Shown here: positions 1 through 64,000 of the stretch, in pieces | Numbering within the stretch: the first letter of the stretch is position 1 | Layout of the letters: each line of letters starts with the position of its first letter | Source of the DNA: Haloarchaeobius amylolyticus | GTDB taxonomy: Archaea > Halobacteriota > Halobacteria > Halobacteriales > Natrialbaceae | Direction: 5' to 3' | Length of the DNA: 64,000 nt | Assembly (NCBI RefSeq): GCF_026616195.1 | Contig: NZ_JANHDH010000002.1 | Span: 248,001 to 312,000, forward strand | Translations under genes and position numbers: made by a program | Notes under the pieces: generated by a model | The model's database searches: none | Seen by the model: the letters and a program-made list of their open reading frames with translations, nothing else | Told to the model about the DNA's origin: nothing

Positions 1-475
1 CGACGGTGAGGCTGTTGACGAAGAACTTCTTGAACCCGGACGGGTTCTCGATGCCGTAGGCTGAGGCGTCGAGGAACGTGATCGACGGGGTGTTGACCAC
101 GATGGCGGAGTTCGTCAGGGGGACGTTGAGGCTGATGGCGTACCCCGGGATGATGAGGTCGCCGATGACCCAGACGAAGTTCTTCATCGTGGGGTTCTGG
201 GGGTAGAGGACGAGCCCGCTGGTCGAGTAGATGGAGCCACCGGAGCTCGACAGCGCAGAGATGAGGATCCAGTACAGCGGGAACAGCAGGGCGAGCACGA
301 CGACGAGTGCGCCGAGCGTGATGCCCGCGGTCTTCAGCGGTTTCGTGGCGGGGATCTTCCCCGACCGGACCGCGTGGACCGTGTACCGGGCCTCCCGGAC
401 GAGTTCGACCGGCGTCAGCAGGACGTTCTTGACGTCCTCCTTGATGCTGCGGCCGACGGCACGGAGCAGGCTCAT
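1..475 (-). CDS. ABC sugar permease, MalG-like (partial, C-terminus off the left edge)
   Basis: Inner subunit of a carbohydrate ABC importer. About 158 N-terminal residues are visible. They form a cytoplasmic segment of about 45 residues, a first membrane helix (around residues 49-68, rich in Val/Leu/Ala and ending in FPLYW), then an external loop. The EAA loop that contacts the ATPase would lie beyond the window. The ATG at 475 overlaps the TGA of the preceding permease as ATGA, so the two are translationally coupled. Gene order (binding protein, MalF-like, MalG-like) is the usual one for CUT1 sugar importers. The family is assigned from context and the N-terminal topology, because the diagnostic part is missing. 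Confidence 0.85.
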   Translation of the reverse strand, partial: MSLLRAVGRSIKEDVKNVLLTPVELVREARYTVHAVRSGKIPATKPLKTAGITLGALVVVLALLFPLYWILISALSSSGGSIYSTSGLVLYPQNPTMKNFVWVIGDLIIPGYAISLNVPLTNSAIVVNTPSITFLDASAYGIENPSGFKKFFVNSLTV

Positions 476-1437
476 GCCTCGTTCACCCCGTCGGCGAGTT
501 TGCCCTTCTTGACGTTCAGCCACATGAACGCGCCGATGATGACGACGGCGACGAGGCTGATGGCGGCACCCTCACCGTACTGGGAGAACGAGAACGCCTC
601 CTTGTACGCGTAGAGGATGATGAGTTCGTTGGCGCGCGCGGGGCCGCCGTTGTTGAACACGAAGGGGATGAGCAGTTGCTGGAACGATGCCGCGGCGGTC
701 AGGATGGACGCGAACAGCACGGGGCGCTTGATGGACGGGAGCGTCACGTGCAGGAAGCGCGAGAAGTAGCCCGCGCCGTCGACCATCGCCGCCTCGTGGA
801 GTTCGTCGGGCACGTTCTGGAGCGCGCTCACGGTGATGATGACCATGAACGGGTAGGCGAGCCACGCCTCGGTGATGTTGTAGGCCATGAACGCCATCCA
901 GCGCTTGCTCATCCACGCGATGGAGTCCATGCCGAGGGTGCCAAGCACCTGGTTGGCCAGCCCGAACTCGGCGGAGCTGAAGATGCCACGCCAGACGGTG
1001 ATGGTGAAGATGGCCGGCAGGCCCATCGGGACGATGATGAGCGAGCGCATCCACCGCTTGCCGCGCACGCGGTCACCGGTCACGACGAGGGCGATGCCGA
1101 GGCTCAGGCAGATCTTCAGGATGACGCTCGTGGCGACGAACAGCCACGTGATGCCGAAGGAGTTCCAGAACGCGGGGTCAGTGAGGACGGAGATGTAGTT
1201 CTCCAGTCCGATGAACGTCGCCTCACCGAACGTCAGGAGCGACAGCGCGCCCTCGCCGGCGAACAGGTTCGACGGCTTCGCGTTCGTGAAGGACACCCCG
1301 ATGAGGTACAGGATGGGGAACAGCATGAACGCCGAGAACATGAACAGTCCCGGCAGGACGAGGAGGAGCGATGCGTCTTCGCGCTCCAGGAACGGGATGT
1401 CTTCGACCCGCTGTGCGACGCCAGATTCGGTGCTCAT
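472..1437 (-). CDS. ABC sugar permease, MalF-like
   Basis: A 321-residue membrane subunit of a CUT1-type carbohydrate importer. A helix at about residues 25-50 follows a short charged N-terminus. A periplasmic loop and five further hydrophobic segments come next, and the EAA-type cytoplasmic loop is visible near residue 215 (ELHEAAMVDGAGYFSRFLHV). This is the motif that docks on the MalK-type ATPase, probably the protein encoded at 5561-6691. It starts 1 base after the stop of the binding-protein gene and overlaps the next permease by 4 bases. Substrate is inferred from the two neighbouring GH15 glucosidases to be malto-oligosaccharides or other alpha-glucans. Confidence 0.92.
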   Translation of the reverse strand: MSTESGVAQRVEDIPFLEREDASLLLVLPGLFMFSAFMLFPILYLIGVSFTNAKPSNLFAGEGALSLLTFGEATFIGLENYISVLTDPAFWNSFGITWLFVATSVILKICLSLGIALVVTGDRVRGKRWMRSLIIVPMGLPAIFTITVWRGIFSSAEFGLANQVLGTLGMDSIAWMSKRWMAFMAYNITEAWLAYPFMVIITVSALQNVPDELHEAAMVDGAGYFSRFLHVTLPSIKRPVLFASILTAAASFQQLLIPFVFNNGGPARANELIILYAYKEAFSFSQYGEGAAISLVAVVIIGAFMWLNVKKGKLADGVNEA

Positions 1438-1438
1438 C

Positions 1439-2740
1439 TTACTCCCAGTTGGACCGGATCTTCTTCGCGGCCTGTGCGAGGGCCGATTCGGGGTCCGCGT
1501 CGCCGTTGAACGCCTTGGTGAGGGCGTCGCCGACCGGGCCCCACACCTTGTTCATTTTCGGGTGCGTCGGCATCGGGTAGCCCTGTGCGACGGCCTCGGA
1601 GAAGCCACGGACGCGCGGCGGGAGTTCGTCGCTGCCGGCGAGGCTGTCGAGGACCGGGATGGCGCCCTGGTCCTTCGCGGCCTGCAGTGCGCGGTCCTCG
1701 TTCGTGACGTGCCACTCGGCGAACGACCGGGCGGCGGACGCGCTGGCGCCGCCCTCGGCCATCGCCTTCGAGAAGTACCACATCGTGATGCCCGTGTAGG
1801 GGTTGGGCTCGCCGCCCTCGGGCTTGGGGAGCTTCGTGACGCCGAAGTTCACGCCCTTCTCGTTGAGCGTCGAGAGGTACCACGGGCCGTTGATGGCGAA
1901 GGCGGCGTTGCCCTCGGCGAAGACGGCTGCCTGGGCCTCGTAGCCGGGGTCCTTCGGCATGTACGGCTTGAAGTTGTCGAGTGCGAACTTGAGCCCCTTG
2001 ACGGTACTCGACTGCTCGAGGCCGAGCATCGGGTCCTTCTGGGGGTCGAAGTAGTAGCCACCGAAGCCCTGGAGCCACGCGCTGGCGAAGTAGGGGTCGA
2101 ACGGGTAGCCGATGCCGTACTTCCCGTTGCTGGGGTCGTGGAAGTCCTCCATCACGGAGCGCATGTCGGCGACCGTCTCCGGCGGGGAATCGACGACGTC
2201 CTTGTTGTAGACGAGCGCCACGGTCTCCGCGGAGTGCGGGAGGCCGACGGTCTTGCCGTCGAACTGGACGGCCTGTGCGGCCGCGTCGGTGAACTGGTCG
2301 AGGCTGACGGAGAGTTCGTCGCCCTGGCCAGCGAGGAAGCCACGCTGGGAGTAGTCGCCGACCCAGTCGTGTGCCCACTCGAAGAGTTTCGGGCCCTGGC
2401 CGGCGGGGATGGCACTGGTCGTCTTCTTCGCGAGGTCGGCGATGTCCGCACCCTTGATGGTGTGCTTGGAGTTGCCGTTGAAGTTCTCGATGGCCTCCTT
2501 GCGTGCCGGAATCTCCGTGTCGGGGAGGCTGTACCAGACCTTCGCGGTGCCGGCCGGTCCGGACGAGGTCGTCGTCTCTTCCGAGTCGGAGTCGCCACCG
2601 CCGTCGTTATCGTTGCCACCGCCGCCGTCGTTCGCCTGCGTGTCGGTCGACTGCTCCTGGACGCCCACACAGCCCGCGAGCGTGCCGAGGGTACCTGCCA
2701 CACCGAGCTTCTTGAGCACTGCCCTGCGTTCCATTGACAT
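1439..2740 (-). CDS. Extracellular sugar-binding lipoprotein of ABC importer (maltose-binding type)
   Basis: A 433-residue solute-binding protein. The chosen ATG (2740) gives MSMERRAVLKKLGVAGTLGT followed by LAGC. This is an RR-type Tat signal with a lipobox Cys, so the protein should be folded inside, exported and lipid-anchored. A Gly/Asp-rich linker follows, then the family 1 binding fold, with aromatic residues (WLQGFGGYYFD) typical of maltodextrin binding. An upstream in-frame extension of 18 residues would bury the signal and run through the promoter, so it was rejected. A TATA-like TTTAAG lies about 32-37 bases upstream. It is first in the operon with the two permeases. Confidence 0.93.
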   Translation of the reverse strand: MSMERRAVLKKLGVAGTLGTLAGCVGVQEQSTDTQANDGGGGNDNDGGGDSDSEETTTSSGPAGTAKVWYSLPDTEIPARKEAIENFNGNSKHTIKGADIADLAKKTTSAIPAGQGPKLFEWAHDWVGDYSQRGFLAGQGDELSVSLDQFTDAAAQAVQFDGKTVGLPHSAETVALVYNKDVVDSPPETVADMRSVMEDFHDPSNGKYGIGYPFDPYFASAWLQGFGGYYFDPQKDPMLGLEQSSTVKGLKFALDNFKPYMPKDPGYEAQAAVFAEGNAAFAINGPWYLSTLNEKGVNFGVTKLPKPEGGEPNPYTGITMWYFSKAMAEGGASASAARSFAEWHVTNEDRALQAAKDQGAIPVLDSLAGSDELPPRVRGFSEAVAQGYPMPTHPKMNKVWGPVGDALTKAFNGDADPESALAQAAKKIRSNWE

Positions 2741-2770
2741 GGTGAATATTAGATGAATTAGTCCTTCACA

Positions 2771-2778
2771 CCTTAAAT
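2771..2778 (-). promoter_or_regulatory. TATA-like element for the sugar-binding protein operon
   Basis: Read on the minus strand the sequence is GATTTAAG, centred about 35 bases before the ATG at 2740. This would place transcription start within a few bases of the start codon or give a very short leader, the common haloarchaeal arrangement. Confidence 0.5.
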
Positions 2779-2802
2779 CATTCGGCTCCGTCACTATTGT
2801 TT

Positions 2803-2820
2803 GTACAACTCCCGTTGTAC
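2803..2820. promoter_or_regulatory. Perfect inverted repeat, candidate operator of the sugar ABC operon
   Basis: The sequence GTACAACTCCCGTTGTAC has perfect 7-base arms around a 4-base spacer. It sits 25-50 bases upstream of the TATA-like element of the binding-protein gene and 11 bases after the stop of the exported glucosidase. The position fits a site for an activator or repressor. A terminator hairpin is less likely because no T-run follows on either strand. It does not match the TACT-N-GAGTA consensus of Halobacterium TrmB. Confidence 0.45.
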
Positions 2821-2830
2821 CCCCTGACCT

Positions 2831-5452
2831 CTAGGACCCCGTGACCGAGACCGACGTCCGGGCCGTCGCCAGCCCGACCGTCTCCAGCGGGTCGTCGCCA
2901 CTCGGCGCGACCACGGTGATCTGGTTCCGACCCTCGGCGAGCGTGACGGTCGCGTCGAAGGAGCCGTCGGAGACGGGCAGTCGGGTGGTCTCCGCGCCGG
3001 TCCTGACGACGACCTCGGCCGCGTCGGTCGTCCCCGAGAGGGACACCTCCGTCGTGTCCACGACCGGGTCGGGGAAGGTCACGTCGAGCGAGGGCGCCGG
3101 CGTCTGTTCGCCCTCGACGTAGCGCTGCTCGACGAACGCGGGCGTCTCGACCGGTTCACCCACGTCGAGGCTCCACGCGAGCCGGACGAACTGGGCCATG
3201 CTCCACGAGAGGGGCGTGGCACTGCCCGTGCCCTCGCCGAACGCCCAGCCGTACTCGGTCGGCTCCTCGCGGTCCCACACCTGCTCGGGGATCATGCGGC
3301 CTTCGTTGGCGAACCGGGCCATCGTCCGAAGCAGGTTCTGCGGGGCGAGGTCGCCCGAGGTGGTCCCCGCGCGGAGCTCGTACTCGGCGCGCTCGCCCGT
3401 GAAGATGGGCCAGAGCCGCCCCTTCGTGTTCGGTGCGACCGACCACGGCGCGCCCGATTCGCCCTCGCCGTAGCCGTCGCCGTTGTAGCGGTACCAGGCC
3501 GGGCCGCTGGGCGTGTCGACGCGGATGGTCTCGTCGACCACCGACAGCGAGTTCTGCACCAGCTCGTCGTCGGCCGGGACGATGCCGAGTCGGACGAGTT
3601 CGAGGAAGCCGGCGTCGATGACGGCGCGCTCGTCGAGCGTCGGGCCGCCGTTTGCCAGCCCGCGGTCCGCACCGTCGTCGGGGTCGCGGTCGTCGTTCAC
3701 GCGGAAGTAGTACGGCGGCTCGTGGCCGTCCGCGCCGGTCGTGGTCGCACACCACTCCGAGACGCCGTCGCGCCAGCGGTCCGCCAGGCCGAGGTAGACC
3801 AGCGCGTCCTCGCGCTCGCCCTCGTCCGCGGCCAGGCGCGCGGCGCACGCGAGGCCGGCGACCTCGGCCGCGATGGTGCTCGGCGAGAAGCCGCCCTCCT
3901 CCTCCCAGCGTTCCTGGGCCGTCTCGGGGCCGCTCCGGGCCACGTAGTCCGCGGACGCCCGGATGCTGTCGTAGCCGTAGGCCGCCTCATCGAATCCGTG
4001 CCCGTGGCGTTCGCGCAGCTGGTAGGCCATCACGAGCGGGAAGGCGACGTTGTCGAGTTGCTCGCCGCCCCAGCGGGTGCGCCCGTCGAGGTAGGTGTTC
4101 TGCGGGAGGAAGCCCTGTTCGTCCTGCTGGACCGTCAGCAGGTACTCGGTGGCCGCGATGGCCGCCTCGGCGTGCCCCATCGCGTCGAGGGCGGTGAACG
4201 CCTGGTAGAGGTCGCGCGACCAGACGAAGTTGTAGCCCACGTCGCTCGCTTTGTCGGCGATGACGCCCTTGCCCCAGGGGACCGACGGGGAGGCGATGCC
4301 GGCGCCGTGGAAGGTCTTGTCCTCGACCGCGCGCAGGGCCATAGCGGCGGTCCGGTACTGCGGTTCGAGGGCGTCGTCGCCCGCGACCGAGTCGGGGACG
4401 CGCACGTCCTCGAAGAACGACCGCCAGGAGGCGCGGTACTCGGCGCGGACCGCCTCGTAGCCGCGGTCCAGCGCGCGCCTGGCTTCCGCGGTCGCGTCCT
4501 CCGCGGCGGCGTCCTGCACGAAGCCGATGGCGGCGGTGGTCTCGGTGCTGCCGGAGCCGAGTCGCCCGGCGAGGACGAGGTTCCCCTCGGCGGAATCGCT
4601 CGGGTCGAGCGCCTCGCCTCGCTGGACGAGCGCCATCGCGGACTCGTCCTTCACGCCGGCGGCGGTCGCCCAGTCGAAGCCGTCGGCGGCCGCCACGCTC
4701 GCGGCGACCACGTAGGGGTTCCCGTCCTCGTCGAGCACCGGCCCGCCGGTCGGGGCGTCCTCGGCCGCCAGCGCGTAGCCGTCGCCGTCTGTGACCCTGA
4801 CGCCGGCGTCGCCCGCGGTCGCCGCCGAGATGGCCGGGCGCGCGACGAGGTAGAGGTCGAACTCGTCGGCGGCGTCGAAGGCCACGTCCATGAGGATGGC
4901 GTCGCCGGCGGGGTCGGCGGCGTACTCGACCTGCAGCGACCAGTCGCGGTCGTCGCTCGCGGCGACCTCGTGGCGGTAGAGCAGCGCGTCGTCTGCGGCG
5001 GGGACGACCCGGCGCTCGACCGGGTCGTCGTCGCGCCGACTCTGGTCGTGGCTCCGGGCGACGTAGCCCTCGCCGTCGGTCACGAGGAAGTCCACGGTCC
5101 GGAAGTGCATCAGGTCGACGCGCGGGAAGCGCGGCTCGGTGAGTGCGCCCGCCGTCAGCGTGAACCAGACGCGCGAGGACTCGTCGGCGGCGTGGTCCGC
5201 CACCGTGCCGAGCCCGTACTTCTCGCCGGTCGTCCAGAAGGGCGCGAGTTCGACCGGGTCGAGTTCCGGTGTCGCGGTCGTCGTCCCGGTCCCCGTGCCG
5301 GCTCCCGCCGTGGTCCCGGTGTCGGCCGTGGTCCCACTGCCGTCGCTCTGGCCGTTGCAGCCCGCGAGGCCGACCGCCGCGACCCCGCCGAGCGAGCCCA
5401 GCAGGGCGCGCCGCGTCGACCCGGACCGGTCGTGTTCGCTCTCGTCACTCAT
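2831..5452 (-). CDS. Exported glucan 1,4-alpha-glucosidase (GH15), lipoprotein
   Basis: An 873-residue secreted enzyme that should release glucose from alpha-glucan ends outside the cell. The chosen start gives a Tat signal (STRRALLGSLGGVAAVGLAG then Cys), i.e. a lipoprotein, then a Thr/Gly linker. Next come a glucodextranase-type N-terminal beta-sandwich (around residues 70-330), the GH15 alpha/alpha barrel (about 350-760) and a C-terminal beta domain (about 775-873, starting FPDPVVDTTEVSLSG). Candidate catalytic acids are the Glu in RWEEEGGFSPST and the Glu in IPEQVWDRE. The gene faces away from the MalK gene across a 108-base divergent promoter region. The product probably supplies substrate to the ABC importer. 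Confidence 0.9.
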   Translation of the reverse strand: MSDESEHDRSGSTRRALLGSLGGVAAVGLAGCNGQSDGSGTTADTGTTAGAGTGTGTTTATPELDPVELAPFWTTGEKYGLGTVADHAADESSRVWFTLTAGALTEPRFPRVDLMHFRTVDFLVTDGEGYVARSHDQSRRDDDPVERRVVPAADDALLYRHEVAASDDRDWSLQVEYAADPAGDAILMDVAFDAADEFDLYLVARPAISAATAGDAGVRVTDGDGYALAAEDAPTGGPVLDEDGNPYVVAASVAAADGFDWATAAGVKDESAMALVQRGEALDPSDSAEGNLVLAGRLGSGSTETTAAIGFVQDAAAEDATAEARRALDRGYEAVRAEYRASWRSFFEDVRVPDSVAGDDALEPQYRTAAMALRAVEDKTFHGAGIASPSVPWGKGVIADKASDVGYNFVWSRDLYQAFTALDAMGHAEAAIAATEYLLTVQQDEQGFLPQNTYLDGRTRWGGEQLDNVAFPLVMAYQLRERHGHGFDEAAYGYDSIRASADYVARSGPETAQERWEEEGGFSPSTIAAEVAGLACAARLAADEGEREDALVYLGLADRWRDGVSEWCATTTGADGHEPPYYFRVNDDRDPDDGADRGLANGGPTLDERAVIDAGFLELVRLGIVPADDELVQNSLSVVDETIRVDTPSGPAWYRYNGDGYGEGESGAPWSVAPNTKGRLWPIFTGERAEYELRAGTTSGDLAPQNLLRTMARFANEGRMIPEQVWDREEPTEYGWAFGEGTGSATPLSWSMAQFVRLAWSLDVGEPVETPAFVEQRYVEGEQTPAPSLDVTFPDPVVDTTEVSLSGTTDAAEVVVRTGAETTRLPVSDGSFDATVTLAEGRNQITVVAPSGDDPLETVGLATARTSVSVTGS

Positions 5453-5529
5453 TGTCGTGCTAGCTGGTGCCGTGGATGGCAAAAGTGCTACGAAATTATG
5501 CATCACAGTTTTCGCTCAGAGGGCAAGAA

Positions 5530-5536
5530 CTATACT
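5530..5536 (+). promoter_or_regulatory. TATA-like element of the malK-type gene
   Basis: The sequence CTATACT lies 25-31 bases before the ATG at 5561, which is the spacing expected for a leaderless haloarchaeal transcript. It favours the ATG at 5561 over the in-frame ATG at 5552. Confidence 0.45.
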
Positions 5537-5560
5537 GTGGGAAAACGACTCATGCCAATA

Positions 5561-6691
5561 ATGGCGACAGTAACGCTGGACGAACTACGAAAGGAGTACG
5601 ACAACGGGCGGATCGTGGCCGTCGACGACCTCTCCATCGAGGTCGAAGACGGCGAGTTCGTCACCGTGGTCGGGCCGTCAGGCTGCGGGAAATCGACGAC
5701 GCTGCGGATGCTCGCGGGGCTGGAGCGCCCCACCGCCGGCCGGGTGAACATCGGGAACGAGGACGTGACGGACGTCCACGCGCGCAACCGCGACGTGGCG
5801 ATGGTGTTCCAGAACTACGCGCTCTACCCCCACAAGACGGTCGCCCAGAACATGGGCTTCGGCCTGCGCATGAGTACGGACCTCTCGAAGGACGAGCGCC
5901 AGCAGCGCGTCATCGAGACGGCCGAGATGATGGGTATCGAGGACCTGCTCGACGACAAGCCCGACGAACTTTCCGGCGGGCAGAAACAGCGCGTCGCACT
6001 GGGGCGCGCCATCGTCCGCGAACCCGACGTGTTCCTGTTCGACGAGCCGCTGTCGAACCTCGACGCGAAGCTCCGGACCTCGATGCGGACCGAGATCCAG
6101 CGCCTGCAGGCCGACCTCGACACCACCGCCATCTACGTCACCCACGACCAGGAGGAGGCGATGACGATGGGCGACCGCATCGTCATCCTCAAAGACGGCG
6201 AACTCCAGCAGGTCGGCCAGCCGAAGGAGGTCTACAACAACCCGACGAACGAGTTCGTCGGCGGCTTCGTCGGCTCCCCGAGCATGAACTTCCTCGACGT
6301 GGAGGTACACGACGAGGCCGGCCGCATCAGCCTGAAGGGTCCCGACGGCTTCGACTTCCAGCTCGCCGAGGCCGAGACCAGCGCGCTCCGCCGGGTGAAC
6401 AGCGGGGACGACGTCCGGCTGGGTATCCGCCCCGAGGACGTGTTCGTCACCGACGGCGGCGCGAACGCCCAGACCACCACCCTCGACGTGCTCGAACCCA
6501 TCGGGAGCGACAACTACCTCTACCTCGACATCGGCGACGACTTCATCGCCCGCGTCGACTCCGACATCGAGCCCGAGCCCGGCCAGCAGATCCAGATCAC
6601 CTTCGACTCCAATGACGTGCACCTCTTCGACCTCGAGACCGGCGAGTCGCTGTTCCTCGACCGGGGCGAAGAGCAGACCGTCACGGCCTGA
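5561..6691 (+). CDS. ABC transporter ATPase, MalK/UgpC type
   Basis: A 376-residue ATP-binding subunit that energises sugar import. It shows Walker A GPSGCGKST at residues 38-46, the signature LSGGQKQR, Walker B VFLFDEPLSNLDA and the switch His in YVTHDQEEAM. A C-terminal TOBE/OB regulatory region of about 130 residues is typical of MalK and UgpC. The reading frame stays open far upstream, but that part is antisense to the glucosidase gene. It is divergent from the glucosidase and separated from the permeases by it. It is the only MalK-type ATPase in view, so it very likely serves the permeases at 1-1437, perhaps with other importers as well. Confidence 0.95.
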   Translation: MATVTLDELRKEYDNGRIVAVDDLSIEVEDGEFVTVVGPSGCGKSTTLRMLAGLERPTAGRVNIGNEDVTDVHARNRDVAMVFQNYALYPHKTVAQNMGFGLRMSTDLSKDERQQRVIETAEMMGIEDLLDDKPDELSGGQKQRVALGRAIVREPDVFLFDEPLSNLDAKLRTSMRTEIQRLQADLDTTAIYVTHDQEEAMTMGDRIVILKDGELQQVGQPKEVYNNPTNEFVGGFVGSPSMNFLDVEVHDEAGRISLKGPDGFDFQLAEAETSALRRVNSGDDVRLGIRPEDVFVTDGGANAQTTTLDVLEPIGSDNYLYLDIGDDFIARVDSDIEPEPGQQIQITFDSNDVHLFDLETGESLFLDRGEEQTVTA

Positions 6692-6775
6692 ACCCGTTCT
6701 TCCTCTCCTCTCGAAGCGGTCTTCCGAACGGCCGACACGGTTACGTGTCTCCAATTCGTCACGTTGGCCAGGCCG

Positions 6776-7054
6776 ATGCTCCCCCTCCTGCTCGACGCCA
6801 TCCAGTCGGTCCCTCAGCGCGCGTGGCTGTCGCTCGCAGCCTCGCTCTTCCTGTTCGGTATCGGCGGCCTGTACCTCTACTACGAGGTCCGTGCGCTCGC
6901 CGGACTCGGGGACCCCGTCGGGCCGTCGGACGACGACGAGCTGACAGGGGTCACCGTCTTGCGGCGCATCAGGGCCTGGATCGTCATCATCACGTTCCCG
7001 ATCTTCGGACTGCTGTTCCTCGTTCTGTTCATCAGCGCCTTACGGGCGGCCTGA
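6776..7054 (+). CDS. Small membrane protein of unknown function
   Basis: A 92-residue protein with two clear membrane helices, at about residues 16-36 and 65-88, joined by an acidic loop containing DPVGPSDDDE. A TTG 12 bases upstream is an alternative start. It lies between the MalK gene and the convergent cytoplasmic glucosidase. No family is recognised and nothing ties it firmly to sugar uptake. Confidence 0.6.
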   Translation: MLPLLLDAIQSVPQRAWLSLAASLFLFGIGGLYLYYEVRALAGLGDPVGPSDDDELTGVTVLRRIRAWIVIITFPIFGLLFLVLFISALRAA

Positions 7055-7097
7055 TTCCGGTCGTGACCCAGACCGCGAAAACGAGAGCGGAGCGTCC

Positions 7098-9158
7098 CTA
7101 CTGGTCGGCGACGGCGCGCCGTTCCGCCAGCATGTCGTACTCGTCCATCAGCGCGACGGTCGCCAGCCGGAGGGCGTGGGGCCAGCCCAGGGGGGTCGCG
7201 CTGTCGGGCGTCCCGTCGTCGAACACCTGCTCGGGGAGGTAGCTGGTGTCCATGCACAGCGGGCCGCCGGGGAGGACGAGCGCGAGGAGTTCGCGGGCCA
7301 GCGCGGCGAACTCGTCGGCGCGGTCGTCGCCGTGGTCGCGCAGGACCGCCGCGAGGCTGGCGGCGGCGTGGGCGCCCCACGCGGTCGAGACGGACCAGAT
7401 CTTCTCGTCGTGCTGCTCGCGCATCCGCCAGCCGTCGCCCTCGTAGCGGATGAGCCCCTCGACCTCGTCGGTGGGGCGGCGCCAGAGCGTCTGGACGACC
7501 GTCTCGACGTGGGAGACGAGCCGGTCGAGGCGGGCCTCGTCGACGGACTCGAACTGGTCGTAGGTCCGGTGTGCGGCGGCCACGGCCAGCGTCGCGGAGT
7601 CACACCGGGCGTCGAGGACGGTGCCCTCCTCCTCGTCCTCGGTGTACTCCCGGAGCGCGTAGATGCCCTTCTCGGGGACCCAGAGGTCGTCCATGGCGTC
7701 GTACACCTGCCGGGCGCGGCTCGCGGCGTGGTCGGCGAGGTCGGCGTCGACGCCCGCGGTCCCGGCGAGGGTCGCGTACGCCTCGAGGAAGGTGGCGGCG
7801 GTGTGGGTGAACCGCCCGGTCATGTCCTCCCAGGCGTTCTGGCAGACCTCGGGCCGGCCGTCGTCCTCGAGCGTGTCGTCGAGGCTGTCGAGGGCGGCTT
7901 CGAGCGTCGCCGTCACGTCGGTCCGGTCTGCCTCGTCGTCGGTCGCGTCGGCGTAGGCGCCGAGGAAGGCGATGACGCTCCCGGTCTGGTCGGCCTGGTA
8001 GTCCACGTCGTCGCCCGACTCGAGCCGGCCGTTGGCCCATCCGGGGGCGAGGCTGCCGTCGTGGGGCCAGACGCGGTGGGGCCAGGAGCCGTCCTCGCGC
8101 TGGGTGTCGGCGTAGGCGGCCGCGCTCTGGTCGTGCCAGTCGTCGAGGGCGAGGTCGTACTCGGCGGCCGATTCCAGGAGGAACAGGGATATCTCGGCGT
8201 CGTCGCGGAACCAGGTGTAGCCGTAGCCGCCGGAGTAGGCGTAGAACGGGTCGAAGTCGGGGCCGGCGATACGGAGGCCGGTCCGCCCGGAGAGCAGCGA
8301 GAGGACGCGCAGGTCGGCCGCCATCGCCTCGGCATAGTCGTGGTCGTCGGGGACGGGGACCTCGACCTGCTCGGTGGCGGCGTCCTCTAGGGCTCCCGCG
8401 TCGGTGTAGGTCGCCGCGAGGTCGTCGAGGTGCGCGAGGGCGTCCTCGCGCGGGAACTCGCTGCTGTCGGTCAGGAGCGTCGTCAGCGTCGCCGAGCCGT
8501 CCTCGACGGGGAGGAACGCGACGAGGTTACCGCTCAGGCGAGCCTCCTCGTAGCGCCCGTTGCTGATGGGTCGGGGGAGGTCGACCGGCTCGTCCGACAG
8601 TATCTCGCCGTACTTCGCGGCGACCTGCCCCTGTATCTCGGCGAAGCCGGTCGCGCTGGCGACGAAGTCGTGCTCGTCGGTGTGGAACACCTCGATGGCG
8701 GTCTCGTGGTGGAGCTGGCCGATGCGGGTGTCCTGGGCGTCGGGGGCGAACCCGACGAAGGCGACGACCTCCACGTCCTCGCCCGAGAGGTCCTCACAGT
8801 CGAAGTACGTGACGTGGGCGTCGCCGAGTGTGAGGTCGTACTGGCTGACGCTTCCGAGGTGTGTCTCGTGGTCGGTGACGACCAGCGCGGTGTGGCGGTG
8901 GTAGGTCTGGGCGGTCGGCTGGCAGTGGTCGAACCAGACGACGTCGTCGTCGACGCGGAGGCCGAACCGGGACCGTTCCAGCCCGTTCAGCCCCGTCAGC
9001 GGATACCCGTAGTCAGAGAGAGAACCGTCCGGGTCGACGTGGACGAGCCGCCCGTCCCGTCCCGAGAAGTGGCCAGTCGTCGACCGGGACTCGCCCGGGA
9101 AGGCGGTCGCGTCGTGCCGATGGTGTTTGTAATCGTTGAGTGCGTCCCGTAGTTGCAT
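7098..9158 (-). CDS. Cytoplasmic GH15 glycoside hydrolase (glucoamylase-like)
   Basis: A 686-residue protein without a signal peptide, so it should act in the cytosol on imported oligosaccharides or internal glucans. The N-terminal half is the GH15-type beta domain. The C-terminal alpha/alpha barrel shows YGYTWFRDDAE, the acid region NAWEDMTGRFTHTAATF and the base region LPEQVFDDGTPDSATPLGW. The ATG at 9158 is supported by TTATAA at 9183-9188, about 25-30 bases upstream. Its paralogue at 2831-5452 is exported, so the locus encodes one outside and one inside glucosidase. Exact substrate (maltodextrin, trehalose-like sugar or dextran) cannot be read from sequence. Confidence 0.88.
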   Translation of the reverse strand: MQLRDALNDYKHHRHDATAFPGESRSTTGHFSGRDGRLVHVDPDGSLSDYGYPLTGLNGLERSRFGLRVDDDVVWFDHCQPTAQTYHRHTALVVTDHETHLGSVSQYDLTLGDAHVTYFDCEDLSGEDVEVVAFVGFAPDAQDTRIGQLHHETAIEVFHTDEHDFVASATGFAEIQGQVAAKYGEILSDEPVDLPRPISNGRYEEARLSGNLVAFLPVEDGSATLTTLLTDSSEFPREDALAHLDDLAATYTDAGALEDAATEQVEVPVPDDHDYAEAMAADLRVLSLLSGRTGLRIAGPDFDPFYAYSGGYGYTWFRDDAEISLFLLESAAEYDLALDDWHDQSAAAYADTQREDGSWPHRVWPHDGSLAPGWANGRLESGDDVDYQADQTGSVIAFLGAYADATDDEADRTDVTATLEAALDSLDDTLEDDGRPEVCQNAWEDMTGRFTHTAATFLEAYATLAGTAGVDADLADHAASRARQVYDAMDDLWVPEKGIYALREYTEDEEEGTVLDARCDSATLAVAAAHRTYDQFESVDEARLDRLVSHVETVVQTLWRRPTDEVEGLIRYEGDGWRMREQHDEKIWSVSTAWGAHAAASLAAVLRDHGDDRADEFAALARELLALVLPGGPLCMDTSYLPEQVFDDGTPDSATPLGWPHALRLATVALMDEYDMLAERRAVADQ

Positions 9159-9182
9159 TACACGTAGCATGGACCCCCCGCG

Positions 9183-9188
9183 TTATAA
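9183..9188 (-). promoter_or_regulatory. TATA box of the cytoplasmic GH15 gene
   Basis: TTATAA lies 25-30 bases upstream of the ATG at 9158, which suits a leaderless transcript and supports that start. Confidence 0.55.
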
Positions 9189-9193
9189 CAGTT

Positions 9194-9220
9194 GGTGTAA
9201 TAGTCGTTCATAATTTCACC
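9194..9220. promoter_or_regulatory. Inverted repeat just upstream of the GH15 TATA box, candidate operator
   Basis: The arms GGTGTAAT (9194-9201) and ATTTCACC (9213-9220) are complementary except for one position and are separated by 11 bases. The repeat begins 6 bases upstream of the TATA element, where haloarchaeal activators or repressors often bind. Its sequence differs from the 2803-2820 repeat, so if both are real they would use different regulators. Confidence 0.4.
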
Positions 9221-9396
9221 AGTTGCCCTCGCAACACGTGCCACACCCCGTGAGCGGCCGACAGCGGTGGCTCCTCGGCTCACGGTTCAAGTACCAGAAC
9301 GCGCCAAGCAGGGCCATGCGCTGACCCAGTGCCGTCCGGCGGTCGAGGCGGGTGTGCGGTGTGCCCCGGACGGAGCGACGACGCCGCCTGTTCGCC

Positions 9397-10722
9397 CTAC
9401 GACTCCCGACCGGCGGGACTCCGCGTGTCCTCTTCCTCTTCGGCCGTCTCGTCCGGTACCTCGCGGTCCCCCCACGACGCGAGGGACCGCAACTCCTCGG
9501 CGACCTCGGTGACCTCGCGAGCGTCGAGGTCGCCGCGTTCGGTGACGATGCTGTCGACGAGATGTGGCGGCGTCTCGTCGAATAACGGGTTCGACACCGA
9601 GAGCGGCGCGTCCCCGTCGTAGACCGCCGACCGACGGCCGGTCTCTAGGTTGACCGTCGCCTCGATGCTCACCTTGTCCGTCGAACAGACCACGTAGAGC
9701 GGGATCTCCTCGTGGGCCGCCGCCAGCGCCGCCGCGCGGGTCCCGGTCTTGTTCACGACCGTCCCGTCGGGGAGCACCGTGTCCGCACCGACGACCACCG
9801 CGTCCACGTCCTCGGTGGCCATCGTGTGCGCGACGCCCGCGTCGGTCACCAGCGTCACCGGGTACGCCGAGAGGAGCGTCTCGGCCACGTCGACACCCTC
9901 GTTCCCGGGCCGGGACTCCGCCACGAACACCTCGGTCGGGTCACCCTCCTGGAGCGCCCGCAGGACGGTCCCCGACCGCGAGAGCGTCAGCACCGTCCGG
10001 TCGCCGACGAGTGCCCCGGCCCGGACCGCGGCGTCGGTGTCGGCGGTGACGGCCCGGTGGATGCCGTCGATGGCGTACTGTTCGACGCTCGCGGCCGCCC
10101 GGTCCGCACTCGCCAGCACCCGGTTCACGCGGTTCCGGAGCACGGCCATGCTCGGTCGCGCCCGCAGCAGCCGCTTGCCGAGGTCGGCCAGCTCGTCCCA
10201 CGCGTCCTCGTCGGCGGCGTCCTCCTGTACGAGCAGCCCGGCGCGGTCGCGGAGCACCTCCAGCGCCCGCAGCGACAGGTACGCCGCGCCGTGCTCGTCG
10301 TCGGCGGTGATGCTGCGGACCGTCGGCGCGACCCGGTCGTACGCCGTCCAGAGTTCGGGGACGGCGTCCCGTCGGGGAATCTCGGTAGGTGACACCCACT
10401 CGTACGCGTCGTGCTCCTCGCTCAGCGCGACCTCCTGCGTGTCGCAGTCGAACAGGTACGGGTGGACCACCCAGTCCCGGTCGAGGTCCGCGTCGGTGAA
10501 CCGGACCGGCGTCCCCGACCGGACCAGGTCGACTGCCGATTCGTCGAGGCCCGTCTCCTCCGTGATCTCGACGAGCACCTGCTCGTCCGGGTCGCCCTCG
10601 GCGAAGCCCGAGACGCCGCCCCACTGCCCCGTGTACGTCCCGACCGCGTCGCTCCGCCGGAGTAGCAACACCGTGCCCTCGTTCCGCAGGAACGCCGTCA
10701 CGACGTGGGTTCCGTCGCTCAT
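9397..10722 (-). CDS. NUDIX domain fused to an eIF2B/ribose-1,5-bisphosphate isomerase-like domain
   Basis: A 441-residue two-domain protein. Residues 1-135 form a NUDIX fold. Its box is imperfect, with the core EITEETGLD kept and the upstream Glu spacing off. Residues 200-420 match the eIF2B alpha/beta/delta family, which also includes methylthioribose-phosphate and ribose-1,5-bisphosphate isomerases. The family motif VVVGADTVLPDGTVVNKTGT is complete. In archaea this family includes the AMP-salvage isomerase, so a nucleotide-salvage role is as plausible as a translation role. The long upstream extension was rejected because it crosses the promoter of the divergent phosphoesterase. Confidence 0.85.
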   Translation of the reverse strand: MSDGTHVVTAFLRNEGTVLLLRRSDAVGTYTGQWGGVSGFAEGDPDEQVLVEITEETGLDESAVDLVRSGTPVRFTDADLDRDWVVHPYLFDCDTQEVALSEEHDAYEWVSPTEIPRRDAVPELWTAYDRVAPTVRSITADDEHGAAYLSLRALEVLRDRAGLLVQEDAADEDAWDELADLGKRLLRARPSMAVLRNRVNRVLASADRAAASVEQYAIDGIHRAVTADTDAAVRAGALVGDRTVLTLSRSGTVLRALQEGDPTEVFVAESRPGNEGVDVAETLLSAYPVTLVTDAGVAHTMATEDVDAVVVGADTVLPDGTVVNKTGTRAAALAAAHEEIPLYVVCSTDKVSIEATVNLETGRRSAVYDGDAPLSVSNPLFDETPPHLVDSIVTERGDLDAREVTEVAEELRSLASWGDREVPDETAEEEEDTRSPAGRES

Positions 10723-10804
10723 GGTCGACCCGACGACCGCCCGGGACCTGAACGTTCCCCTCTCGCCACGGAGGTTTTTGTCGGCGGGCGGCACACTGTC
10801 GCAC

Positions 10805-11305
10805 ATGGTACGCCTGGCCATCATCAGCGACACGCACGTCCCCTCGCGCGAACCGCGCATCCCCGACTGGGTCCGCGAGACGTGTGCGGACGCCGACCAC
10901 GTCGTCCACGCGGGGGACTTCGACTCGCCCGAGACCTACGAGGCGGTCCGTGAGTTCTCGCCCGAACTCACCGCGGTCACCGGGAACGTCGACCCGCCGT
11001 CGCTCGACCTCCCCGAGGTCGCGACCGTCGAGCTGGGCGGGGTCACGTTCGTCGTCACCCACGGGACCGGCCCCCTCGATGGCTACCGGAACCGGGTCGT
11101 CGGCGCTGTCGAGCGGACCGCCGACGGCGAGGCCGTCGGTATCTGCGGCCACACCCACGAGGTCATGGACGAGACGGTCCGCGGGGTCAGGCTCCTGAAC
11201 CCCGGGAGCGCGACCGGGGCCGCGCCGGCCATCGAGCCGACGATGTACGTCGCCGCGGTCGCGGACGGCGAGGTCTCGGTCGAACTCCGCGAGGGCTCGC
11301 GGTAG
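10805..11305 (+). CDS. YfcE/MJ0936-type metallophosphoesterase
   Basis: A 166-residue calcineurin-like phosphoesterase. The full set of metal ligands is visible in order: D-x-H in IISDTH (residues 5-10), HAGDFD, TGNVD, VTHGTG and GHTHEV. Single-domain members of this family hydrolyse small phosphodiesters and are usually cytosolic. The natural substrate is not predictable. It is divergent from the NUDIX-eIF2B gene with 82 bases between starts. Confidence 0.92.
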   Translation: MVRLAIISDTHVPSREPRIPDWVRETCADADHVVHAGDFDSPETYEAVREFSPELTAVTGNVDPPSLDLPEVATVELGGVTFVVTHGTGPLDGYRNRVVGAVERTADGEAVGICGHTHEVMDETVRGVRLLNPGSATGAAPAIEPTMYVAAVADGEVSVELREGSR

Positions 11306-11366
11306 GGTAGGGGCACACGTTTCCAACATCGGCGGTCTTTTCTCCGGCGCTCCCACACCCCTGTGC

Positions 11367-12125
11367 ATGGAACTACACCCCGTGCCCGACATCCCGGAGA
11401 TCCGGGAGGGGGACGACCTCGCCGCCATCGTGTCCGAGCGGTTCGACCTCCAGCCGGACGACGTGGTGGTGGTCGCCTCGACCGTCGTCTCGAAGGCGGA
11501 GGGGCGGTCCGCGGACCTCGCGGACTTCCCCGCCGGCCCGCGAGCACGCGAGATCGCACAGCGTCTCGAGGACATCACGGGCGACGAGAAGGACCCGCGG
11601 TTCGCCCAGGCGGTCCTCGAGGAGTCCACCGAGTTGCTCATGGAGGAACCGTTCCTGCTGACGGAGACGCGCTTCGGCCACGTCGGCGTCAACGCCGGCA
11701 TCGACCGGTCGAACGTCCCCGGCCACGACCTGCTCTTGCTCCCCGAGCACCCCACCGCGAGCGCCCGGCGCATCCACGAGGGACTCGAACACGGGAACCC
11801 GGTCGTGGTCACGGACACGAGCGGTCGCCCGTTCCGCCACGGCCAGACCGCCGTCGCCATCGGCTGGGCGGGGATGCCCGCGAGCCGGGACTGGCGCGGC
11901 GAGCACGACCGCGACGGCCGGGAGCTCGGCGTCACGGTCCAGTGCGTCGTCGACGAACTCGCGGCGGCCGCGAACCTCGTCGCCGGCGAAGGGGCCGGTG
12001 GCACGCCGGTGACGGTCGCCCGCGGCTGGAAGTTCGGTGACCTCGAGGGCCACGACGACGTGTTCCGCGACGTGGAGACCGACTTCGTCCGGCAGGCACT
12101 GCGGGGGTGGGAGTACGATGCGTAG
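11367..12125 (+). CDS. cofE: Coenzyme F420-0:L-glutamate ligase
   Basis: A 252-residue enzyme that adds glutamate residues to F420-0 in a GTP-dependent reaction to make the polyglutamylated cofactor. Family landmarks are DVVVVASTVVSKAEGR near residue 38, the metal/nucleotide region LLLPEHPTASARRI, and SGRPFRHGQTAVAIGWAGM. The last 8 bases overlap the start of the mer-like gene, so the two are co-expressed. The same gene pair occurs in other haloarchaea, which links F420 production to an F420-using enzyme. Confidence 0.95.
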   Translation: MELHPVPDIPEIREGDDLAAIVSERFDLQPDDVVVVASTVVSKAEGRSADLADFPAGPRAREIAQRLEDITGDEKDPRFAQAVLEESTELLMEEPFLLTETRFGHVGVNAGIDRSNVPGHDLLLLPEHPTASARRIHEGLEHGNPVVVTDTSGRPFRHGQTAVAIGWAGMPASRDWRGEHDRDGRELGVTVQCVVDELAAAANLVAGEGAGGTPVTVARGWKFGDLEGHDDVFRDVETDFVRQALRGWEYDA

Positions 12126-13095
12126 ACTCGGCATCGAACTCACGCCCGAGCACCCCATCGACGAACTGCTGGCGACCGCCAGCGCGGCCGAGGACGCCGG
12201 GTTCGACACGGTGTTCGCCTCGTCGCACCACTTCAACCGCGACCCGTTCGTCGTCTGCGACCGCATCGCCCGCGAGACCGACCTCGACGTGGGGCCGGGC
12301 GTGGTCAACCCCTACGAGACGCATCCCGTCTCGCTCGCCTCGCGGGTGGCGACCCTGGACGAGACCTCGGAGGGGAGGGCCGTCTTCGGTATCGGTGCGG
12401 GCGATAAGTCGGCACTCTCGAACCTCGGGTACGAGCACGACCGCCCCCTTCGCCGGGTGCTGGAGTCGTTCAAGGTCGCACAGCGGCTCTGGGACGGCGA
12501 GCGCGTCGACCACGACGGGACCTTCGAGGCGACCGCGGCCGAACTGAACTTCGACGTGGGCCACATCCCGGTGTACGTCGGGGCGCAGGGGCCGCACATG
12601 ACCCGGATGGCGGCCAAGCACGCCGACGGGGTGCTGCTCAACGGATCGCACCCGCGGGACTTCGAATGGGCCGCCGACCGCGTCGAGGAGGGCCTGTCGG
12701 AGCGCCCCGACTCGCGCGGCGAGTTCGACTTCGCGGCGTTCGCCAGCGTCTCCGTCGCGGACGACGAGGCGGCGGCGCGCGAGGCGGCCCGGCCACCTGT
12801 CGCGTTCATCGCGGCCGGGGCCGCGCCACCGCTGCTCGACCGCCACGGCCTCGACCACGACGCGGTGGCGGCCGTCGGCGAGGCGCTCGGTGAGGGTGAC
12901 TTCGACACCGCGTTCGGGCGGGTGACGGAGCCGATGCTCGACGCGTTCTGTATCGCGGGCACGCCGGAACAGGTCGGTGAGAAGATAGGGGACGTCCTCG
13001 AGTACGCCGATAGCTTCGTGGCGGGGACGCCGCTCGGCCCGGACCCGACTACTGCGCCTCGCCTTCTGGCGGCGGCGATCGAGCGATACTCCTGA
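12118..13095 (+). CDS. mer: 5,10-methylenetetrahydromethanopterin reductase-like F420-dependent oxidoreductase
   Basis: A 325-residue TIM-barrel luciferase-like (LLM) oxidoreductase of the archaeal Mer type. It has the N-terminal ELTPEHPIDELL, the cofactor region FASSHHFNRDPF, and DVGPGVVNPYETHPVSLASR typical of Mer. In non-methanogenic haloarchaea it is thought to reduce a methylene-pterin/folate for methyl supply, which is inference here. It overlaps cofE by 8 bases. Confidence 0.88.
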   Translation: MRRLGIELTPEHPIDELLATASAAEDAGFDTVFASSHHFNRDPFVVCDRIARETDLDVGPGVVNPYETHPVSLASRVATLDETSEGRAVFGIGAGDKSALSNLGYEHDRPLRRVLESFKVAQRLWDGERVDHDGTFEATAAELNFDVGHIPVYVGAQGPHMTRMAAKHADGVLLNGSHPRDFEWAADRVEEGLSERPDSRGEFDFAAFASVSVADDEAAAREAARPPVAFIAAGAAPPLLDRHGLDHDAVAAVGEALGEGDFDTAFGRVTEPMLDAFCIAGTPEQVGEKIGDVLEYADSFVAGTPLGPDPTTAPRLLAAAIERYS

Positions 13096-13300
13096 CGATA
13101 GCGCTGCCGAGGCCACCCACCGCGAGGACGCCGAAGCCGCCGGCCGCGAGCGCCGTCAGCAGGCCGCCGACGGCGAGCAGGACGAGCGAGAGCGGGTCGC
13201 CGTTCTGTGCGACCTGCGTGAAGCCCTCGATTATCTGTTCCACGTTGTAGATCGGGTCGGTCGCGCTCTGCAGGACCACCCGCGGGAGTCCGCTTACCAT
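13049..13300 (-). CDS. Small hydrophobic membrane protein
   Basis: An 83-residue protein with one or two membrane helices between residues 38 and 70, very rich in Gly, Ala, Leu and Val, and a charged C-terminus. It runs tail-to-tail with the mer-like gene and overlaps its last 47 bases. The ATG at 13300 was chosen over one 18 bases upstream. No family is recognised. Confidence 0.55.
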   Translation of the reverse strand: MVSGLPRVVLQSATDPIYNVEQIIEGFTQVAQNGDPLSLVLLAVGGLLTALAAGGFGVLAVGGLGSAIVRSIARSPPPEGEAQ

Positions 13301-13372
13301 ACCTGTGGCTTCGAGCACTGGTACTTGGTTCTGTCCGTTGCCATCAAGACGACGGACCGCAAAGGGTGGCCT

Positions 13373-13684
13373 ATGCCACGAGACAGGTCGCTCGACGAGT
13401 TCGCGTCCGGGGAGGCGGAGGCTGCGGCGGAAGCGGAACCAGCGACGGAACCGACGACGGACGAGGGTGACGCCGGTGGGAGTGACAGCGGCGGGAGTGA
13501 CACCGGCGCGGCCGAGGCAGGTGCAGACACGACGGCGTCGTCGTCGGGCACGGACACCGACCCGGCAGTCACGACGTTCCAGTGGTCGCCCGACGGTCGC
13601 GAGTGTGCCGAGTGCGGCGCGACGGTCGACCGTCGCTGGCGGGACGGGAGCCTGCTCGTCTGTGCCGAGTGCAAGACGTGGTGA
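13373..13684 (+). CDS. Acidic protein with C-terminal zinc ribbon
   Basis: A 103-residue protein. It opens MPRDRSLDEF, a motif common to a haloarchaeal family, continues with about 50 residues of low-complexity acidic Gly/Ser/Thr sequence, and ends in a compact zinc ribbon (CAECGATVDRRW, then CAEC). Such proteins are thought to bind nucleic acid or act as partners in complexes, but no function is established here. The start at 13373 avoids an extension into the intergenic region. Confidence 0.75.
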   Translation: MPRDRSLDEFASGEAEAAAEAEPATEPTTDEGDAGGSDSGGSDTGAAEAGADTTASSSGTDTDPAVTTFQWSPDGRECAECGATVDRRWRDGSLLVCAECKTW

Positions 13685-13959
13685 GGGGGAACACTACATA
13701 GCGCTATCGAGAACCGACGGGAGAAGCGGTCGAGGATGCCGGTTTCGGGCTTCTTTGGGATGGTATGGCACAGCCAACGTTACAAGGATGGGGCCGCTAG
13801 AGGGACCAAACACCATCGCAGTGATGGGTCGAGGGGCCGGTTACCAGGTGCGTACCACGTTACCTCAGCGAACAAAAAACATATGCGGGTGACCAACGCA
13901 CCGCAAGACAACGGCCCTCCACCATACACTGTCGACCGGACTGGTCGGTCTAGCCACCT

Positions 13960-14952
13960 ATGACGGATGCAAACACCCCAGACGCCACGCCGCAGACGAC
14001 TCGCCCTGAAACCAACCTCGACGCACTGCCCATCGAGGAGGCGGCCCAGGTCAGCCGCGACGTCATCGCCAACGTCGAGAACGTCATCGTGGGCCACCAC
14101 GACGAGATCGAACACGTCGTCACGACGGTCCTCGCCCGCGGTCACGTCCTGCTCGAGGACGTTCCCGGCGTCGGCAAGACGATGCTCGCCAGGGCCATCG
14201 CGGCCTCCATCGACTGCTCGTTCAAGCGCGTCCAGTTCACCCCCGACCTCCTCCCCTCGGACATCACCGGCGTCAACGTCTTCAACCAGAAGACGCGCGA
14301 GTTCGACTTCCAGGAGGGGCCCGTGTTCGCGAACATGGTCCTCGGCGACGAGATCAACCGTGCACCGCCGAAGACCCAGTCGGCGCTGCTGGAGGCGATG
14401 GAGGAGGAACAGGTGACCGTCGACGGCCGGACCCGCAAGCTCCCCCAGCCGTTCACGGTCATCGCGACGCAGAACTCGGTCGAGCCGAACCGGACCTACG
14501 AACTCCCGCTCGCAGAGGTCGACCGCTTCATGAAGAAGCTCCACCTGGGCTACCCGAACCAGCAGGAGGAGTCCGAGATGCTCGCCCGCGTCGTCGGCCA
14601 CCACCCCATCGAGGACCTCGAGGCGGTGACCGACATGGAGACCATCCGCCGGGCGCGCGAGACGGTCGCCGGCGTGACGGTCAAGGAGGCGGTCCGCGAC
14701 TACGGCACCCGCATCGCCCAGTACACGCGTGAACACGCCAAGCTCGGCGTCTCGCCCCGTGGCACCATCGCCCTCTTCCGGGCGGCCCAGGCCCGTGCCG
14801 TCCTCGAGGGCCGTGGCTACGTCATCCCCGAGGACGTGCAGGTCGAGGCCCCGCGCGTACTGAGCCACCGCATCCGGCTCGAGGCGAGTGGCCCCCGCGA
14901 CCAGGGCGTCCAGGTCGTCGAGGAGGCGCTCGAGAACGTCCGCGTCGAATGA
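13960..14952 (+). CDS. MoxR-family AAA+ ATPase
   Basis: A 330-residue AAA+ ATPase, likely a chaperone-like assembly factor. Walker A is in EDVPGVGKTMLAR (about residues 66-78), Walker B in VLGDEINRAPPKTQ, and sensor 1 in VIATQNSVE. It heads a three-gene operon: its TGA overlaps the ATG of the DUF58 gene as ATGA, and that gene overlaps the transglutaminase gene in the same way. This MoxR-DUF58-TgpA trio is widespread in bacteria and haloarchaea and is usually linked to cell-surface or peptide processing. Confidence 0.95.
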   Translation: MTDANTPDATPQTTRPETNLDALPIEEAAQVSRDVIANVENVIVGHHDEIEHVVTTVLARGHVLLEDVPGVGKTMLARAIAASIDCSFKRVQFTPDLLPSDITGVNVFNQKTREFDFQEGPVFANMVLGDEINRAPPKTQSALLEAMEEEQVTVDGRTRKLPQPFTVIATQNSVEPNRTYELPLAEVDRFMKKLHLGYPNQQEESEMLARVVGHHPIEDLEAVTDMETIRRARETVAGVTVKEAVRDYGTRIAQYTREHAKLGVSPRGTIALFRAAQARAVLEGRGYVIPEDVQVEAPRVLSHRIRLEASGPRDQGVQVVEEALENVRVE

Positions 14953-15962
14953 TACTCACACGACGTGGTATCGGGGCGATCGCGCTCGTGGTCCTCACGA
15001 GTGCGATGGCCATCCGGTTCGGGTCCCGCCAGCTCGGGGCCATCATCATCCCCGTGGTCGTGGCGCTGCTCGGTGCGGGCATCCAGCTCTACATGACGGG
15101 CCGTCCCGAGGTCACCCGCAAGGTCCCGGACGACGGGTACATCGGCGAGACGAAGCCGGTCCGGCTCGTGTTCGACCTCTCCTCGCCGGTCGGCGCCCGC
15201 GTCGTCGACGACGTGCCAACCGGTGTCCGTGCCGCCGGCAACGAGTTCGACACGACCATCGGCGACAACGAGTTGACCTACGAGATAGAGTACCTCTTCC
15301 GGGGCCAGCACGAACTCGGTCCCCTGTCGGTGACGGTCCGGGACGTGCTCGGCCTCACCGAACGAACCTACACCTACAGCATGCACGACACCGTCCTCGT
15401 CTACCCGCGGGTCTACACCCTCACGGGGGCGACCCGCCACGACCTCAACCTGCTCCCCGAGGGCTCGCCCGAGCACAACCGGGAGGAGTTCGACAGCCTG
15501 CGCGAGTACGCCCGCGGGGACTCGCTCCGTGACGTCCACTGGAAGTCCAGCGCGAAGCGGACCGGCGACGACCTCGTCGTCAAGGAGTTCATCGCCGAGG
15601 ACGACCTCGGCGACGTGAAGATCGCCGCAGAGGCCGCCGACGGCTGGGACGACGAGATGGCCGAGGCCGCCGCCAGCATCGCGCTCTACCTGCTCGACGC
15701 GGGTATCGCGGTCGGACTCGCCGCACCCAACGGCGACCTCCCGGTCGACGCCGGGGCGGACCAGCGCGAGGCCATCCTCCACCGGCTCGCGACCGTCGGA
15801 CCCGGCCAGGTCCCCGAGAGCTACCGGGAGGAGGCCGACATCGTCATCGTCGCCAGCGAGAACACCGGCGTCAGCGTCGAGATGCGCGAGAGCACGGTTC
15901 CGTTCGAATCGTTCGTCGGTGACGCGACCACCGCCGCCGCTGCACGGGAGGTCTCAGCATGA
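14949..15962 (+). CDS. DUF58 domain membrane protein
   Basis: A 337-residue protein with two membrane helices near the N-terminus (about residues 8-45), a beta-rich external or cytosolic region, and the DUF58 core. The core shows the diagnostic LREYARGDSLRDVHWKSSAK around residues 185-205, followed by a VWA-like fold. It is the middle gene of the MoxR operon with 4-base overlaps on both sides. The biochemical role is unknown in the family. Confidence 0.92.
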   Translation: MILTRRGIGAIALVVLTSAMAIRFGSRQLGAIIIPVVVALLGAGIQLYMTGRPEVTRKVPDDGYIGETKPVRLVFDLSSPVGARVVDDVPTGVRAAGNEFDTTIGDNELTYEIEYLFRGQHELGPLSVTVRDVLGLTERTYTYSMHDTVLVYPRVYTLTGATRHDLNLLPEGSPEHNREEFDSLREYARGDSLRDVHWKSSAKRTGDDLVVKEFIAEDDLGDVKIAAEAADGWDDEMAEAAASIALYLLDAGIAVGLAAPNGDLPVDAGADQREAILHRLATVGPGQVPESYREEADIVIVASENTGVSVEMRESTVPFESFVGDATTAAAAREVSA

Positions 15963-18235
15963 GTACGCACACCGGCTCCACGAGGAGCACCGCCACGGCG
16001 ACCGCACAGGACGAGGTCAACTGGTACCGGCTGTTCGCCCTCGGCGGGCTCGCGGTGCTCACCGCGACGTGGGTGACGGTCCTCTACAAGCTCACCCAGG
16101 TCGTCGGCGGCTCGTTCGCGCTGCTGTTCGCCGTCACGCTCTCCATCGCGCTCGCAGCGGTCCTCTCGCGCGTCATCTCCGAACAGGTCGCCGGCGTGCT
16201 GGCCGCGACGCTCCTAGTCGGCAGCTACCTGTTCTACATCCTCTCGACCCCGAACGGGCTCCAGATACTGGTCCAGGCCTGGGACAAGATCATCGCCGAC
16301 ACCATCGCGTTGCTCACCGGGCTCACCATCCTCCGGCTGAAGGCGGCGAACCTGTGGATCCTCGGGTTCGCCCCGGCGCCCGTGTTCTTCTCGTGGTTCC
16401 TCGCGTTCCGCCGCCGGTACGTCTGGTCGGCGGTGGTCGGCGGGCTCGCGTTCCTCGTCCTCATCCTCACCGGGGACGCCGCGACCTACCTCGGCAACCA
16501 GGGCTGGTTGCTCCGCGGCATGCTCTTCGGTGGGACCCTCGGCGGCATCGCGATGGTCGGCTTCGGCGAACTCGAACGCCGCGGCGGCTCCATCATGCAG
16601 GCCGACGTGCTCGTCGTCCTGTTCACGCTGATGCTCATCGCCTCCGCCATCCAGCTCCCCTTCGCCGGGTCGGCGCTCCGGCTGTACGACACCGGCCCGA
16701 CGACGGTCGAGGGCAGCCTGACCGAGGCACCCGGCGAGACCACCATCATGGGCTCCATCGAGCTCTCGCCCGAGGTGCGCTTCACTGCGCAGATGGACGA
16801 CCCACAGTACATGCGGGTCGGGGCCTACGACCGCTTCACGGGCGGGAAGTGGATACGCACCGGCCAGTCACAACCCTACTCGGGGTCGCTCGACGGGCCA
16901 CCGGGTGAGACCGAACGCATGAGTCAACTCGTGACCATCAAGTCCAACCTGAACGTCATGCCGGCGGCGAACCAGCCGGTCCGGGTCGACGGGCAGGTCC
17001 GTGACTTCACCCAGGTCACGGAACTCGGGAGCCTGCGGTCCTCGGTGCGCTTCCAGCCCAACGACACCTACCGCGTCATCAGCGAGGTGCCGACCGCCGG
17101 GCCGTCGACGCTCCGGACCGCGGGTACCGACTACCCCGACGAGATAACCAGCCGCTACCTCGCCGACAGCAGCCAGCCCGACTTCTCGAACGAGTTCGAG
17201 CAGCGGACCCAGGAGATCGTCGCCGAGGCCGGCGCCGAGAACCCCTACGAGCAGGCCGTGGCCATCGAACGCTGGCTGGAGGCCAACAAGGAGTACTCGC
17301 TCGAGGTCGACCGCCCGCGGGGGAACATCGCCGAGAACTTCGTGCTGGACATGGACCGCGGGTACTGCGTCTACTACGCGACGGCGATGACGATGATGCT
17401 CCGCGCACAGGACATCCCGGCGCGCTACGTCGTCGGCTACACCCCCGGGCAGCAGGTCGACGAGAACGAGTGGGTCATGCGCGGCCTGAACTCCCACGCG
17501 TGGGTCGAGGTGTACTTCCCCGACGTCGGCTGGGTCAAGTTCGACCCGACGCCGGCCGGCCCCCGCGAGGACGCCGAGTACGAGCGCGTCTCCGACGCGC
17601 GCAGTAGCGGCGAACCCAACGTCGACACCGGCGACAGCGCCGACGAACCGCTCACGACGACGCCGGAACCGACCGAGACGACGAACGGGTCGGTCAACGG
17701 TTCGAACGAGACCCGTAGCTTCCGGACGCCGAACCTCGGGCAGACGACGCCCCGCGGCGACGGCCAGTTCAACGGGACGTTCGCGACCCCGACGACCGGT
17801 GGCGGCGGTGGTGGCGGCTTCGACGGCTTCTCCGACAGCCAGCGGCGCATGCTCGCGTTCGGCTTCGTCGCGATGGTCGGCCTCGCCGCCAGCGCGCACC
17901 GGGCCGGCGTCACCGGCGCGGTCCAGCGCGAGGCGAAGATGCGCTGGCAGGGCGCGAGACGCGACCCGGAGACCGACGTGGTCCGGGCGGTCGAACGCCT
18001 CGAACTCCTGCTCGAACGCCGCTACCGGCCCAGACGCACGAAGGAGTCACCCAGACGCTACATCAGCAACCTCTCCGTCTCGGGCCTCGACGCCCGGGCC
18101 GAACGCGTCGGTGAACTCCACGAGAAGGCGGTGTACGGTCCCGGCGTGAGCCGCGAGGAGGCCGACGAGGCGGTTGAACTCGTCGACGAGCTGGTCCGGG
18201 CCCAGACGCCCATCCTCCGCCGGTTCAGCCGGTAG
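15959..18235 (+). CDS. Membrane transglutaminase-like protein, TgpA type
   Basis: A 758-residue protein. Six to eight membrane helices occupy residues 25-230, followed by an external region with a transglutaminase core near residues 410-540. The catalytic Cys is in [10 protein letters not shown], the His in [10 protein letters not shown] and the Asp in VKFDPTPAG, so the triad is complete. A Thr/Gly linker, one more membrane helix near residue 630 and a C-terminal DUF4129-like tail with Arg-rich stretches end the protein. It is the last gene of the MoxR operon. A peptidase or amide-exchange activity at the outer face is the likely chemistry. Confidence 0.92.
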
Positions 18236-18272
18236 GACGGCGGCGCACCGCGACGCTGGCCCATCCGGCGTC

Positions 18273-18282
18273 CTTTTATAAC
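18273..18282 (+). promoter_or_regulatory. Strong TATA-like element with no gene directly downstream
   Basis: CTTTTATAAC would place a transcription start near 18305, about 100 bases before the SUI1 gene. It could be a distal SUI1 promoter or drive a short non-coding RNA across 18305-18408. Confidence 0.35.
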
Positions 18283-18374
18283 CGCCGTTGTTCCAGATTC
18301 CGGCGCTGGTCCTATCACCGAAGACGGCTGAAATCGCCGCCGCGGTTCCGTTCGTTGCACGCACACCCGATAGT

Positions 18375-18382
18375 GTTTAATA
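18375..18382 (+). promoter_or_regulatory. TATA box of the SUI1 gene
   Basis: TTTAATAG lies 27-34 bases before the ATG at 18409, as expected for a leaderless mRNA. It supports that start over the earlier in-frame ATG at 18355, which lies upstream of this element. Confidence 0.55.
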
Positions 18383-18408
18383 GGGCGATTTCGTATGTCC
18401 GACCTGTA

Positions 18409-18702
18409 ATGTCGGAAGTCTGCTCGACGTGTGGATTGCCCGAGGAACTCTGCGTCTGCGAGGACGTCGCCAAGGGTGATACTGAACTCACAATCCGCAT
18501 TGACGAGCGCAGATACGGTAAGGAAGTAACGGTCATCGAAGGGTTCGGATCGAAGGACGTCGATCTCGACAGTCTCTCGTCCGACCTCAAATCGAAGTTC
18601 GCCTGCGGCGGGACGGTCGAAGACGACCACATCGAGCTGCAGGGCAACCACTCGGGCCGCATCGAGGATTTCCTCCGCGACCGCGGATTCAACGTCGCCT
18701 GA
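18409..18702 (+). CDS. Translation initiation factor SUI1 (eIF1 homologue)
   Basis: A 97-residue archaeal SUI1 protein that helps the small ribosomal subunit select the start codon. The N-terminus has a small Cys cluster ([13 protein letters not shown], residues 5-17). The SUI1 fold follows, with [10 protein letters not shown] and the conserved [10 protein letters not shown] and [15 protein letters not shown]. Length and motifs are complete. Confidence 0.96.
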
Positions 18703-18801
18703 CCTGGATCCACGCGTCACCGTGTCTCTTCGTTTTCGATGACAGCGCGGGAGCGCTGACTGTGTGAGTATCCGTACGGAAAGCCGCCGGCTCGCCCGGA
18801 C

Positions 18802-19173
18802 TCAGAACGGCGCTTCGGGCCCTTCTGACTCCTCTGTCTCCGCGGAGTCGTCGTCGCCGTTCCCTTCTTCGAACTCCCACTCCCAGGCCTCGAGCCCGCC
18901 GGCCATGCTCTCGACGGTCCCGTCGAAACCCTCGTAGGAGCCGATGAGCCGGGCGGCCTGCACGCTGGCCTGCCCGTGCGGGCACACCGTGACCACGTGG
19001 TCACAGCCCTCGAAGCGCTCGACGTCCCTCGTGAGCCGCTGGAAGGGGAGGTTCGTCGAGGTGGGGATGTGGGCCTCCTGGTAGTGCAACTCGTTACGGA
19101 TATCGACGACACAGACGTCTTCGCCCGCGTCGAGGAGGTCTTTCACCTCGGCTGGCTGTATCTCGCCGTCCAT
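18802..19173 (-). CDS. Rhodanese-like sulfurtransferase
   Basis: A 123-residue single rhodanese domain with an acidic tail. The active-site loop is CPHGQAS with the catalytic Cys near residue 64. The preceding VCVVDIRNELHYQEAHIP is the usual rhodanese CH2A region. These proteins carry sulfane sulfur, but no target pathway is indicated by neighbours. The last 20 residues are almost entirely Glu, Asp, Ser and Gly. Confidence 0.92.
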   Translation of the reverse strand: MDGEIQPAEVKDLLDAGEDVCVVDIRNELHYQEAHIPTSTNLPFQRLTRDVERFEGCDHVVTVCPHGQASVQAARLIGSYEGFDGTVESMAGGLEAWEWEFEEGNGDDDSAETEESEGPEAPF

Positions 19174-19311
19174 CGTTGCCGGTAGTTGACCAGCACGCCG
19201 GTTAAGCGTGCTGGAGCAGGAACCCGGGCGCGTGCCGGGGGTTCAAGTAGGAAGGAGCGGCCAGCACCGCCGATGCAGTGAGAACCGCCCGCCGTCGAAC
19301 GAGGCTGGTGT

Positions 19312-19345
19312 CCGGTGCACCGGCGGCGGAGCGCCGATGCACCGG
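19312..19345. other. Strong hairpin in the gap between the NUDIX and rhodanese genes
   Basis: CCGGTGCA (19312-19319) pairs perfectly with TGCACCGG (19338-19345). Inside it, CGGCG pairs with CGCCG around a 6-base loop, with one C/A mismatch between the stems, giving 13 pairs. It lies 28 bases after the stop of the minus-strand NUDIX gene. It may stabilise or end that transcript, although no T-run follows. Confidence 0.5.
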
Positions 19346-19372
19346 CTGTTCGCCATCACTCGACAGGCCTGG

Positions 19373-19909
19373 CTACAGCAGCCCGTCCTCCTTCGCCAGC
19401 AGCAGCCCCTCGATGGTCGCGTCGTTGGTCGGCTGCTCCCGGGCGCGGTCGAGGGCGTCCTCGATGGGGACCGAGTGGATGGTGAGGAACTCGTTGCTGT
19501 CGAGGTCGCGCTCGCAGGGCTCCAGGCCCTCCGCGAAGACGATGCCGCGGCGGTGCCGGAGGACGCCAGTCGAGCACCAGTACTCCTGCAGGAGCGAGAC
19601 GCCCGCAGGGTCGTAGCCGGTCTCCTCCCGGAGTTCGCGCGCCCCGGCCGTGGTGAACGATTCGCCGTCCTCGACGATGCCAGCCGGCAACTCCAGGTGC
19701 GTCTCGCGGATGGTCGGGCGGTACTGCTCGACGAAGAGGACCTCCTCGCCAGTGGTCGCGACGACGACGACGGCCGCGGGTAACTCGGCCCAGTAGTACT
19801 TCTTCTCGCTGCCGTCGGGCTGTTCGACCCGGTCGTAGCCGCCGGTGTACCAGCCGGTCTCGTACTCGGTCTCGGACTCCAGGACGGGCCACTCGTCGTG
19901 CTCAGGCAT
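19373..19909 (-). CDS. NUDIX hydrolase, ADP-ribose pyrophosphatase-like
   Basis: A 178-residue NUDIX enzyme. The box is well kept (GIVEDGESFTTAGARELREE then TGYD). The preceding EEVLFVEQYRPTIRETHLEL region is typical of ADP-sugar pyrophosphatases. It overlaps the preceding membrane-protein gene by 8 bases, so they form an operon. Natural substrate is inferred only from the subfamily. Confidence 0.9.
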   Translation of the reverse strand: MPEHDEWPVLESETEYETGWYTGGYDRVEQPDGSEKKYYWAELPAAVVVVATTGEEVLFVEQYRPTIRETHLELPAGIVEDGESFTTAGARELREETGYDPAGVSLLQEYWCSTGVLRHRRGIVFAEGLEPCERDLDSNEFLTIHSVPIEDALDRAREQPTNDATIEGLLLAKEDGLL

Positions 19910-20279
19910 CAGGTGTCTGTGTGATAGCCAGCCGGTAAACCGTACCGTTTCGCCGGACGTAGACGGTGTCGCCCTCGACCGCCTCGCCGTTCCACGTCCG
20001 GATGGCGGAGAACTCGTCGAACGGCGAGTTGCTGAACGACTCCTTCAGACCGAAGGGGCCCTCGTAGTAGGCGGCCGAGCGGCCGTCCTCGAGCGCCCCG
20101 AAGACGTACTCGTAGCGGCGCTCGGAGAGGTTCTCGGCGGCGACCGCGGCGTGGTCGGTCTCGACCTCGGTCGCGGTCACGTAGTACGGGTCACCGCTCT
20201 TGAGGAGGGAGGGCAGCGCGCCGACCGCGAGCAGGAGGACGACCAGGCCGACCAGGAGCAACACGTAGCGCTGTCGCAT
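19902..20279 (-). CDS. Membrane-anchored protein of unknown function
   Basis: A 125-residue protein with a single N-terminal membrane helix (residues 5-25, after MRQR) and an outside domain of about 95 residues rich in Tyr, Glu and Val. No lipobox Cys is seen. It is co-transcribed with the NUDIX gene by an 8-base overlap. No family is recognised with certainty. Confidence 0.7.
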   Translation of the reverse strand: MRQRYVLLLVGLVVLLLAVGALPSLLKSGDPYYVTATEVETDHAAVAAENLSERRYEYVFGALEDGRSAAYYEGPFGLKESFSNSPFDEFSAIRTWNGEAVEGDTVYVRRNGTVYRLAITQTPDA

Positions 20280-20352
20280 GCGGTGGGCTTGGGACGGGGG
20301 CAGTAAGGGGGTTTCGTCGGCGGAATCCGCGGCTCTTCGCGTCGGACCGCAC

Positions 20353-20766
20353 TCAGAGGCGGTCGCGGTAGATGCGCCCGAGCGCCTGCCGGCGGAGCGT
20401 GCCGACGGCGGCGTCTTCCTCGTTCTGGAACGTCGCGGCGACGGCCTCGCCGGCGAAGGGCGCGGCGTGCCAGGCGACGTGCTCGACGTTCTCGGTACCG
20501 GTCTCGAACACCTCGCCGTCGAACTCCTCGCGCCAGTTCTCGTACTCCTCGCGCGTGCCGACGTGGACCGCGAGTTCCGCGGCGAACAGCACGTCGCGGG
20601 CGGTCTCGACCACGTCGCTGTCGACGCGCTCGCGGTACTCCTCGCGGTCGAAGTCCATCGAGCGGGCGACCTCCTTGACGACGAGCTGGGCGGTCGGTCC
20701 GACCGTGTCGTACGCCTCGCGTGCCTCGGCTTCCGTCTCCGGCGTCAGGGTCCCGACGGTGTGCAT
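20353..20766 (-). CDS. Haloarchaeal conserved protein, probably DUF5809
   Basis: A 137-residue, acidic, mainly helical protein opening MHTVGTLTPETEAEAREAYD. It ends in a basic helix (TLRRQALGRIYRDRL). It follows the zinc-finger gene at 20791-21249 by 24 bases on the same strand. The pairing of these two families is familiar in haloarchaea. Function is unknown, and the family name is from memory. Confidence 0.65.
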   Translation of the reverse strand: MHTVGTLTPETEAEAREAYDTVGPTAQLVVKEVARSMDFDREEYRERVDSDVVETARDVLFAAELAVHVGTREEYENWREEFDGEVFETGTENVEHVAWHAAPFAGEAVAATFQNEEDAAVGTLRRQALGRIYRDRL

Positions 20767-20790
20767 GGTCGAAGTGCCGTTCGCCGGCGG

Positions 20791-21249
20791 TTACTCGCTT
20801 TCGGTGTCGGCCGCGGCGTCCTCGTCTTCGTCGCCATCCTCTGTCGCCGCGTCCTCCGCCGACTCGTGCATCTGTCTGGTGAGTTCGCGTGCCTCTTCGA
20901 GCACGTCGGCCTGCTCGCTGGTCAGGTCACCCCGGCCGCCGGCGGGGGCGGTCCGGCCCGCTCCCTGGCCGACCTGTTCGGCGACCGCGTCCTCGAAGCG
21001 ACCGTGGCCGTGGTCGTGGTCGTGCTGGTGTGTCGTGTCGTCGAACACCTCGTCGAACTCGGTCTCCGCGACGTGCTCCGCGACGACCGGCCCGAGTTCG
21101 GCCGGGTTCGAGTCGCCCCACTCGGGGGCGTGCTCGTCGAGCCAGTCCTCGTGCTCGTCGCTGTGGAGCATCGCCGTGAACGCGAGGTGGTTCGCGAGGT
21201 GTTCCGCGTCGGCGTGTGGGACCTCACACACTGGACAGGCGTATCCCAT
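20791..21249 (-). CDS. Haloarchaeal zinc-finger protein, probably DUF5810
   Basis: A 152-residue protein. The N-terminus carries a C2H2-like finger (CPVCEVPHADAEHLANH, then LHSDEH, residues 5-31). A His-rich patch (HQHDHDHGHGR) near residue 80 may bind metal, and a strongly acidic tail follows. The ATG at 21249 was chosen because the finger begins directly after it. The open frame upstream is antisense to the acetyltransferase gene. It is linked to the next gene as a two-gene unit. Confidence 0.7.
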   Translation of the reverse strand: MGYACPVCEVPHADAEHLANHLAFTAMLHSDEHEDWLDEHAPEWGDSNPAELGPVVAEHVAETEFDEVFDDTTHQHDHDHGHGRFEDAVAEQVGQGAGRTAPAGGRGDLTSEQADVLEEARELTRQMHESAEDAATEDGDEDEDAAADTESE

Positions 21250-21293
21250 GTGCGAGGGGAGGAGAGCGACGCGTAAAACGGTGGCTTCCTCGA

Positions 21294-21764
21294 TTACAGT
21301 TCCTTGACCATCACGAGTGCGGCCTCGCCGTCGTCGTAGTACCGCGGGATGCGCCGGAGCGGTTCGAACCCGAAGTCGCGGTAGAGGTCCTTCGCGACGT
21401 CGTTGGTCTCGCGCACCTCGAGTTTCACGGAGGTGGCGTTCTGGGAGGCCAGCGTCGCGATGGCTCGCGCGAGCAGGCGTCGGCCGATGCCCTGCCCGCG
21501 GCGTTTCGGATGGACCGCGATGTCCTTCACGTGGCCGATGCCGCGGCCGTGGTTCGGGATGCAGTCGGCGACGACGTAGCCGGTCACCTTCTGGCCCTCG
21601 GTGGCGACGAGGAACCCCGGGGCGTCGAGGAAGCGCTGGAAGGCGTCGAAGGGCCACGGCTGCGGGAACGACGACTTCTCGATGCGGTAGACCGCCAGCA
21701 GGTCCGCCTGCTCGGCCGGCCGGATGGTCACGTCGTTCGAGGGGTTGGGGGCCGTGGTCGTCAC
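21294..21764 (-). CDS. GNAT acetyltransferase, RimI-like
   Basis: A 156-residue GNAT enzyme. The acetyl-CoA motif is VHPKRRGQGIGRRLL near residue 90, and LEVRETNDVAKDLYRDFGFE is the conserved RimI-type C-terminal part. The family acetylates protein N-termini, in archaea mostly broad substrates. Its ATG overlaps the TGA of the HPP gene as ATGA. Confidence 0.9.
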   Translation of the reverse strand: MTTTAPNPSNDVTIRPAEQADLLAVYRIEKSSFPQPWPFDAFQRFLDAPGFLVATEGQKVTGYVVADCIPNHGRGIGHVKDIAVHPKRRGQGIGRRLLARAIATLASQNATSVKLEVRETNDVAKDLYRDFGFEPLRRIPRYYDDGEAALVMVKEL

Positions 21765-22249
21765 GTGGGGTAGGTTCGCTCCCCGTGCCTATCAATCACG
21801 TGCCTCCCCAGACGGAAGGTCACGTAGAGGAGCGTGACCGCGGCGACGACCACGCCGACGGCGCGGAGTCGGCCCAGCAGTCCCAGCGACAGGATGAGCG
21901 TCGTGGCACACGCCGGCGGGTGGACGGTCCCGCTCAGGCGCATCCCGGCGGTCGTGCCGGCCACGGCGAGGGCACCGGCGAGGGCGAGGCGGACCGACGC
22001 GGGTGCGAAGGGGGCGAACTGCGTGGTGGCGACGAGTCCCGGCGCGAGGAGTGCGTGCGCCGCGAACCCGACGATGGCCCCGACGGTGTGGCCGCCGACG
22101 ACCCGACGGGGGCCGGGGTCGGCCGCCGTCGCGAGCACGAACGCGGTCGGGCCCAGGCTCGGGAAGACGAACGGCAGGCCCGTCGCCCAGGCGACGACGC
22201 CGCAGACGGTGAACAGCCCACCCGCGACGAGACTCTGGCGCTGGTCCAT
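21761..22249 (-). CDS. HPP family integral membrane protein
   Basis: A 162-residue protein with four or five membrane helices and the family's conserved FPSLGPTAFVLATA and the PPACATTLILSLGLL region. The family may act in anion or nitrite transport in other organisms. Its role here is not known. It is coupled to the acetyltransferase gene by a 4-base overlap. Confidence 0.85.
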   Translation of the reverse strand: MDQRQSLVAGGLFTVCGVVAWATGLPFVFPSLGPTAFVLATAADPGPRRVVGGHTVGAIVGFAAHALLAPGLVATTQFAPFAPASVRLALAGALAVAGTTAGMRLSGTVHPPACATTLILSLGLLGRLRAVGVVVAAVTLLYVTFRLGRHVIDRHGERTYPT

Positions 22250-22317
22250 CGGGACGGAGTCGGCACTGGAGCGGTTTCAGCGCGTCGAAAGAATGGCGGA
22301 AATCGGGATCCGTGCGT

Positions 22318-24288
22318 TCAGTCGTCCGCAGGTGCGGCGTCGCCGCCGGTCGCCTGCTGCTTCGTCCACGGCAGCTTGCCGCCGAGGGCGAGCATGTCGC
22401 GCTCGCGCTCGGAGGCGTCGAGCGTCGCGGTGAACTCCCAGTCGTCGTTGACGCGGACGGTGAACTCCTCCTGGCCGGAGTCGACGCCCTCGCGGACGTC
22501 GTCGACGACCTCGATGTCGTCGCCCTGGTCGAGCTTCTCGTACGTCTCCTCGTCGATGAGGTACGGCACGATACCGAAGTTGAACAGGTTGGCGCGGTGG
22601 ATGCGCGCGAAGCTCTGTGCGAAGACGCCCTCGATGCCGAGGTACATCGGACACATCGCGGCGTGCTCACGCGAGGAGCCCTGCCCGTAGTTCTCGCCGG
22701 CGACGAGGAAGCCGCCGTCGGACTCGAGCGCGCGCTCGGCGAAGGTGTCGTCGACGCGCGAGAGCGTGAACTCCGAGAGCTTCGGGACGTTCGACCGGTA
22801 CATCAGGATGTCCTGGGTCGCCGGGATGATGTGGTCGGTCGTGATGTTGTCGTCCATCTTCAGCAGTGCCTCGCCCTCGAGCTTGGCGTCGAGTTCGTCC
22901 TTCAGCGGGACGTCGCCGATGTTCGGGCCCTTGACGAGCTCGTCGTCGACGGCCTCGTCGGGGGTGATGAGGTCTGCCTTCGAGCCGTCGTACTTGTCGG
23001 GGAGGACGTAGTCGGGCGCCTCCATGTCGCCGACTTCGTCGGCCAGGTCGCGCGGGTCGATGATTTCGCCCTTGATGGCGGCTGCCGCGGCGACCTCGGG
23101 GCTGCAGAGGTAGACGTTGTCGTCCTCGATGCCGGAGCGGCCCTCGAAGTTGCGGTTGAAGGTACGCAGGGAGACGGAGTCGCTGGCGGGGACGTGGCCG
23201 ATGCCGATACAGGCACCACACGTCGCCTCGGAGAAGTTGACGCCGGCCGCCATCATCTCCGCGACCCAGCCCTCACGGGCGAGCAGCTCGGAGGCCTGCT
23301 TCGAACCGGGTGCGACGATCATCTCGGTCTTCTTGTTGACCTCGCGACCCTCGACCATCTTCGCGGCCGGGAGGATGTCCTCGTAGCCACCGTTCGTACA
23401 GGAGCCGACCATGACCTGCTCGACCTGCTCGCCCGCGACCTCGCGGACGGGCACGACGTTGTCGGGCATCGACGGGCACGCGATGAGCGGCTCGATGTCC
23501 GAGAGGTCGACGACGATCTCGTCGGCGTACTCGGCGTCCTCGTCGGGGCCGATCTCGACGTAGTCCTCCTCGCGGTCCTGCTTTGCGAGGTACTCCTTCG
23601 TCTTCTCGTCGGTCGGGAAGATGGAGGAGGTCGCGCCGAGTTCGGTGCCCATGTTGGTGATGGTGGTGCGCTCCGGTACGGTGAGCGTGTCGACACCGGG
23701 GCCGGTGTACTCGAGCACCTTGCCGACGCCGCCTTTCACGGAGAGGCGACGGAGCAGCTCGAGGATGACGTCCTTCGCGGAGGACCACTCGGGGAGTTCA
23801 CCCTCGAGTCGGACGTTGACGACCTCCGGCATCTCGATGTAGTACGGGGCGCCACCCATGGCGACGGCGACGTCGATACCGCCGGCACCGATGGCGAGTT
23901 CGCCGAGGCCACCGGGCGTCGGCGTGTGGGAGTCCGACCCGAGCATCGTCTTGCCGGGTGCGGCGAAGTTCTCCTTGTGGACGTTGTGGCAGATACCGTT
24001 CCCGGGGCGAGAGAAATACGCGCCATACGTGCCCGCGGCGGAACGGAGGAAGCGGTGGTCGTCCGTATTCTTGAAGTCGAACTGGTAGGTCTGGTGGTCG
24101 CAGTACTGGGCGGCGATCTCGGTCTGGACCTCGTCCAGGTCCATCGCCTCGAACTGCAGCCAGACCATGGTCCCCGTGGTGTCCTGTGTGAGGACCTGGT
24201 CGATCTCGATCCCGATCTCCTCTCCTGTCTCGAGTTCACCTTCGACGAGGTGCTCCTCGAGAATCTTCTCGGTAAGAGTCTGTCCCAT
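22318..24288 (-). CDS. Aconitate hydratase
   Basis: A 656-residue [4Fe-4S] enzyme that interconverts citrate and isocitrate in the TCA cycle. Cluster ligands are visible as the Cys in GSCTNGGYED and the pair in CGACIG. The C-terminal swivel domain has GENYGQGSSREHAAMCPMYL. The ATG at 24288 (MGQTLTEKILEEHL) follows TTTATGG at about -30, whereas the longer frame begins upstream of this element. Length matches the shorter archaeal/mitochondrial-like form. It stands alone. Confidence 0.95.
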   Translation of the reverse strand: MGQTLTEKILEEHLVEGELETGEEIGIEIDQVLTQDTTGTMVWLQFEAMDLDEVQTEIAAQYCDHQTYQFDFKNTDDHRFLRSAAGTYGAYFSRPGNGICHNVHKENFAAPGKTMLGSDSHTPTPGGLGELAIGAGGIDVAVAMGGAPYYIEMPEVVNVRLEGELPEWSSAKDVILELLRRLSVKGGVGKVLEYTGPGVDTLTVPERTTITNMGTELGATSSIFPTDEKTKEYLAKQDREEDYVEIGPDEDAEYADEIVVDLSDIEPLIACPSMPDNVVPVREVAGEQVEQVMVGSCTNGGYEDILPAAKMVEGREVNKKTEMIVAPGSKQASELLAREGWVAEMMAAGVNFSEATCGACIGIGHVPASDSVSLRTFNRNFEGRSGIEDDNVYLCSPEVAAAAAIKGEIIDPRDLADEVGDMEAPDYVLPDKYDGSKADLITPDEAVDDELVKGPNIGDVPLKDELDAKLEGEALLKMDDNITTDHIIPATQDILMYRSNVPKLSEFTLSRVDDTFAERALESDGGFLVAGENYGQGSSREHAAMCPMYLGIEGVFAQSFARIHRANLFNFGIVPYLIDEETYEKLDQGDDIEVVDDVREGVDSGQEEFTVRVNDDWEFTATLDASERERDMLALGGKLPWTKQQATGGDAAPADD

Positions 24289-24543
24289 AGCATGCTGGAA
24301 TCGACCTCCCGCAACCATAAATCCCGCGTGTTTATGGATGGAAGACCGTGCAGAATTCGCCGTCTCTGCTGTCGGTTCGTGCAATGCTTGCCGACCAGCG
24401 CGACAGACCCGGTGTGCGCTCGCAACTCCCGGTCGACGGCGGGTGATCCGACCGGTCCTGGGAGTCAGATTTTTATGCCCCGCCGGCCTCCTGTGGCGGT
24501 CCGAACTCGCAAGCTACATTCCACTCCACCGGAAGACTCGCGT

Positions 24544-25023
24544 ATGCACCGCGCAGGCGCCTTCGTCGCAGAGCACGTGACACCGACGACAGACGAGCAG
24601 GTCCAGCCCAACGGCGTCGACCTGACGCTGGACGCCGTGTTCGAACAGCGCGAGCCGGGTCGCATCGGCCGCGACGGCAAGGAGGTCGGTGCCCGGAGCG
24701 AACTCGAACCCGACCAGTACGAGGACGACTCGCCGCCGACGCACTACCTCGAACCCGGCGGCTACGTCGTCCGCTACGCCGAGCGCATCCACATTCCCGA
24801 GGGCCACGTCGGCTTCCTCTACCCGCGCTCGTCGCTCCTGCGGAACTCCTGCATGCTGAACACGGCGGTCTGGGACGCCGGCTACGAGGGCCGCGGCGAG
24901 GGACTGCTACAGGTCCACCACGACATCGAGCTGGAGGAGGGCGCCCGCATCGCCCAGCTGGTGCTGGCGGAGGCGGACCACGAGGACGAGTACGACGGCA
25001 GTTACCAGAACGAGAACCTCTAG
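24544..25023 (+). CDS. dUTPase/dCTP deaminase family protein
   Basis: A 159-residue member of the trimeric dUTPase/dCTP deaminase fold. YPRSSLLRNS and AVWDAGYEGRGEGLLQ correspond to the conserved substrate-site motifs. It should lower dUTP or convert dCTP. The sequence alone does not separate the two activities. A T-rich TATA-like TTTTTATG lies about 70 bases upstream, giving a leader of roughly 45 bases. Confidence 0.88.
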   Translation: MHRAGAFVAEHVTPTTDEQVQPNGVDLTLDAVFEQREPGRIGRDGKEVGARSELEPDQYEDDSPPTHYLEPGGYVVRYAERIHIPEGHVGFLYPRSSLLRNSCMLNTAVWDAGYEGRGEGLLQVHHDIELEEGARIAQLVLAEADHEDEYDGSYQNENL

Positions 25024-25045
25024 AATCGGGCGTCGGCTATCGGTT

Positions 25046-25849
25046 TCAGGCCAGCGCGACGACGCGGTTCGACCCGGCCGTACCGTTCATCCCGGCGCAG
25101 GGCCTGTTCTTCCCGCCCGCAGCCCTGGGCAGTTCGATCTCGTGGGTCGTGTTGTAGTCCGAGAAGGACATCTTCACGCTGAGATTGGCCGCCCGGCCGT
25201 TGACCACGTAGGTCGCGTTCATCGTCGACTGCAGGAGGTTCTTCGAGTCCTTGTCGATGTACTGGCGGTAGGTCACCTCGCCGAAGTCGACGTTCCCGGT
25301 GTCGTTGCCGACCAGTTGCTGGATGGCCTCCTGGTTCGGTCTGACCTCGATGACGTAGACGTCCTGTCCGTTCAGGGTGCCGTTGCGCAGCGTCGTCTCG
25401 GAGTTGTTGAGGATCTCCTGCTGGGCGCCGAGGGTGGCGTTCGCGCGCCACGGGCTGCGGTCGACGTCGGACTGGCTCCACTCGTCGTCGATGAACAGAC
25501 ACTGCTGCTCGCCGAAGATGTACGCCTCGGAGAACGAGCGCGTCTGCGTCGAGTTCGTCCGGACGGCGGTGACGACGTTCGTCGCGGCCATGCGCTGGGC
25601 GCTGATGTTCACCGTCCCGCTGGACTCGGTGCGCAGCTCGTTGTCGGAGAACTCGACGACCGTGACCATCGAGTAGTTGTAGGCGTGGACCGACTGCATC
25701 TGGTTCACCGCGTCGGCCTTGATCTCCTTCCCTTCCGGGGAGTCGTCGTCGCCGTCGTCGGTCGGTGTGCCGACGAAGGCACTACAGCCGGCGAGGGCGA
25801 CGAGGAGCGCGAGGGCGACCGTGGTGAAGACGTGTTTCCTGCTGTTCAT
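25046..25849 (-). CDS. Exported haloarchaeal lipoprotein (DUF7537-like)
   Basis: A 267-residue lipoprotein. The N-terminus is a Sec-type signal (basic MNSRKH, hydrophobic core, LAGC lipobox at residues 19-22), unusual in a window dominated by Tat signals. The mature part resembles a haloarchaeal lipoprotein family with a LolA/LppX-like beta fold: repeated Asn-Ser/Thr sequons and YRQYIDKDSKNLLQSTMNAT. Function unknown. It is tail-to-tail with the dUTPase-like gene with 22 bases between them. Confidence 0.8.
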   Translation of the reverse strand: MNSRKHVFTTVALALLVALAGCSAFVGTPTDDGDDDSPEGKEIKADAVNQMQSVHAYNYSMVTVVEFSDNELRTESSGTVNISAQRMAATNVVTAVRTNSTQTRSFSEAYIFGEQQCLFIDDEWSQSDVDRSPWRANATLGAQQEILNNSETTLRNGTLNGQDVYVIEVRPNQEAIQQLVGNDTGNVDFGEVTYRQYIDKDSKNLLQSTMNATYVVNGRAANLSVKMSFSDYNTTHEIELPRAAGGKNRPCAGMNGTAGSNRVVALA

Positions 25850-26374
25850 GACGGGATGGTCGTTCGCCAGACAGTAGCCCCCAGGCTGCTACAACCTTTT
25901 TGGTCCAGCGACGGCCGCGGCCTGGGTTTTCAGGGAACCAGCTGGAAACGTGGTGGGTGCGGGGTGCGTGGATGGTCCGTGGAAAGTGTGGGATTCTGTG
26001 GTGGGGTCGGGGTCGCTGGAGAGATTCGCGAATCATGGCTGGTGTTCGGAGGAGTCGATGGGGGAAGTCTCACAGACGTGTGGCTGGCGCCGGACGTCTG
26101 GTGGCCTCCGGACGTCTGGTGGTCTCTGGACGTCTGGTGGCCTCTGGACGTCTGGTGGCCTACGTAACTCGCGCTGGCGGAACGAAAGACCGCACCCGAA
26201 CCCACCCCGCACAGCTCCGAAACCACACCCTCCCCAGCCGATTGTGCTCCTCGCTTCGTTCCGCCGTGCTCCACTTCGCTGCGGTGCTCATCCCTCGCGC
26301 GCTACCGACTCGCGGTCTGAGACACGCGAGTCCCCGCGCGCCACCCAGAAGGTCAGTCTCGTATCCGGCCGGCT
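25850..26374. other. Long intergenic region with a tandem repeat and no supported gene
   Basis: No open frame here has haloarchaeal codon and amino-acid usage. The part from 25880 to 26070 is GT-rich and composition differs from its flanks. It contains the 18-base tandem repeat at 26092-26163 and, at about 26235-26345, short GC-rich palindromic motifs such as CTCGCTTCGTTC and CACTTCGCTGCGGTG, of a type seen often between haloarchaeal genes. Confidence 0.6.
26092..26163. repeat. Tandem repeat, 4 copies of an 18-base unit
   Basis: Unit GGACGTCTGGTGGCCTCT occurs four times in a row with one or two differences per copy (26092-26109, 26110-26127, 26128-26145, 26146-26163). A degenerate fifth copy directly precedes it at about 26074-26091. 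The period is a multiple of three. Both strands are open across it, but no convincing protein contains it. Confidence 0.9.
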
Positions 26375-26722
26375 TCACCCACCCTCCCCATCGACCGCGA
26401 AGTACCGGTCCGCGTGCTTCGCACAGCCGGGGTTGAACGCGTGTCCGCAGTCGGGGCAGGCGTCGTCGCACTCGCGGTACTCGGTCACCGTCAGTTCGGT
26501 CCCACAGGCGCCACAGAGCACGCCCGGCTGGTCGAACTCGGCCCGCGGGATGCGGTCGGGGTCGTGGTCCGCGACGGCCTCGTGGCACCGGAAACACGGG
26601 TAGTACCGGTCGCAGCAGGCGAAGCGCAGGGCGACCACGTCGCGTCGGGTGTCGTAGTGGGCACACCGCGTCTCGGGGTCGACCGAGACGCCGAAGACCG
26701 GGACGCCGTGGATTCGTCGCAC
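26375..26722 (-). CDS. CHY zinc-finger protein
   Basis: A 115-residue protein with the CHY zinc-finger pattern: CAHYDTRRDVVALRFACC, then YPCFRCHEAVADHD, then CGACGTELT and CPDCGHAFNPGCAKH, giving three or four metal sites. No ATG fits: the GTG at 26722 is the natural start, just before RIHGVPVFGV, and the open frame upstream is antisense-like Arg/Pro-rich sequence. It lies 23 bases after the stop of the LVIVD-repeat gene and may be co-transcribed with it. Function is unknown, and ubiquitin-ligase roles in eukaryotes do not transfer. Confidence 0.85.
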   Translation of the reverse strand: MRRIHGVPVFGVSVDPETRCAHYDTRRDVVALRFACCDRYYPCFRCHEAVADHDPDRIPRAEFDQPGVLCGACGTELTVTEYRECDDACPDCGHAFNPGCAKHADRYFAVDGEGG

Positions 26723-26745
26723 GGGTGGCCCTCCGGGGCCCAGCG

Positions 26746-28722
26746 TCAGGAGTCTTCCCCCTCGCGGGCGCCGTGGTCGAGGTCGACCCCCGGCAGGGAC
26801 CCGAAGAGGCGGTCGCGGACCCGGTAGGCCGCGCTTCCGGCGCCGACGACGCCGAGGGCACCGAGGCCGCCCGAGGAGACACCGAGCACCGTGTTGTCCT
26901 CGGTCGTTCCGGCGAGTGGGGTCCACGTCTCGCCGCCGTCGGTGCTGTAGGAGACGGGGCCGAAGGTGTACGTCCGCGTGTTCTCGAGGCCGCCGGGGGC
27001 CTCCGCGAAGTAGGTGAGTTCGCCGCCGTCGGTCGGCAGGTCGAAGGTGACCGTGGTCCGGTCGTTGACCGTCTCAGTGGTGGTCGCGTCACCGCCGACG
27101 ACGCTCCACTCGGCCGGAATCTCGTCGCGGACCCGGACCTCGGTGTCGGTCGCGACGGTGAGGTCGACCTGGTTGGTCTGGCCGGCGGTGAACGTCGAGC
27201 CGTCGTCCTCGCGCTCGGCGGCGACGCTGGTGCCGCCGTCGGCGTCGAACGGGATGTACTCGTGCCGGAGCGCGTAGACGCCGGTGTTGATGTCCGCGGC
27301 GAAGGTGATGCCGTCGCGCTCGACCGCACCCCAGGTGAACGGGGTGGCCGAGTTCAGGCCCTCCATCTTCGAGTCCGCGGGCACGTCCTCGTGGGGGAGG
27401 TAGTAGCCCTCCTCCCGGAGTTGCCAGATATCGGTGTCGACGTCGAGGTACCGGACCCCGCCGTGGTAGTGGGCGAGGTGGACCCAGCCGTCCTCGGTCA
27501 CGTCGAAGTTGTGGGGGCTCAGGGTGAAGTTCTGGAAGCTGGTCTCGGCGTGGAGTTCCCACGAGTCCAGTTCGGCCAGGTTGGGCGAGCCGTCGTACCC
27601 CTCGTCGAGGCCGTCGGCGTCGAGCAGGTACAGTTTGCCCGAGGAGCCGCCGTCGACGCTCGGGGTCTCCTGTCCGGCGACGACGACCCGCCGGCCGTCG
27701 AGCAGCCGCGGCGCGGGTTCGGCGTAGTGCGCCCGGTCCATCTCGAACCGGCCGATCTCTTCGATGTTCGCCGGGTCCGAGAGGTCGAGCACCCGCAACC
27801 CGAGGTCCCAGTACGAGAGGTACCCGGTGGGTGTCCCGGTCCGCGGGTCGTCCTGGATGGTGATGTCGTGGATGTACTTCGTGCCGCCGGTGCCGAGGCC
27901 GCCGTCGCCGTCGATGGTCCAGCGGTTCACCAGCGTGAACTGGCCGGTCGCACGGTCGAAGTGCAGCACGTAGAGGCCGGCGGTCCCGTCGGCGTCGAGG
28001 TCCTTGCAGGCGAAGACGTAGTCCTCGCCGCCGACCCGGTGGTAGGTGGCGTTGTGGCTCCCGGTCGTCCAGGCGGTGTACGCACCGACGACCTCCGGGT
28101 TGCCCTTGTCGCGCACGTCGACGGCGACGACGCTGCCGGCGGTCGCGTCGGTCGATTCCCCGTCGGTGCCGGGCGTCGGGTCCGTCTCGTTGAACAGCGC
28201 GGTGTAGGGCTGCTTCGAGAGGAAGACGTAGGCGCCGTCGGCCGAGACCTTCACGTCCATCACGGCCGCGGCCGCGTCGTCGTTGCGGACGAACGAGAGC
28301 ACCGAGAGTTCGGCGTTCCGCAGTTCGGTGAACGACTCGGCGTTCGTGAAGTCGGAGATATCGAGGATGGCCATGCCGCGGTCGTTCGTCGGGTCGTCCG
28401 AGGAGAAGAACCCGACGTAGGCGAAGTCGCCGTGGGTCCGGATCTCCGTGATGGCACCGTAGTGTGGGTCGTCGGCGGTCCCGGCGTTGCTGGAGGTGCC
28501 GACACCGCCGAGGCTGTGGTAGTCCAGTTTCTCGACGGTCTCGCTGTCGGTGTGCTGGGCCGGGTCGGTGTGGTCGTGGTCGCCGCTGGACGTGCTGGAG
28601 TCGCTGGACCCCAGTCCGTCGTGGGCGCTGGCGGTCCCGGTGGCGGCGAGGCCGAGGGCGCTCGCGGCGGCCGTCCTGATAACTGTACGTCGGTCGAAGC
28701 CGTCGTCCGTGCGGTCTGTCAT
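26746..28722 (-). CDS. Tat-exported LVIVD-repeat protein with shared C-terminal module
   Basis: A 658-residue exported protein. The signal is DRRTVIRTAAASALGLAATG ending at ASA. The middle (residues 60-510) has LVIVD-type repeats of a beta-propeller-like fold, such as GMAILDISDFTN, VVAVDVRDKGNPEVVG and GLRVLDLSDPANIEEIG. From about residue 518 to 625 it carries a module (FTAGQTNQVDLTV ... RDEIPAEWSVV ... YFAEAPGG) that also ends the two subtilases upstream. A short hydrophobic Gly/Ala stretch near residue 630 may anchor it, which the other two lack. It lies 42 bases after the adjoining protease gene. Ligand unknown. Confidence 0.85.
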   Translation of the reverse strand: MTDRTDDGFDRRTVIRTAAASALGLAATGTASAHDGLGSSDSSTSSGDHDHTDPAQHTDSETVEKLDYHSLGGVGTSSNAGTADDPHYGAITEIRTHGDFAYVGFFSSDDPTNDRGMAILDISDFTNAESFTELRNAELSVLSFVRNDDAAAAVMDVKVSADGAYVFLSKQPYTALFNETDPTPGTDGESTDATAGSVVAVDVRDKGNPEVVGAYTAWTTGSHNATYHRVGGEDYVFACKDLDADGTAGLYVLHFDRATGQFTLVNRWTIDGDGGLGTGGTKYIHDITIQDDPRTGTPTGYLSYWDLGLRVLDLSDPANIEEIGRFEMDRAHYAEPAPRLLDGRRVVVAGQETPSVDGGSSGKLYLLDADGLDEGYDGSPNLAELDSWELHAETSFQNFTLSPHNFDVTEDGWVHLAHYHGGVRYLDVDTDIWQLREEGYYLPHEDVPADSKMEGLNSATPFTWGAVERDGITFAADINTGVYALRHEYIPFDADGGTSVAAEREDDGSTFTAGQTNQVDLTVATDTEVRVRDEIPAEWSVVGGDATTTETVNDRTTVTFDLPTDGGELTYFAEAPGGLENTRTYTFGPVSYSTDGGETWTPLAGTTEDNTVLGVSSGGLGALGVVGAGSAAYRVRDRLFGSLPGVDLDHGAREGEDS

Positions 28723-28764
28723 GGGATATCGGGTCGAGTGCGGTTCGCGGGCGGTGCTGGCTGC

Positions 28765-31026
28765 CTACGTCTCCTCGGCGACGACCGCGTTCGTCTCGGT
28801 CCCGCCGAAGCCGACCCAGTCGTCGTCGGTCCGGTCGCTCCGGGCGGCCGCGGGGCCGAAGGTGTAGGTCCCGGTGTCCTCGCTCTCGCTGGGCGCCTCG
28901 ACGAGGTACCGGAACGTCCGGGCGTCGTCGTCGGGAGCCACGCTCGCGTCGAAGTGGACGTGCTGGACGTCCCCGGCCGGTTCGACGTGGCTCACGTCGT
29001 CGGATACGTCGGCGAGGACGGTCCACTCGGCCGGGACCGTGTCCCGGACCGCGGCGGTGTGGCTCACGGCGCCGACGGTCACCGCGACCTCGTTGGTCTG
29101 GCCGGCGGTGAACGTCGAGCCGTCGTCGTCCCGCGAGCCGGCGACCGAGAGCCACGCCGGCGTGTCCGCGTCCACGAGGTCGGTCTCGTGGAAGTGCGCG
29201 AAGTCGCCGGACTCGGCCCGCCGGACCGCGGCCGCGGCGTCGACGAAGCCCGCGCCGGCGTTCCAGGGCGTGTAGGCCGTCTGGCGGTCCCTGGCGGTGG
29301 CCTCGACCGTGTTGATGACCTCGATGGGGTGCGGCTCGTGGCCGTTCTGGCGGGCCGCGTCGATGACGAGGGCGCAGACCCCGGCCGCGTTCGGGCAGGC
29401 CATGCTCGTCCCGGTCATCGGCGTGTAGTACGGCTCGGCGTCGGGTTCGAGCGCGTCCAGCGAGTCCGTCGGGCCGACCGTGGCCATGATGGAGTCGCCG
29501 GGGATGGCGACGCCGGGGCGGTAGAGCCCGACCGGGCGGTACCGGGTCGGCTCGCCGCCCAGCTCCTCGATGCCCTCGTAGTCGATGGTGTACGAGACCG
29601 TGACCGAGACCATCGGCTCGACCTCGACGTAGTACGTCTCGCCGCCCGCGATGTCCGTGGCCAGGGTGCGATGTTGGTGGACCGGTTCCTCGCCCATCTG
29701 GGCGATGACGGTGCCGTCGCGCGACCCCTCGTGGACCGAGACGCGCACCTGCTCGCCGTCGGGGTCGATGTCCAGCGTGAGCTCCAGCATGTCGGCGTTC
29801 GCGGGCGCCTCCCACTCCCAGAAGTCGCTGTCCGTCTGGACGTCGCCCGTCGCCGCCGGGCCGACCTCGCCGGTCCAGGTCCCCACGTCGACGAGGAACT
29901 GTCCCGAGTCGACCGCGGCGTGGTACCGCCAGAGCCGCCAGAGGGCGGTCGCCCGGTCGTAGTTGGTCTCGCGGTCCTCGTCGGGGGTGCGTCCCCGCGA
30001 GGAGAAGTCCGTGACCGAACGCTGGTCGTTGGTCGCCGCCACACAGAGCACGTGGGGTGCCTTCGCGAAGCGCGAGAGCGTGTCGGCGTCGGGGCCCGAG
30101 TTGCCCGCGGCGAAGACGGGGACGATGCCGTCGGTGAAGGCCACCCAGGAGGCGACGTTGACCGGGTCGTTCGGGTTGTATCGCACGTCGCGGGCCACCC
30201 CGTAGGAGTTCGACACCACGTCGGGGTCGAAGTCCACGTCGGGGTCGCGGGCCCGCGAGAGCATGTGGTCCCACGCGCCGACGACGTAGGGCAGGTAGAC
30301 CGCGGTGTTCGTGGAGTAGACCGACAGCCGGGCGCCCGGGGCGTTCCCGCGGTACTGGCCCTCGCTGGCGCTCCCGTCGCCCGCGACGATGCCCGAGCAG
30401 TGGGTCCCGTGGCCGATGTCGTCGGTGTCGGCGCCGGCGCCGAGGTCGAGCCAGGCCGCGTCCCGCGATTCGAGCGGTTCGTCCACCCACTGCCAGTTCG
30501 ACTCGAGCCGCCCCTCGAAGTCGGGGTGGGGGCCGCTGAACCCGGAGTCGATGACGACCGCGTCGACCGAGGAGCCGTCGTAGCCGAGTTCGTCCTGGAC
30601 CACGTCGACGCCCGTCAGCTCGCGGGAGTCGTCGGTGAACCACTCCAGTTCCTCGGCCTTCTTCACGCGCCTGACGCCGTCCCAGCCCGCGACCGTGGTG
30701 AGCTGGTCCGGCGTCAGCGCGGTGTAGGTCATCGGCAACTCGCGGTACTCGTGTCTCCCGGCCTGCAGGTCGAGGTCGTCCAGTCGGTCCATCGACTCGC
30801 GCGAGTCGAAGACGACGATGCCCTCGATGGGCGCGTCGCCCGAGAGGTCGAAGGCGTCGTCGAGGACGCTGGTGTCGGTCGCGGCGGCCGCAGCGCCCAC
30901 GCCCCCAGCGAGGGGGAGCGCGGCCGCGCCGGCCAGGCCGGCGGTCGCCGTGAGGAACGTTCGCCGGTCGAGTCGTGCCCGTGAGTCGCGTGTCGCGGAA
31001 CCGTGTGTCGTGTCGTCGTCTGTCAT
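28765..31026 (-). CDS. Tat-exported subtilisin-like protease (S8) with PPC-like insert
   Basis: A 753-residue extracellular serine protease. The Tat signal is LDRRTFLTATAGLAGAAALP. An I9-like propeptide follows (about residues 60-130). The triad is complete: D160 in AVVIDSGFSG, H206 in DIGHGTHCSG, S541 in MTGTSMACP, with oxyanion N309 in FAAGNSG. Residues 370-490 form a beta insert resembling a pre-peptidase C-terminal (PPC) domain placed between oxyanion Asn and Ser, an unusual position. The last 115 residues are the module shared with its two neighbours. It should be secreted and self-activated. Confidence 0.93.
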   Translation of the reverse strand: MTDDDTTHGSATRDSRARLDRRTFLTATAGLAGAAALPLAGGVGAAAAATDTSVLDDAFDLSGDAPIEGIVVFDSRESMDRLDDLDLQAGRHEYRELPMTYTALTPDQLTTVAGWDGVRRVKKAEELEWFTDDSRELTGVDVVQDELGYDGSSVDAVVIDSGFSGPHPDFEGRLESNWQWVDEPLESRDAAWLDLGAGADTDDIGHGTHCSGIVAGDGSASEGQYRGNAPGARLSVYSTNTAVYLPYVVGAWDHMLSRARDPDVDFDPDVVSNSYGVARDVRYNPNDPVNVASWVAFTDGIVPVFAAGNSGPDADTLSRFAKAPHVLCVAATNDQRSVTDFSSRGRTPDEDRETNYDRATALWRLWRYHAAVDSGQFLVDVGTWTGEVGPAATGDVQTDSDFWEWEAPANADMLELTLDIDPDGEQVRVSVHEGSRDGTVIAQMGEEPVHQHRTLATDIAGGETYYVEVEPMVSVTVSYTIDYEGIEELGGEPTRYRPVGLYRPGVAIPGDSIMATVGPTDSLDALEPDAEPYYTPMTGTSMACPNAAGVCALVIDAARQNGHEPHPIEVINTVEATARDRQTAYTPWNAGAGFVDAAAAVRRAESGDFAHFHETDLVDADTPAWLSVAGSRDDDGSTFTAGQTNEVAVTVGAVSHTAAVRDTVPAEWTVLADVSDDVSHVEPAGDVQHVHFDASVAPDDDARTFRYLVEAPSESEDTGTYTFGPAAARSDRTDDDWVGFGGTETNAVVAEET

Positions 31027-31323
31027 GGATGGGGTACTGGTGGTGTCTCGCTGTCTGGAATCGTCGTGGGTCTGGTGGGCTATGGGTCGTCGGTGGCCCG
31101 TCGCAGAAGGGGGAAGGGGGTGGCAGCCGTGGCGTCCGGCTGCCGCGTCCCGTCGACAGGTTCCCTCGCCGCCGTCGCAGCCGCCGGTCGTCGGCGGGCC
31201 GGCCGCCCTGTGGCACGGGGCGGTGGCCCATCGTGTCCCCTCGACAGTCCCCGGGACTCGTGGGGGGTCAGCCCGGGGCCGTCGTGGCGGCGGGGCGGGT
31301 CATCGGGAGCCTGGACAGGAGCC

Positions 31324-34119
31324 TCAGGTCGACTGGGCGACCACGTAGTTGGTCTCGCCGGTGCCGGAGACCGCCACCCAGCCGCGGGCCTCGCCCGGCT
31401 TCACCTCCTGTGGCCCGAACTGGTAGGCGTCGGAGGCCGAGACGTTGTCCGGGGCCTCCGCGAAGTAGGTGTAGCTCGTCTCGGTGTCGGCGGTCGCCCT
31501 CTCGGTGAAGTAGACGTACTGGACGCCGTTGCTCACCTCGACGCGCTCGACGTCGTCGGAGTAGTCCGTGAGGACGGTCCACGAGGTCGGGATCACGTCC
31601 CGGACCTGGCTGTCCGTGGATGGGTTCGCGGTCACCGTCACCTGGTTGGTCTGGCCGCCGGTGAACACCGAGCCGTCGTCCTCGCGCGTGCCGGAGACGA
31701 AGAAGCCGTCCTCGACCGAGACGTCGAGCGTGCAGTGTGCCTGCACGTCGTCGCCGTTGACCGCGCCGGGGACGTCCACGAGCTTCGCGACCACGTAGAA
31801 CGTCCGTGTTTCGCTGTCCCGCGGGAGCGAGACGGTCGCGCTGGCGTCGCCCTGCAGGCCCTGCGCCCGGGCGACGATGTTGGGTTCGCCGTACTGCGCC
31901 GGCTCCTCGGCGTCGTAGACGAACAGGTCCACGTGGGGGGCGCCCTTGGTCTGGCCCTTGTTGCCGCCCGAGTAGTACTCGAAGCTCACGCTCGCCTCGA
32001 CCGTGCCGGGGCCGGCCTGGACGTGGCCCGCGACCGCGCGGCTGTCCTCGGGCAGGTTCAGGCCCAGCACCTCGTCGGAACTGCCGGAGAGTTCGCGCGT
32101 GACCGCGTCGACCGCGGCGTCGGGGTTCACCCGGCCGAAGCCCTCGTAGGGGTCGCGGCCGCCGAACTCGTAGGTCGCCGGGTGGGCGCGGTGGAACGGT
32201 GCGGCGGTGAAGGCCGTCTCGCTGGCGGTCGCGAGCAGGACCTGCTTGAGCCGGTAGACGTCGTCGAGGTCGGCGGCGGCCGGGGCCGGGAGCGCGATGC
32301 TCGCCGGGGCGTCCTCCTCCATCGCCTGCGAGACGAGGCCGGCCACGCCGGTCGTGAAGGGCGTCGCCATCGAGGTACCGGCCTTGCCCGTGTAGTCGCG
32401 GATGGCGGGCTGCTCGGACTCGGCCGCGTTCGCGTCACCCGTGAGCGCCGCGTTGATGAGGTCGTCGACGTAGCCGCCCGGTGCGGATACGTCGGGTTTC
32501 ATGTACTGGTCGAGTTCGTCCTCGTCGAGCGCGCCGAGTCCGCCCGAGGAGTACGCGCTGAGGCCGTCGAGGGGGCCGGTCGCGGTCACCGAGATGCACT
32601 CGTCCGCGATGGCGGGTGAGCCGTTCCCGTTGGCCGGGGTGGCCGCGTTACCGGCCGCGGCACAGGTGAGGATGCCGGCCTGGGCGATGTCCTTGATGCC
32701 GGCCGGGATGGAGTCGAGGATGCCACCCACCGAGCCGAGCGGAAGCCCGCCGACGTAGCCCCACGACATGTTCACGGCGCGCATGTTGAACATGTCCGCG
32801 AAGGCCTCGGCGTGGTCGGCGAGGTGGCCGGTCGGGCCGGAGAGACCCTGCAGGCCGACGAGGCTCTGGTTCGGCGCGACACCGGTGTGGAGCCCGACCG
32901 GGGACCCGGTGCGGTCGCCGTTCGTGTCCTGCGGGTCGGTGAACGCGCCGACGCTGATGGACTCCAGGTCGCCCGAGGAGACGAGTTCGCCGCCGCTGGC
33001 GCGGGCGATGACGGTGTAGGTCCCGGACTGCTCGGCCGGGGCCTCCACGACGACGTTGTCGGTGATGCCCGAGTCGCTGGTGAGCGTGGCCGCGTCGAGT
33101 TCCTGCCCGTCGGGCCCCTCGATGAGGAGTTCGATGGCGGTGCCGTACGCCGAGCCGAACACGCCCGTCCCGGCTTCAGCCTGCACCTCGTACTGGCGCG
33201 TGTCACCGAGCGCGAGCACCTCGCCGGGGGCCTCGGTCGTGACGGTCTCGGGGTCGATGGCGCTCGCCCGCCCCGTCCCGCCCATGATGGACGCGCAGTG
33301 GCTCCCGTGGCCGTTCGGGTCACGTGGCTTCTCGTGGAGACCGTAGCGCGTGCCCTCGTCGAACCAGCCGACCGTCTTCGGGTCGTCCGCGGTGGTCCCG
33401 ACGTCCTCGAAGACGACGCTCGGGTCGGCCGCCTCGAACTCGCCCTCGAACGCGTAGTAGCCGGCCGAGATCTCGTACTCGGCCGTGACGTTCAGCCACG
33501 TCTCGACGACGAACCGGTAGGTGTGGCCCGACTTCACGTAGTTGTCGATGGCCTCGGGCTGGCTACCGGTCGTCGAGGCGGCGACGCGCTCCCAGCCGTC
33601 CTCGGTCTGCCTGTCGAGGTACAGCTCGAGGTCCTCGCCGTTCCCGTCGACGTCGCCGGGCGTCCAGGTCATCGTCACGTCGATGCCCTCGGCGTCTGTC
33701 GGCGTGGTGAACTCGTGGGTCTTCGTCGTCGGGTCCGCGAACGTGCCCGGCCCGATGGTGCCCGAGAAGGACTCGCCCTCGCCGGCGAGGTCGATGCGTT
33801 CTCGCTCCGACTTCGGGATGACGAGGTCGCCGTTCCGGACCGTCGCCCGGACCCCGTTCCACGGCCCGAGGTCTGGATGCCGTGCTTCGATACCGGAGTC
33901 GGTCAGTGCGATGGTGCGGTCAGGCCGCCCGCGGTAGCCGCGGTCCCAGACGCGGCTGGCCTCGCGGGCCCGCCAGTTGAAGAAGTCGGGGTCCAGTTCG
34001 CCGGTCGCGGCCGCCGCGGACCCGGTCGCGCCGGCTCCGAGCAGGCCTGCTGCAGCGAGCGTCCCTGTCGACCGCAGGAAGTTCCGTCGTGAGAGGTTCG
34101 TGCCGTCGTCGCGTGTCAT
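31324..34119 (-). CDS. Large Tat-exported subtilisin-like protease (S8)
   Basis: A 931-residue secreted protease. The start at 34119 is supported by GGAGG (34127-34131) seven bases before the ATG and by a Tat signal (SRRNFLRSTGTLAAAGLLGA at residues 10-29). The 48-residue upstream extension would leave the signal internal. The catalytic Asp is D74 (ALTDSGIEARHPD), the His is in DPNGHGSHCAS and the Ser in KAGTSMATPF. D74 comes straight after the signal, with no I9 propeptide. The region between Asp and His holds two long beta inserts. The C-terminal 120 residues are the module shared with the next two genes. Confidence 0.9.
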   Translation of the reverse strand: MTRDDGTNLSRRNFLRSTGTLAAAGLLGAGATGSAAAATGELDPDFFNWRAREASRVWDRGYRGRPDRTIALTDSGIEARHPDLGPWNGVRATVRNGDLVIPKSERERIDLAGEGESFSGTIGPGTFADPTTKTHEFTTPTDAEGIDVTMTWTPGDVDGNGEDLELYLDRQTEDGWERVAASTTGSQPEAIDNYVKSGHTYRFVVETWLNVTAEYEISAGYYAFEGEFEAADPSVVFEDVGTTADDPKTVGWFDEGTRYGLHEKPRDPNGHGSHCASIMGGTGRASAIDPETVTTEAPGEVLALGDTRQYEVQAEAGTGVFGSAYGTAIELLIEGPDGQELDAATLTSDSGITDNVVVEAPAEQSGTYTVIARASGGELVSSGDLESISVGAFTDPQDTNGDRTGSPVGLHTGVAPNQSLVGLQGLSGPTGHLADHAEAFADMFNMRAVNMSWGYVGGLPLGSVGGILDSIPAGIKDIAQAGILTCAAAGNAATPANGNGSPAIADECISVTATGPLDGLSAYSSGGLGALDEDELDQYMKPDVSAPGGYVDDLINAALTGDANAAESEQPAIRDYTGKAGTSMATPFTTGVAGLVSQAMEEDAPASIALPAPAAADLDDVYRLKQVLLATASETAFTAAPFHRAHPATYEFGGRDPYEGFGRVNPDAAVDAVTRELSGSSDEVLGLNLPEDSRAVAGHVQAGPGTVEASVSFEYYSGGNKGQTKGAPHVDLFVYDAEEPAQYGEPNIVARAQGLQGDASATVSLPRDSETRTFYVVAKLVDVPGAVNGDDVQAHCTLDVSVEDGFFVSGTREDDGSVFTGGQTNQVTVTANPSTDSQVRDVIPTSWTVLTDYSDDVERVEVSNGVQYVYFTERATADTETSYTYFAEAPDNVSASDAYQFGPQEVKPGEARGWVAVSGTGETNYVVAQST

Positions 34120-34126
34120 GCCACGT

Positions 34127-34131
34127 CCTCC
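34127..34131 (-). promoter_or_regulatory. Shine-Dalgarno site deciding the start of the large protease
   Basis: GGAGG on the minus strand, seven bases before the ATG at 34119. Most genes here look leaderless, so a good ribosome site supports this internal start over the upstream ATG at 34263. Confidence 0.5.
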
Positions 34132-34410
34132 CAGTGCAGTGACGCCCTGTTGAAGCCGAGACCAAATATCACGCGAAGCGACATCTTCGCCGCCGGTCCG
34201 CGCCGTCTCGTTCGAAACTGTCTCTGCCACGTCGTGCGGTTTACCACTGTTCTCGTGTCCCATGGTGGTCCATCCCGAACGTCGATGCAGGATTCAAAAG
34301 TGATTGTGACAAACGCGTCCAAATGAGTGTTACAGGGCCTGTAGGTGGCCAAAACAGGCGGTGTACTGTTCGGTTCTCACCAGTACCTATCGGCGACACT
34401 GGATACCTAA

Positions 34411-36366
34411 TCAAGTTAGGTGGTCGGTGGGGTCGCCGTCGAACAGGGCGTCGAGCAGTTTCTGCTCGGCGACCCGGACGTGCTGGTGGAAGGTCGGCGG
34501 CGTCACGCCGAGGAGGTCGGCCATCTCGTCGCCGGAGGTCTCGCGGGGCCAGTCGAAGAAGCCGGCCCGGTAGGCCGTCTCCAGCACCTCGGACTGCCGG
34601 TCGGTCAGCGACTGCTCGATGGCGGCCCGGTAGGCCACGTCGCTCGTGGCCCCGCGCTCGACCTCGCGCTGGGAGAGCAACTCCACGTCGAGGACCCCGG
34701 AGACGCGGTCGAGGACGGTCGAGACGTCGGCGTCGGTCGGTACGTCGGCCACGATGCGGCACTCGCCGTCGCCGACGCGGACGCTCCGGACCGACCCGCC
34801 CACGTCCGCGATGGCCTCGACGACGGAGTCGCCGTCGACGACCACCCGGACCAGCGCCTCGGCGTCGCGCTCGGCCAGTATCTCGACCGTCGCCGGGGCC
34901 GCCTCGACGAGGGCCTCGAGGTCCGCCAGGGCCGCACCCCGCACCGCGAACAGCTCCGAGACCGACCCGTCGGGGTTGCTGACGGTCCCGGTGAGTTCGA
35001 GCCTCGCGTCGGTCTCGTGGGCGACCTGCACGAGGAACTCGTCGGGGTCGGTGACCGCGAAGGTGAGTTCCGTCCGGGTGTCGCTCACCAGTGCCTTGCG
35101 CGTCTCGGCGGCCCGGATGGCGTGGCCGACCGTCTCCCCGAGTTCGGCCAGCACGGTCCGTTCCAGCTCCTCGAAGGCGAACGGCCGGGGCGCGTACACG
35201 CAGAGGCAACCGTACACCACGTCGTCGTAGACCAGCGGGATGGCCGCGGCGGACTCGTAGCCGCGTTCGAGGGCCGCCCGCCGCCAGGCGTGGGCCACGG
35301 GGTCCTCGGAGATGTTCTGGGCGAACCTGATGCTGCGCTCCCTGACGGCCGTCCCCGCGGTCACGTCCTCGCCGCGGAGCTCGTCCGCGGCCGGGCGGTC
35401 CTCCAGGTAGTCGGCGCCGTCACCCGCCCAGGCGGTCGGCTCGACCCGGTCGGTCGCCGGGTCGTACTCCCCGACCCAGGCGAACGCGTAGGGGTCGGCC
35501 GCGGCGAACTGGTCACAGAGCGTCTGCTCGATCTCCTCGCGCGAGTCCGTCCGGACGAGCGTGCTCGTCACCCGGCGGATGACGTCGTTGACCCGGTGCA
35601 GCGTCTCGAGTCGCTCGGCCTGCTCCTCGAGTTCGGCCTCGCGCCGCCGGCGGTCCCGGATGTCCCGACCGATGCCACAGATGGCCTGTGTCCCACCGTC
35701 GTCGAGCAGCGACGCCGTGAACTCGTAGGGGCGTTCCTCGCCGGCTTTCGTCAGCAGGTGGGCCGTCTCCGACGCCTTGCCCTGCATCACGACGCGCCCG
35801 ATGGCGTTCTCGATGGTCTCGCGTTCGTCCTCGGGGACGAAGTCGGTCGGCACCATCGCCGCGACCTCGGCGTCGGTGTAGCCCGTCACCTCGGTGAGCG
35901 TGCGGTTCCACCGGAGGAAGTTCCCGTCGAGGTCGAAGACGAAGAAGACGTCGCGCAACTCCTCGAGGGCGGCACTCGCCAGCGACGTGCCGGCGTCGCT
36001 GCCCTGCTGGCCGCCGGCGACGCTGTCGACGGTCGCCGCGAGGTGGTCGCCCCAGTCGGCGGTCGGGTCGCCCCGGGGGACCGTCGCCGCGGCCCCCACG
36101 TCGAGGGCGGTCGTCGCGGCCTCGTCGTCCTCGTAGACGTACACGACCGGGGCCTCGTACCGGCCGAGGGTCGCCACGAGTTCCGTGACGGTCCGGTCGG
36201 CGAGCGACCCACAGACCACGCACTCGACGTGTCCGTCGAGCTGGTGACGGGCGCTGGTGAGGGTCTCGACGGTGCGGGCCTGGAACTCGCGTGCCGTGAG
36301 GCACAGGCCGAGTGCGTCCGCGTCCTCGCCGTCGTCGACCACGAGGACCTCGGCCTCGCGTGACAT
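34411..36366 (-). CDS. PAS-GAF-HTH regulator of the bacterio-opsin activator (Bat) family
   Basis: A 651-residue sensory regulator. Residues 1-110 resemble a receiver domain (EVLVVDDGEDADALGL) but the phospho-acceptor position reads VECVVCGS, so it is a pseudo-receiver. A PAS domain follows at about 135-260 (DVFFVFDLDGNFLRWNRTL), a GAF domain at about 285-430, the Bat domain at 440-590 and HTH_10 at 590-645 (LTDRQSEVLETAYRAGFFDW). It is likely a cytosolic one-component regulator sensing a small molecule or redox state. It is divergent from the membrane regulator at 36523. The N-terminal 47 residues upstream of the chosen ATG are not conserved-like. Confidence 0.92.
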   Translation of the reverse strand: MSREAEVLVVDDGEDADALGLCLTAREFQARTVETLTSARHQLDGHVECVVCGSLADRTVTELVATLGRYEAPVVYVYEDDEAATTALDVGAAATVPRGDPTADWGDHLAATVDSVAGGQQGSDAGTSLASAALEELRDVFFVFDLDGNFLRWNRTLTEVTGYTDAEVAAMVPTDFVPEDERETIENAIGRVVMQGKASETAHLLTKAGEERPYEFTASLLDDGGTQAICGIGRDIRDRRRREAELEEQAERLETLHRVNDVIRRVTSTLVRTDSREEIEQTLCDQFAAADPYAFAWVGEYDPATDRVEPTAWAGDGADYLEDRPAADELRGEDVTAGTAVRERSIRFAQNISEDPVAHAWRRAALERGYESAAAIPLVYDDVVYGCLCVYAPRPFAFEELERTVLAELGETVGHAIRAAETRKALVSDTRTELTFAVTDPDEFLVQVAHETDARLELTGTVSNPDGSVSELFAVRGAALADLEALVEAAPATVEILAERDAEALVRVVVDGDSVVEAIADVGGSVRSVRVGDGECRIVADVPTDADVSTVLDRVSGVLDVELLSQREVERGATSDVAYRAAIEQSLTDRQSEVLETAYRAGFFDWPRETSGDEMADLLGVTPPTFHQHVRVAEQKLLDALFDGDPTDHLT

Positions 36367-36522
36367 GACACTGCGTATGCAGAGGAGGTAGTTGAGTGTG
36401 GTACCAAGTGACTCTGGGAACTGGTCGGCGGCCGACCCCGCCCCCGTCCCCGCCACCGGCCACCCTGTTCCGGCAAATATGGCAACACATTTGGTCTCGA
36501 ATGACATGCTCTAACCCGAAGC

Positions 36523-37992
36523 ATGGCACGTGTCGACGGGGGCGAACCCGGGTACCCGACGGCGACACTCGCACACGCCCTCGCGGTCCTCGTGGTCCTG
36601 TCCGGCGCCACCGCGGCCCTGGCGGGGCCGGTCGCTGCCGGGGCCGTCGGGGCGGCCGAGACTGCCGGAACTGCCGACACGCTCGGGACTGCCGGAACCG
36701 TCGGAACTCCCGACGCCTCCGGAACCGATTCCGTCGCGGTCGACCGCCCCGACAACGAGACGGACCTCGTCGACGGGACGGTGAACGACACCACCGACGA
36801 CACGACCAACACCACCGACGAGACCCTCTCCGGCACGACGGACACCACCAGCGACACCACCGACACCGTCGAGAACACGACCGACGCGTCCGGCGACACC
36901 GTCACCGCCTCCGGCTCGCTCTCGACCGACCTGACGGCGGGCGACACCACGACGTCGACCGACACCGACGCGACGCTGGACGACGGGCTCACGACGAACA
37001 CCTCGGGCGGGTCGTCGGGAGCCGTGAACACCTCCGGGAACGCGAGCCTCACTGCAGACGGCGACACCGCCTCGCTGTCGGCCGACGCCACCGTCGACTC
37101 GGTCTCCCTGTCGGCCGGCGTCGTCGCCCCCGTCGAATCCCTGCTGACGGTCCTCGACTCCGGTGACGCCACCGCAGCCCGGCAGCCCGACAGCACCAGC
37201 CGGCGCGTCGACCGGGCGGCGTGGCGCGGCGGCCAGTTCGCCACCGGGACGACCGGCGACCAGTCCCGGGCCGGAGACGTCCTCGCCGGGTCGCCCGACG
37301 GGCGAGACGCGGCAGCGACCGGGGCGGCCGGCTGGCTCCCCGCGACCCCGGCCGGCCTCGGCGGGGCGGTTCCGGGGCCGATGGGTGCTGGCCTCGCCGC
37401 CGCCTCGCTGGCCGTCGGCGGCACCGCATACACGCGTGGCCGGTCCATCCTCCGGTGGCTGCGGGACGCGCTCGACGACTCGCCACTGGGTGCGGTCCTC
37501 CGGTACAGCCGGTACGACGGCTCGGACCCGCTGGCCCACGAGGACCGGGCACGTATCCACCGCGTCGTGACCGACGCGCCCGGCGTCTACCTCTCCGCCA
37601 TCAGCGACGCCTCGGACGTCCCCCTCTCGACGGTTCGCCACCACGTGCGCATCCTGGAGGAGGAGGGCCTCGTCACGAGCGTCAAGCTAGAGGGCAAGCG
37701 CCGGTACTTCCCGGCCGACACCGAGGACCGCGAACTCCACGCGGCCCTGGCCAGCCCGCCGCGGGCCGCCATCATCGAGCGACTCGCCGCCGAGGGTGGG
37801 GCGCTCGTCGGGGAACTCGCCGAGGCGCTCGACCGCGACCCCAGCACGCTCTCGCACCACCTCGGCCGGCTGGAAGACGCGGGGCTGGTCGAGCGCGAAC
37901 GCGACGGACGGTCGGTCGTGAACCGGCTCACGCCGACCGCGAGAGAAGGACTGGCGGCGGCGAGCCCGGCCGCGCCGGTCGCCGACGACTGA
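36523..37992 (+). CDS. Membrane-anchored winged-helix regulator with Thr/Asp-rich external domain
   Basis: A 489-residue protein of unusual layout. A hydrophobic segment (residues 16-36) could be a signal or first membrane helix. Residues 40-200 are low-complexity Thr, Asp and Ser (DTTDDTTNTTDE), probably outside and possibly glycosylated. A second hydrophobic stretch (about 282-305) is followed by two winged-helix domains, one with STVRHHVRILEEEGLV and one with STLSHHLGRLEDAGLVERER. The DNA-binding part would be cytosolic and tethered to the membrane, as in one-component signal-transducing regulators. It is divergent from the Bat-type gene and 7 bases ahead of a convergent HTH_10 gene. Confidence 0.82.
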   Translation: MARVDGGEPGYPTATLAHALAVLVVLSGATAALAGPVAAGAVGAAETAGTADTLGTAGTVGTPDASGTDSVAVDRPDNETDLVDGTVNDTTDDTTNTTDETLSGTTDTTSDTTDTVENTTDASGDTVTASGSLSTDLTAGDTTTSTDTDATLDDGLTTNTSGGSSGAVNTSGNASLTADGDTASLSADATVDSVSLSAGVVAPVESLLTVLDSGDATAARQPDSTSRRVDRAAWRGGQFATGTTGDQSRAGDVLAGSPDGRDAAATGAAGWLPATPAGLGGAVPGPMGAGLAAASLAVGGTAYTRGRSILRWLRDALDDSPLGAVLRYSRYDGSDPLAHEDRARIHRVVTDAPGVYLSAISDASDVPLSTVRHHVRILEEEGLVTSVKLEGKRRYFPADTEDRELHAALASPPRAAIIERLAAEGGALVGELAEALDRDPSTLSHHLGRLEDAGLVERERDGRSVVNRLTPTAREGLAAASPAAPVADD

Positions 37993-37999
37993 GTCTGTA

Positions 38000-38653
38000 C
38001 TACTCCTCGGGCAGGTCGTCCGCGAGCGTCTCGCGGACCAGCGTCTCCATGCCGCGGCGGAGCCGTTCCGAGGCCGCCTGCCCGGAGACGCCCACGTCGG
38101 CGCCGAGGCCCCGGAGCGTCGTCTGCCGCGGGATGTCGAAGTACCCCACCTCGACGGCCCGCGTCAGGATCTCCTTCTGGGCCGGGGTCAGGTCCGCCCC
38201 CTTGTCGTCGTGCTCGACGGCGCCGCTGTGGATCGATTCGACGGTCGGCGTGAGGCCGACGTCCTGACAGGTGTCGCGGAAACTGGCGAAGGCGTCGCGG
38301 TCGGGAAAGAGCGTCTTGACCGTCCAGCCCTCGCCGTCCGTCGCGGCGTTGAGGATGACCCCGTCGAGGTCGACGACCGCCCGGTACGCCTCCACGTCGG
38401 GGAGGTCTGCCGGGCAGGTCATCCGGTAGAGTCGGCGGCTCCGCTCGTCGGCGAGAACCGTGCTGTCGGTGACGGTGGGGTCCTCCTCGAGTGCCGCCTC
38501 GAAGGCGTCGAAGTCGCCGCCGGTCACCCAGCAGACGGCCCGAAGAGGCATCTCCGCCGTCGTGTCGAACTGTTCGACCGTCGCCTGCATGTCTGTCGGT
38601 ACGGCGAGTGCATGCTGCAGAAGTTGGGAGTCGAGAGTGAAACGAACGAACAT
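38000..38653 (-). CDS. HTH_10 transcription regulator (Bat-like)
   Basis: A 217-residue regulator. The N-terminal 150 residues form the ligand/partner domain typical of Bat-family proteins. The C-terminal HTH_10 is clear (LTPAQKEILTRAVEVGYFDI, then VGVSGQAASERLRRGMETL). The ATG at 38653 (MFVRFTLDSQLLQHAL) was chosen over one 13 codons earlier. It is convergent with the membrane regulator gene and end-spaced by 7 bases. Confidence 0.88.
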   Translation of the reverse strand: MFVRFTLDSQLLQHALAVPTDMQATVEQFDTTAEMPLRAVCWVTGGDFDAFEAALEEDPTVTDSTVLADERSRRLYRMTCPADLPDVEAYRAVVDLDGVILNAATDGEGWTVKTLFPDRDAFASFRDTCQDVGLTPTVESIHSGAVEHDDKGADLTPAQKEILTRAVEVGYFDIPRQTTLRGLGADVGVSGQAASERLRRGMETLVRETLADDLPEE

Positions 38654-38783
38654 GAGATTATACTGTTGTGATGGTTCGCAATCGGGTCGCATCTAGACGC
38701 GGTCACGCTGACGTGTTGCCACCTGCGTCATGTGTGTACTGACCGCTCCAGTACTGATTCGCGGTGTTCGGCGTATATCACTG

Positions 38784-38840
38784 ATGCATGGATATGCATG
38801 GACGACCGACGGATATGGCCGCTGAAGGGTGCTTGCACCC
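38784..38840. repeat. Direct repeat and hairpin in the gap before ppk2
   Basis: ATGCATGGA occurs twice, at 38784-38792 and 38794-38802. A tight hairpin GGGTG-CTTG-CACCC lies at 38827-38840. They sit in the 305-base gap between the HTH_10 gene and the PPK2 gene, where no open frame is convincing. Both could belong to the promoter region or to an unannotated RNA. Confidence 0.45.
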
Positions 38841-38928
38841 CGGTCGCGGATGACGAGTTCCTGATGAGAACAGGACGGGTCGTCCCGGCGGCTTCGGTCC
38901 GACGGCGACGCCCCGGCCTCACTGCAGT

Positions 38929-38935
38929 GTTTTAT
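38929..38935 (+). promoter_or_regulatory. TATA box of the PPK2 gene
   Basis: GTTTTAT lies 24-30 bases before the ATG at 38959, consistent with a leaderless transcript. Confidence 0.5.
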
Positions 38936-38958
38936 CCTCGGCCAGCGTACACGTCTGG

Positions 38959-39795
38959 ATGACCATCGACCGGCCGGCCGACCACTACGACGACGACGGC
39001 GTCCTGAAGAAGAAACACTACAAGCGGGAGCTGAAACGCCTGCAGGAGGAACTCGTGAAACTGCAGTACTGGGTCCGCGACCAGGGGCTCCGGGTCGTCG
39101 TCGTGTTCGAGGGTCGGGACGCCGCCGGCAAGGGTGGCGTCATCAAGCGCATCACCCGGCGCCTGAACCCCCGGGTCGTCCGCGTCGTCGCGCTCGGGAA
39201 ACCGACCGACCGCGAGCAGGGCCAGTGGTACTTCCAGCGCTACGTCGAACAGCTGCCCAGCGAGGGCGAGATGGTCCTGTTCGACCGGAGCTGGTACAAC
39301 CGCGCCGGCGTCGAGCGCGTGATGGACTTCTGCACCGACGAGGAGTACGAGCGCTTCCTCGAGGAGTGCCCGCGGTTCGAGCGCATGCTGGTCCGTGACG
39401 GCATCGTCCTCGTGAAGTACTGGTTCTCCATCAGCGACGAGGAGCAAGAGCGCCGCTTCCAGAAGCGCAACGAGGACCCGAAACGTCGCTGGAAGCTCAG
39501 CCCGATGGACCTCGAGGCCCGCGCCCGCTGGGAGGAGTACTCGAAGGCGAAAGACGAGATGTTCGCACACACGGACATCCCCGAGGCGCCGTGGTACGTC
39601 GTCCACGCCGACGTGAAACGCCACGCCCGGCTCAACTGCATCAGCCACCTGCTCGACCAGATCGAGTACGAGGACCTGACGCCGGACCCCATCGAACTCC
39701 CGGCACGGGAGGACCGCGGCGAGTACGAGCGTCCGCCAATCGACGACCAGGACTGGGTCGAGGCGCGCTTCGGCGAGAACCCGGGGGCGGAGTAA
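38959..39795 (+). CDS. ppk2: Polyphosphate kinase 2 (PPK2 class I-like)
   Basis: A 278-residue PPK2, which moves phosphate between polyphosphate and nucleoside diphosphates. Walker A is GRDAAGKGG (residues 52-60), Walker B is MVLFDRSWYNRAG, and the lid region is KLSPMDLEARARWEEYSKAK. One domain and complete length. It stands alone with its own promoter. Which nucleotide is preferred cannot be read from the sequence. Confidence 0.94.
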   Translation: MTIDRPADHYDDDGVLKKKHYKRELKRLQEELVKLQYWVRDQGLRVVVVFEGRDAAGKGGVIKRITRRLNPRVVRVVALGKPTDREQGQWYFQRYVEQLPSEGEMVLFDRSWYNRAGVERVMDFCTDEEYERFLEECPRFERMLVRDGIVLVKYWFSISDEEQERRFQKRNEDPKRRWKLSPMDLEARARWEEYSKAKDEMFAHTDIPEAPWYVVHADVKRHARLNCISHLLDQIEYEDLTPDPIELPAREDRGEYERPPIDDQDWVEARFGENPGAE

Positions 39796-39874
39796 GCAGT
39801 ACCGCCACCACCGCCACCGACCCCCGGACATGTGCGGGGACTCTTATTAGCCCACGTTTCCGCAAGTACCCTCC

Positions 39875-40870
39875 ATGCAGACCCACCTGCTCGACGGTGA
39901 CGACGTACAGCAGTACTCGCCCATGACAGCCCTCGTCGCGGCCATCGAGGACGCGTTCGCGGCCTACGAGACCGGCGACGCCCAGATGCCCCCGAAGTCC
40001 TACATCGACCTGCCCCAGTACAACGGCGACTTCCGGTCGATGCCCGCCTACATGGACGCGGGCGACTGGGACGCCGCGGGCATCAAGTGGGTCAACGTCC
40101 ACCCGGACAACCCCGCCGACCACGACCTGCCGACCGTGATGGGCACGATGATCTACTCCGACCCCGAGACCGGCTTCCCGCTGGCCATCATGGACGGGAC
40201 CGAACTCACGATGCGCCGCACCGGCGCGGCCGCCGCGGTCGCCACCGACCACCTCGCCGTCGCCGACGCCTCCTCGCTCGGCATCGTCGGCGCGGGTGTC
40301 CAGTCCTACACGCAGGTCGAGGCCATCGCGTCGGTCCGCGACATCGAGACGGTCGTCGTGAGCGACCTCGACGAGGCGCGCGTCTCGGCGTTCATCGACG
40401 CCTTCGACGACGAGTTCGACGTGCGCGAGGGCTCCATCGCGGAGGCCGCATCCTGTGACGTGCTCTCGACGGTGACCCCGGTGGAAGACCCCATCGTCTC
40501 CGCCGAGGACCTCGGCGAGCACACCCACGTCAACGCGATGGGTGCCGACGCCGAGGGCAAGCACGAACTCGCCGACGAGGTGCTCCTCGACGCCAAGCTC
40601 GTCATCGACGATTACGACCAGACGACCCACTCCGGCGAGATCAACGTCCCCTTCCACGAGGGCGTCCTCTCCGACGACGACATCTACGGCCAGATCGGCG
40701 AGATCGTCACCGGCAAACTCGAGGGTCGGACCGCGGACGACGGCGTGACCGTCTTCGACTCGACCGGCCTCGCCATCCAGGACGTCGCCGCCGCCCACGT
40801 CGTCTACGAGGCCGCGAGCGACGAGGACGAGGAGACGCAGACGCCGAGTCTCATCGCCGCCGGGCAGTAA
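39875..40870 (+). CDS. Ornithine cyclodeaminase / alanine dehydrogenase family protein
   Basis: A 331-residue NAD-dependent enzyme of the mu-crystallin fold. The nucleotide site is LGIVGAGVQSYTQVEAI, and the preceding MRRTGAAAAVATDHLA carries the family's substrate-binding Arg. Archaeal members include alanine dehydrogenases, so both activities are possible. CTTATTA at 39842-39848 lies at about -30 for the ATG at 39875. Confidence 0.88.
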   Translation: MQTHLLDGDDVQQYSPMTALVAAIEDAFAAYETGDAQMPPKSYIDLPQYNGDFRSMPAYMDAGDWDAAGIKWVNVHPDNPADHDLPTVMGTMIYSDPETGFPLAIMDGTELTMRRTGAAAAVATDHLAVADASSLGIVGAGVQSYTQVEAIASVRDIETVVVSDLDEARVSAFIDAFDDEFDVREGSIAEAASCDVLSTVTPVEDPIVSAEDLGEHTHVNAMGADAEGKHELADEVLLDAKLVIDDYDQTTHSGEINVPFHEGVLSDDDIYGQIGEIVTGKLEGRTADDGVTVFDSTGLAIQDVAAAHVVYEAASDEDEETQTPSLIAAGQ

Positions 40871-40969
40871 CCGACGCGCGCACCCGTCCCCCTGCTGTCA
40901 TCCCCCGACACGACGGATTTCGAGAGTAACTGGGTCCCTTTTGCCTGTCGCCCCGGTAGTCGTCCGTAC

Positions 40970-41788
40970 ATGGGACGCCTCTCCAGCGCGAGATCGTTCG
41001 TCGACGCGGTCGTCACCGTCGTCCGCGAAAAGAACGTCACGTTCCTCGCCGGCGGCATCGCGTACAACGCCTTCATCTCGATGGTGCCGCTGTTCCTGTT
41101 CGCCGTGTTCGCGGTGACGCTGCTGGCCCCCGGCACGCGCCAGGAGGTGCTCGCGCTCGTCACCGAGAACGTCTCGGCGACCATCGGCGGCCTGTTCGAG
41201 GAGATCCTCAGCCGACGGGCTGATGGGGCGGCTGGCTCCTCGGTCGTCGGGACGGCCGTCCTCCTCTGGGGCGCGCTGAAGGTGTTCCGCGGGCTCGACG
41301 TGGCCTTCTCGGAGATCTACGAGGTCGACGAGTCCGAGTCGTTCGTCGACCAGCTCAGGGACGGCCTCGTCGTCCTCGTCTCGCTGGTCCTCTCGCTGGC
41401 GGCCATCATCGTCGCGACGAGCGCCTTCGCTACCTTCGCGGGCACCGTGCCCTACCTCGGGCTGTTGCTCCCGCTGGTGCTCGCGGTCGGGCTCGTCGTC
41501 GCGTTCCTCCCGATGTACTACGTCTTCCCCGACGCCGACGTCTCGGTCCGCGAGATACTCCCCGGCGTGGGCTTCGCCGCGGTCGGCTGGGCGCTCCTGC
41601 AGGGGCTGTTCCAGCTCTACGTCGCGGTCGCGACGGGCGACCAGCACGTCGGCATCTTCACCGGCATCCTGCTGTTGCTCACGTGGTTCTACTTCAGTGG
41701 CATCGTGATGCTCGTGGGGGCCGTCATCAACGCGGTCCGCGGCGGGTACGCTCCGTCGACCTCGCGGTCGACGAGTTCCACGGCGTGA
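40970..41788 (+). CDS. YihY/BrkB-like membrane protein
   Basis: A 272-residue integral membrane protein with six helices. Landmarks are TFLAGGIAYNAFISMVPLFL and the later LLLTWFYFSGIVMLVGAVI, matching the YihY/BrkB family. Function in the family is unresolved. It is convergent with the next gene. Confidence 0.9.
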   Translation: MGRLSSARSFVDAVVTVVREKNVTFLAGGIAYNAFISMVPLFLFAVFAVTLLAPGTRQEVLALVTENVSATIGGLFEEILSRRADGAAGSSVVGTAVLLWGALKVFRGLDVAFSEIYEVDESESFVDQLRDGLVVLVSLVLSLAAIIVATSAFATFAGTVPYLGLLLPLVLAVGLVVAFLPMYYVFPDADVSVREILPGVGFAAVGWALLQGLFQLYVAVATGDQHVGIFTGILLLLTWFYFSGIVMLVGAVINAVRGGYAPSTSRSTSSTA

Positions 41789-41849
41789 GCCGGGGTCGGC
41801 AGCCAGACTCTCGTACCAGTCCCGTACCGGTCTCGCACCAGGCTCGCAC

Positions 41850-43226
41850 TCAGTCCTGTAATCCGTCTTCGAGCACCGACAGCACCGTCGGCCACGAGTC
41901 CGCCTCGGCGCGGGCGATGCCGGCCGGCGTCCCGCCGAAGGCACGCTTGCCCCTGACGGCGCGGCCCGTGGTCGGCCGGTACGGGATCGCGGTGGCGTGG
42001 CCGGTGTCCTCGTAGGTGAGCGCCTCGACCCGGTGTGGATGGTCGTGCTCGGTCAGCGTCGTCTCGATGCGGCGGGCCGCGTCGGCCGCCGGGAGCACCG
42101 CGTCGGCGCCCCCGCCGACCGCAACGACCGGCCCGTCGGTCTGTTCGACCGGAATCCGGACGTCCGCGAGCGTCGCCTCGTCGGCTGCCGCAAAGGCCGC
42201 CTCGAACGCCGGGCGGGTGTGGTAGCCTTTCGAGTCGCCGACGGGCCTGACCTCGCCGTCGTCCCAGTCGATTTCGAGGGAGGGAAGCGGTTCCCCGTCG
42301 ACCTCCCACGGTGACGTGCCGAACCGGTCGAAGTGCGTGACGTGGTCCATGGCGCAGTAGGCCGCGACAGCGCCGACGTCGTCCCGGCGCGCGCCCAGCA
42401 GGAGCGCGAGCTGGCCGCCGAGCGACCAGCCCATCGCCCCGACCGGGCCGTCCGCGACGCCGTCGAGGCCGGTCACCCAGTCGATGGCGCGGTCGACGTA
42501 CCCGAGGGGAATCCGCTTCGGGCGCGACCGGATGGGCGCCTGCGGGCCGACGTACCGGAGCGCGACCGCAGCGAACCCGTGCGAGGCCAGTTGCTTCGCT
42601 GGCCGGTCCATCCAGCGCCCTCTCCCGCCGCCGTGGAGGACCAGGACGGCCGGCGCGGGGCCGTCGTCGGGCGGCAGGTAACAGCGCGCGACGATGCCCT
42701 CGGGGGCCGTCACGGTCGTCAGGTCGGGGTCCGCGACGCGGCGCCGGACCTGGGTCCCGGCGACCTGGTCGTCGTCGACGACCGCCCGGACCGCCAGTTC
42801 GTCCTCGGCGAGGCCCGGGCCGTCATCGGTGTCCGTCTTCGCCATGCCGGGCGGGGCGCCCTCGGGCAGGTCGGCCGCGGGTCGCAGCGACCAGACGAGG
42901 CCCATCGGGTCGGTCCCCTCGTAGGTGCCCGCGACCGGCGCGGCCTCACGGAGGTCGAGCGCCCCCGACTCGTCGGCCTCGAACCGCGCGAAGGAGCCGT
43001 ACCGGTCGCCCCCGAACAGGGACGTGGCGCGGAGCGTGACCGTGGCGCCCGGGGAGAGACCTTCGACGCGGATGCCGAACGGGTCGTCCGCCAGCACCGT
43101 CTCCGGTGCCCGGAGCGTGGGGTCGGCCGTCTCGGACCCGGACAGACACCCGGCGAGGCCCGCGAGGGCACCGCCTCCGAGGGCACGGAGTACTCGTCGT
43201 CTATCGGTCGCGTGGGAGGGGACCAT
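41850..43226 (-). CDS. Exported BAAT-like acyl hydrolase, lipoprotein
   Basis: A 458-residue protein with a Tat lipoprotein signal (TDRRRVLRALGGGALAGLAG then Cys). A beta domain like the acyl-CoA thioester hydrolase/BAAT N-terminal domain comes first. The alpha/beta-hydrolase domain follows, with nucleophile Ser in GWSLGGQ, acid Asp in VAVGGGADAVLPAA and His in DTGHATAIPYR. The intracellular relatives act on acyl-CoA. Export makes CoA thioesters unlikely substrates, so an extracellular esterase or amidase role is inferred. Confidence 0.87.
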   Translation of the reverse strand: MVPSHATDRRRVLRALGGGALAGLAGCLSGSETADPTLRAPETVLADDPFGIRVEGLSPGATVTLRATSLFGGDRYGSFARFEADESGALDLREAAPVAGTYEGTDPMGLVWSLRPAADLPEGAPPGMAKTDTDDGPGLAEDELAVRAVVDDDQVAGTQVRRRVADPDLTTVTAPEGIVARCYLPPDDGPAPAVLVLHGGGRGRWMDRPAKQLASHGFAAVALRYVGPQAPIRSRPKRIPLGYVDRAIDWVTGLDGVADGPVGAMGWSLGGQLALLLGARRDDVGAVAAYCAMDHVTHFDRFGTSPWEVDGEPLPSLEIDWDDGEVRPVGDSKGYHTRPAFEAAFAAADEATLADVRIPVEQTDGPVVAVGGGADAVLPAADAARRIETTLTEHDHPHRVEALTYEDTGHATAIPYRPTTGRAVRGKRAFGGTPAGIARAEADSWPTVLSVLEDGLQD

Positions 43227-43354
43227 GGCCGGCCGTACCGGCCCCCGGGACAAGTATCTTTCAATCAGTAGACACTGTCGAACCACGCAGGTAGAAAAAG
43301 ACCCGTCTCACAGTGCTGTCGGCGTCGGTCACCGCGCCAGGGGCCGCGCCGCCC

Positions 43355-45313
43355 CTAGACGCTCTCGTCGTCCTCGTGGTACTTCCGCCAGAGGCCGACG
43401 ATGGCGGCGACCGTGCCGGCGAGGCCGCCGAGCAGCAGGCCGGCCGGCGAGGACAGCTGCGACCCCGCGAACTTCAGGGGGTTGCTGGTCCAGGTCACGC
43501 CGCCGGCCGCGGCGTTGCTCCCGCCCGTGGTCGCCGCCCCGCCACCGGCACCGGCCGCGGTGGTGGTCGTGCCGGCGCCCCCGGCGGTCGTGGTTCCGCC
43601 GCCGGCGGTCCCGCCTCCGACGCTCCCACCGGCCCCGGCGGTCGTCGTCCCGCCGGTGTTCATCGTGGTGCCCGGACCGGTGGTCGTGCCCGGGGTGACG
43701 GTGGTGGTGGGTTCGGGTGCCCCGAGCCTCCTGACCGACCTGGTGGTGGGTTTCGTGGTTCCCGGATTGGTCGTGGTGGTGGTGGTGCCGGGGTTCGTCG
43801 TGGTGGTGGTGGTGCCGGGGTTCGTCGTGGTGGTGGTGGTCCCCGAGTTGGTCGTGGTGGTTCCCGGGTCGGTCGTCGTCGTGGTGCCGGGGTTCGTTGT
43901 GGTCGTTCCGGGGTCGCTCGTCGTGGTCCCGGGCTCACCGGTCGTCGTACCCGGCTCACCGGTCGTCGTGCCCGGTTCCTGGGTCGTGGTCCCGTCGCCG
44001 GTGCCGGTCCCGCCCCCGTCCTGGCCGCCCTCGGTGGTCGTCCCGGGCTCCTGGCTGACCTCGGGGTCGGCCGTCCCGTCCTCCTCCCACTCCATGTTGT
44101 GGCGGCACTGCTCCGCGACGAAGCGCATGCCGACGTGGCAGGAGTCGGTCTGGGTGACGTTCACCGATTCGGTGGCGTCGAGGCCGTCGACGACGTAGCC
44201 GCGCTGGCGGAGTTCGTCGTTGAACGTGATGGCGGCGTCGCCGTCCTGGTCGGTGACCACCTGGCCCTCGACCAGCGCGTTCTTGACGGGCAGGTCGGTG
44301 AAGCCGAGGCGGGACGCCCCGTCGAACTCCTTGCACGGGAGGTACCAGTTCATCACGTAGCAGTGGACTCCCGGCGTGAAGCAGGACTGCTTGCTGGTGT
44401 CGTTCACGGGGAACACCGGCGGGATGACGAGGCGGCCGTCACCGGTCGGCCCGAACTGTTCGAGCCAGCCCGTCATCGACCCGGCGTAGAGGACGTGGCC
44501 GTCCTCGCCCTCGACGCCGAGCGGGTTGGTGTCGCCAGAGTCGTCCGCGGCGGGGGCGAGGTTGTCGCAGTCGGGGTCGGTCGAGACCACGACGTAGAGG
44601 TAGTCACACAGCTCGCCGAGGTCCAGCGTGGTGTCGCCGGCCGCGCTCTCCGGTTCGACCAGCACGTGCTCGTCGCTTCGCGGGAGCGGTTGCCCCTCGC
44701 TGTCCTCGCGGAGCAGTTCCGCGAAGACGAAGGCGGGGTTGCCACAGACGTGCAGGCTGAAGGTTGTCTCGCCCTCGTCGTACGGTTTCACGTCGACGAG
44801 GTCGACGAACATGCCCCGCGGGCCGTCGATGAAGCCCGGGTGGTAGACCCCGGGTGCCTCGGCCGTGCCGCTCCGGAGCGTCTCGAAGCCCTCGGGGAGC
44901 AGGTCGGAGATGTCAGTAGGATCCGCCAGCGTACAGACGTCACCGAAGGCGTCCGTGTTCCCTGTGACGAGGTCCGCCCACTCCTGGTGGGAGAGGGCCT
45001 CACCGGTGTCGACGTGCCGGACGGCCGGTGCGGCCGCTATCTCGTAGGTCATCGTGGTGTCGGCCACGAGTGCCGGCGGCGTCTCCCCCTTCAGTTCGTA
45101 TCGATCCCACGGCTGGTACGTCGACCGGTAGTCGAGCAGCAGGTCGACGCGGCCGGCGTCCAGCCAGCCCTCGAGTTCTTCGCGGTCGGCGAAGAACGCG
45201 GTCGTCCCCAGTCCGGTCCCCGCGCTCGCGACGCCGACCACGCCCAGTCCAGCCAGCACCTGTCGTCTCGACAGGCGCGGCGTCCCAGATCCCCCGTTCT
45301 CCCGTTCGGTCAT
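43355..45313 (-). CDS. Surface protein with SipW/Tat-type signal and Thr-rich stalk
   Basis: A 652-residue protein. The signal is LSRRQVLAGLGVVGVASAGT followed by AFFADREE, as in SipW-dependent/CalY-like signals. The folded part spans about residues 40-370. A long stalk of Thr, Gly and Pro repeats (TTTTTTNPG) and Gly/Thr-rich tracts follows, and a C-terminal membrane helix (LLLGGLAGTVAAIVGLW) with a charged tail ends it. It is probably a cell-surface protein standing off the S-layer, its stalk O-glycosylated. An inverted repeat overlaps its promoter. Confidence 0.85.
   Translation of the reverse strand: MTERENGGSGTPRLSRRQVLAGLGVVGVASAGTGLGTTAFFADREELEGWLDAGRVDLLLDYRSTYQPWDRYELKGETPPALVADTTMTYEIAAAPAVRHVDTGEALSHQEWADLVTGNTDAFGDVCTLADPTDISDLLPEGFETLRSGTAEAPGVYHPGFIDGPRGMFVDLVDVKPYDEGETTFSLHVCGNPAFVFAELLREDSEGQPLPRSDEHVLVEPESAAGDTTLDLGELCDYLYVVVSTDPDCDNLAPAADDSGDTNPLGVEGEDGHVLYAGSMTGWLEQFGPTGDGRLVIPPVFPVNDTSKQSCFTPGVHCYVMNWYLPCKEFDGASRLGFTDLPVKNALVEGQVVTDQDGDAAITFNDELRQRGYVVDGLDATESVNVTQTDSCHVGMRFVAEQCRHNMEWEEDGTADPEVSQEPGTTTEGGQDGGGTGTGDGTTTQEPGTTTGEPGTTTGEPGTTTSDPGTTTTNPGTTTTTDPGTTTTNSGTTTTTTNPGTTTTTTNPGTTTTTTNPGTTKPTTRSVRRLGAPEPTTTVTPGTTTGPGTTMNTGGTTTAGAGGSVGGGTAGGGTTTAGGAGTTTTAAGAGGGAATTGGSNAAAGGVTWTSNPLKFAGSQLSSPAGLLLGGLAGTVAAIVGLWRKYHEDDESV
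43781..43867 (-). repeat. 27-base repeats coding for the Thr-rich stalk
   Basis: An imperfect tandem repeat with a 27-base period, equal to nine codons (TTTTTTNPG), inside the surface-protein gene. The phase starts at 43787 and 43814. Less regular Thr/Gly/Pro repeats continue on both sides to about 43740 and 43990. Such tracts change copy number readily. Confidence 0.75.
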
Positions 45314-45340
45314 GGCAGCTACCAGTAGAGAGGATGTAAG

Positions 45341-45353
45341 ATAGGTTACCTAT
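45341..45353. promoter_or_regulatory. Palindrome overlapping the promoter of the surface-protein gene
   Basis: ATAGGTTACCTAT is a perfect palindrome with a single central T, 28-40 bases upstream of the ATG at 45313, over the expected TATA position. A second hairpin, GGCGC-TTCAG-GCGCC, follows at 45355-45369. It may be an operator. Confidence 0.4.
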
Positions 45354-45493
45354 GGGGCGCTTCAGGCGCCGAAACGGGTCGTTCGCCGGGCGCTCACCGG
45401 GACGGTCGGTAACTGTTCACACGGTTCCGTTCGGGCACGGAACGCCGTTTCTCCGTGGTATGGGCCCATTACCGGCGTTGTCCGGGGGTGGGG

Positions 45494-46870
45494 TCACCGC
45501 CCGTCGCGGGCGAGCAGTCGGTACCCGACCGCACCCACCCCGAGGCCGCCGACGGCCGCCGCGCCACCGAGCACCGACGGCGGCAGGCGGCCACGCCCGG
45601 CCCGCCGGACCGCGCCGGTCCGGTCGTCGTCGACCGAGAGCACGTACTCGTGGACCTCGCCGGGGTCGATGGCGGCCCGGCGCGCGTCGTCGACGATGGC
45701 CGTCTCGTGGTCCGCCACGAGCGTCCGGAGTCCGTAGGTCGCCTCGTCGGTCCCGACGACCCGGATCCGGTAGTCGCCGGGGGCGACGCCGTACAGCGAC
45801 CGCATCCGGGCGTACTCGCCGCGCGAGCGGTCCATCTGCGGGCTCCGAAGTCGGTCGCCGGGCTCGCCGGCCGGGTCGACCACGGTGAGGACGACGTCGT
45901 CCGAGTCCACGAGCACGAGCCCGAGGGGCAACGCGCCCTCGCGGAGCGTCTCCGCCTCGACCGTGAGGTGGTCGAGCGGGGTCGCGCTGTCGCGGTCGGT
46001 CGCGCGCTCGATGCGGTCGTGCCGGTTGAACAGGACCTGCGTGTAGGTGGTGGTCCCCGACTCGTAGGGCTGCATCACCAGCCGGCCGTCCTCGCGCTCG
46101 AACTCGATGGTCGGTTCGACGTGCCGGTACGCCCAGGCCGGCCGGTTCGGGTCGTAGACCCGCATCGAGACGCCACCGTCGGTCTCCGTCACGTCGGAGA
46201 CGAGGACCTGGTGGGCGGAGAGCGACCCCGGCGTGAACACCATCACGGCGGCGCTGCCGAGTTCCCTGACCGACGCCGCGATGTCACGGACCACCGCCGT
46301 CGTGTCGATCCAGCCGGGGTAGACCATCGGCACCCGCCCGAGCCACACCCGGAGCCGCAGGAACTGCGACGCCTGCCGCCGGACGATGTCGTCGTAGACC
46401 GGTGTCTCGGGCGTGTCCACGGGGACGACCGGGCTCTCTATCTCGCTCGCCACCTCGCGGTCGACCGGTATCGTCCCGGCGTCCTCGAAGTACGACTGCG
46501 CGGCCAGCACCATCCCGTAACAGTGGCCGTTGGTCCCGGCACGCTGGGTCACCGCGGTCCGGAGCTGGGTCGCGATGGCCTCGACGAGCAGCGTCGAGGC
46601 GCTGATCGACTGCACCCCGAGGAGGGCCCGTGCGTGATTCCGCCAGCCCGTACGGACCCGCTCCGGCAGGTTCCCCCGCGGTTCGGTCGGGGGCGCCGCG
46701 AAGTACTGCGACTTCGTCCCCCAGTTCCGGAAGCCGAACCCGTGGGTCGCCGGGTCGAACCGGGTCGGGGGCGTCGTCGGGGTGGCGCGGGAGCGCCGGC
46801 CGAGGCTCGCCAGCCCCAGCAGCGTCGACGTCCCCCCGAGGACGGCCCGCCGGGAGAGATGCCGGTCCAT
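45494..46870 (-). CDS. Tat-exported candidate cysteine peptidase, C39/papain-like, with membrane anchor
   Basis: A 458-residue exported protein with a Tat signal (LSRRAVLGGTSTLLGLASLG). The catalytic trio is suggested by C117 in NGHCYGM, H220 in SAHQVLVSDV, and D240/N242 in VYDPNRP, in the order and spacing of papain-like/C39-like peptidases. The C-terminal 140 residues form a beta domain, and a hydrophobic segment (LGGAAAVGGLGVGAVGYRLL) followed by a charged end looks like an anchor. Substrate unknown. The assignment rests on the triad and fold only, since the family is not recognised. Confidence 0.6.
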   Translation of the reverse strand: MDRHLSRRAVLGGTSTLLGLASLGRRSRATPTTPPTRFDPATHGFGFRNWGTKSQYFAAPPTEPRGNLPERVRTGWRNHARALLGVQSISASTLLVEAIATQLRTAVTQRAGTNGHCYGMVLAAQSYFEDAGTIPVDREVASEIESPVVPVDTPETPVYDDIVRRQASQFLRLRVWLGRVPMVYPGWIDTTAVVRDIAASVRELGSAAVMVFTPGSLSAHQVLVSDVTETDGGVSMRVYDPNRPAWAYRHVEPTIEFEREDGRLVMQPYESGTTTYTQVLFNRHDRIERATDRDSATPLDHLTVEAETLREGALPLGLVLVDSDDVVLTVVDPAGEPGDRLRSPQMDRSRGEYARMRSLYGVAPGDYRIRVVGTDEATYGLRTLVADHETAIVDDARRAAIDPGEVHEYVLSVDDDRTGAVRRAGRGRLPPSVLGGAAAVGGLGVGAVGYRLLARDGR

Positions 46871-46963
46871 ACCTCCAGTTCAGGCGACCGCCACAAATCT
46901 GTTTCCTCGCCTGACTGTCCCGGTTCGTGGACGGTCCGGTCGGGGACGTGGGTCGGGGGCGGC

Positions 46964-48052
46964 CTACTCGCCGACCACCTGCTCGTCGCCGGCTCCCTCG
47001 TCCTCGGCCACCTGCCCGTCGCCGGACGCCTCTTCAGTCTCCAGCGACGGCGAGTCCCAGTACGCGTGGTCCTCGCGCACCCGGAAGCAGGCGGCGGCCT
47101 GCTCCCCGGCGTCGAAGAGGTCGGGGTCCTCCTGCGTGCACGCCTCCCGGGCGTACGGACAGCGCGTGTGGAACCGGCACCCCGAAGGCGGCTCGCGCGG
47201 GGACGGGACGCCCCCGTCGAGCACGTCGGCGCGGCGCCCGTTCTCCGCGACCTCGGCGCGCGGGACGCTCTCCAGCAGCGCCTCGGTGTAGGGGTGTTGC
47301 GGGTCGTCGAAGATGCGGTCGGTCGGCCCGACCTCCGCCAGTTCGCCGAGGTACATCACGGCGACGCGGTCGCAGATGTGCCGGACGACGCTCAGGTCGT
47401 GCGCGATGAGGAGGTACGTCAGGTCGAACTCGTCCTGCAGGTCGTCGAGCAGGTTCAGTATCTGGGCCTGCACCGAGACGTCCAGCGCGGACACCGGTTC
47501 GTCCAGCACGACGAAGTCCGGTTCGACGGCGAGGGCGCGGGCGATGCCGATGCGCTGGCGCTGCCCGCCAGAGAACTCGTTGGGGTACCGTTCGTACTGG
47601 TCGGCCGACATCCCGACGCGTTCGAGCAGCTCGCGGGCGCGCTCCTCGCGCTCCTCGTCGGTGCCGATGGAGTGCACGTCCAGCGGCTCGCGGATCATCT
47701 GCCCGGCGGTCATCCGCGGGTTCAGGCTCGAGTAGGGGTCCTGGAAGACGATGCCGGTCCGCCGCCGGAACCGGGTGAGGTCGTCGCCGCCGAGGTCGTA
47801 GACGCTGTCGTCGTCGAAGACCACGTCGCCGTCTGTCGGCTCACGCAGTTTGAGTAGCGTCTCGCCGGTGGTGGACTTCCCACAGCCGGACTCGCCGACG
47901 AGGCCGAGCGTCTCGCCCTCGGCCACGTCGAAACTGATGCCGTCGACGGCCTGCACGGCCGTCGGGTCGCGGCCAAGCAGCCGGTCGACGAGGCTGTCCT
48001 GGTCGTAGTAGTACTTCTCCAGTTCCTGGACGGAGACGAGTGTGTCGCTCAT
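46964..48052 (-). CDS. dppF: Dipeptide/oligopeptide ABC ATPase, DppF-type
   Basis: A 362-residue ATPase. Walker A is [15 protein letters not shown], the signature [16 protein letters not shown] and Walker [14 protein letters not shown]. The C-terminal oligopeptide-type extension with Cys residues ([14 protein letters not shown]) may bind an Fe-S cluster in this family. The acidic tail is a haloarchaeal trait. It is the last gene of the operon, and its ATG overlaps the stop of dppD as ATGA. Confidence 0.93.
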
Positions 48053-49218
48053 GCTTCCTCCTCGAAGTGATCGTCGGGTAGTGCGCGCGATTCGTCGTAG
48101 TCCATCTCGGCGAGCACGCAGCGCGCCGCGTGCTCCTCGCCGACCTCGTACTCCGGCGGCTTCTCCAGGCAGTCCTCCATCGCCTTCGGGCAGCGGTCGG
48201 CGAAGTAACACCGGTCGCCCATCTCCTCGTCGATGAGGCTCGGGACGTTCCCCTCGATGGGCTGGAGCCGCGGCTCGGGGTCCTCGAGGTCGGGAACGGA
48301 GCCGAGCAGCCCCTCGGTGTAGGGGTGGACGTGGTCCTGGAAGACGTCCTCCAGGGTACCGCGCTCGGCGATCTCGCCGGCGTACATCACGCCGACGCGG
48401 TCGCACATCCGGGCGATGACGCCCAGGTTGTGCGTGATGAGCAGGATGCTCATGTCGGTCTCCGATTGCAGGTCGTCGAGCAGGTTCAGTATCTGGGCCT
48501 GGATGGTCACGTCCAGCGCCGTGGTCGGTTCGTCCGCGATGAGCAGGTCGGGTTCGCCGGCGAGTGCCTGGGCGATCATCGCCCGCTGGAGCATCCCCCC
48601 GGAGAACTCGTGGGGGTACTCCTCGGCGCGCGCCGCCGGGTCCGGGATGCCCACCTGGTCGAGCAGCTCGATGGCCTCGTCCCAGGAGTCGTCGGAGACG
48701 TAGCCCCGGTCGGGGACGACGCTGTCGAGGACGATGTTCCCGAGGCTGTACTCGCGGGTCCGCGAGTCGGTCGACCGCGGGTTCGAACTGGCCCGGCGCT
48801 GCACCTCGACGGCCTCGCCGATCTGCTCGCCGACGGTGACCGCCGGGTCGAAACTCGACAGCGGGTCCTGGAAGATGGTCGCGAAGTTCGGGCCGCGCAG
48901 CGAGCGCCGGGCGTCCTCGGGGAGCGCGAGGACGTCCACGAAGTCGCCGTCGACCGCCGCGGGCTGGTCCCCGGCGGTGCGCTCGGCGAGCGATCCGTTC
49001 CGGTACCATATCTCCCCGTCCGTGATGCGCCCGGGCGACTCGACGAGGTCGATGAGCGACAGCGCGGTGACGGACTTGCCCGAGCCGGACTCGCCGACGA
49101 CACCGAACACCTCGCCGTCGCGGACCGTGAAGTCGACCGACTCGACCGCGTTCACCTGCCCCTCCTCGGTGAAGAAGCGGGTGGAGAGGTCGCGGACGCG
49201 GATGAGGTCCCGCGTCAT
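48049..49218 (-). CDS. dppD: Dipeptide/oligopeptide ABC ATPase, DppD-type
   Basis: A 389-residue ATPase. Walker A is GVVGESGSGKSVTALS, the signature EFSGGMLQRAMIAQAL and Walker B DLLIADEPTTALDV. The C-terminal Cys-containing extension (CYFADRCPKAMEDC) is present. It overlaps dppC by one base (TGATG) and dppF by four. Confidence 0.93.
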   Translation of the reverse strand: MTRDLIRVRDLSTRFFTEEGQVNAVESVDFTVRDGEVFGVVGESGSGKSVTALSLIDLVESPGRITDGEIWYRNGSLAERTAGDQPAAVDGDFVDVLALPEDARRSLRGPNFATIFQDPLSSFDPAVTVGEQIGEAVEVQRRASSNPRSTDSRTREYSLGNIVLDSVVPDRGYVSDDSWDEAIELLDQVGIPDPAARAEEYPHEFSGGMLQRAMIAQALAGEPDLLIADEPTTALDVTIQAQILNLLDDLQSETDMSILLITHNLGVIARMCDRVGVMYAGEIAERGTLEDVFQDHVHPYTEGLLGSVPDLEDPEPRLQPIEGNVPSLIDEEMGDRCYFADRCPKAMEDCLEKPPEYEVGEEHAARCVLAEMDYDESRALPDDHFEEEA

Positions 49219-50234
49219 CAGAGACCACCCTCCCCTTCGATGCCGGGGTCCAGTGCGTCACGCAGCCAGTCGCCGATGAGGTTCACGCCGATGACCGTCA
49301 CCACGATCGCCAGACCGGGGAACGTGGCCACCCACCAGGCGTTCGCGAGGTGTTGCTGGCCCTGGTTGATGTCGAACCCCCACGACAGGGTCGTCCCGGA
49401 GAACCCGAGGTACGCCAGGGAACTCTCCAGCAGGATGATGGCCGCGACCTGGATGGTCGCCAGCACGAGGATGGGCGTGATGGCGTTGGGCAGGACGTGC
49501 CGGCCGATGATGCGCAGGTCGCTCGCGCCGATGCTCCGGGCGGACTTGACGTACTCGCTCTCGGAGACGGAGAGCGCTTCGCCGCGGGCGACCCGGGCGA
49601 GCCACACCCAGTTCACGAGGCCGACCACGAGCACGACGGTCCCGGGGAGGACGAAGTGCGATGGCATGTTCCCCGGCGCCAGCCCCAGCGCGACCCAGGG
49701 GTCGGGAATCTGGACCGAGGCCCGGCCGAACAGCCCGACGAGCGCGATGGCGAGCACCAGCGACGGGAACGCGAGCATGATGTCGGCGGCCCGCATCAGG
49801 GTGTCGTCGACCTTCCCGCCGTAGTAGCCGGCGGCGAGGCCGACGGGGACGCCGACGACGGCCGCGACGCCGGTCCCGAGCAGGCCGACGAGGACCGACG
49901 TCCGGGCCCCGTAGACGATACGTGAGAACATCCCGCGGCCGAGGGGGCCGGTCCCGAGCGGGTACTCCCAGGTCGCACTCACCTTCCGCGTCTCGGTGAC
50001 GGTCTGGACCGACCCGTTGACCAGCTCCGTCGAGGACGACGTGACGACCTTGCTGAAGCCGAGCGGCGGGAGCAGTTTCTGGCCGAGGTGCTGTGCTCGC
50101 GGGTTGTTCGGCGCGATGAAGGGGGCGAACACCGCGACCGCGATGACGAGCACGAACAGCACGATGCCGAGTTTCGCGAGCCCGTTCCGGCGGAGTTCCT
50201 TCTTGAGGTTCCGGCGCGTTCGTGGCGATATCAT
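49218..50234 (-). CDS. dppC: Dipeptide/oligopeptide ABC permease, DppC-type
   Basis: A 338-residue permease with an N-terminal OppC-type region, six membrane helices and the EAA loop (GEALSVSESEYVKSARSIGA). The order dppA-B-C-D-F with overlaps of 1-4 bases shows one transcription unit. Confidence 0.94.
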   Translation of the reverse strand: MISPRTRRNLKKELRRNGLAKLGIVLFVLVIAVAVFAPFIAPNNPRAQHLGQKLLPPLGFSKVVTSSSTELVNGSVQTVTETRKVSATWEYPLGTGPLGRGMFSRIVYGARTSVLVGLLGTGVAAVVGVPVGLAAGYYGGKVDDTLMRAADIMLAFPSLVLAIALVGLFGRASVQIPDPWVALGLAPGNMPSHFVLPGTVVLVVGLVNWVWLARVARGEALSVSESEYVKSARSIGASDLRIIGRHVLPNAITPILVLATIQVAAIILLESSLAYLGFSGTTLSWGFDINQGQQHLANAWWVATFPGLAIVVTVIGVNLIGDWLRDALDPGIEGEGGL

Positions 50235-51235
50235 TCGGCTCTCACCTCGGGGTTCAGGTAGGCGTAGAGGGCGTCGACGGCGGTGTTCACGGCGACGAAG
50301 CCGACGCAGATGACGATGAGGCTGCCCTGGATGAGCATCCAGTCGCGGGCGTTGATGGCGTTGATGAGCATGCTACCGAGCCCGTGCCAGGCGAAGACCC
50401 GTTCCGTGATGACCGCGCCGCCGATGAGGGTGCCCAGTTGCAGGCCGAGCACCGTGATGATGGGGATGAGCGTGTTCTTCAGCGCGTGGCGGTACCGCAC
50501 GAGCGACTCGGGGATGCCCTTCGCCCGGAGCGCCCGGACGTAGCTCTGGCCCATCTCGTCGAGCATCCCGCTCCGGGTGAGCCGGGTGACGAGGGCGGTG
50601 AAGTACGTCCCCAGCGTGATGGCCGGGAGCGCGATGTGCTTCAGCCAGGTGACCATCCAGTCCGGGTCGCCCTGGAGCAGGTGGCTCACGGCGTCGACGA
50701 ACAGCACCGTCTGGCCCTGCATGTGGCCGACCCCGCTGGTCGGGAAGACGTTGAACTGGACCGCCAGCACCAGCACGAGCATGATACCGAGCCAGAAGTT
50801 CGGCGTGCTGATGCCGAGCAGGGAGAACGTCGTCGCGCCGTAGTCCTCCGGTTCGTGGCGGTGGGTCGCGCTGATGACGCCGAGGGGGATCGAGAGCACG
50901 ACCGCGACGACCGTCGAGGCGACCGCCAGCTCGATGCTCCGGGGGAGCCGCGCGAAGACGCGTTCGGAGACGCTCACGCCGGCCTTGTACGACCGGCCCA
51001 TGTCGCCGTGGAGCAGCCCCCAGAGGTAGTCCAGGTACTGGACGTACAGGGGCCTGTCGAGCCCGAGTTCGCGGGCGATTTCCTGGCGCAAGGCCTGCCC
51101 GGCGTCGAGGGGCGCGATGTAGGTGATGGGGCTGCCCGGTGTCACGAACCGGAGCAGGAACACCACCGTGATGACGCCCCAGACGACGAGGACGGCCTGC
51201 CCCAGCCGCTTCAGGATGAACCTGCCGTAGCTCAT
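50231..51235 (-). CDS. dppB: Dipeptide/oligopeptide ABC permease, DppB-type
   Basis: A 334-residue permease. It has the DppB landmarks LGLDRPLYVQYLDYLWGLLH (residues about 55-75), then five or more membrane helices and the EAA loop MGQSYVRALRAKGIPESLV. It overlaps dppC by 4 bases and follows dppA by 6. Confidence 0.94.
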   Translation of the reverse strand: MSYGRFILKRLGQAVLVVWGVITVVFLLRFVTPGSPITYIAPLDAGQALRQEIARELGLDRPLYVQYLDYLWGLLHGDMGRSYKAGVSVSERVFARLPRSIELAVASTVVAVVLSIPLGVISATHRHEPEDYGATTFSLLGISTPNFWLGIMLVLVLAVQFNVFPTSGVGHMQGQTVLFVDAVSHLLQGDPDWMVTWLKHIALPAITLGTYFTALVTRLTRSGMLDEMGQSYVRALRAKGIPESLVRYRHALKNTLIPIITVLGLQLGTLIGGAVITERVFAWHGLGSMLINAINARDWMLIQGSLIVICVGFVAVNTAVDALYAYLNPEVRAE

Positions 51236-51241
51236 GCCTGG

Positions 51242-52885
51242 TCACTGGGCCGGCTCGATGGCGTAGGCGTGGATACGTTCGTCGACGCGGGGCTTCCACG
51301 AGATGTCCGACGAGACGCCGTAGACGCTGTACTGGCGGTTCAGGAAGATCCACGGCGCCTGCTCGTGACAGTGCGTGTTCGCCTGCTGGAGCAGGTCACT
51401 CCGTTTCTGCTTCTCCGCGGTGCTGTTCGCCTTCTGCAGCAGGCTGTCGAGCTCGTCGTTCTTGTAGGAGGTGAGCACCCCGTCGCTGGACAGGGTCGGG
51501 TTGATGGTCTGGCTCGCGTCGAACGTCGCGTTGCCCCAGCCGATGAGGTAGAACTTCGGGCTGGTCTCCAGGTTCCCGTCGGTCAGCTGCTTGGCCAGCG
51601 CGTTGAAGTCGCGCTGCTTGACGCCACAGGAGACGTTGGGGAGGTTGTCGATCATGTTCGCGACCGCCTGGGCGATCTGGACGTCCTTCAGGTAGCGCCC
51701 GACCGGCGTGTGCAACTGGATGCTGGCGCCGGCGTGGCCGCTCTCCTCGACCAGTTTCTCGGCCTTCTTCGGGTCGTGCTCGTACGGGCTCAGCCCGTCG
51801 TCGTAGCCGAAGAACGGCTTCAGCGTCGGCTGGCCGGTCTGGCTCCCGAAGCCAGAGAGCACGTCCTTCACGATGCTCTCCAGGTCGATGGAGTAGTTCA
51901 TCGCGCGCCGGAACTTCGGCGAGGAGAACGGCTCGACGTCCGAGCGCATCGCGTTGTAGAGGACGCGCGTCGACCCGACCGCCTCGACGCCCGCCTTCTT
52001 CTCGTTCTTCACCCGGGGCACCGCCTGCGGCGGCACGTTGACCGTGATGTCCGTCTCGCCGGCGACGAGCTGGTTCACGCGGACGCTGGCCTTCTTCGCC
52101 GCGTCGAACGTGAGCTTCGTGACCGCGGCCGGCTCCTTCCAGTAGTCCTCGTACCGCTCGAAGACGATGCGCGAGCCGGGTTTGTACGTCGTCAGCTCGA
52201 ACGGCCCGGTGCCGTTCATGTTCTTCGCGATGTAGCTCTTCTCGTGCTCTTTCACCCACTGCTTCTCCACGATGTCGCAGTAGATGGCGAACTCGGCGAA
52301 GACGATGGGGTTGAGCCCGTCGGACGTGACGTCGACGGCGCGCTCCCCGTCGACGGCCTCCGCCCCGGTCACGCCGGCGAGCTGGCCGGACTGCGGACTG
52401 ACGAACCCCGTGTCCTTCTCGACGATGCGGTTGATGGAGTACGCGACGTCCTCGGGGGTCAGCTCGTTCCCCGTCTTCTGGAAGGTCGGTCCGTCGCGGA
52501 TGTGAAAGCGCACCCGCCCTTTCTCCTTGCGCTCCCACTCCTTCGCGAGGTTCGCCTCGATCTTCCCCTCGCGGGTCCGCCGGAGGAGCCCCTCGTAGCA
52601 CTGGAGCATCACGATGTCGTTCGGGATGGCCCGGTGGTCGTGGGGGTCGAGCGTCCCGGGCATGTTCCCCTGCGTGATGGTCACCGGGAAGTCCTCGGGG
52701 AGTTCCTTCCCCTTATCACCACCCGACGTCGTCGAGGTCCCTGTCGATTCACCCTGGTCGGTCTGCGTGTCGGTTCCGCCGCCGTTTCCACCCAGACAGC
52801 CGGCAACCGTCGTGGTCACAGCTGCACCGCCTGCAGCCTTCAGGAACGATCGCCGACCGTAGCGTTCGCTCTCGGAAGACGCCAT
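51242..52885 (-). CDS. dppA: Dipeptide/oligopeptide-binding lipoprotein, DppA-type
   Basis: A 547-residue extracellular solute-binding protein of family 5. The Tat signal GRRSFLKAAGGAAVTTTVAG ends at a lipobox Cys, then a Gly/Thr linker. Family 5 features include GTLDPHDHRAIPNDIVMLQC and LTPEDVAYSINRI. It is the first gene of the operon with a gap of 366 bases upstream. Substrates could be peptides, but nickel, sugars and other compounds are also carried by this family. Confidence 0.93.
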   Translation of the reverse strand: MASSESERYGRRSFLKAAGGAAVTTTVAGCLGGNGGGTDTQTDQGESTGTSTTSGGDKGKELPEDFPVTITQGNMPGTLDPHDHRAIPNDIVMLQCYEGLLRRTREGKIEANLAKEWERKEKGRVRFHIRDGPTFQKTGNELTPEDVAYSINRIVEKDTGFVSPQSGQLAGVTGAEAVDGERAVDVTSDGLNPIVFAEFAIYCDIVEKQWVKEHEKSYIAKNMNGTGPFELTTYKPGSRIVFERYEDYWKEPAAVTKLTFDAAKKASVRVNQLVAGETDITVNVPPQAVPRVKNEKKAGVEAVGSTRVLYNAMRSDVEPFSSPKFRRAMNYSIDLESIVKDVLSGFGSQTGQPTLKPFFGYDDGLSPYEHDPKKAEKLVEESGHAGASIQLHTPVGRYLKDVQIAQAVANMIDNLPNVSCGVKQRDFNALAKQLTDGNLETSPKFYLIGWGNATFDASQTINPTLSSDGVLTSYKNDELDSLLQKANSTAEKQKRSDLLQQANTHCHEQAPWIFLNRQYSVYGVSSDISWKPRVDERIHAYAIEPAQ

Positions 52886-53251
52886 GCCTCTGCGTTACGA
52901 CGTGACGAAGTTGCATCATTTGCCAAGATGGTTTGGACAGGGGTGCGTTTCAGTGGGTTTTCAGGAGCTGAGAACGCGATTCATTACTGGTACCGCATCA
53001 ATCATGAATGAATCTATTCTATCATTTCTCCGCTGGGACACCGCGTGCAGACCGTCCTCGCATCTCGTTCCCATCCCGTCGAGGACGAACACGACACCGG
53101 TTCGTCGCCACCGGCCCGATACCCGGCGACCGCGACCTCGGCCGGACACCGTCGCCTGTGACTGCGCCGTGCCCGTGACTGGGCGTGACCCGTGCCAACC
53201 CTACACACGTACCCCTGCAAATGTTGCCGCCACGCCGCCAATACGGGGGCA
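52886..53251. other. Divergent intergenic region between dppA and the methyltransferase gene
   Basis: No gene is supported. It contains AT-rich stretches, an inverted repeat at 52978-53014 and CAAATGATG at about -30 to dppA on the minus strand. The region probably holds promoters of both divergent genes. Confidence 0.55.
52978..53014. promoter_or_regulatory. Inverted repeat upstream of the dpp operon
   Basis: The arms GATTCATT (52978-52985) and AATGAATC (53007-53014) are perfectly complementary, 21 bases apart, in an AT-rich patch 93-129 bases upstream of the dppA start. It may be a regulator site or a promoter for an unknown transcript. Confidence 0.4.
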
Positions 53252-54085
53252 ATGTCACTCGGCTCCCGCCTCACAGGTGCCTACCAGCGACACGGCGCCA
53301 CCGACCTCGCCCGGGTGAGTCTCGACGCCGTGCGATACCGGCTCATCGACCAGTACTGGGCCCTCCGCGGGGCCCGCCCCGTCACCGTCGACGGCGTCTC
53401 GGCCGGGTTCAGGACACGGACCGTCGGCGAGAGCCGGATGGTCAGGAACCTCCCCGACATGGAGTCGGTGATGCTCGAGGACCTCCTCGACGAACTCCGC
53501 CCCGACGACGTGTTCTTCGACGTCGGCGGCCACATGGGGCTGTTCGCCTGTCTCGCGGCGGAACAGACGCCCCGCGGGCACGTCGTCGCGTTCGAACCCT
53601 ACCCGCCGATGCGGGAGTTGCTCGAGCTGAACGTCGAGCACAACGACGCCGACGTCGCCGTCTTCGACGTGGCGCTGTCGAACGAGGCCGGACAGGCGAC
53701 CCTCGACAACCCGTTCAAGCATCGCTCGGAGTGGAGCGGGACGGCCTCGCTCGACCCGCAGTGCGAATCCGGTGTCGAGATAGAGACCGCGGTCGGCGAC
53801 GACCTGGTCGAGCAGGGCGTGGTCGACCCGCCCTCGGTCGTCAAGATCGACGTCGAGGGCGCCGAGGGCGTCGTCATCGACGGGCTCTCCGAGACGCTCT
53901 CCCGTCCCGAATGTCGGGTGGTGTACTGCGAGGTCCACGAACCGACCGACACCCGTCGCTCGACCGTGGACTACGGCCGCGAGCCCGACGAGGTGGTCGA
54001 CACGCTCGCCGACCTCGGCTTCGAGGTGCGGGTCCTCGCCGACCGCGGCCACGACCGCCACGTCAAGGCGGTCCGGCAGGAGTAG
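53252..54085 (+). CDS. FkbM-family SAM methyltransferase
   Basis: A 277-residue methyltransferase. The SAM motif is DVFFDVGGHMGLFACLA and the family's second motif is VVKIDVEGAEGVVIDGL. FkbM proteins O-methylate sugars or secondary metabolites. The start MSLGSRLTGAYQ (53252) was taken because the 20 residues before it look like non-coding sequence. No glycosylation or polyketide genes lie nearby, so the substrate is open. Confidence 0.87.
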   Translation: MSLGSRLTGAYQRHGATDLARVSLDAVRYRLIDQYWALRGARPVTVDGVSAGFRTRTVGESRMVRNLPDMESVMLEDLLDELRPDDVFFDVGGHMGLFACLAAEQTPRGHVVAFEPYPPMRELLELNVEHNDADVAVFDVALSNEAGQATLDNPFKHRSEWSGTASLDPQCESGVEIETAVGDDLVEQGVVDPPSVVKIDVEGAEGVVIDGLSETLSRPECRVVYCEVHEPTDTRRSTVDYGREPDEVVDTLADLGFEVRVLADRGHDRHVKAVRQE

Positions 54086-54097
54086 GACCGGCCCGGG

Positions 54098-54853
54098 TCA
54101 GTCGTCGTCGCCGTCGCCCTCACCGACCGCGTCCGACTCCCACCCCTCGGCGTACACGCGCTCGTCCGGGGCGCCGAGGTCGTGGAGCGTCTCGCGCGTC
54201 TCGACCACCATCTCGGGGACGCCACAGACGTAGTGGTCGCGGTCGTCGACCGCGTCGAACAGGTCTCCGAGGTGGTCCTGCACGTGGCCGATGCGCCCGT
54301 TCCACGACGGCTCGCTCTCGGAGAGCACGAACGTCAGGTCGAGGTTCGCGTGCTCGCTGGCCAGCCCTTCCAGCGTCTCGCGGAACATGACGTGCTCGCG
54401 GTCCCGCGCCCCGTGGACGAAGTGGACGTGGCCCTCGCCGCGGTCGAGGTAGTCCCGGAGCATCGCCAGCATCGGGGTGATGCCAGTCCCGGTGGAGACG
54501 AACGCCACGTCGTTCCCGTACTCGCGCACGTGGAGGTCGCCCTCGGGCTCCCCGAGCGTCACCTCGTCGCCGACGCGGCGCTGGTGCATGTACGCCGAGG
54601 CGAGGCCGTCCTGGTACTGCTTGATGGCCAGCGTCAGCTCCCCGGTGCCGGGCAGGTTCGTCGGCGTGTAGGGCCGGACGACCTCCTCGCCGGGCTCGAC
54701 GTCGCCCTCGGTCCCCTCGCCGTCGAAGGTGAACTGGACCGTGACGTGCTGGCCCGGGTCGTGGTCGAACTCGTGGTCGTCGACCCGGAGCCGGAACTGC
54801 TTCACGTCCGGTGTCTGCTGGTGGACCGCGACGACTTCGGCACTGTAGGTCAT
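54098..54853 (-). CDS. FAD/NAD(P)-binding oxidoreductase (ferredoxin reductase-like)
   Basis: A 251-residue flavoprotein of the ferredoxin-NADP reductase fold. FAD motif RPYTPTNLP and NAD(P) motif VSTGTGITPMLAMLRD are clear, and the C-terminal VCGVPEMVVETRETL is typical. There is no ferredoxin domain, so it should pass electrons to or from an unknown partner. It is convergent with the methyltransferase gene. Confidence 0.9.
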   Translation of the reverse strand: MTYSAEVVAVHQQTPDVKQFRLRVDDHEFDHDPGQHVTVQFTFDGEGTEGDVEPGEEVVRPYTPTNLPGTGELTLAIKQYQDGLASAYMHQRRVGDEVTLGEPEGDLHVREYGNDVAFVSTGTGITPMLAMLRDYLDRGEGHVHFVHGARDREHVMFRETLEGLASEHANLDLTFVLSESEPSWNGRIGHVQDHLGDLFDAVDDRDHYVCGVPEMVVETRETLHDLGAPDERVYAEGWESDAVGEGDGDDD

Positions 54854-54905
54854 GTCCGAGAGTCCGGCCCGGCGGCGGGAAAAGGACCGACCTACCGCCC
54901 CTAGG

Positions 54906-55022
54906 CTACTCGATGCGGTCGTACACCGTGTGCCCGCAGTCCCGGCACTCCCGCGGCTCGCGCCAGTACGTCTTCCCGCAGCGTGCACACCGCCAGTTCC
55001 TGAAGCGGTCGAGGAGTCCCAT
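54906..55022 (-). CDS. 38-residue zinc-ribbon protein
   Basis: A short gene, read as ATG at 55022 to TAG at 54906. It encodes MGLLDRFRNWRCARCGKTYW, then REPRECRDCGHTVYDRIE. Two CxxC pairs (residues 12-15 and 26-29) form a rubredoxin/zinc-ribbon-like knuckle. The frame uses GC-rich, haloarchaeal-type codons and has an intact start and stop. It lies 52 bases upstream of the reductase gene on the same strand, so both may share a transcript. Similar tiny ribbons are common in haloarchaea. Confidence 0.72.
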   Translation of the reverse strand: MGLLDRFRNWRCARCGKTYWREPRECRDCGHTVYDRIE

Positions 55023-55121
55023 GCGTGGGCATCGGGCCCCGGCAGGCAAAGGCCCTCGGTGCGGTCGCCGGCCACGTGTCGAATCCCCGCCGTATTTACT
55101 GACGGCTTCCGGAGGCCCGGT

Positions 55122-56033
55122 ATGGACCTCTCGGCCCCGCTTCCCATCCTCCTCCTCGCGCTCGCGCCGGCCGTGCTGTGGGGCTTCACGCCCGTCATCG
55201 AGAAACGGGCGCTCTCCGACGGCGGCACGCCACTCCAGGCCGCCCTCACCGTGGTCGTCGTCGACTCCGCGGTCTACCTGCTCGCCCTCCCGGTCTTCCA
55301 GCCCGCCCCCTTCGCCGACCTGACGCTCGGGACCGTCGCCATCTTCGCCGCCGCCGGCGCGGTCGGCACCGCCATGGGCCGCCTCGCCATCTTCGCCGGC
55401 AACGCCCGCGTCGGCGCGAGCATCTCCAGCGCGGTCGTCAGTGCCCGCCCCCTGTTCGCCACCGCCCTCGCGGTCGGGTTCCTCGGCGAACCCCTCTCGG
55501 CCCCGACCGCGGTCGGTATCGTCGTCATCGTCGCCGGCCTCGCCGTCCTCTCGGTCTCCCGCGGCGGCGACCTGAGCGGCTGGACCACCCGCGACCTGCT
55601 GGTCCCCCTCGCCGCCGCGCTCCTGTTCGCCGCCGGCAACGTGGCCCGGCGCTGGGGCCTCGGCATCGGCGAGGCGACGCCCCTCGAAGCCGTCGCCGTC
55701 AACGAGTTCGCCGCCCTCGTCGCCCTCGGCGGCTACGTCCTCGCTACCGGTCGCAAGCGCGTCATGGGCAAGCCCCCGAAGACCTACGCCGTGTTCGCCG
55801 CCAGCGGCGTCATCACCGCGGTCGCCCTGCTCTCGATGTTCACGGCGCTCGCCGCACCAGAGGGCCGGATCGCAGTCGTGGACCCCATCGTCGCCACCGC
55901 GCCGCTGTTCACGGTGGTCTTCTCGTGGCTCTGGCTCGGCAACCTTGAGCGCGTCACCCGGGGCGTGGTCGCGGGCGTGGTGCTGGTTGTTGTTGGGGCG
56001 GCGTTAGTTACTGGTTCTCCAAATTTAGCTTGA
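55122..56033 (+). CDS. DMT-superfamily (EamA-type) transporter
   Basis: A 303-residue protein with ten membrane helices in two EamA repeats (residues 5-140 and 155-295). It should export or exchange small metabolites. The last 14 or so codons (from about 55985) use GTT, TTA, ACT, AAT and CCA, unlike the GTC/CTC/GCC-rich body, and the AT-rich island begins there. The native C-terminus may have been replaced by island DNA, leaving an intact frame. Confidence 0.9.
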   Translation: MDLSAPLPILLLALAPAVLWGFTPVIEKRALSDGGTPLQAALTVVVVDSAVYLLALPVFQPAPFADLTLGTVAIFAAAGAVGTAMGRLAIFAGNARVGASISSAVVSARPLFATALAVGFLGEPLSAPTAVGIVVIVAGLAVLSVSRGGDLSGWTTRDLLVPLAAALLFAAGNVARRWGLGIGEATPLEAVAVNEFAALVALGGYVLATGRKRVMGKPPKTYAVFAASGVITAVALLSMFTALAAPEGRIAVVDPIVATAPLFTVVFSWLWLGNLERVTRGVVAGVVLVVVGAALVTGSPNLA

Positions 56034-56085
56034 GAGATGGAGGAAACCTGGTTCTGCCGTATTTAAACAATCTCCGAACCGAATA

Positions 56086-57498
56086 TTACATGTAATAATA
56101 ATACTGTGGCTTTACCCGTATTCCTCGCTGCTCTGACTCGGCCAAGATGGCACCTACAGCACGTGCAACTTTGATTGTCACTGGCTTCCTCCTCGCGAAG
56201 TCAGAAGTGTTCCAATCCATCTTGGTGAAAGATAAAATCTCCTTACAAAGATCAAGATACGATGTTTCACAGACTTCCGGGTCGGGCTCAACCGTAATTG
56301 GGGTTGGTACACGTGGACCGGGGTAAGTCTCGAGAGTCGGGACGTAGCCTTTCGTGTAGAGGAAATGCTTAGATGTCCCTCGCGGTGTTATGACTGTACC
56401 TCGTAGGGGGGGATACTGTCCAGTTGCGTAGAACCGAACGGGATCATTATCCCTAATTGTCACAAAATCTCGGGTATCTACATTTTCAGACCCTGAAATG
56501 AATCCCTGTCTCTCTTCCTCATCAAATCTGGAGGTCTTATGCAGCACGAGACGCCGCGGCTTAGTCCCTCTGTACCGTTCATACTGATTAAGAACTTGCC
56601 CAACAATTTCTTCTGCGCTGTCTTTTGTCAGGTGATAGTTTCTGGACTCCTCATCTTTTACTGCTGGGTCGCCCCGAAGGACGAAGCTTTCTCCCGTGCC
56701 CAGGAAAACTTGAGCAAGCGACGCATGCGCTTTCTCCCGATTTTCTCGGTCTCGGTAGAATGAAATCCCTGCGTAGCAGGTATCATTTTCAAGATGGGCT
56801 AATTTCCATGGGCGTCCTTCTCTTGACTTGTACAGAAGAGCAACTGCTAAATTCCATGCTACTTGTGCCTTTTCTTGACCTTGGCGGCTGAAGTCCAACG
56901 TTTGCGGTCGAATCAGCTGTGTTGGGAGGTCATATTGAAGACCGAATGTTTTTATTCGGTCGTGGAAGTCGGTCGTGCCGTCCTTCATCTTGGGCTTTTC
57001 AACTCCCGCGGGTGAGCAAGCCTCTACAATTTCCTCTGGGAGGGATATAACAACGACTTTCGGCGGTGGATCCTGTTCGGAGAGCCATTCTATGCGGAAT
57101 TTCATGATCTCCAGTAACTCACGAACGCTTCCGCTCGGTGTGGGTTCGTCTTTTATAATTTCAATGTCTTCTCTGGTGAGCTTGTCCTCCCACTTTGGTT
57201 GAAGATTCAAGCTTGCCCTGAATGGTGACTGTTCACCCATGGAGGGGAATGGAGGCTTATGACGTGCGATTTCATCTCCATCCCGAGGAATCACTGCCTC
57301 CATCTCTCGGAATAATTGTTTGCTTGCAGCAATCGATTGACTCGTTCCGATGAAGCCTAGCTTTATCTCGTTGTGATTAGCTGCTCCGCCCGGTGACCAC
57401 GGTCCGTGTTTCATAAGGCCTGCTCTCGGGTCTTGGGCTTCCCCTTCACCGAAGCGCAAGCGAGGTTCAGAAATATACTCTGTTGTGAATTTAGTCAT
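56086..57498 (-). CDS. Short prokaryotic Argonaute (MID-PIWI, catalytically inactive)
   Basis: A 470-residue short pAgo without N or PAZ domains. The MID domain (about 130-235) has FHDRIK (178-183), TQLIRP (193-198) and GQEK (207-210), supplying His/Lys, Gln and Lys of the guide 5'-phosphate pocket. The PIWI domain (240-470) has YAGISFY (S246 where active PIWIs have Asp), LVLHKTSRF (317-325, H320/K321 at the second acid) and DWNTSDFARRKPVTIKVARA. Catalytic Asp/Glu are therefore missing. The C-terminus QYYYYM is hydrophobic as in Argonautes, whose end helps bind the guide. It is translated with the nuclease through an 8-base overlap. Guide-directed target recognition, with killing by the partner, is inferred from bacterial SPARDA. 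Confidence 0.9.
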   Translation of the reverse strand: MTKFTTEYISEPRLRFGEGEAQDPRAGLMKHGPWSPGGAANHNEIKLGFIGTSQSIAASKQLFREMEAVIPRDGDEIARHKPPFPSMGEQSPFRASLNLQPKWEDKLTREDIEIIKDEPTPSGSVRELLEIMKFRIEWLSEQDPPPKVVVISLPEEIVEACSPAGVEKPKMKDGTTDFHDRIKTFGLQYDLPTQLIRPQTLDFSRQGQEKAQVAWNLAVALLYKSREGRPWKLAHLENDTCYAGISFYRDRENREKAHASLAQVFLGTGESFVLRGDPAVKDEESRNYHLTKDSAEEIVGQVLNQYERYRGTKPRRLVLHKTSRFDEEERQGFISGSENVDTRDFVTIRDNDPVRFYATGQYPPLRGTVITPRGTSKHFLYTKGYVPTLETYPGPRVPTPITVEPDPEVCETSYLDLCKEILSFTKMDWNTSDFARRKPVTIKVARAVGAILAESEQRGIRVKPQYYYYM

Positions 57499-58915
57499 TA
57501 AAATCACCCAATTGCTGCTGCTGACTATCCGTATCTCGAGTTGTGAGCTCTTCTTTATCGCCTGGAGACCGTTTGTTTACAACAATCTCTGTGATTTTTC
57601 TGAAACCGATTGCCTGTCCTGAGGTGTCCTTGTGCTTATTATGGATATTGAGAATTCGCCGCCAGTGCTTGTACTCACTGTGTGCTTGACTATTGTTGTA
57701 GCTATTCTGGTTGAATCGGTGGTGAAGTCTACCTTTTTGATCTCCCCGTATCAACGTGTGTTTTTTGCCGTTCTTTGTGAAATGGTTCTTCACTAAGACT
57801 GCGAGACAGAGGTCGCCGTCGAATGAAAGTAATTGCAACTGAGCAGCACGGTGACGAACGAAGGGTGAAGACCCATTAGTATATGCTTTCGAAACCAGCT
57901 GTCCTTTGATGTCTTTTTTGTCCAACTCCAGCGTGGGATGTTCGAACATCAAGAAATGCTTCCCGCGATACTTGAATGCGACTGGATTGTCCGGCTTGTT
58001 TGTTTCAACGAACACTCGCGATATCTCTCGCAATAACAGGACTTTAGCAGTATCAATATGGTTGGGATCTTCCATCCATCCACTGAATGAAACCGGAGAA
58101 ACGGTTTCCATCTTCGTCACTTTCTTGATTATATCCGGGAAGTCCTCTGGTGGTCGAAGCGAATAGACTTTGTTCGATTCGAACCAGAAGGGTTGAATTA
58201 GCGGAAGTTGCAGTCGAACTGCTTCTTCATTGTAATTTGGGACATCGACATCCCCAATGTAGATCTTTTGAGGAAGGTCGTTGATTTCTGCAAAGTTTGG
58301 TTCAAGTGGCTCGGTTTCGTTAATCGGTTCACGTTCACTGGTGAACCTCTCATCGAAATCGTATCTATTGCTCTTTTCGAGTTGGTCTGTCTCCATCCGG
58401 AGTACCTCGTACGTTGCAGGATGGACCGTCACATACTCACTGATGAATTCGCGAAACGTTTCATAATCGTAACTCAGCACCTTCTCACGCTGTGCGTCAG
58501 CAAGATCGTCGTTCTTCGTTACGCGGTCGTAGAACTCCTCGACCAATTCATCTTTTTGGTATGGAATATCAAATACAGCACGCCACTTGTTCGGAGCCGC
58601 GATCTCCCGGATGAATATGTGTAGTTCGAATGGCTCGGCTGCTGCCCTTTCCTGAAACTCGATAAGGTAGCTGGCGAATTCTCGTAGGAAATCGCTATTA
58701 GTCCGACTGAGTTTGGAATATTTTGCTTCAACCCAGATATCGAGACTCCCGTGTTCGTAAGTCCTCCTAAAGATTTGGTCTACAGTCGAATTGTCGTCCC
58801 TCGAGTCGCCAATATAGTCATACCCACGTGCTTCCCAATATTCACGAATTTGTTGCTTGTAGCTCTCTCCGTGTTCTGCACTTTTTTCCCGCCCACCTTG
58901 GTGATTCTGGAACAT
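57491..58915 (-). CDS. DREN-APAZ nuclease partner of short pAgo (SPARDA-type)
   Basis: A 474-residue two-domain effector. Residues 15-130 form a PD-(D/E)XK nuclease fold: helix with GESYKQQIREYW, then D59-x3-E63-x-K65 in LDIWVEAKYSKL. Residues 205-450 match the APAZ domain, with FVRHRAAQLQLLSFDG and VKNHFTKNGKK, which replaces the missing N-PAZ part of the Argonaute. In bacterial SPARDA the pair forms a complex that on target recognition cuts DNA without discrimination and kills the cell. The gene comes first in the operon and its stop overlaps the pAgo start. It is Lys-rich and less acidic than the surrounding proteome, and the DNA is AT-rich, suggesting recent acquisition. Confidence 0.88.
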   Translation of the reverse strand: MFQNHQGGREKSAEHGESYKQQIREYWEARGYDYIGDSRDDNSTVDQIFRRTYEHGSLDIWVEAKYSKLSRTNSDFLREFASYLIEFQERAAAEPFELHIFIREIAAPNKWRAVFDIPYQKDELVEEFYDRVTKNDDLADAQREKVLSYDYETFREFISEYVTVHPATYEVLRMETDQLEKSNRYDFDERFTSEREPINETEPLEPNFAEINDLPQKIYIGDVDVPNYNEEAVRLQLPLIQPFWFESNKVYSLRPPEDFPDIIKKVTKMETVSPVSFSGWMEDPNHIDTAKVLLLREISRVFVETNKPDNPVAFKYRGKHFLMFEHPTLELDKKDIKGQLVSKAYTNGSSPFVRHRAAQLQLLSFDGDLCLAVLVKNHFTKNGKKHTLIRGDQKGRLHHRFNQNSYNNSQAHSEYKHWRRILNIHNKHKDTSGQAIGFRKITEIVVNKRSPGDKEELTTRDTDSQQQQLGDFND

Positions 58916-58960
58916 GAAAACGGTATTCTAGTGTGTGTCCCTCAAGTAACAAGACAGGGA

Positions 58961-58968
58961 ATATAAAA
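58961..58968. promoter_or_regulatory. TATA-like element in the divergent SPARDA/PIN-unit promoter region
   Basis: ATATAAAA lies about 46 bases before the DREN-APAZ start (58915, minus) and 56 before the plus-strand start at 59024. The 108-base gap must hold both promoters, but which gene this element serves cannot be told. Confidence 0.35.
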
Positions 58969-59023
58969 CACTACCAAGGAATGGAAAATCTACAAGTGTA
59001 TCCTGGCATAACAGTTCTTAAAG

Positions 59024-59887
59024 ATGGACTCTGACACGAATCAAATTAACCTTGACGACGTGGCCGCAATCCTGTTTGAGGAATTCGATCGGCCTTCCAC
59101 AATGAGTCCAAAAGCGTTCTATAAACTCACCTATTTCATTAATAAGAACCTTCTCTCAAGAGGGTACGAAACTGATATTGACTATTTCTGGTACAAATAC
59201 GGGACTATGACTGCAACAGCGGGTAGTTCCATCACGATTGAGCCATCTGGAGAGAGATCTGAGGTGCTGTGCTCTACCACGTTGGATGAGATATCCATTA
59301 CTTCAGAAACTGAAAAAGAGATTCGATCGGTGACAAGAGAGGTCTTACAGGAGTATGAACGATTGAAAACAGAGGGGCTGACTGAGCGGATGTATAAAGA
59401 CGCTCCATATGATTTTCAGCGAGAATACCGGAAGCTGGACACTACTATCCAGACAGAGATACAAGTACATGGCGAAAATGAGACTGAATTCGACCGAGAG
59501 ACTATACGAGGACAGGTTAACGACTTTATAGATGCCTTCCCGGAAGAAGAATTCAGTGAGTATTTAAATGACCTCTATCTCTGGTACGATCTTCTATCAA
59601 CCACACTCGATGATAACTCTGTGAATGTCGGTCAGGTTGAAGACATCGCGGAAATCTTCTGGACAATTATCATGCTGGACTTGGGGACTGGACCAGAGAC
59701 CGGTATTGGTCCGAAAGAGTTCGCAAGGGAACTCGGAATTGATGACCCATATGATCTCCAAGGTTACCTGAGTTACCGACTCCAGCAATTGGAGGGTGAG
59801 CATCTTAAAATAGAACAGCCTCCAGATTTCACGGCTGAAGCAGCAGACGCGGTGATGGTGTCTCAATTAGACTTTGCAGAAATTTGA
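59024..59887 (+). CDS. Unrecognised protein paired with a PIN-domain protein
   Basis: A 287-residue acidic, mostly helical protein. Residues 27-62 (MSPKAFYKLTYFINKNLLSR and DIDYFWYKYGTM) faintly recall the helix pair of Panacea/DUF4065 antitoxins, but this is weak. It ends 6 bases before the PIN gene, so the two form an operon. It may be an antitoxin, adaptor or regulator of the PIN protein. It is divergent from the SPARDA operon with a 108-base shared promoter region. Confidence 0.6.
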   Translation: MDSDTNQINLDDVAAILFEEFDRPSTMSPKAFYKLTYFINKNLLSRGYETDIDYFWYKYGTMTATAGSSITIEPSGERSEVLCSTTLDEISITSETEKEIRSVTREVLQEYERLKTEGLTERMYKDAPYDFQREYRKLDTTIQTEIQVHGENETEFDRETIRGQVNDFIDAFPEEEFSEYLNDLYLWYDLLSTTLDDNSVNVGQVEDIAEIFWTIIMLDLGTGPETGIGPKEFARELGIDDPYDLQGYLSYRLQQLEGEHLKIEQPPDFTAEAADAVMVSQLDFAEI

Positions 59888-59893
59888 ACGCGA

Positions 59894-60637
59894 ATGTCAA
59901 ATTACTACTTAGATACGAACGTACTGATTGGCCATTGTTTCCTACAAAACCGCTGGCAAGACCACACTGATAGACTCTTTTCCACTAATAATACCCTCCA
60001 CACTAGCGAGATTGTTGTTTATGAATATTGCGTGAAGGACAGTCCTGGACGACCAGAAAGTGAGACTACAATTGACTGGTCTTCAACTGATGGGGTATTC
60101 GGGACCATACAGCGCAAAATCCGAAAAGGGAAACGGTATACGGAACTTGAGCTACGGAAACTTGATCATGATGAGGTAACTCCTGAGAAGGTTGCGGAGT
60201 TGGTCATCGAAAAGTTTGACATCCAAGACGAAGTAAAAGAAAAAGTCACTCGTCACTTCGTCAATCGGCTACCCTACGATTGCGACAGGAAAGATGCTAG
60301 AAAAGCTGTTGACAAACTTGTCCATACAATCACATCAACCGCGAAGGACCGAAAATCAGAACTTGCTGAGCGAGTCCAATTCCACCGCCGTGCACAAAAC
60401 CATCGCTCAGTCGAAGACCAATTACGACGTTTGATTTATCACGATGACGAGTCCTACGGCCCAGATGCAGCAGTCCTAACCGACGCGTTCGATCTGAAAC
60501 AGAGGGGCATCGTAGAGCGGGTTGTGACGGGTGACAAGGGTGATATATATTTAAATCTGAACGAGATTGACGCCATTACAGGACTCACTATCTTATATCT
60601 CAAAGATGAGTTCGCCAATCAAGAAGGACAGTCTTGA
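59894..60637 (+). CDS. PIN-domain protein with long helical insertion
   Basis: A 247-residue protein. Four acidic positions of a PIN ribonuclease fit: D7 (YYLDTNVLIG), E44 (EIVVYEYC), D191 (YGPDAAVLTDAF) and D214 (VVTGDKGDIYL). A normal PIN domain is about 130 residues. Here residues 55-180 form a long charged helical insertion. It is likely a metal-dependent nuclease that cuts RNA, and the toxin or effector of a two-gene unit with the preceding gene. No VapB-type antitoxin is seen. Confidence 0.75.
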   Translation: MSNYYLDTNVLIGHCFLQNRWQDHTDRLFSTNNTLHTSEIVVYEYCVKDSPGRPESETTIDWSSTDGVFGTIQRKIRKGKRYTELELRKLDHDEVTPEKVAELVIEKFDIQDEVKEKVTRHFVNRLPYDCDRKDARKAVDKLVHTITSTAKDRKSELAERVQFHRRAQNHRSVEDQLRRLIYHDDESYGPDAAVLTDAFDLKQRGIVERVVTGDKGDIYLNLNEIDAITGLTILYLKDEFANQEGQS

Positions 60638-60786
60638 TTGCTGCGGACTAGAAGACTCTATGACTTTGCTGAATTACTATTGAACTGACAGCAGCGGTGT
60701 GCGAGACAGAAAGGATGGGTGCAGCACAACACTAAACCACCATCGTCGATACTCTATTAGTCTCCCCCTCCATCTTGTTAGTCAAT

Positions 60787-62487
60787 ATGTTCCATGTCTT
60801 TGACCAGGTAATCCCTTTAAGTAAACTTCCAGAATGGATCGCGTTCGACCAGTCCCACGAATATTATCCGATAGAAGGAAACTGGACCCGCGTCTATCAG
60901 CAAGGAACGAACACCATAGAGACTGCCCATGGGGAGCTCAAGCAAACGTTCTATGCCCTACCCGCACTTGTCGACATTGACGACATTGACGACTTTTTAG
61001 ATACAGACCCGTACGGTAAAATCCGGGAACTAGAATTCTACGGAGGGGGCGAAGTCGGCACACCCTCTGGAGGATACGAATGGGACGACGGCACCACGCG
61101 TACCTTCAATGGAGTCGACATGGACCGCTTCCTAACCTCTTTCCGCTACAACCGGCCACAGCTCGAACCAGGAATCATCGACTACCACGATCTCGTTGAG
61201 GACTCCCCCGGAAACTACGTGACATATCACACCGACGACCTAGTGGTCAGATTCAGCGATGAAAAATGGGAGGAACTCACCTTCGGAGATCCTACAGTAC
61301 TAGAAAACGACATCGTTCACATCGATATCCAAACTGGATACCTGCTTGACTACCTTGACGTCCGCGATGCCGCTCTCGTCATCGGATACTTCGAAACCCG
61401 CGAAATACAATACGAGAGTCAAACAATCAACATTGAAGAAAAAGACCATGAACCAGTTGATGTATTCGATGGCCCTGCATTCCGATATGCTTCCCCAACC
61501 ACAGGCCTCTCCACCATTCCCAGCGGCGAACTCCACTGGCTCTGCCCCATCTATCCGACCACGAGTGATGCGAGTGCCCAACGCCAACTTGAGGAAAACA
61601 AGGAAGCTAAGTTTGTCACACTTGACGGGAACGAATTCTCAGTTAAGGATGTCGAAGGGGGTGTTCCTGGATCAGCAAGGTACACGGATTGGGCGTTCTT
61701 CGACATGGACGTTCTGGAGAAGTACATAAAATCCGAAGACGGGACTGTCGAGTGGTCAACAGCGCAGATGGGCAATGTCGAATGGCAAGACCTCATGATA
61801 CAGCGGATCTTCCGGAACGAGGAGTATGAGGTCGTCATCCTTCTCGAGGACCTGAAAAAGATCCCTGCATCTGAAGTCCCACACTGGAAAGCGCATAACA
61901 GAACGCCACAAGGTGGTGTTCCTGACCATGCCATTACAACCTACATAGAGGGGAAATTTGTCGACGAAGACGCGGATTCGTCGTACAGTAGCCGAGTGAT
62001 GGATGCGATTGATGCTCTTGCCGAACAATTCCAATCAGTTCACGGCTCTCCAATGCTCGGTGGCCTCCGTGAGGACGACCCAGTTGATCAGGTGATTATG
62101 CCTGCCCGCAATGAGAAAGACCAGTTGTTGGACGCGATGGAAGCCCTCAATGAAGTATTCTTTGAACGGATTGGAGGGAACCATATCGATAATATTCAGG
62201 ACTACCTTCCGGAGGAACGAGCTGAAGAGGTGGACGGATCGAAATCTGCACTCTATGAAATGTCCGTCTACCTGTTCAATGAGAGTAGAGCGGGGGATTT
62301 GCTTGATCCACTTAATGCTGTGTACGACCTTCGTATTGACCGTGCCCACCGCGGGAATAGTAAATGGCAGCGAGCTATGGATTCTGTTGATATGAGCCGC
62401 CCGGTCAGGGACTACCGAGGTACGTATATCCAGATTATGACTCAGGTGGCAGAGTCGCTAGAGGAAATTGAAGAAGAACTGGACTGA
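60787..62487 (+). CDS. Large unrecognised protein with HEPN-like C-terminal motif
   Basis: A 566-residue acidic soluble protein. No family is recognised across the first 430 residues, which look like a beta-rich N-terminal domain. The C-terminal 130 residues are helical and contain LRIDRAH (R516 to H521), the R-x4-H pattern in the LRxxxAH form of many HEPN ribonucleases such as ApeA- or RloC-like proteins. Start at ATG 60787; a TTG 12 bases upstream is possible. It probably belongs with the defence genes of the island. The enzymatic assignment is tentative. Confidence 0.55.
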   Translation: MFHVFDQVIPLSKLPEWIAFDQSHEYYPIEGNWTRVYQQGTNTIETAHGELKQTFYALPALVDIDDIDDFLDTDPYGKIRELEFYGGGEVGTPSGGYEWDDGTTRTFNGVDMDRFLTSFRYNRPQLEPGIIDYHDLVEDSPGNYVTYHTDDLVVRFSDEKWEELTFGDPTVLENDIVHIDIQTGYLLDYLDVRDAALVIGYFETREIQYESQTINIEEKDHEPVDVFDGPAFRYASPTTGLSTIPSGELHWLCPIYPTTSDASAQRQLEENKEAKFVTLDGNEFSVKDVEGGVPGSARYTDWAFFDMDVLEKYIKSEDGTVEWSTAQMGNVEWQDLMIQRIFRNEEYEVVILLEDLKKIPASEVPHWKAHNRTPQGGVPDHAITTYIEGKFVDEDADSSYSSRVMDAIDALAEQFQSVHGSPMLGGLREDDPVDQVIMPARNEKDQLLDAMEALNEVFFERIGGNHIDNIQDYLPEERAEEVDGSKSALYEMSVYLFNESRAGDLLDPLNAVYDLRIDRAHRGNSKWQRAMDSVDMSRPVRDYRGTYIQIMTQVAESLEEIEEELD

Positions 62488-62782
62488 CATTGAAACTCCA
62501 ACTGGAAGGTATCGGTTCCGCATCTCAGATCTGAATACGCGCCCTGTATTTAGCACGGCCTCGACGAATTGTCTCTGAAAAGGTATTTAAACAAAGTCAG
62601 CTATATTAATTTGACATTTATTTGGGCGGCTTGCAACTCTCCAAAGATGGTAACAGAGTGTAAATTCGAAGATTCGTACTATTTAAAGAGAGATGCTGGA
62701 TTCATGCAAGCGTGTTCGCGTGGGGGATCTATGAGTCGGGTATCACGAATATTTTTCAGGCCACTAAATAACCATCTTACCG
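62488..62782. other. AT-rich gap between the HEPN-like and winged-helix genes
   Basis: No gene is supported. It has TATA-like stretches GTATTTAAAC (62583-62592) and CTATTTAAAG (62679-62688), and GAATATTTTT (62748-62757) at about -30 to the next gene. The rest is AT-rich DNA without a convincing open frame. Confidence 0.5.
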
Positions 62783-63340
62783 ATGGAAAGAACTGTAGAT
62801 GGCGAAAAATGGGTAACACGTGGATGGGTCAGCGTTCTCGAGGTCCTCTATGAGACTGATGTTGTAGTAAGTCTGAGCCATATGACTGTCCCTGAAAATA
62901 TTTCAGAAGATGGGTATGAGGTTGTAGAACGTCTATCTTCAGATTCCACGTTACTTACAGAGACTGAACTCACCGAAAATCAAGCCATAATTGAACTAAA
63001 CCATCTTCTTGATGAGGGTCTTATTCACTATATCAAACCATTCGATGACACAGATTTCGTTGTGTATCGTTTGACTGAGGAGGGGTACCAAGTTGCTCAT
63101 GATCAGCACCGGACAAAAAAGGAAGATGAGTGGCGTTCGGAGAGTCGAAAAATCGACATAGTGCTCACGCTTGCTACCGGACTGCTGGCAGCGACGGCCT
63201 TGATTCAGGCGTACTTGGCGTATCAGGAGATCCAGCCACCAGAGCAGATGTGGTTGTTAGGAGGCGCTAGTGTCGTGTTTCTGTTTACTTTTTCGCTCGT
63301 TATTGGCCGGCGTGGCGGCCGTGGACCTGACCTTTGGTGA
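62783..63340 (+). CDS. Winged-helix protein with two C-terminal membrane helices
   Basis: A 185-residue protein. Residues 44-105 look like a winged helix (TELTENQAIIELNHLLDEGL, then VVYRLTEEGYQVA), residues 106-124 are charged, and two membrane helices follow (about 125-147 and 156-176) before a short basic tail. Joining a DNA-binding domain to a membrane pair is uncommon in a small protein, and it could be a membrane-tethered regulator or a pore-forming effector. No family is recognised. GAATATTTTT at about -30 suits the ATG at 62783. Confidence 0.6.
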   Translation: MERTVDGEKWVTRGWVSVLEVLYETDVVVSLSHMTVPENISEDGYEVVERLSSDSTLLTETELTENQAIIELNHLLDEGLIHYIKPFDDTDFVVYRLTEEGYQVAHDQHRTKKEDEWRSESRKIDIVLTLATGLLAATALIQAYLAYQEIQPPEQMWLLGGASVVFLFTFSLVIGRRGGRGPDLW

Positions 63341-63535
63341 TACAGAGCACGAGACATGGACTCACACGAAAACGTATGACCACAGGATTATGCTCTCTGC
63401 GCACCTTAAATCAGCAGAATCGCGTGAAGGCGACGACCCGCGGTACGAAGCGTATCGAACTCGCTGACGCGTAGGACACTCAATATAAGAGGGACCTACC
63501 GCTGTCTGTCGAATTTGAAACGGTACGAAACGGGA

Positions 63536-63608
63536 CGGACCCGACGGGATTTGAACCCGCGACATCTTGGTCCGGAACCAAGCACTCTGTCCACTGAGCT
63601 ACGGGCCC
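63536..63608 (-). tRNA. tRNA-Arg (CCG anticodon)
   Basis: A complete 73-base cloverleaf on the minus strand. The acceptor stem GGGCCCG pairs with CGGGTCC (one G-U pair) and the discriminator is G. The anticodon stem CTTGG/CCAAG encloses the loop TTCCGGA with anticodon CCG. The T arm is GCGGG-TTCAAAT-CCCGT. No CCA is encoded. GTTATG at about 63635-63640 is a promoter element near -30. Its 3' end faces the AT-rich island. Confidence 0.95.
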
Positions 63609-63686
63609 TCAGGGAACCGTAGCAATCGCGCCGACATAACGGTTGTGAACTGGACAAGCGATAGGGGGCGCTTCGATGGCAGGCCG

Positions 63687-64000
63687 TTATTCCTCGCCGC
63701 CGTCGGCGACCGACGGGCTCGGCCCTCGCTTGTCGATGACCGACTGCTTCCACGTCCCGCGGGTGAACCAGAGGCCAGCGGCGATGGCGCCGACGACGTT
63801 GCCCATGGCCATCCCGTACCAGAAGCCGGTCGCGCCCATCCCGTAGCCGGCGATGCCGAGGATGGGGACGGTGTCGAACGCGAGGACCGAGACGGTCGCC
63901 ACCCGGCCGATCCAGAGCGCGACGAGCGAGAAGACGAGGGCGGTCTTGGTGTTGCCGGCGCCGCGGTAGGCGCCGAGCAGGACCTGCAGGACGCCGATGA
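63687..64000 (-). CDS. MATE-family efflux transporter (partial, N-terminal part off the right edge)
   Basis: The C-terminal 104 residues are visible, reading IGVLQVLLGAYRGAGNTKTA and three further membrane helices, then a short charged tail with SVADGGEE. The GAYRGAGNTK loop is typical of the MATE transporters that export drugs or other organic cations. The start lies beyond the window, so no promoter can be judged. It is on the same strand as the tRNA gene and GC-rich like the core chromosome. Confidence 0.85.
   Translation of the reverse strand, partial: IGVLQVLLGAYRGAGNTKTALVFSLVALWIGRVATVSVLAFDTVPILGIAGYGMGATGFWYGMAMGNVVGAIAAGLWFTRGTWKQSVIDKRGPSPSVADGGEE

Follow-up and report, generated by a model that had tools for sequence, protein, structure and literature searches.

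Three adjacent genes in a 64,000-nucleotide stretch of Haloarchaeobius amylolyticus DNA (the window) encode an LVIVD beta-propeller protein, P0001, and two S8 subtilases, P0002 and P0003. A sequence-only reading of this locus had claimed that all three proteins are exported by the Tat route and end in one common module. What is this module, how did three proteins come to share it, and what might it do at the cell surface? The gene assignments are supported by Pfam profiles: P0001 exceeds the gathering score of LVIVD (PF08309; 23.9 versus 20.2 bits), and P0002 and P0003 exceed the Peptidase_S8 (PF00082) cut-off of 21.8 bits, at 100.7 and 107.1 bits, with the Asp, His and Ser motifs present. P0001 scores below the curated cut-off of 100 bits for choice-of-anchor B (TIGR04312; 27.6 bits, E 1.6e-6). 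Tat-like signals were recognized in P0001, P0002 and P0003, in agreement with the proposed export. The end at 34119 given earlier for the P0003 gene coincides with its likely start, Met49, an internal ATG directly 5' of the Tat motif, but the full open reading frame extends to 34263. Coordinates of the features are collected in Table 1.

Table 1. Features of the module locus and its flanking regulator genes, in window coordinates.
Feature	Coordinates	Strand	Evidence
P0001, LVIVD beta-propeller protein, 658 aa, Tat signal	26746..28722	minus	Pfam LVIVD 23.9 bits
P0002, S8 subtilase, type S8a, 753 aa, Tat signal	28765..31026	minus	Peptidase_S8 100.7 bits
P0003, S8 subtilase, type S8b, 979 aa, Tat signal	31324..34263	minus	Peptidase_S8 107.1 bits
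Module copy 1, residues 500-616 of P0001	26875..27225	minus	
Module copy 2, residues 628-753 of P0002, reaching the last residue; copy used for modelling	28768..29145	minus	
Module copy 3, residues 857-979 of P0003, reaching the last residue	31327..31695	minus	
36-bp identical stretch, coding for DDGSTFTAGQTN	27172..27207 and 29092..29127	minus	direct comparison
P0001 tail 3' of the module: Gly/Ala-rich, weakly hydrophobic, then RVRDR; candidate membrane tail	26749..26874	minus	KD17 1.11
Bat-type regulator (PAS, GAF, BAT, HTH_10), directly upstream of P0003, same strand	34411..36507	minus	
Winged-helix regulator	36523..37992	plus	

The C-termini of the three proteins share a module of about 120 residues with 38 to 48% identity. 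Local alignment of the module pairs gave scores of 196, 214 and 252, far above the maxima of 65 to 73 reached in 500 shuffles, and BLASTP aligned P0002 with P0003 at E 3e-29 and P0001 with P0003 at E 2e-21. When the conserved first 16 residues were removed, the scores were 122, 129 and 178 against maxima of 57 to 71 (1000 shuffles). One C-terminal module is thus common to all three proteins, and their similarity persists without the stretch of identical bases discussed below.

Within the window genome, exactly three module copies were found at E 1 or better, all in this locus. Across 391 Halobacteria genomes, 38 were module-positive at E 1e-6 or better, with 133 matches in total and 1 to 12 per genome; two of the six genomes of the window's genus are among the positives. 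This patchy spread fits loss or transfer. A scan of a genome collection (84,980 species) returned 22 loci, all titled haloarchaeal; because the scan was limited to two peptide patterns, it does not prove that the module is absent outside Halobacteria. A phylum-wide search matched 15 of 392 genomes. Eight of them had been seen before, namely the window genome itself and others from its order. The other seven share only the phylum with the window and match weakly (E 7e-10 to 9e-7). When six of these seven stretches were examined, the profile matches lay in open reading frames in three of them, as two to four tandem repeats each, and two of these three repeat proteins scored above the Pfam cut-off for DUF11. 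We also considered a mobile element and rejected it, as the seven plasmid records that carry module relatives (Haladaptatus and Halocatena; 12 places) are all typed non-mobilizable.

The 130 matches beyond the window genome were covered by 97 retrieved stretches; together with the window, these yielded 132 host open reading frames. The module therefore does occur in other exported haloarchaeal proteins: 121 of the 132 have a pattern-based Tat-like signal, and no lipobox-like motif was found in any of these 121. In 111 hosts the module ends 0 to 7 residues from the C-terminus, and no host carries two copies. Labeled by the nearest of six prototypes, the hosts comprise 45 S8b, 29 LVIVD, 18 S8a, 14 S15, 13 M14 and 5 purple-acid-phosphatase-like proteins. 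Eight have no label; they include fragments, one overlapping frame beside a masked stretch, and three S15-like frames that joined the S15 group in a separate grouping. Pfam searches of 17 chosen hosts outside the window supported the types in most cases, with four hosts lacking a family over the cut-off, and a motif scan found recognizable Asp, His and Ser motifs in 58 of the 63 S8 hosts. The window genome has 20 S8 profile matches in 18 frames (read from the list), two of which carry the module. Among minor observations, P0002 and P0003 have long inserts in their catalytic domains, at different sites in each and PPC-like by eye, and M14 hosts show weak PPC matches. One frame beside an S8a gene (L019:4525-5616) combines the module with a Tat-like signal and a long acidic linker of Gly, Asp and Asn. 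It has no Pfam domain and may be an exported protein with the module alone.

Recent duplication or gene conversion within the window cluster had been suggested on the strength of 36 identical bases in the P0001 and P0002 genes, whose identity and positions we confirmed. Agreement of all 12 codons, given identical residues, has a probability of 2.2e-3 from the codon usage of six window genes, before correction for choosing the longest run, and this, with the identity itself, speaks for such copying. Outside the stretch, codons are shared at 29 of 40 identical residues, compared with 26.1 expected. Against copying, the two corresponding stretches in a genome of the same genus, G328, differ in one residue and in codons, so that identity between the copies is absent there. 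The wider comparison points the same way. In a tree of 124 of the 132 modules (the eight without a host label left out), built from few columns by a quick method, host labels need 20 changes versus 69.1 when shuffled, and genome labels need 101. Each window module is most closely related to modules that sit on the same type of host in other genomes, and not to its neighbors in the window. Because the modules group by host type, the sharing is old; we reject recent duplication, and gene conversion is not needed to account for the 36 bp. We regard an origin of the three similar ends by either process within the cluster as extremely improbable. Judged from these sequence comparisons, the modules have stayed with their host types and the association is an old one. 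Conversion over a very short tract may nevertheless have taken place in the lineage of the window.

To place the module among known domains, we turned to structure. The model, based on 37 sequences, has a mean pLDDT of 94.9 and a pTM of 0.87 and is almost all beta; we confidently predict a beta-sandwich. The best Foldseek match was a CLIPPER (DUF11) domain, 9IFR (E 2.4e-5, TM 0.60). In VIA, 9IFR aligned at Z 10.2 with an rmsd of 2.9 over 109 residues, and several Ig-like adhesin, pilin and integrin domains reached Z 10 to 12. Since many Ig-like folds score in this range, the structural class is clear, but the exact kin, whether the CnaA-like beta-sandwich of DUF11/CLIPPER or another Ig-like fold, is not. 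Cohesin modules (e.g., 2XDH of Archaeoglobus fulgidus) resemble the module as beta-sandwiches, but their fold similarity is weak only (Foldseek E 4.1e-4, TM 0.51). At the sequence level, curated Pfam and NCBIfam gave no match for the module, and no PDB sequence matched the module profile at E 1 or better. Pfam profiles showed weak, sub-threshold similarity to DUF11, NEW3 and bMG10; the DUF11/CLIPPER (PF01345) gathering score was not reached, and one of 37 modules matched at E 0.1, with E 0.014.

The module resembles DUF11/CLIPPER domains (PF01345; PDB 9IFR) as a predicted beta-sandwich of extracellular proteins and in an acidic residue before a conserved Pro (VRDxxP in the module, D-E-x-x-P in DUF11-like repeats). 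It differs from them in that it is never tandem and always C-terminal, and in that its hosts are hydrolases and propellers rather than adhesin stalks. The next nearest sequences outside Halobacteria are the DUF11/bMG10-type tandem repeats of other archaea in the same phylum (L291, L292, L294), whose stronger repeats match at E 4e-11 to 4e-8 each and share the patterns R(D)...G.T..V, P..W and Y..E.P; these are tandem repeats, however, not single C-terminal modules, and no peptidase family was matched in those proteins. A Lys-Asn isopeptide cross-link in the module is unlikely. According to PMC12617251, the CLIPPER cross-link needs Lys; Lys is absent from 68 of 131 modules, and a by-eye alignment puts Arg5, which is at least 90% conserved, at the cross-linking Lys of CLIPPER. 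The same paper describes some DUF11 domains without the isopeptide bond, and a missing bond is therefore not decisive for kinship. No description of the module was found in the open-licence papers searched. We conclude that it represents a real haloarchaeal C-terminal domain family of known structural class, undescribed in the sources searched.

Relatives of the host proteins that lack the module indicate how closely it is tied to each type. S8b cores (E 1e-60) occur in 35 of the 391 genomes, and all 35 are module-positive. S8a cores occur in 53 genomes, 24 of which are without any module match, and the S8a enzyme can therefore do without the module. LVIVD relatives (E 1e-40) occur in 25 of 391 genomes, two of which (G201 and G324) are module-negative. 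Adjoining S8a-LVIVD pairs bear the module on both partners in the window, G328 and G273, and on neither partner in G324 and G201, nor in G327, where the LVIVD frame is broken. These few independent cases suggest that the module has been gained or lost by both partners. In the LVIVD protein of G324, which has no module, the propeller runs straight into a hydrophobic tail that contains Arg. In 13 of the 29 LVIVD hosts, with tails read by eye, a Gly/Ala-rich stretch and then a basic, charged end come after the module. That the LVIVD module stands before a separate, weakly hydrophobic tail, and that a module-less LVIVD protein keeps a similar tail, counts against the module being a plain membrane anchor. 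The full-length LVIVD model has a mean pLDDT of 69.3, with tail blocks at 29 to 34, and therefore settles nothing about the tail.

The arrangement of module hosts in clusters is more than chance. Sixty-four of the 132 host genes share a locus with another host, in 28 multi-host loci altogether. Random placement averaged 2.7 such genes and never exceeded 12 in 2000 trials; it assumed one 3.8 Mb replicon per genome, and tandem duplicates were not discounted (7 of the 28 loci are homotypic). All but one of these loci (27/28) lie on a single strand, and host types are mixed in 21: S8a with S8b in eight, M14 with S8b in six, and other combinations too. The LVIVD-S8a-S8b set is found in two loci (window and G328), and LVIVD-M14-S8a-S8b in one. 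A single module-bearing frame, always S8b, is present in 11 of the 38 positive genomes. The idea that the three window proteins may work as a surface proteolytic system is partly borne out, in its exported hosts and in the peptidases of conserved gene clusters.

Both regulators beside the window cluster have relatives close to module genes elsewhere, the Bat-type one (34411-36507) in 10 other genomes and the winged-helix one (36523-37992) in 13. The neighbor clusters, read by eye, comprise regulators, a module-less S8a-like protease, and antisense or housekeeping frames; an adjoining conserved sortase or receptor gene was sought and not found among the 25 neighbor clusters listed. In G328, an extra module-less S8a-like protease (G328:C1:1068206-1069165; L063) sits between the two subtilases, where the window has about 300 bp. 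A second, shorter BAT/HTH_10 regulator lies near the module gene cluster of the window (38000-38692, minus strand).

Other proteins of the window genome carry a different C-terminal feature. Four other LVIVD-family proteins end in PGF-CTERM-like tails. Genome-wide, 11 PGF-CTERM matches exceed the cut-off and a single archaeosortase A is present; of the 26 PGF-CTERM (TIGR04126) matches that reach E 1 or better, none is located in the genes of P0001, P0002 and P0003. Haloferax volcanii HVO_0405, a Tat substrate with an N-terminal LVIVD domain, is described as ArtA-processed in PMC7157517. The module and the PGF-CTERM of archaeosortase A substrates are alike as C-terminal features of Tat-exported proteins, including LVIVD-family members, but PGF-CTERM consists of a PGF motif, a membrane helix and a basic end, whereas the module is a folded domain.

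The comparisons show a real, portable module that stands strictly at the C-terminus, once per host, has a modelled Ig-like fold of the DUF11/CLIPPER-like class, occurs on unrelated catalytic families and in conserved clusters of endopeptidase, carboxypeptidase and propeller genes, and has long been associated with each host type. As to its role, we tentatively favor, at slightly less than an even chance, a reading in which it retains exported hydrolases at the surface via a common ligand. An anchor or targeting role, as the sequence-only reading suggested, is plausible. The hosts would be exported folded by Tat; they apparently lack a lipobox, and those of the window also lack an archaeosortase signal. 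Outside the cell, the module would bind a common ligand, whether the S-layer, a surface glycan or another module; and the enzymes would be held together at the surface, turning protein into peptides near the cell rather than escaping into the brine. In this scheme the LVIVD propeller, with its extra hydrophobic basic tail in a subset, may be the membrane-held member. We favor a surface role because the peptidases have no other visible anchor, the module is C-terminal, and sister LVIVD proteins use alternative anchors. Counting against surface retention are the 11 of 38 positive genomes with a lone module gene, the module-less S8a enzymes and the separate LVIVD tail, itself weakly hydrophobic and modelled with low confidence. 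Our search for a ligand, receptor or processing enzyme of the module found none, with regulators and the module-less S8a-like protease as the recurring neighbors.

Ig-like domains are often mere spacers or stabilizers, and the module could be a generic accessory domain like PPC or PKD, stabilizing its hosts in high salt or binding insoluble substrates, with no sorting or surface role. The many structural neighbors of its fold, the predominance of hydrolases among its hosts and the sub-threshold likeness to DUF11, NEW3 and bMG10 models agree with such a role, which we nonetheless consider doubtful, given that the 132 hosts, 29 LVIVD propellers included, carry the module once and strictly at the C-terminal end, and that different hosts cluster beyond chance. 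Alternatively, modules could bind each other, and the peptidases could assemble on a tail-held LVIVD protein into an archaeal multi-enzyme exoprotease; the heterotypic composition of 21 of the 28 multi-host loci, the tail in 13 of 29 LVIVD hosts, and the adjoining S8a-LVIVD pairs with the module on both or neither are consistent with this docking. The pairs are few, however, and with one module gene only in 11 of the 38 positive genomes, binding between different module proteins cannot be the rule; we judge homotypic docking unlikely. The C-terminal domain of the T9SS is Ig-like and stands at the very end of exported proteases and of other, unrelated proteins. The module, a predicted beta-sandwich in the same position on a similar range of proteins, might likewise be a cleaved sorting signal for a translocation or attachment machine. 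Its hosts, however, carry Tat-like signals, and haloarchaea are not known to have an outer membrane. The families matched at E 0.1, 10 in Pfam and 8 in NCBIfam under filters that drop weak matches, do not include the Por secretion tail, and no conserved sortase-like gene was noticed among the 25 neighbor clusters listed. We regard a cleaved signal as very improbable.

A more far-reaching reading would be sortase-independent, Tat-linked docking by a DUF11-akin domain without a cross-link, with endopeptidase, carboxypeptidase, dipeptidyl-peptidase and propeller making up a surface-held exoprotease under Bat-type regulation; we offer it as a speculative and, taken whole, rather improbable model. 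Besides the lipobox and archaeosortase routes, we know of little on how Tat-exported haloarchaeal enzymes are retained by the cell. Because it occurs on five or more unrelated types of exported protein and its hosts cluster in different genera, the module is a candidate third retention route, and it may serve as a marker for exoenzyme sets and as a modular tag for surface display in halophiles. Were it a mere stabilizer, it would still be an undescribed family that annotation now misses.

Two further features adjoin the LVIVD gene. Directly downstream, on the minus strand at 26375-26926, lies an open reading frame rich in paired Cys (CC, CFRCH, CGAC, CPDC) that looks like a small zinc-binding protein, presumably of the CHY type. 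The interval that separates the LVIVD gene from the one at 25046-25849 holds four copies of an 18-bp tandem repeat, with 94% matches (26090-26161).

Follow-up and report, generated by a model that had tools for sequence, protein, structure and literature searches.

A two-gene operon head to head with a SPARDA-like Argonaute operon

In the window, that is, the whole 64,000-nucleotide stretch of Haloarchaeobius amylolyticus DNA analysed here, two genes on the same strand, P0001 and P0002, lie 6 bp apart as a tight operon with the putative antitoxin gene first. P0004, in the neighbouring Argonaute (pAgo) operon, starts at 58915 on the minus strand, divergently to P0001 (Table 1). The layout agrees with the original prediction, which had placed a 287-residue protein and a PIN-domain protein at this site and given them a 108-base promoter region in common with a SPARDA operon: both ORFs are present, and the segment between the two operons is of that length. 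A further gene on the same strand, P0005 (60775-62487, 570 aa), begins 137 bp downstream of the PIN gene and falls outside the recurrent cassette described below. It had no Pfam or PADLOC match, its relatives occur on haloarchaeal and rhizobial plasmids, and its C-terminal RIDRAH resembles, as judged by eye, a HEPN-type motif.

Table 1. Positions of the pair and of the adjoining SPARDA-like operon in the window.
Feature	Coordinates	Strand	Description	Evidence
P0001	59024..59887	+	287 aa, Panacea-like putative antitoxin	ORF, AlphaFold2, hhalign, Foldseek
P0002	59894..60637	+	247 aa, PIN-domain putative RNase toxin, helical insertion	ORF, Pfam, AlphaFold2, PDB, conservation
Divergent intergenic region, pair vs REase-APAZ gene	58916..59023	.	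108 bp	ORF coordinates
P0004	57491..58915	-	474 aa, PD-(D/E)xK nuclease-APAZ, SPARDA-like operon	PADLOC
P0003	56086..57507	-	473 aa, short pAgo (MID-PIWI), PIWI catalytic positions substituted	PADLOC, PDB matches

We class the neighbouring operon as SPARDA-like, in keeping with that prediction, because P0003 and P0004 match PADLOC models (pAgo class I, E=1.6e-149, and Aga_REase_Archaea, E=1.3e-72, respectively), the best PDB matches of P0003 are short pAgos (e.g. 9qbp and 9jsb), its PIWI domain is substituted (GIS replaces GLD and HKTSRF replaces HRDGKF), and D46, E63 and K65 of P0004 are kept in 29/29 homologues. Like SPARDA (a short pAgo with DREN-APAZ; PMC12205087), it joins in one operon an inactive short pAgo, of the same pAgo family, and a PD-(D/E)xK-APAZ protein; in most loci, the REase-APAZ and pAgo genes overlap or are a few bases apart. 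Unlike SPARDA, the haloarchaeal version has two extra genes head to head with this operon, whereas no member of either pair family was found near four bacterial relatives (L218-L221; Bradyrhizobium, Methylosinus, Novosphingobium and Methylomonas), and core SPARDA activity therefore need not depend on the pair. Other traits of SPARDA, namely the sensing of DNA by means of RNA guides, the formation of filaments and a collateral nuclease activity, are putative here.

Recurrence of the pair with pAgo in haloarchaea

Across 391 haloarchaeal genomes, high-scoring relatives of P0001 and relatives of P0002 adjoin each other, and the pair recurs as a unit rather than only as unrelated genes: 36 loci were found in 35 genomes, counting the window's locus and the neighbourhoods of 35 further ones. 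The recurrence near pAgo for which the original prediction had proposed a search is evident, since a pAgo gene adjoins the pair at 35 of the 36 loci and the last (in genome G235) retains a fragment of the APAZ gene. The pAgo and APAZ genes lie on the far side of P0001 in nearly all of the 35 further loci, and where all four genes are intact the head-to-head divergent layout is invariant (29/29 loci), with a spacing of mostly 91-167 bp between longest-ORF starts. Counted by genome, 32 have the pair together with this pAgo clade, three the pair only and one the pAgo only (n=391; Fisher p=2e-42). Around 16 representative loci, out to 8 kb, these four families alone recur (at 16, 16, 15 and 14 loci), the next most frequent family being present at three.

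Linkage between pair and pAgo is held over a divergence reaching ~35-37% mean identity, and dN/dS for P0001 and P0002 is 0.05-0.15 in close pairs. Protein distances of the pair co-vary with those of pAgo and APAZ (r 0.86-0.93, and 0.95 for pAgo with APAZ; 14 representatives), in Mantel correlations that include the shared ancestry of the whole locus, uncorrected for common inheritance. Many copies are plasmid-borne, with 19 plasmid records carrying the pair; pNG600 of Haloarcula marismortui, a tractable carrier, has the complete set of four. In the annotation of that plasmid (NC_006394.1; L156:4536-5333), the PIN gene is labelled hypothetical and starts at 4701, 55 codons downstream of the homologous start at 4536, which drops the catalytic D7. 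We also considered the pair as a virus-borne element and rejected this, as P0002 had no match in phage records and no P0001 match was confirmed in IMG/VR.

Loci with broken or missing parts

No locus with intact REase-APAZ and pAgo genes but without the pair was seen in the sampled haloarchaea. Among the haloarchaeal loci where a pAgo of this clade lacks the pair, that of Halorubrum lacusprofundi (L139) retains only residues 434-471 of P0004 and two others (L214 and L215) only residues 352-469; a fourth (L140, in Halolamina sp. CBA1230, G074) has no P0004 and encodes a P0003-clade pAgo whose N-terminal half differs. These exceptions support the rule, for the pAgo genes without the pair are also without a full REase-APAZ gene. 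At L140 (7559-11313), a PLD-like gene was observed upstream of pAgo, and a DUF7437 helix-turn-helix gene and a gene that is PIN-like by eye downstream of it; this locus is perhaps another combination of nuclease and pAgo.

A further exception of this kind is halophilic archaeon DL31 (plasmid phalar01; L216 and L217), in which the four-gene cassette is cut within P0004, near the REase/APAZ boundary, into residues 1-141 with an intact pair and residues 137-473 with an intact pAgo; the halves are 284 kb apart and each has IS4 transposase genes beside it. The converse situation also occurs, insertions having disrupted P0004 or pAgo at L092 and L095, where the pair is intact. The pair can thus persist without a working pAgo, being intact at L092, L095 and in DL31 with broken pAgo or APAZ genes. 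In G235 (L096:2579-4207), P0004 is cut off at residue 181 (residues 1-181 are kept), the PIN gene is intact and P0001 is frameshifted, either through a sequencing error or because an orphan PIN gene is tolerated.

P0002 is a putative PIN-fold toxin

Taken singly, P0002 matches Pfam PIN (PF01850) below the cut-off (E=0.0088), and within its family the Pfam PIN domain is found in 17/36 members (best 4e-5). Its AlphaFold2 model (pLDDT 91.7) has VapC toxins as top Foldseek matches in the PDB (probability up to 1.00, TMt 0.61; Foldseek E-values for P0001 and P0002 all exceed 0.001), so that the PIN assignment made in the original prediction holds at the level of fold and family. The insertion described there as 125 residues long is real and is modelled as five helices between residues 68 and 182. 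Relatives without pAgo carry it too, in a shorter form, which makes the insertion a feature of the family as a whole, independent of the link to pAgo. Both acidic residues that had been singled out for mutation are conserved (D7 in 28/29 sequences, with one E; D214 in 29/29). E44 and D191 are conserved too, in 28/29 (the other sequence having D) and 29/29, respectively. P0002 is accordingly described here as a putative endoribonuclease toxin, and we infer RNA cutting and toxicity from these features.

With VapBC modules the pair shares the PIN fold, the conserved acids and a partner gene directly upstream; it differs from them in the helical insertion of ~115-125 residues and in P0001, whose fold may be Panacea-like and in which no DNA-binding domain of VapB type was recognised. 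Membership of VapBC was rejected, P0001 not being VapB-like (no such Pfam or NCBIfam domain and a different predicted fold).

P0001 is remotely Panacea-like

The original prediction had assigned the 287-residue protein to no family, and single-sequence look-up in Pfam, NCBIfam, PADLOC, PHROGs and PDB sequences indeed gave nothing usable. The Panacea domain (PF13274) did not score above its cut-off for P0001 or among the matches listed for its 35-member family, and had no match in the window's genome. Profile comparison nevertheless led to a different answer. The P0001 family alignment was compared by hhalign with eight annotated SocA/Panacea antitoxins, a target picked after the motif had been noticed, and gave 87.7% probability (E 3.4e-6) with the whole domain covered, rising to 90.2% (E 1.5e-6) when further pAgo-free members were added; reversed profiles reached 0.1-0.3%, and none of 200 column shuffles did as well. 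The match places residues ~5-130 of P0001 along the entire Panacea domain, the C-terminal half that comes after them being helical, and aligns the motifs KLLYF with KLLYY, YGTV with GPVV and LTDxMYxDAPY with LTHxExPW; some pAgo-free relatives of P0001 themselves read YRHGPVV. Because the pAgo-linked members by themselves reach 22%, the Panacea link is moderate and draws on the wider family.

Foldseek searches of the P0001 model (AlphaFold2, pLDDT 88.7) against BFVD found a named phage Panacea protein (probability 0.77, TMt 0.51) and unnamed phage proteins of 145-147 aa, a size typical of Panacea (0.99 and 0.90), all with E > 0.05. Its best PDB fold match is DarTG (7yk3 chains B/D; probability 0.96-0.97, E=0.013, TM-score 0.27-0.39, rmsd 13 A), where the matched chains are probably, judging from their length, the toxin-binding domain of DarG. 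That the DarG antitoxin is the closest PDB fold is a hint of likeness to DarTG, in contrast to which no DarT homologue is present in the window's genome; P0001 is a tentative candidate for a DarG homologue, with a weak fold match and no sequence support. We conclude, with moderate confidence and from sequence profiles, that P0001 is remotely related to the Panacea/SocA antitoxin domain, in place of the earlier 'no family', and term it Panacea-like rather than a family member because the Pfam cut-off is not reached.

PanAT modules (Panacea/SocA, DUF4065; PMC8832971; NetFlax, PMC10440598) are among the known systems closest to the pair: these too are two-gene, mostly antitoxin-first operons with little or no gap, their complete antitoxin domain aligns with the N-terminal part of P0001, and PIN/VapC-like nucleases are among the published toxins of the network. 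The pair departs from them in that P0001 escapes detection by Pfam and carries a further, helical half, and in that its partner is a 247-aa PIN protein with an insertion and the linkage to an Argonaute system is fixed.

Relatives without pAgo and a second, split pAgo lineage

Haloarchaea and other classes of the phylum also have related pairs with the antitoxin gene first and no pAgo, most of them among ordinary chromosomal genes. In the P0001 tree, a single branch (100/99) separates the pAgo-linked proteins from the free ones. Two of the free pairs adjoin DISARM or DISARM-like genes: one (L104:4895-6540, in G141) lies inside a DISARM locus, flanked by genes for a DrmA helicase (PADLOC E=5e-164) and a HEAT-repeat/DrmE-like protein, and the other (L108:5700-7362, in G124) between genes for a DrmD/BrxH-like SNF2 helicase and a DUF1156/Hma-like (HmaB-like) methylase. 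From these loci, the toxin-antitoxin-type pair appears to have joined defence systems more than once.

Two loci taken at first as pairs without pAgo (L076 and L084) were rejected as such, as a divergent pAgo protein is encoded downstream in the same operon. There, and on plasmid pMBLA003601 of Haloplanus rallus, a single operon encodes a P0001-like protein, a P0002-like protein, a 330-aa protein, a 436-aa pAgo and a protein of 430-440 aa, with pair and pAgo collinear rather than divergent. This long-B-like pAgo, found in 2/391 genomes, is nearest to the long pAgos of RsAgo/EcAgo type (we take entry 5awh/6d8a to be RsAgo), and the P0001 proteins encoded with it form a 100/100 clade among the pAgo-linked ones. 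Because its PIWI catalytic positions are substituted, and with no REase or other nuclease domain recognised in the operon, PIN is the only nuclease recognised in this lineage, which provides the best hint that PIN is an effector. The 430-440 aa protein ends the operon in all three loci (L084:5120-6418, L157:11034-12350 and L076:4941-6257); the L084 copy had no Pfam match and the L157 copy no Pfam or PADLOC match.

The pair as a probable part of the haloarchaeal pAgo system

Of the separate toxin-antitoxin-like unit that the original prediction envisaged as one option, beside an accessory module under shared control, the toxin-antitoxin-like part is supported, given the PIN fold, the Panacea-like partner, the antitoxin-first order and the pAgo-free relatives, and the separateness is not. 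Since this clade's pair is accompanied by pAgo at virtually all of its loci, a module of the pAgo system describes it better, and the pair is very probably of toxin-antitoxin type and an integral part of that system. That it serves as a second effector arm fired by the pAgo branch is a more tentative proposal, which we place slightly short of even odds. Building on what is directly seen (a conserved four-gene unit, predicted folds, conserved active-site residues and the relation to pAgo-free pairs), the explanation that we favour, with a probability of roughly 0.5, is that an antitoxin-PIN RNase module was taken into the pAgo defence of haloarchaea as an integral part and second effector arm; that P0002 is toxic, that P0001 neutralises it and that the pAgo complex triggers it are what we infer here. 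P0002 would be a PIN-fold endoribonuclease, bound and restrained by the Panacea-like P0001, and in haloarchaea this module would have become a fixed part of the four-gene SPARDA-like Argonaute system, besides joining the pAgo of the second lineage. Once guide-loaded pAgo encounters the DNA of an invader, the system would assemble and fire, and the P0001-P0002 complex would be disturbed, either through direct contact or because P0001 is lost while the nucleic acids and protein synthesis of the cell break down. The freed PIN nuclease could then cut cellular RNA, so that the nuclease arm would be joined by one that stops translation.

In the main rival of the effector-arm reading, the pair acts as an ordinary toxin-antitoxin system: a cell would pay for losing the pAgo locus, which is often on a plasmid, and the pair would have no role in sensing or executing defence. 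Such an addiction or stabilisation module would account for the many plasmid-borne copies (the 19 plasmid records), for the intact pairs beside broken pAgo or APAZ genes (L092, L095 and L217) and for pair-less pAgo loci being rare and truncated on the pair side. It should, however, be exchangeable with other toxin-antitoxin pairs, and instead one family and one geometry have been kept to the identity limit given above, and the pair also lies in one operon with a second pAgo lineage. Addiction explains the survival of the pair and its plasmid location, and less well the exclusive, lasting linkage, and we regard it as rather unlikely. Persistence of the pair where pAgo is broken bears as well on a guard arrangement of the CreTA kind. 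In CreTA, the Cas effector silences a pair of RNAs. CreTA guards CRISPR-Cas (cited in PMC11442185) and shares with the present case the notion that a toxin-antitoxin pair can be bound to defence, but here both members are proteins; a strict guard, in which pAgo would be needed to silence the toxin, is disfavoured because the pair is intact in L092, L095 and DL31.

Instead of acting as the effector arm that we favour, the PIN nuclease, held and aimed by P0001, might cut cellular or invader transcripts into RNA guides for pAgo. PIN nucleases as a class leave 5'-phosphate ends, which counts in favour of this idea, as does the presence of the pair beside two pAgo lineages whose remaining components are not alike, as expected of a shared guide source. 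Small guide RNAs are, moreover, what a SPARDA-type short pAgo uses (PMC12205087). One could picture P0001 holding PIN until foreign transcripts appear, after which PIN would cut them into 5'-phosphorylated RNAs as guides for both kinds of pAgo, SPARDA-like and split long-B-like, a scheme to which we give a small chance. The bacterial SPARDA relatives checked have no such pair nearby, related pairs exist without pAgo, some of them with DISARM-type genes, where guides are not known to be needed, and the partner resembles an antitoxin, all of which makes guide production improbable. If it were true, short pAgos would have a dedicated guide-biogenesis enzyme, and toxicity would be a by-product of its unrestrained state.

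Less probable again is a regulatory pair, in which P0001, with P0002, would bind the 108-bp region and set the expression level of the pAgo genes on its other side, much as many antitoxins regulate the operon that encodes them. The strict head-to-head layout and the short common intergenic region would suit such a role, but a search of this region and its homologues revealed no operator-like motif common to all groups, only close relatives being alignable, no DNA-binding domain was recognised in P0001 or its family (Pfam/NCBIfam), and in the second lineage pair and pAgo are collinear. Chance neighbourhood with no functional link, for which nothing more than the general clustering of defence genes speaks, is excluded by the Fisher test, and the same layout in 29/29 loci and the lack of any other recurrent neighbour weigh against it too.

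Relation to previous work and significance

No paper on pAgo combined with PIN or Panacea was found in a search of open-licence literature. PIN is absent from the texts of Makarova 2009 (PMC2743648) and Ryazansky 2018 (PMC6299218). The latter, which surveyed the surroundings of pAgo genes on a large scale, counted as operon members only genes on the strand of pAgo (PMC6299218), a definition by which the divergent pair was likely missed. A haloarchaeal pAgo paper (PMC11442185) describes long-A pAgo with PLD proteins. On the toxin-antitoxin side, the Panacea papers (PMC8832971, PMC10440598) report many toxins, with PIN nucleases in the wider network, and the network paper (PMC10440598) does not mention Argonaute.

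Short pAgo systems have been described as two genes with one effector, whereas the haloarchaeal version has constant third and fourth genes. These form a toxin-antitoxin-type module that is constant across haloarchaea, over deep divergence and with two pAgo lineages, and that would link Argonaute immunity with the Panacea/PIN toxin-antitoxin field. The finding makes testable two roles for such a module, a toxin-antitoxin pair fired by pAgo or a PIN nuclease supplying guides.
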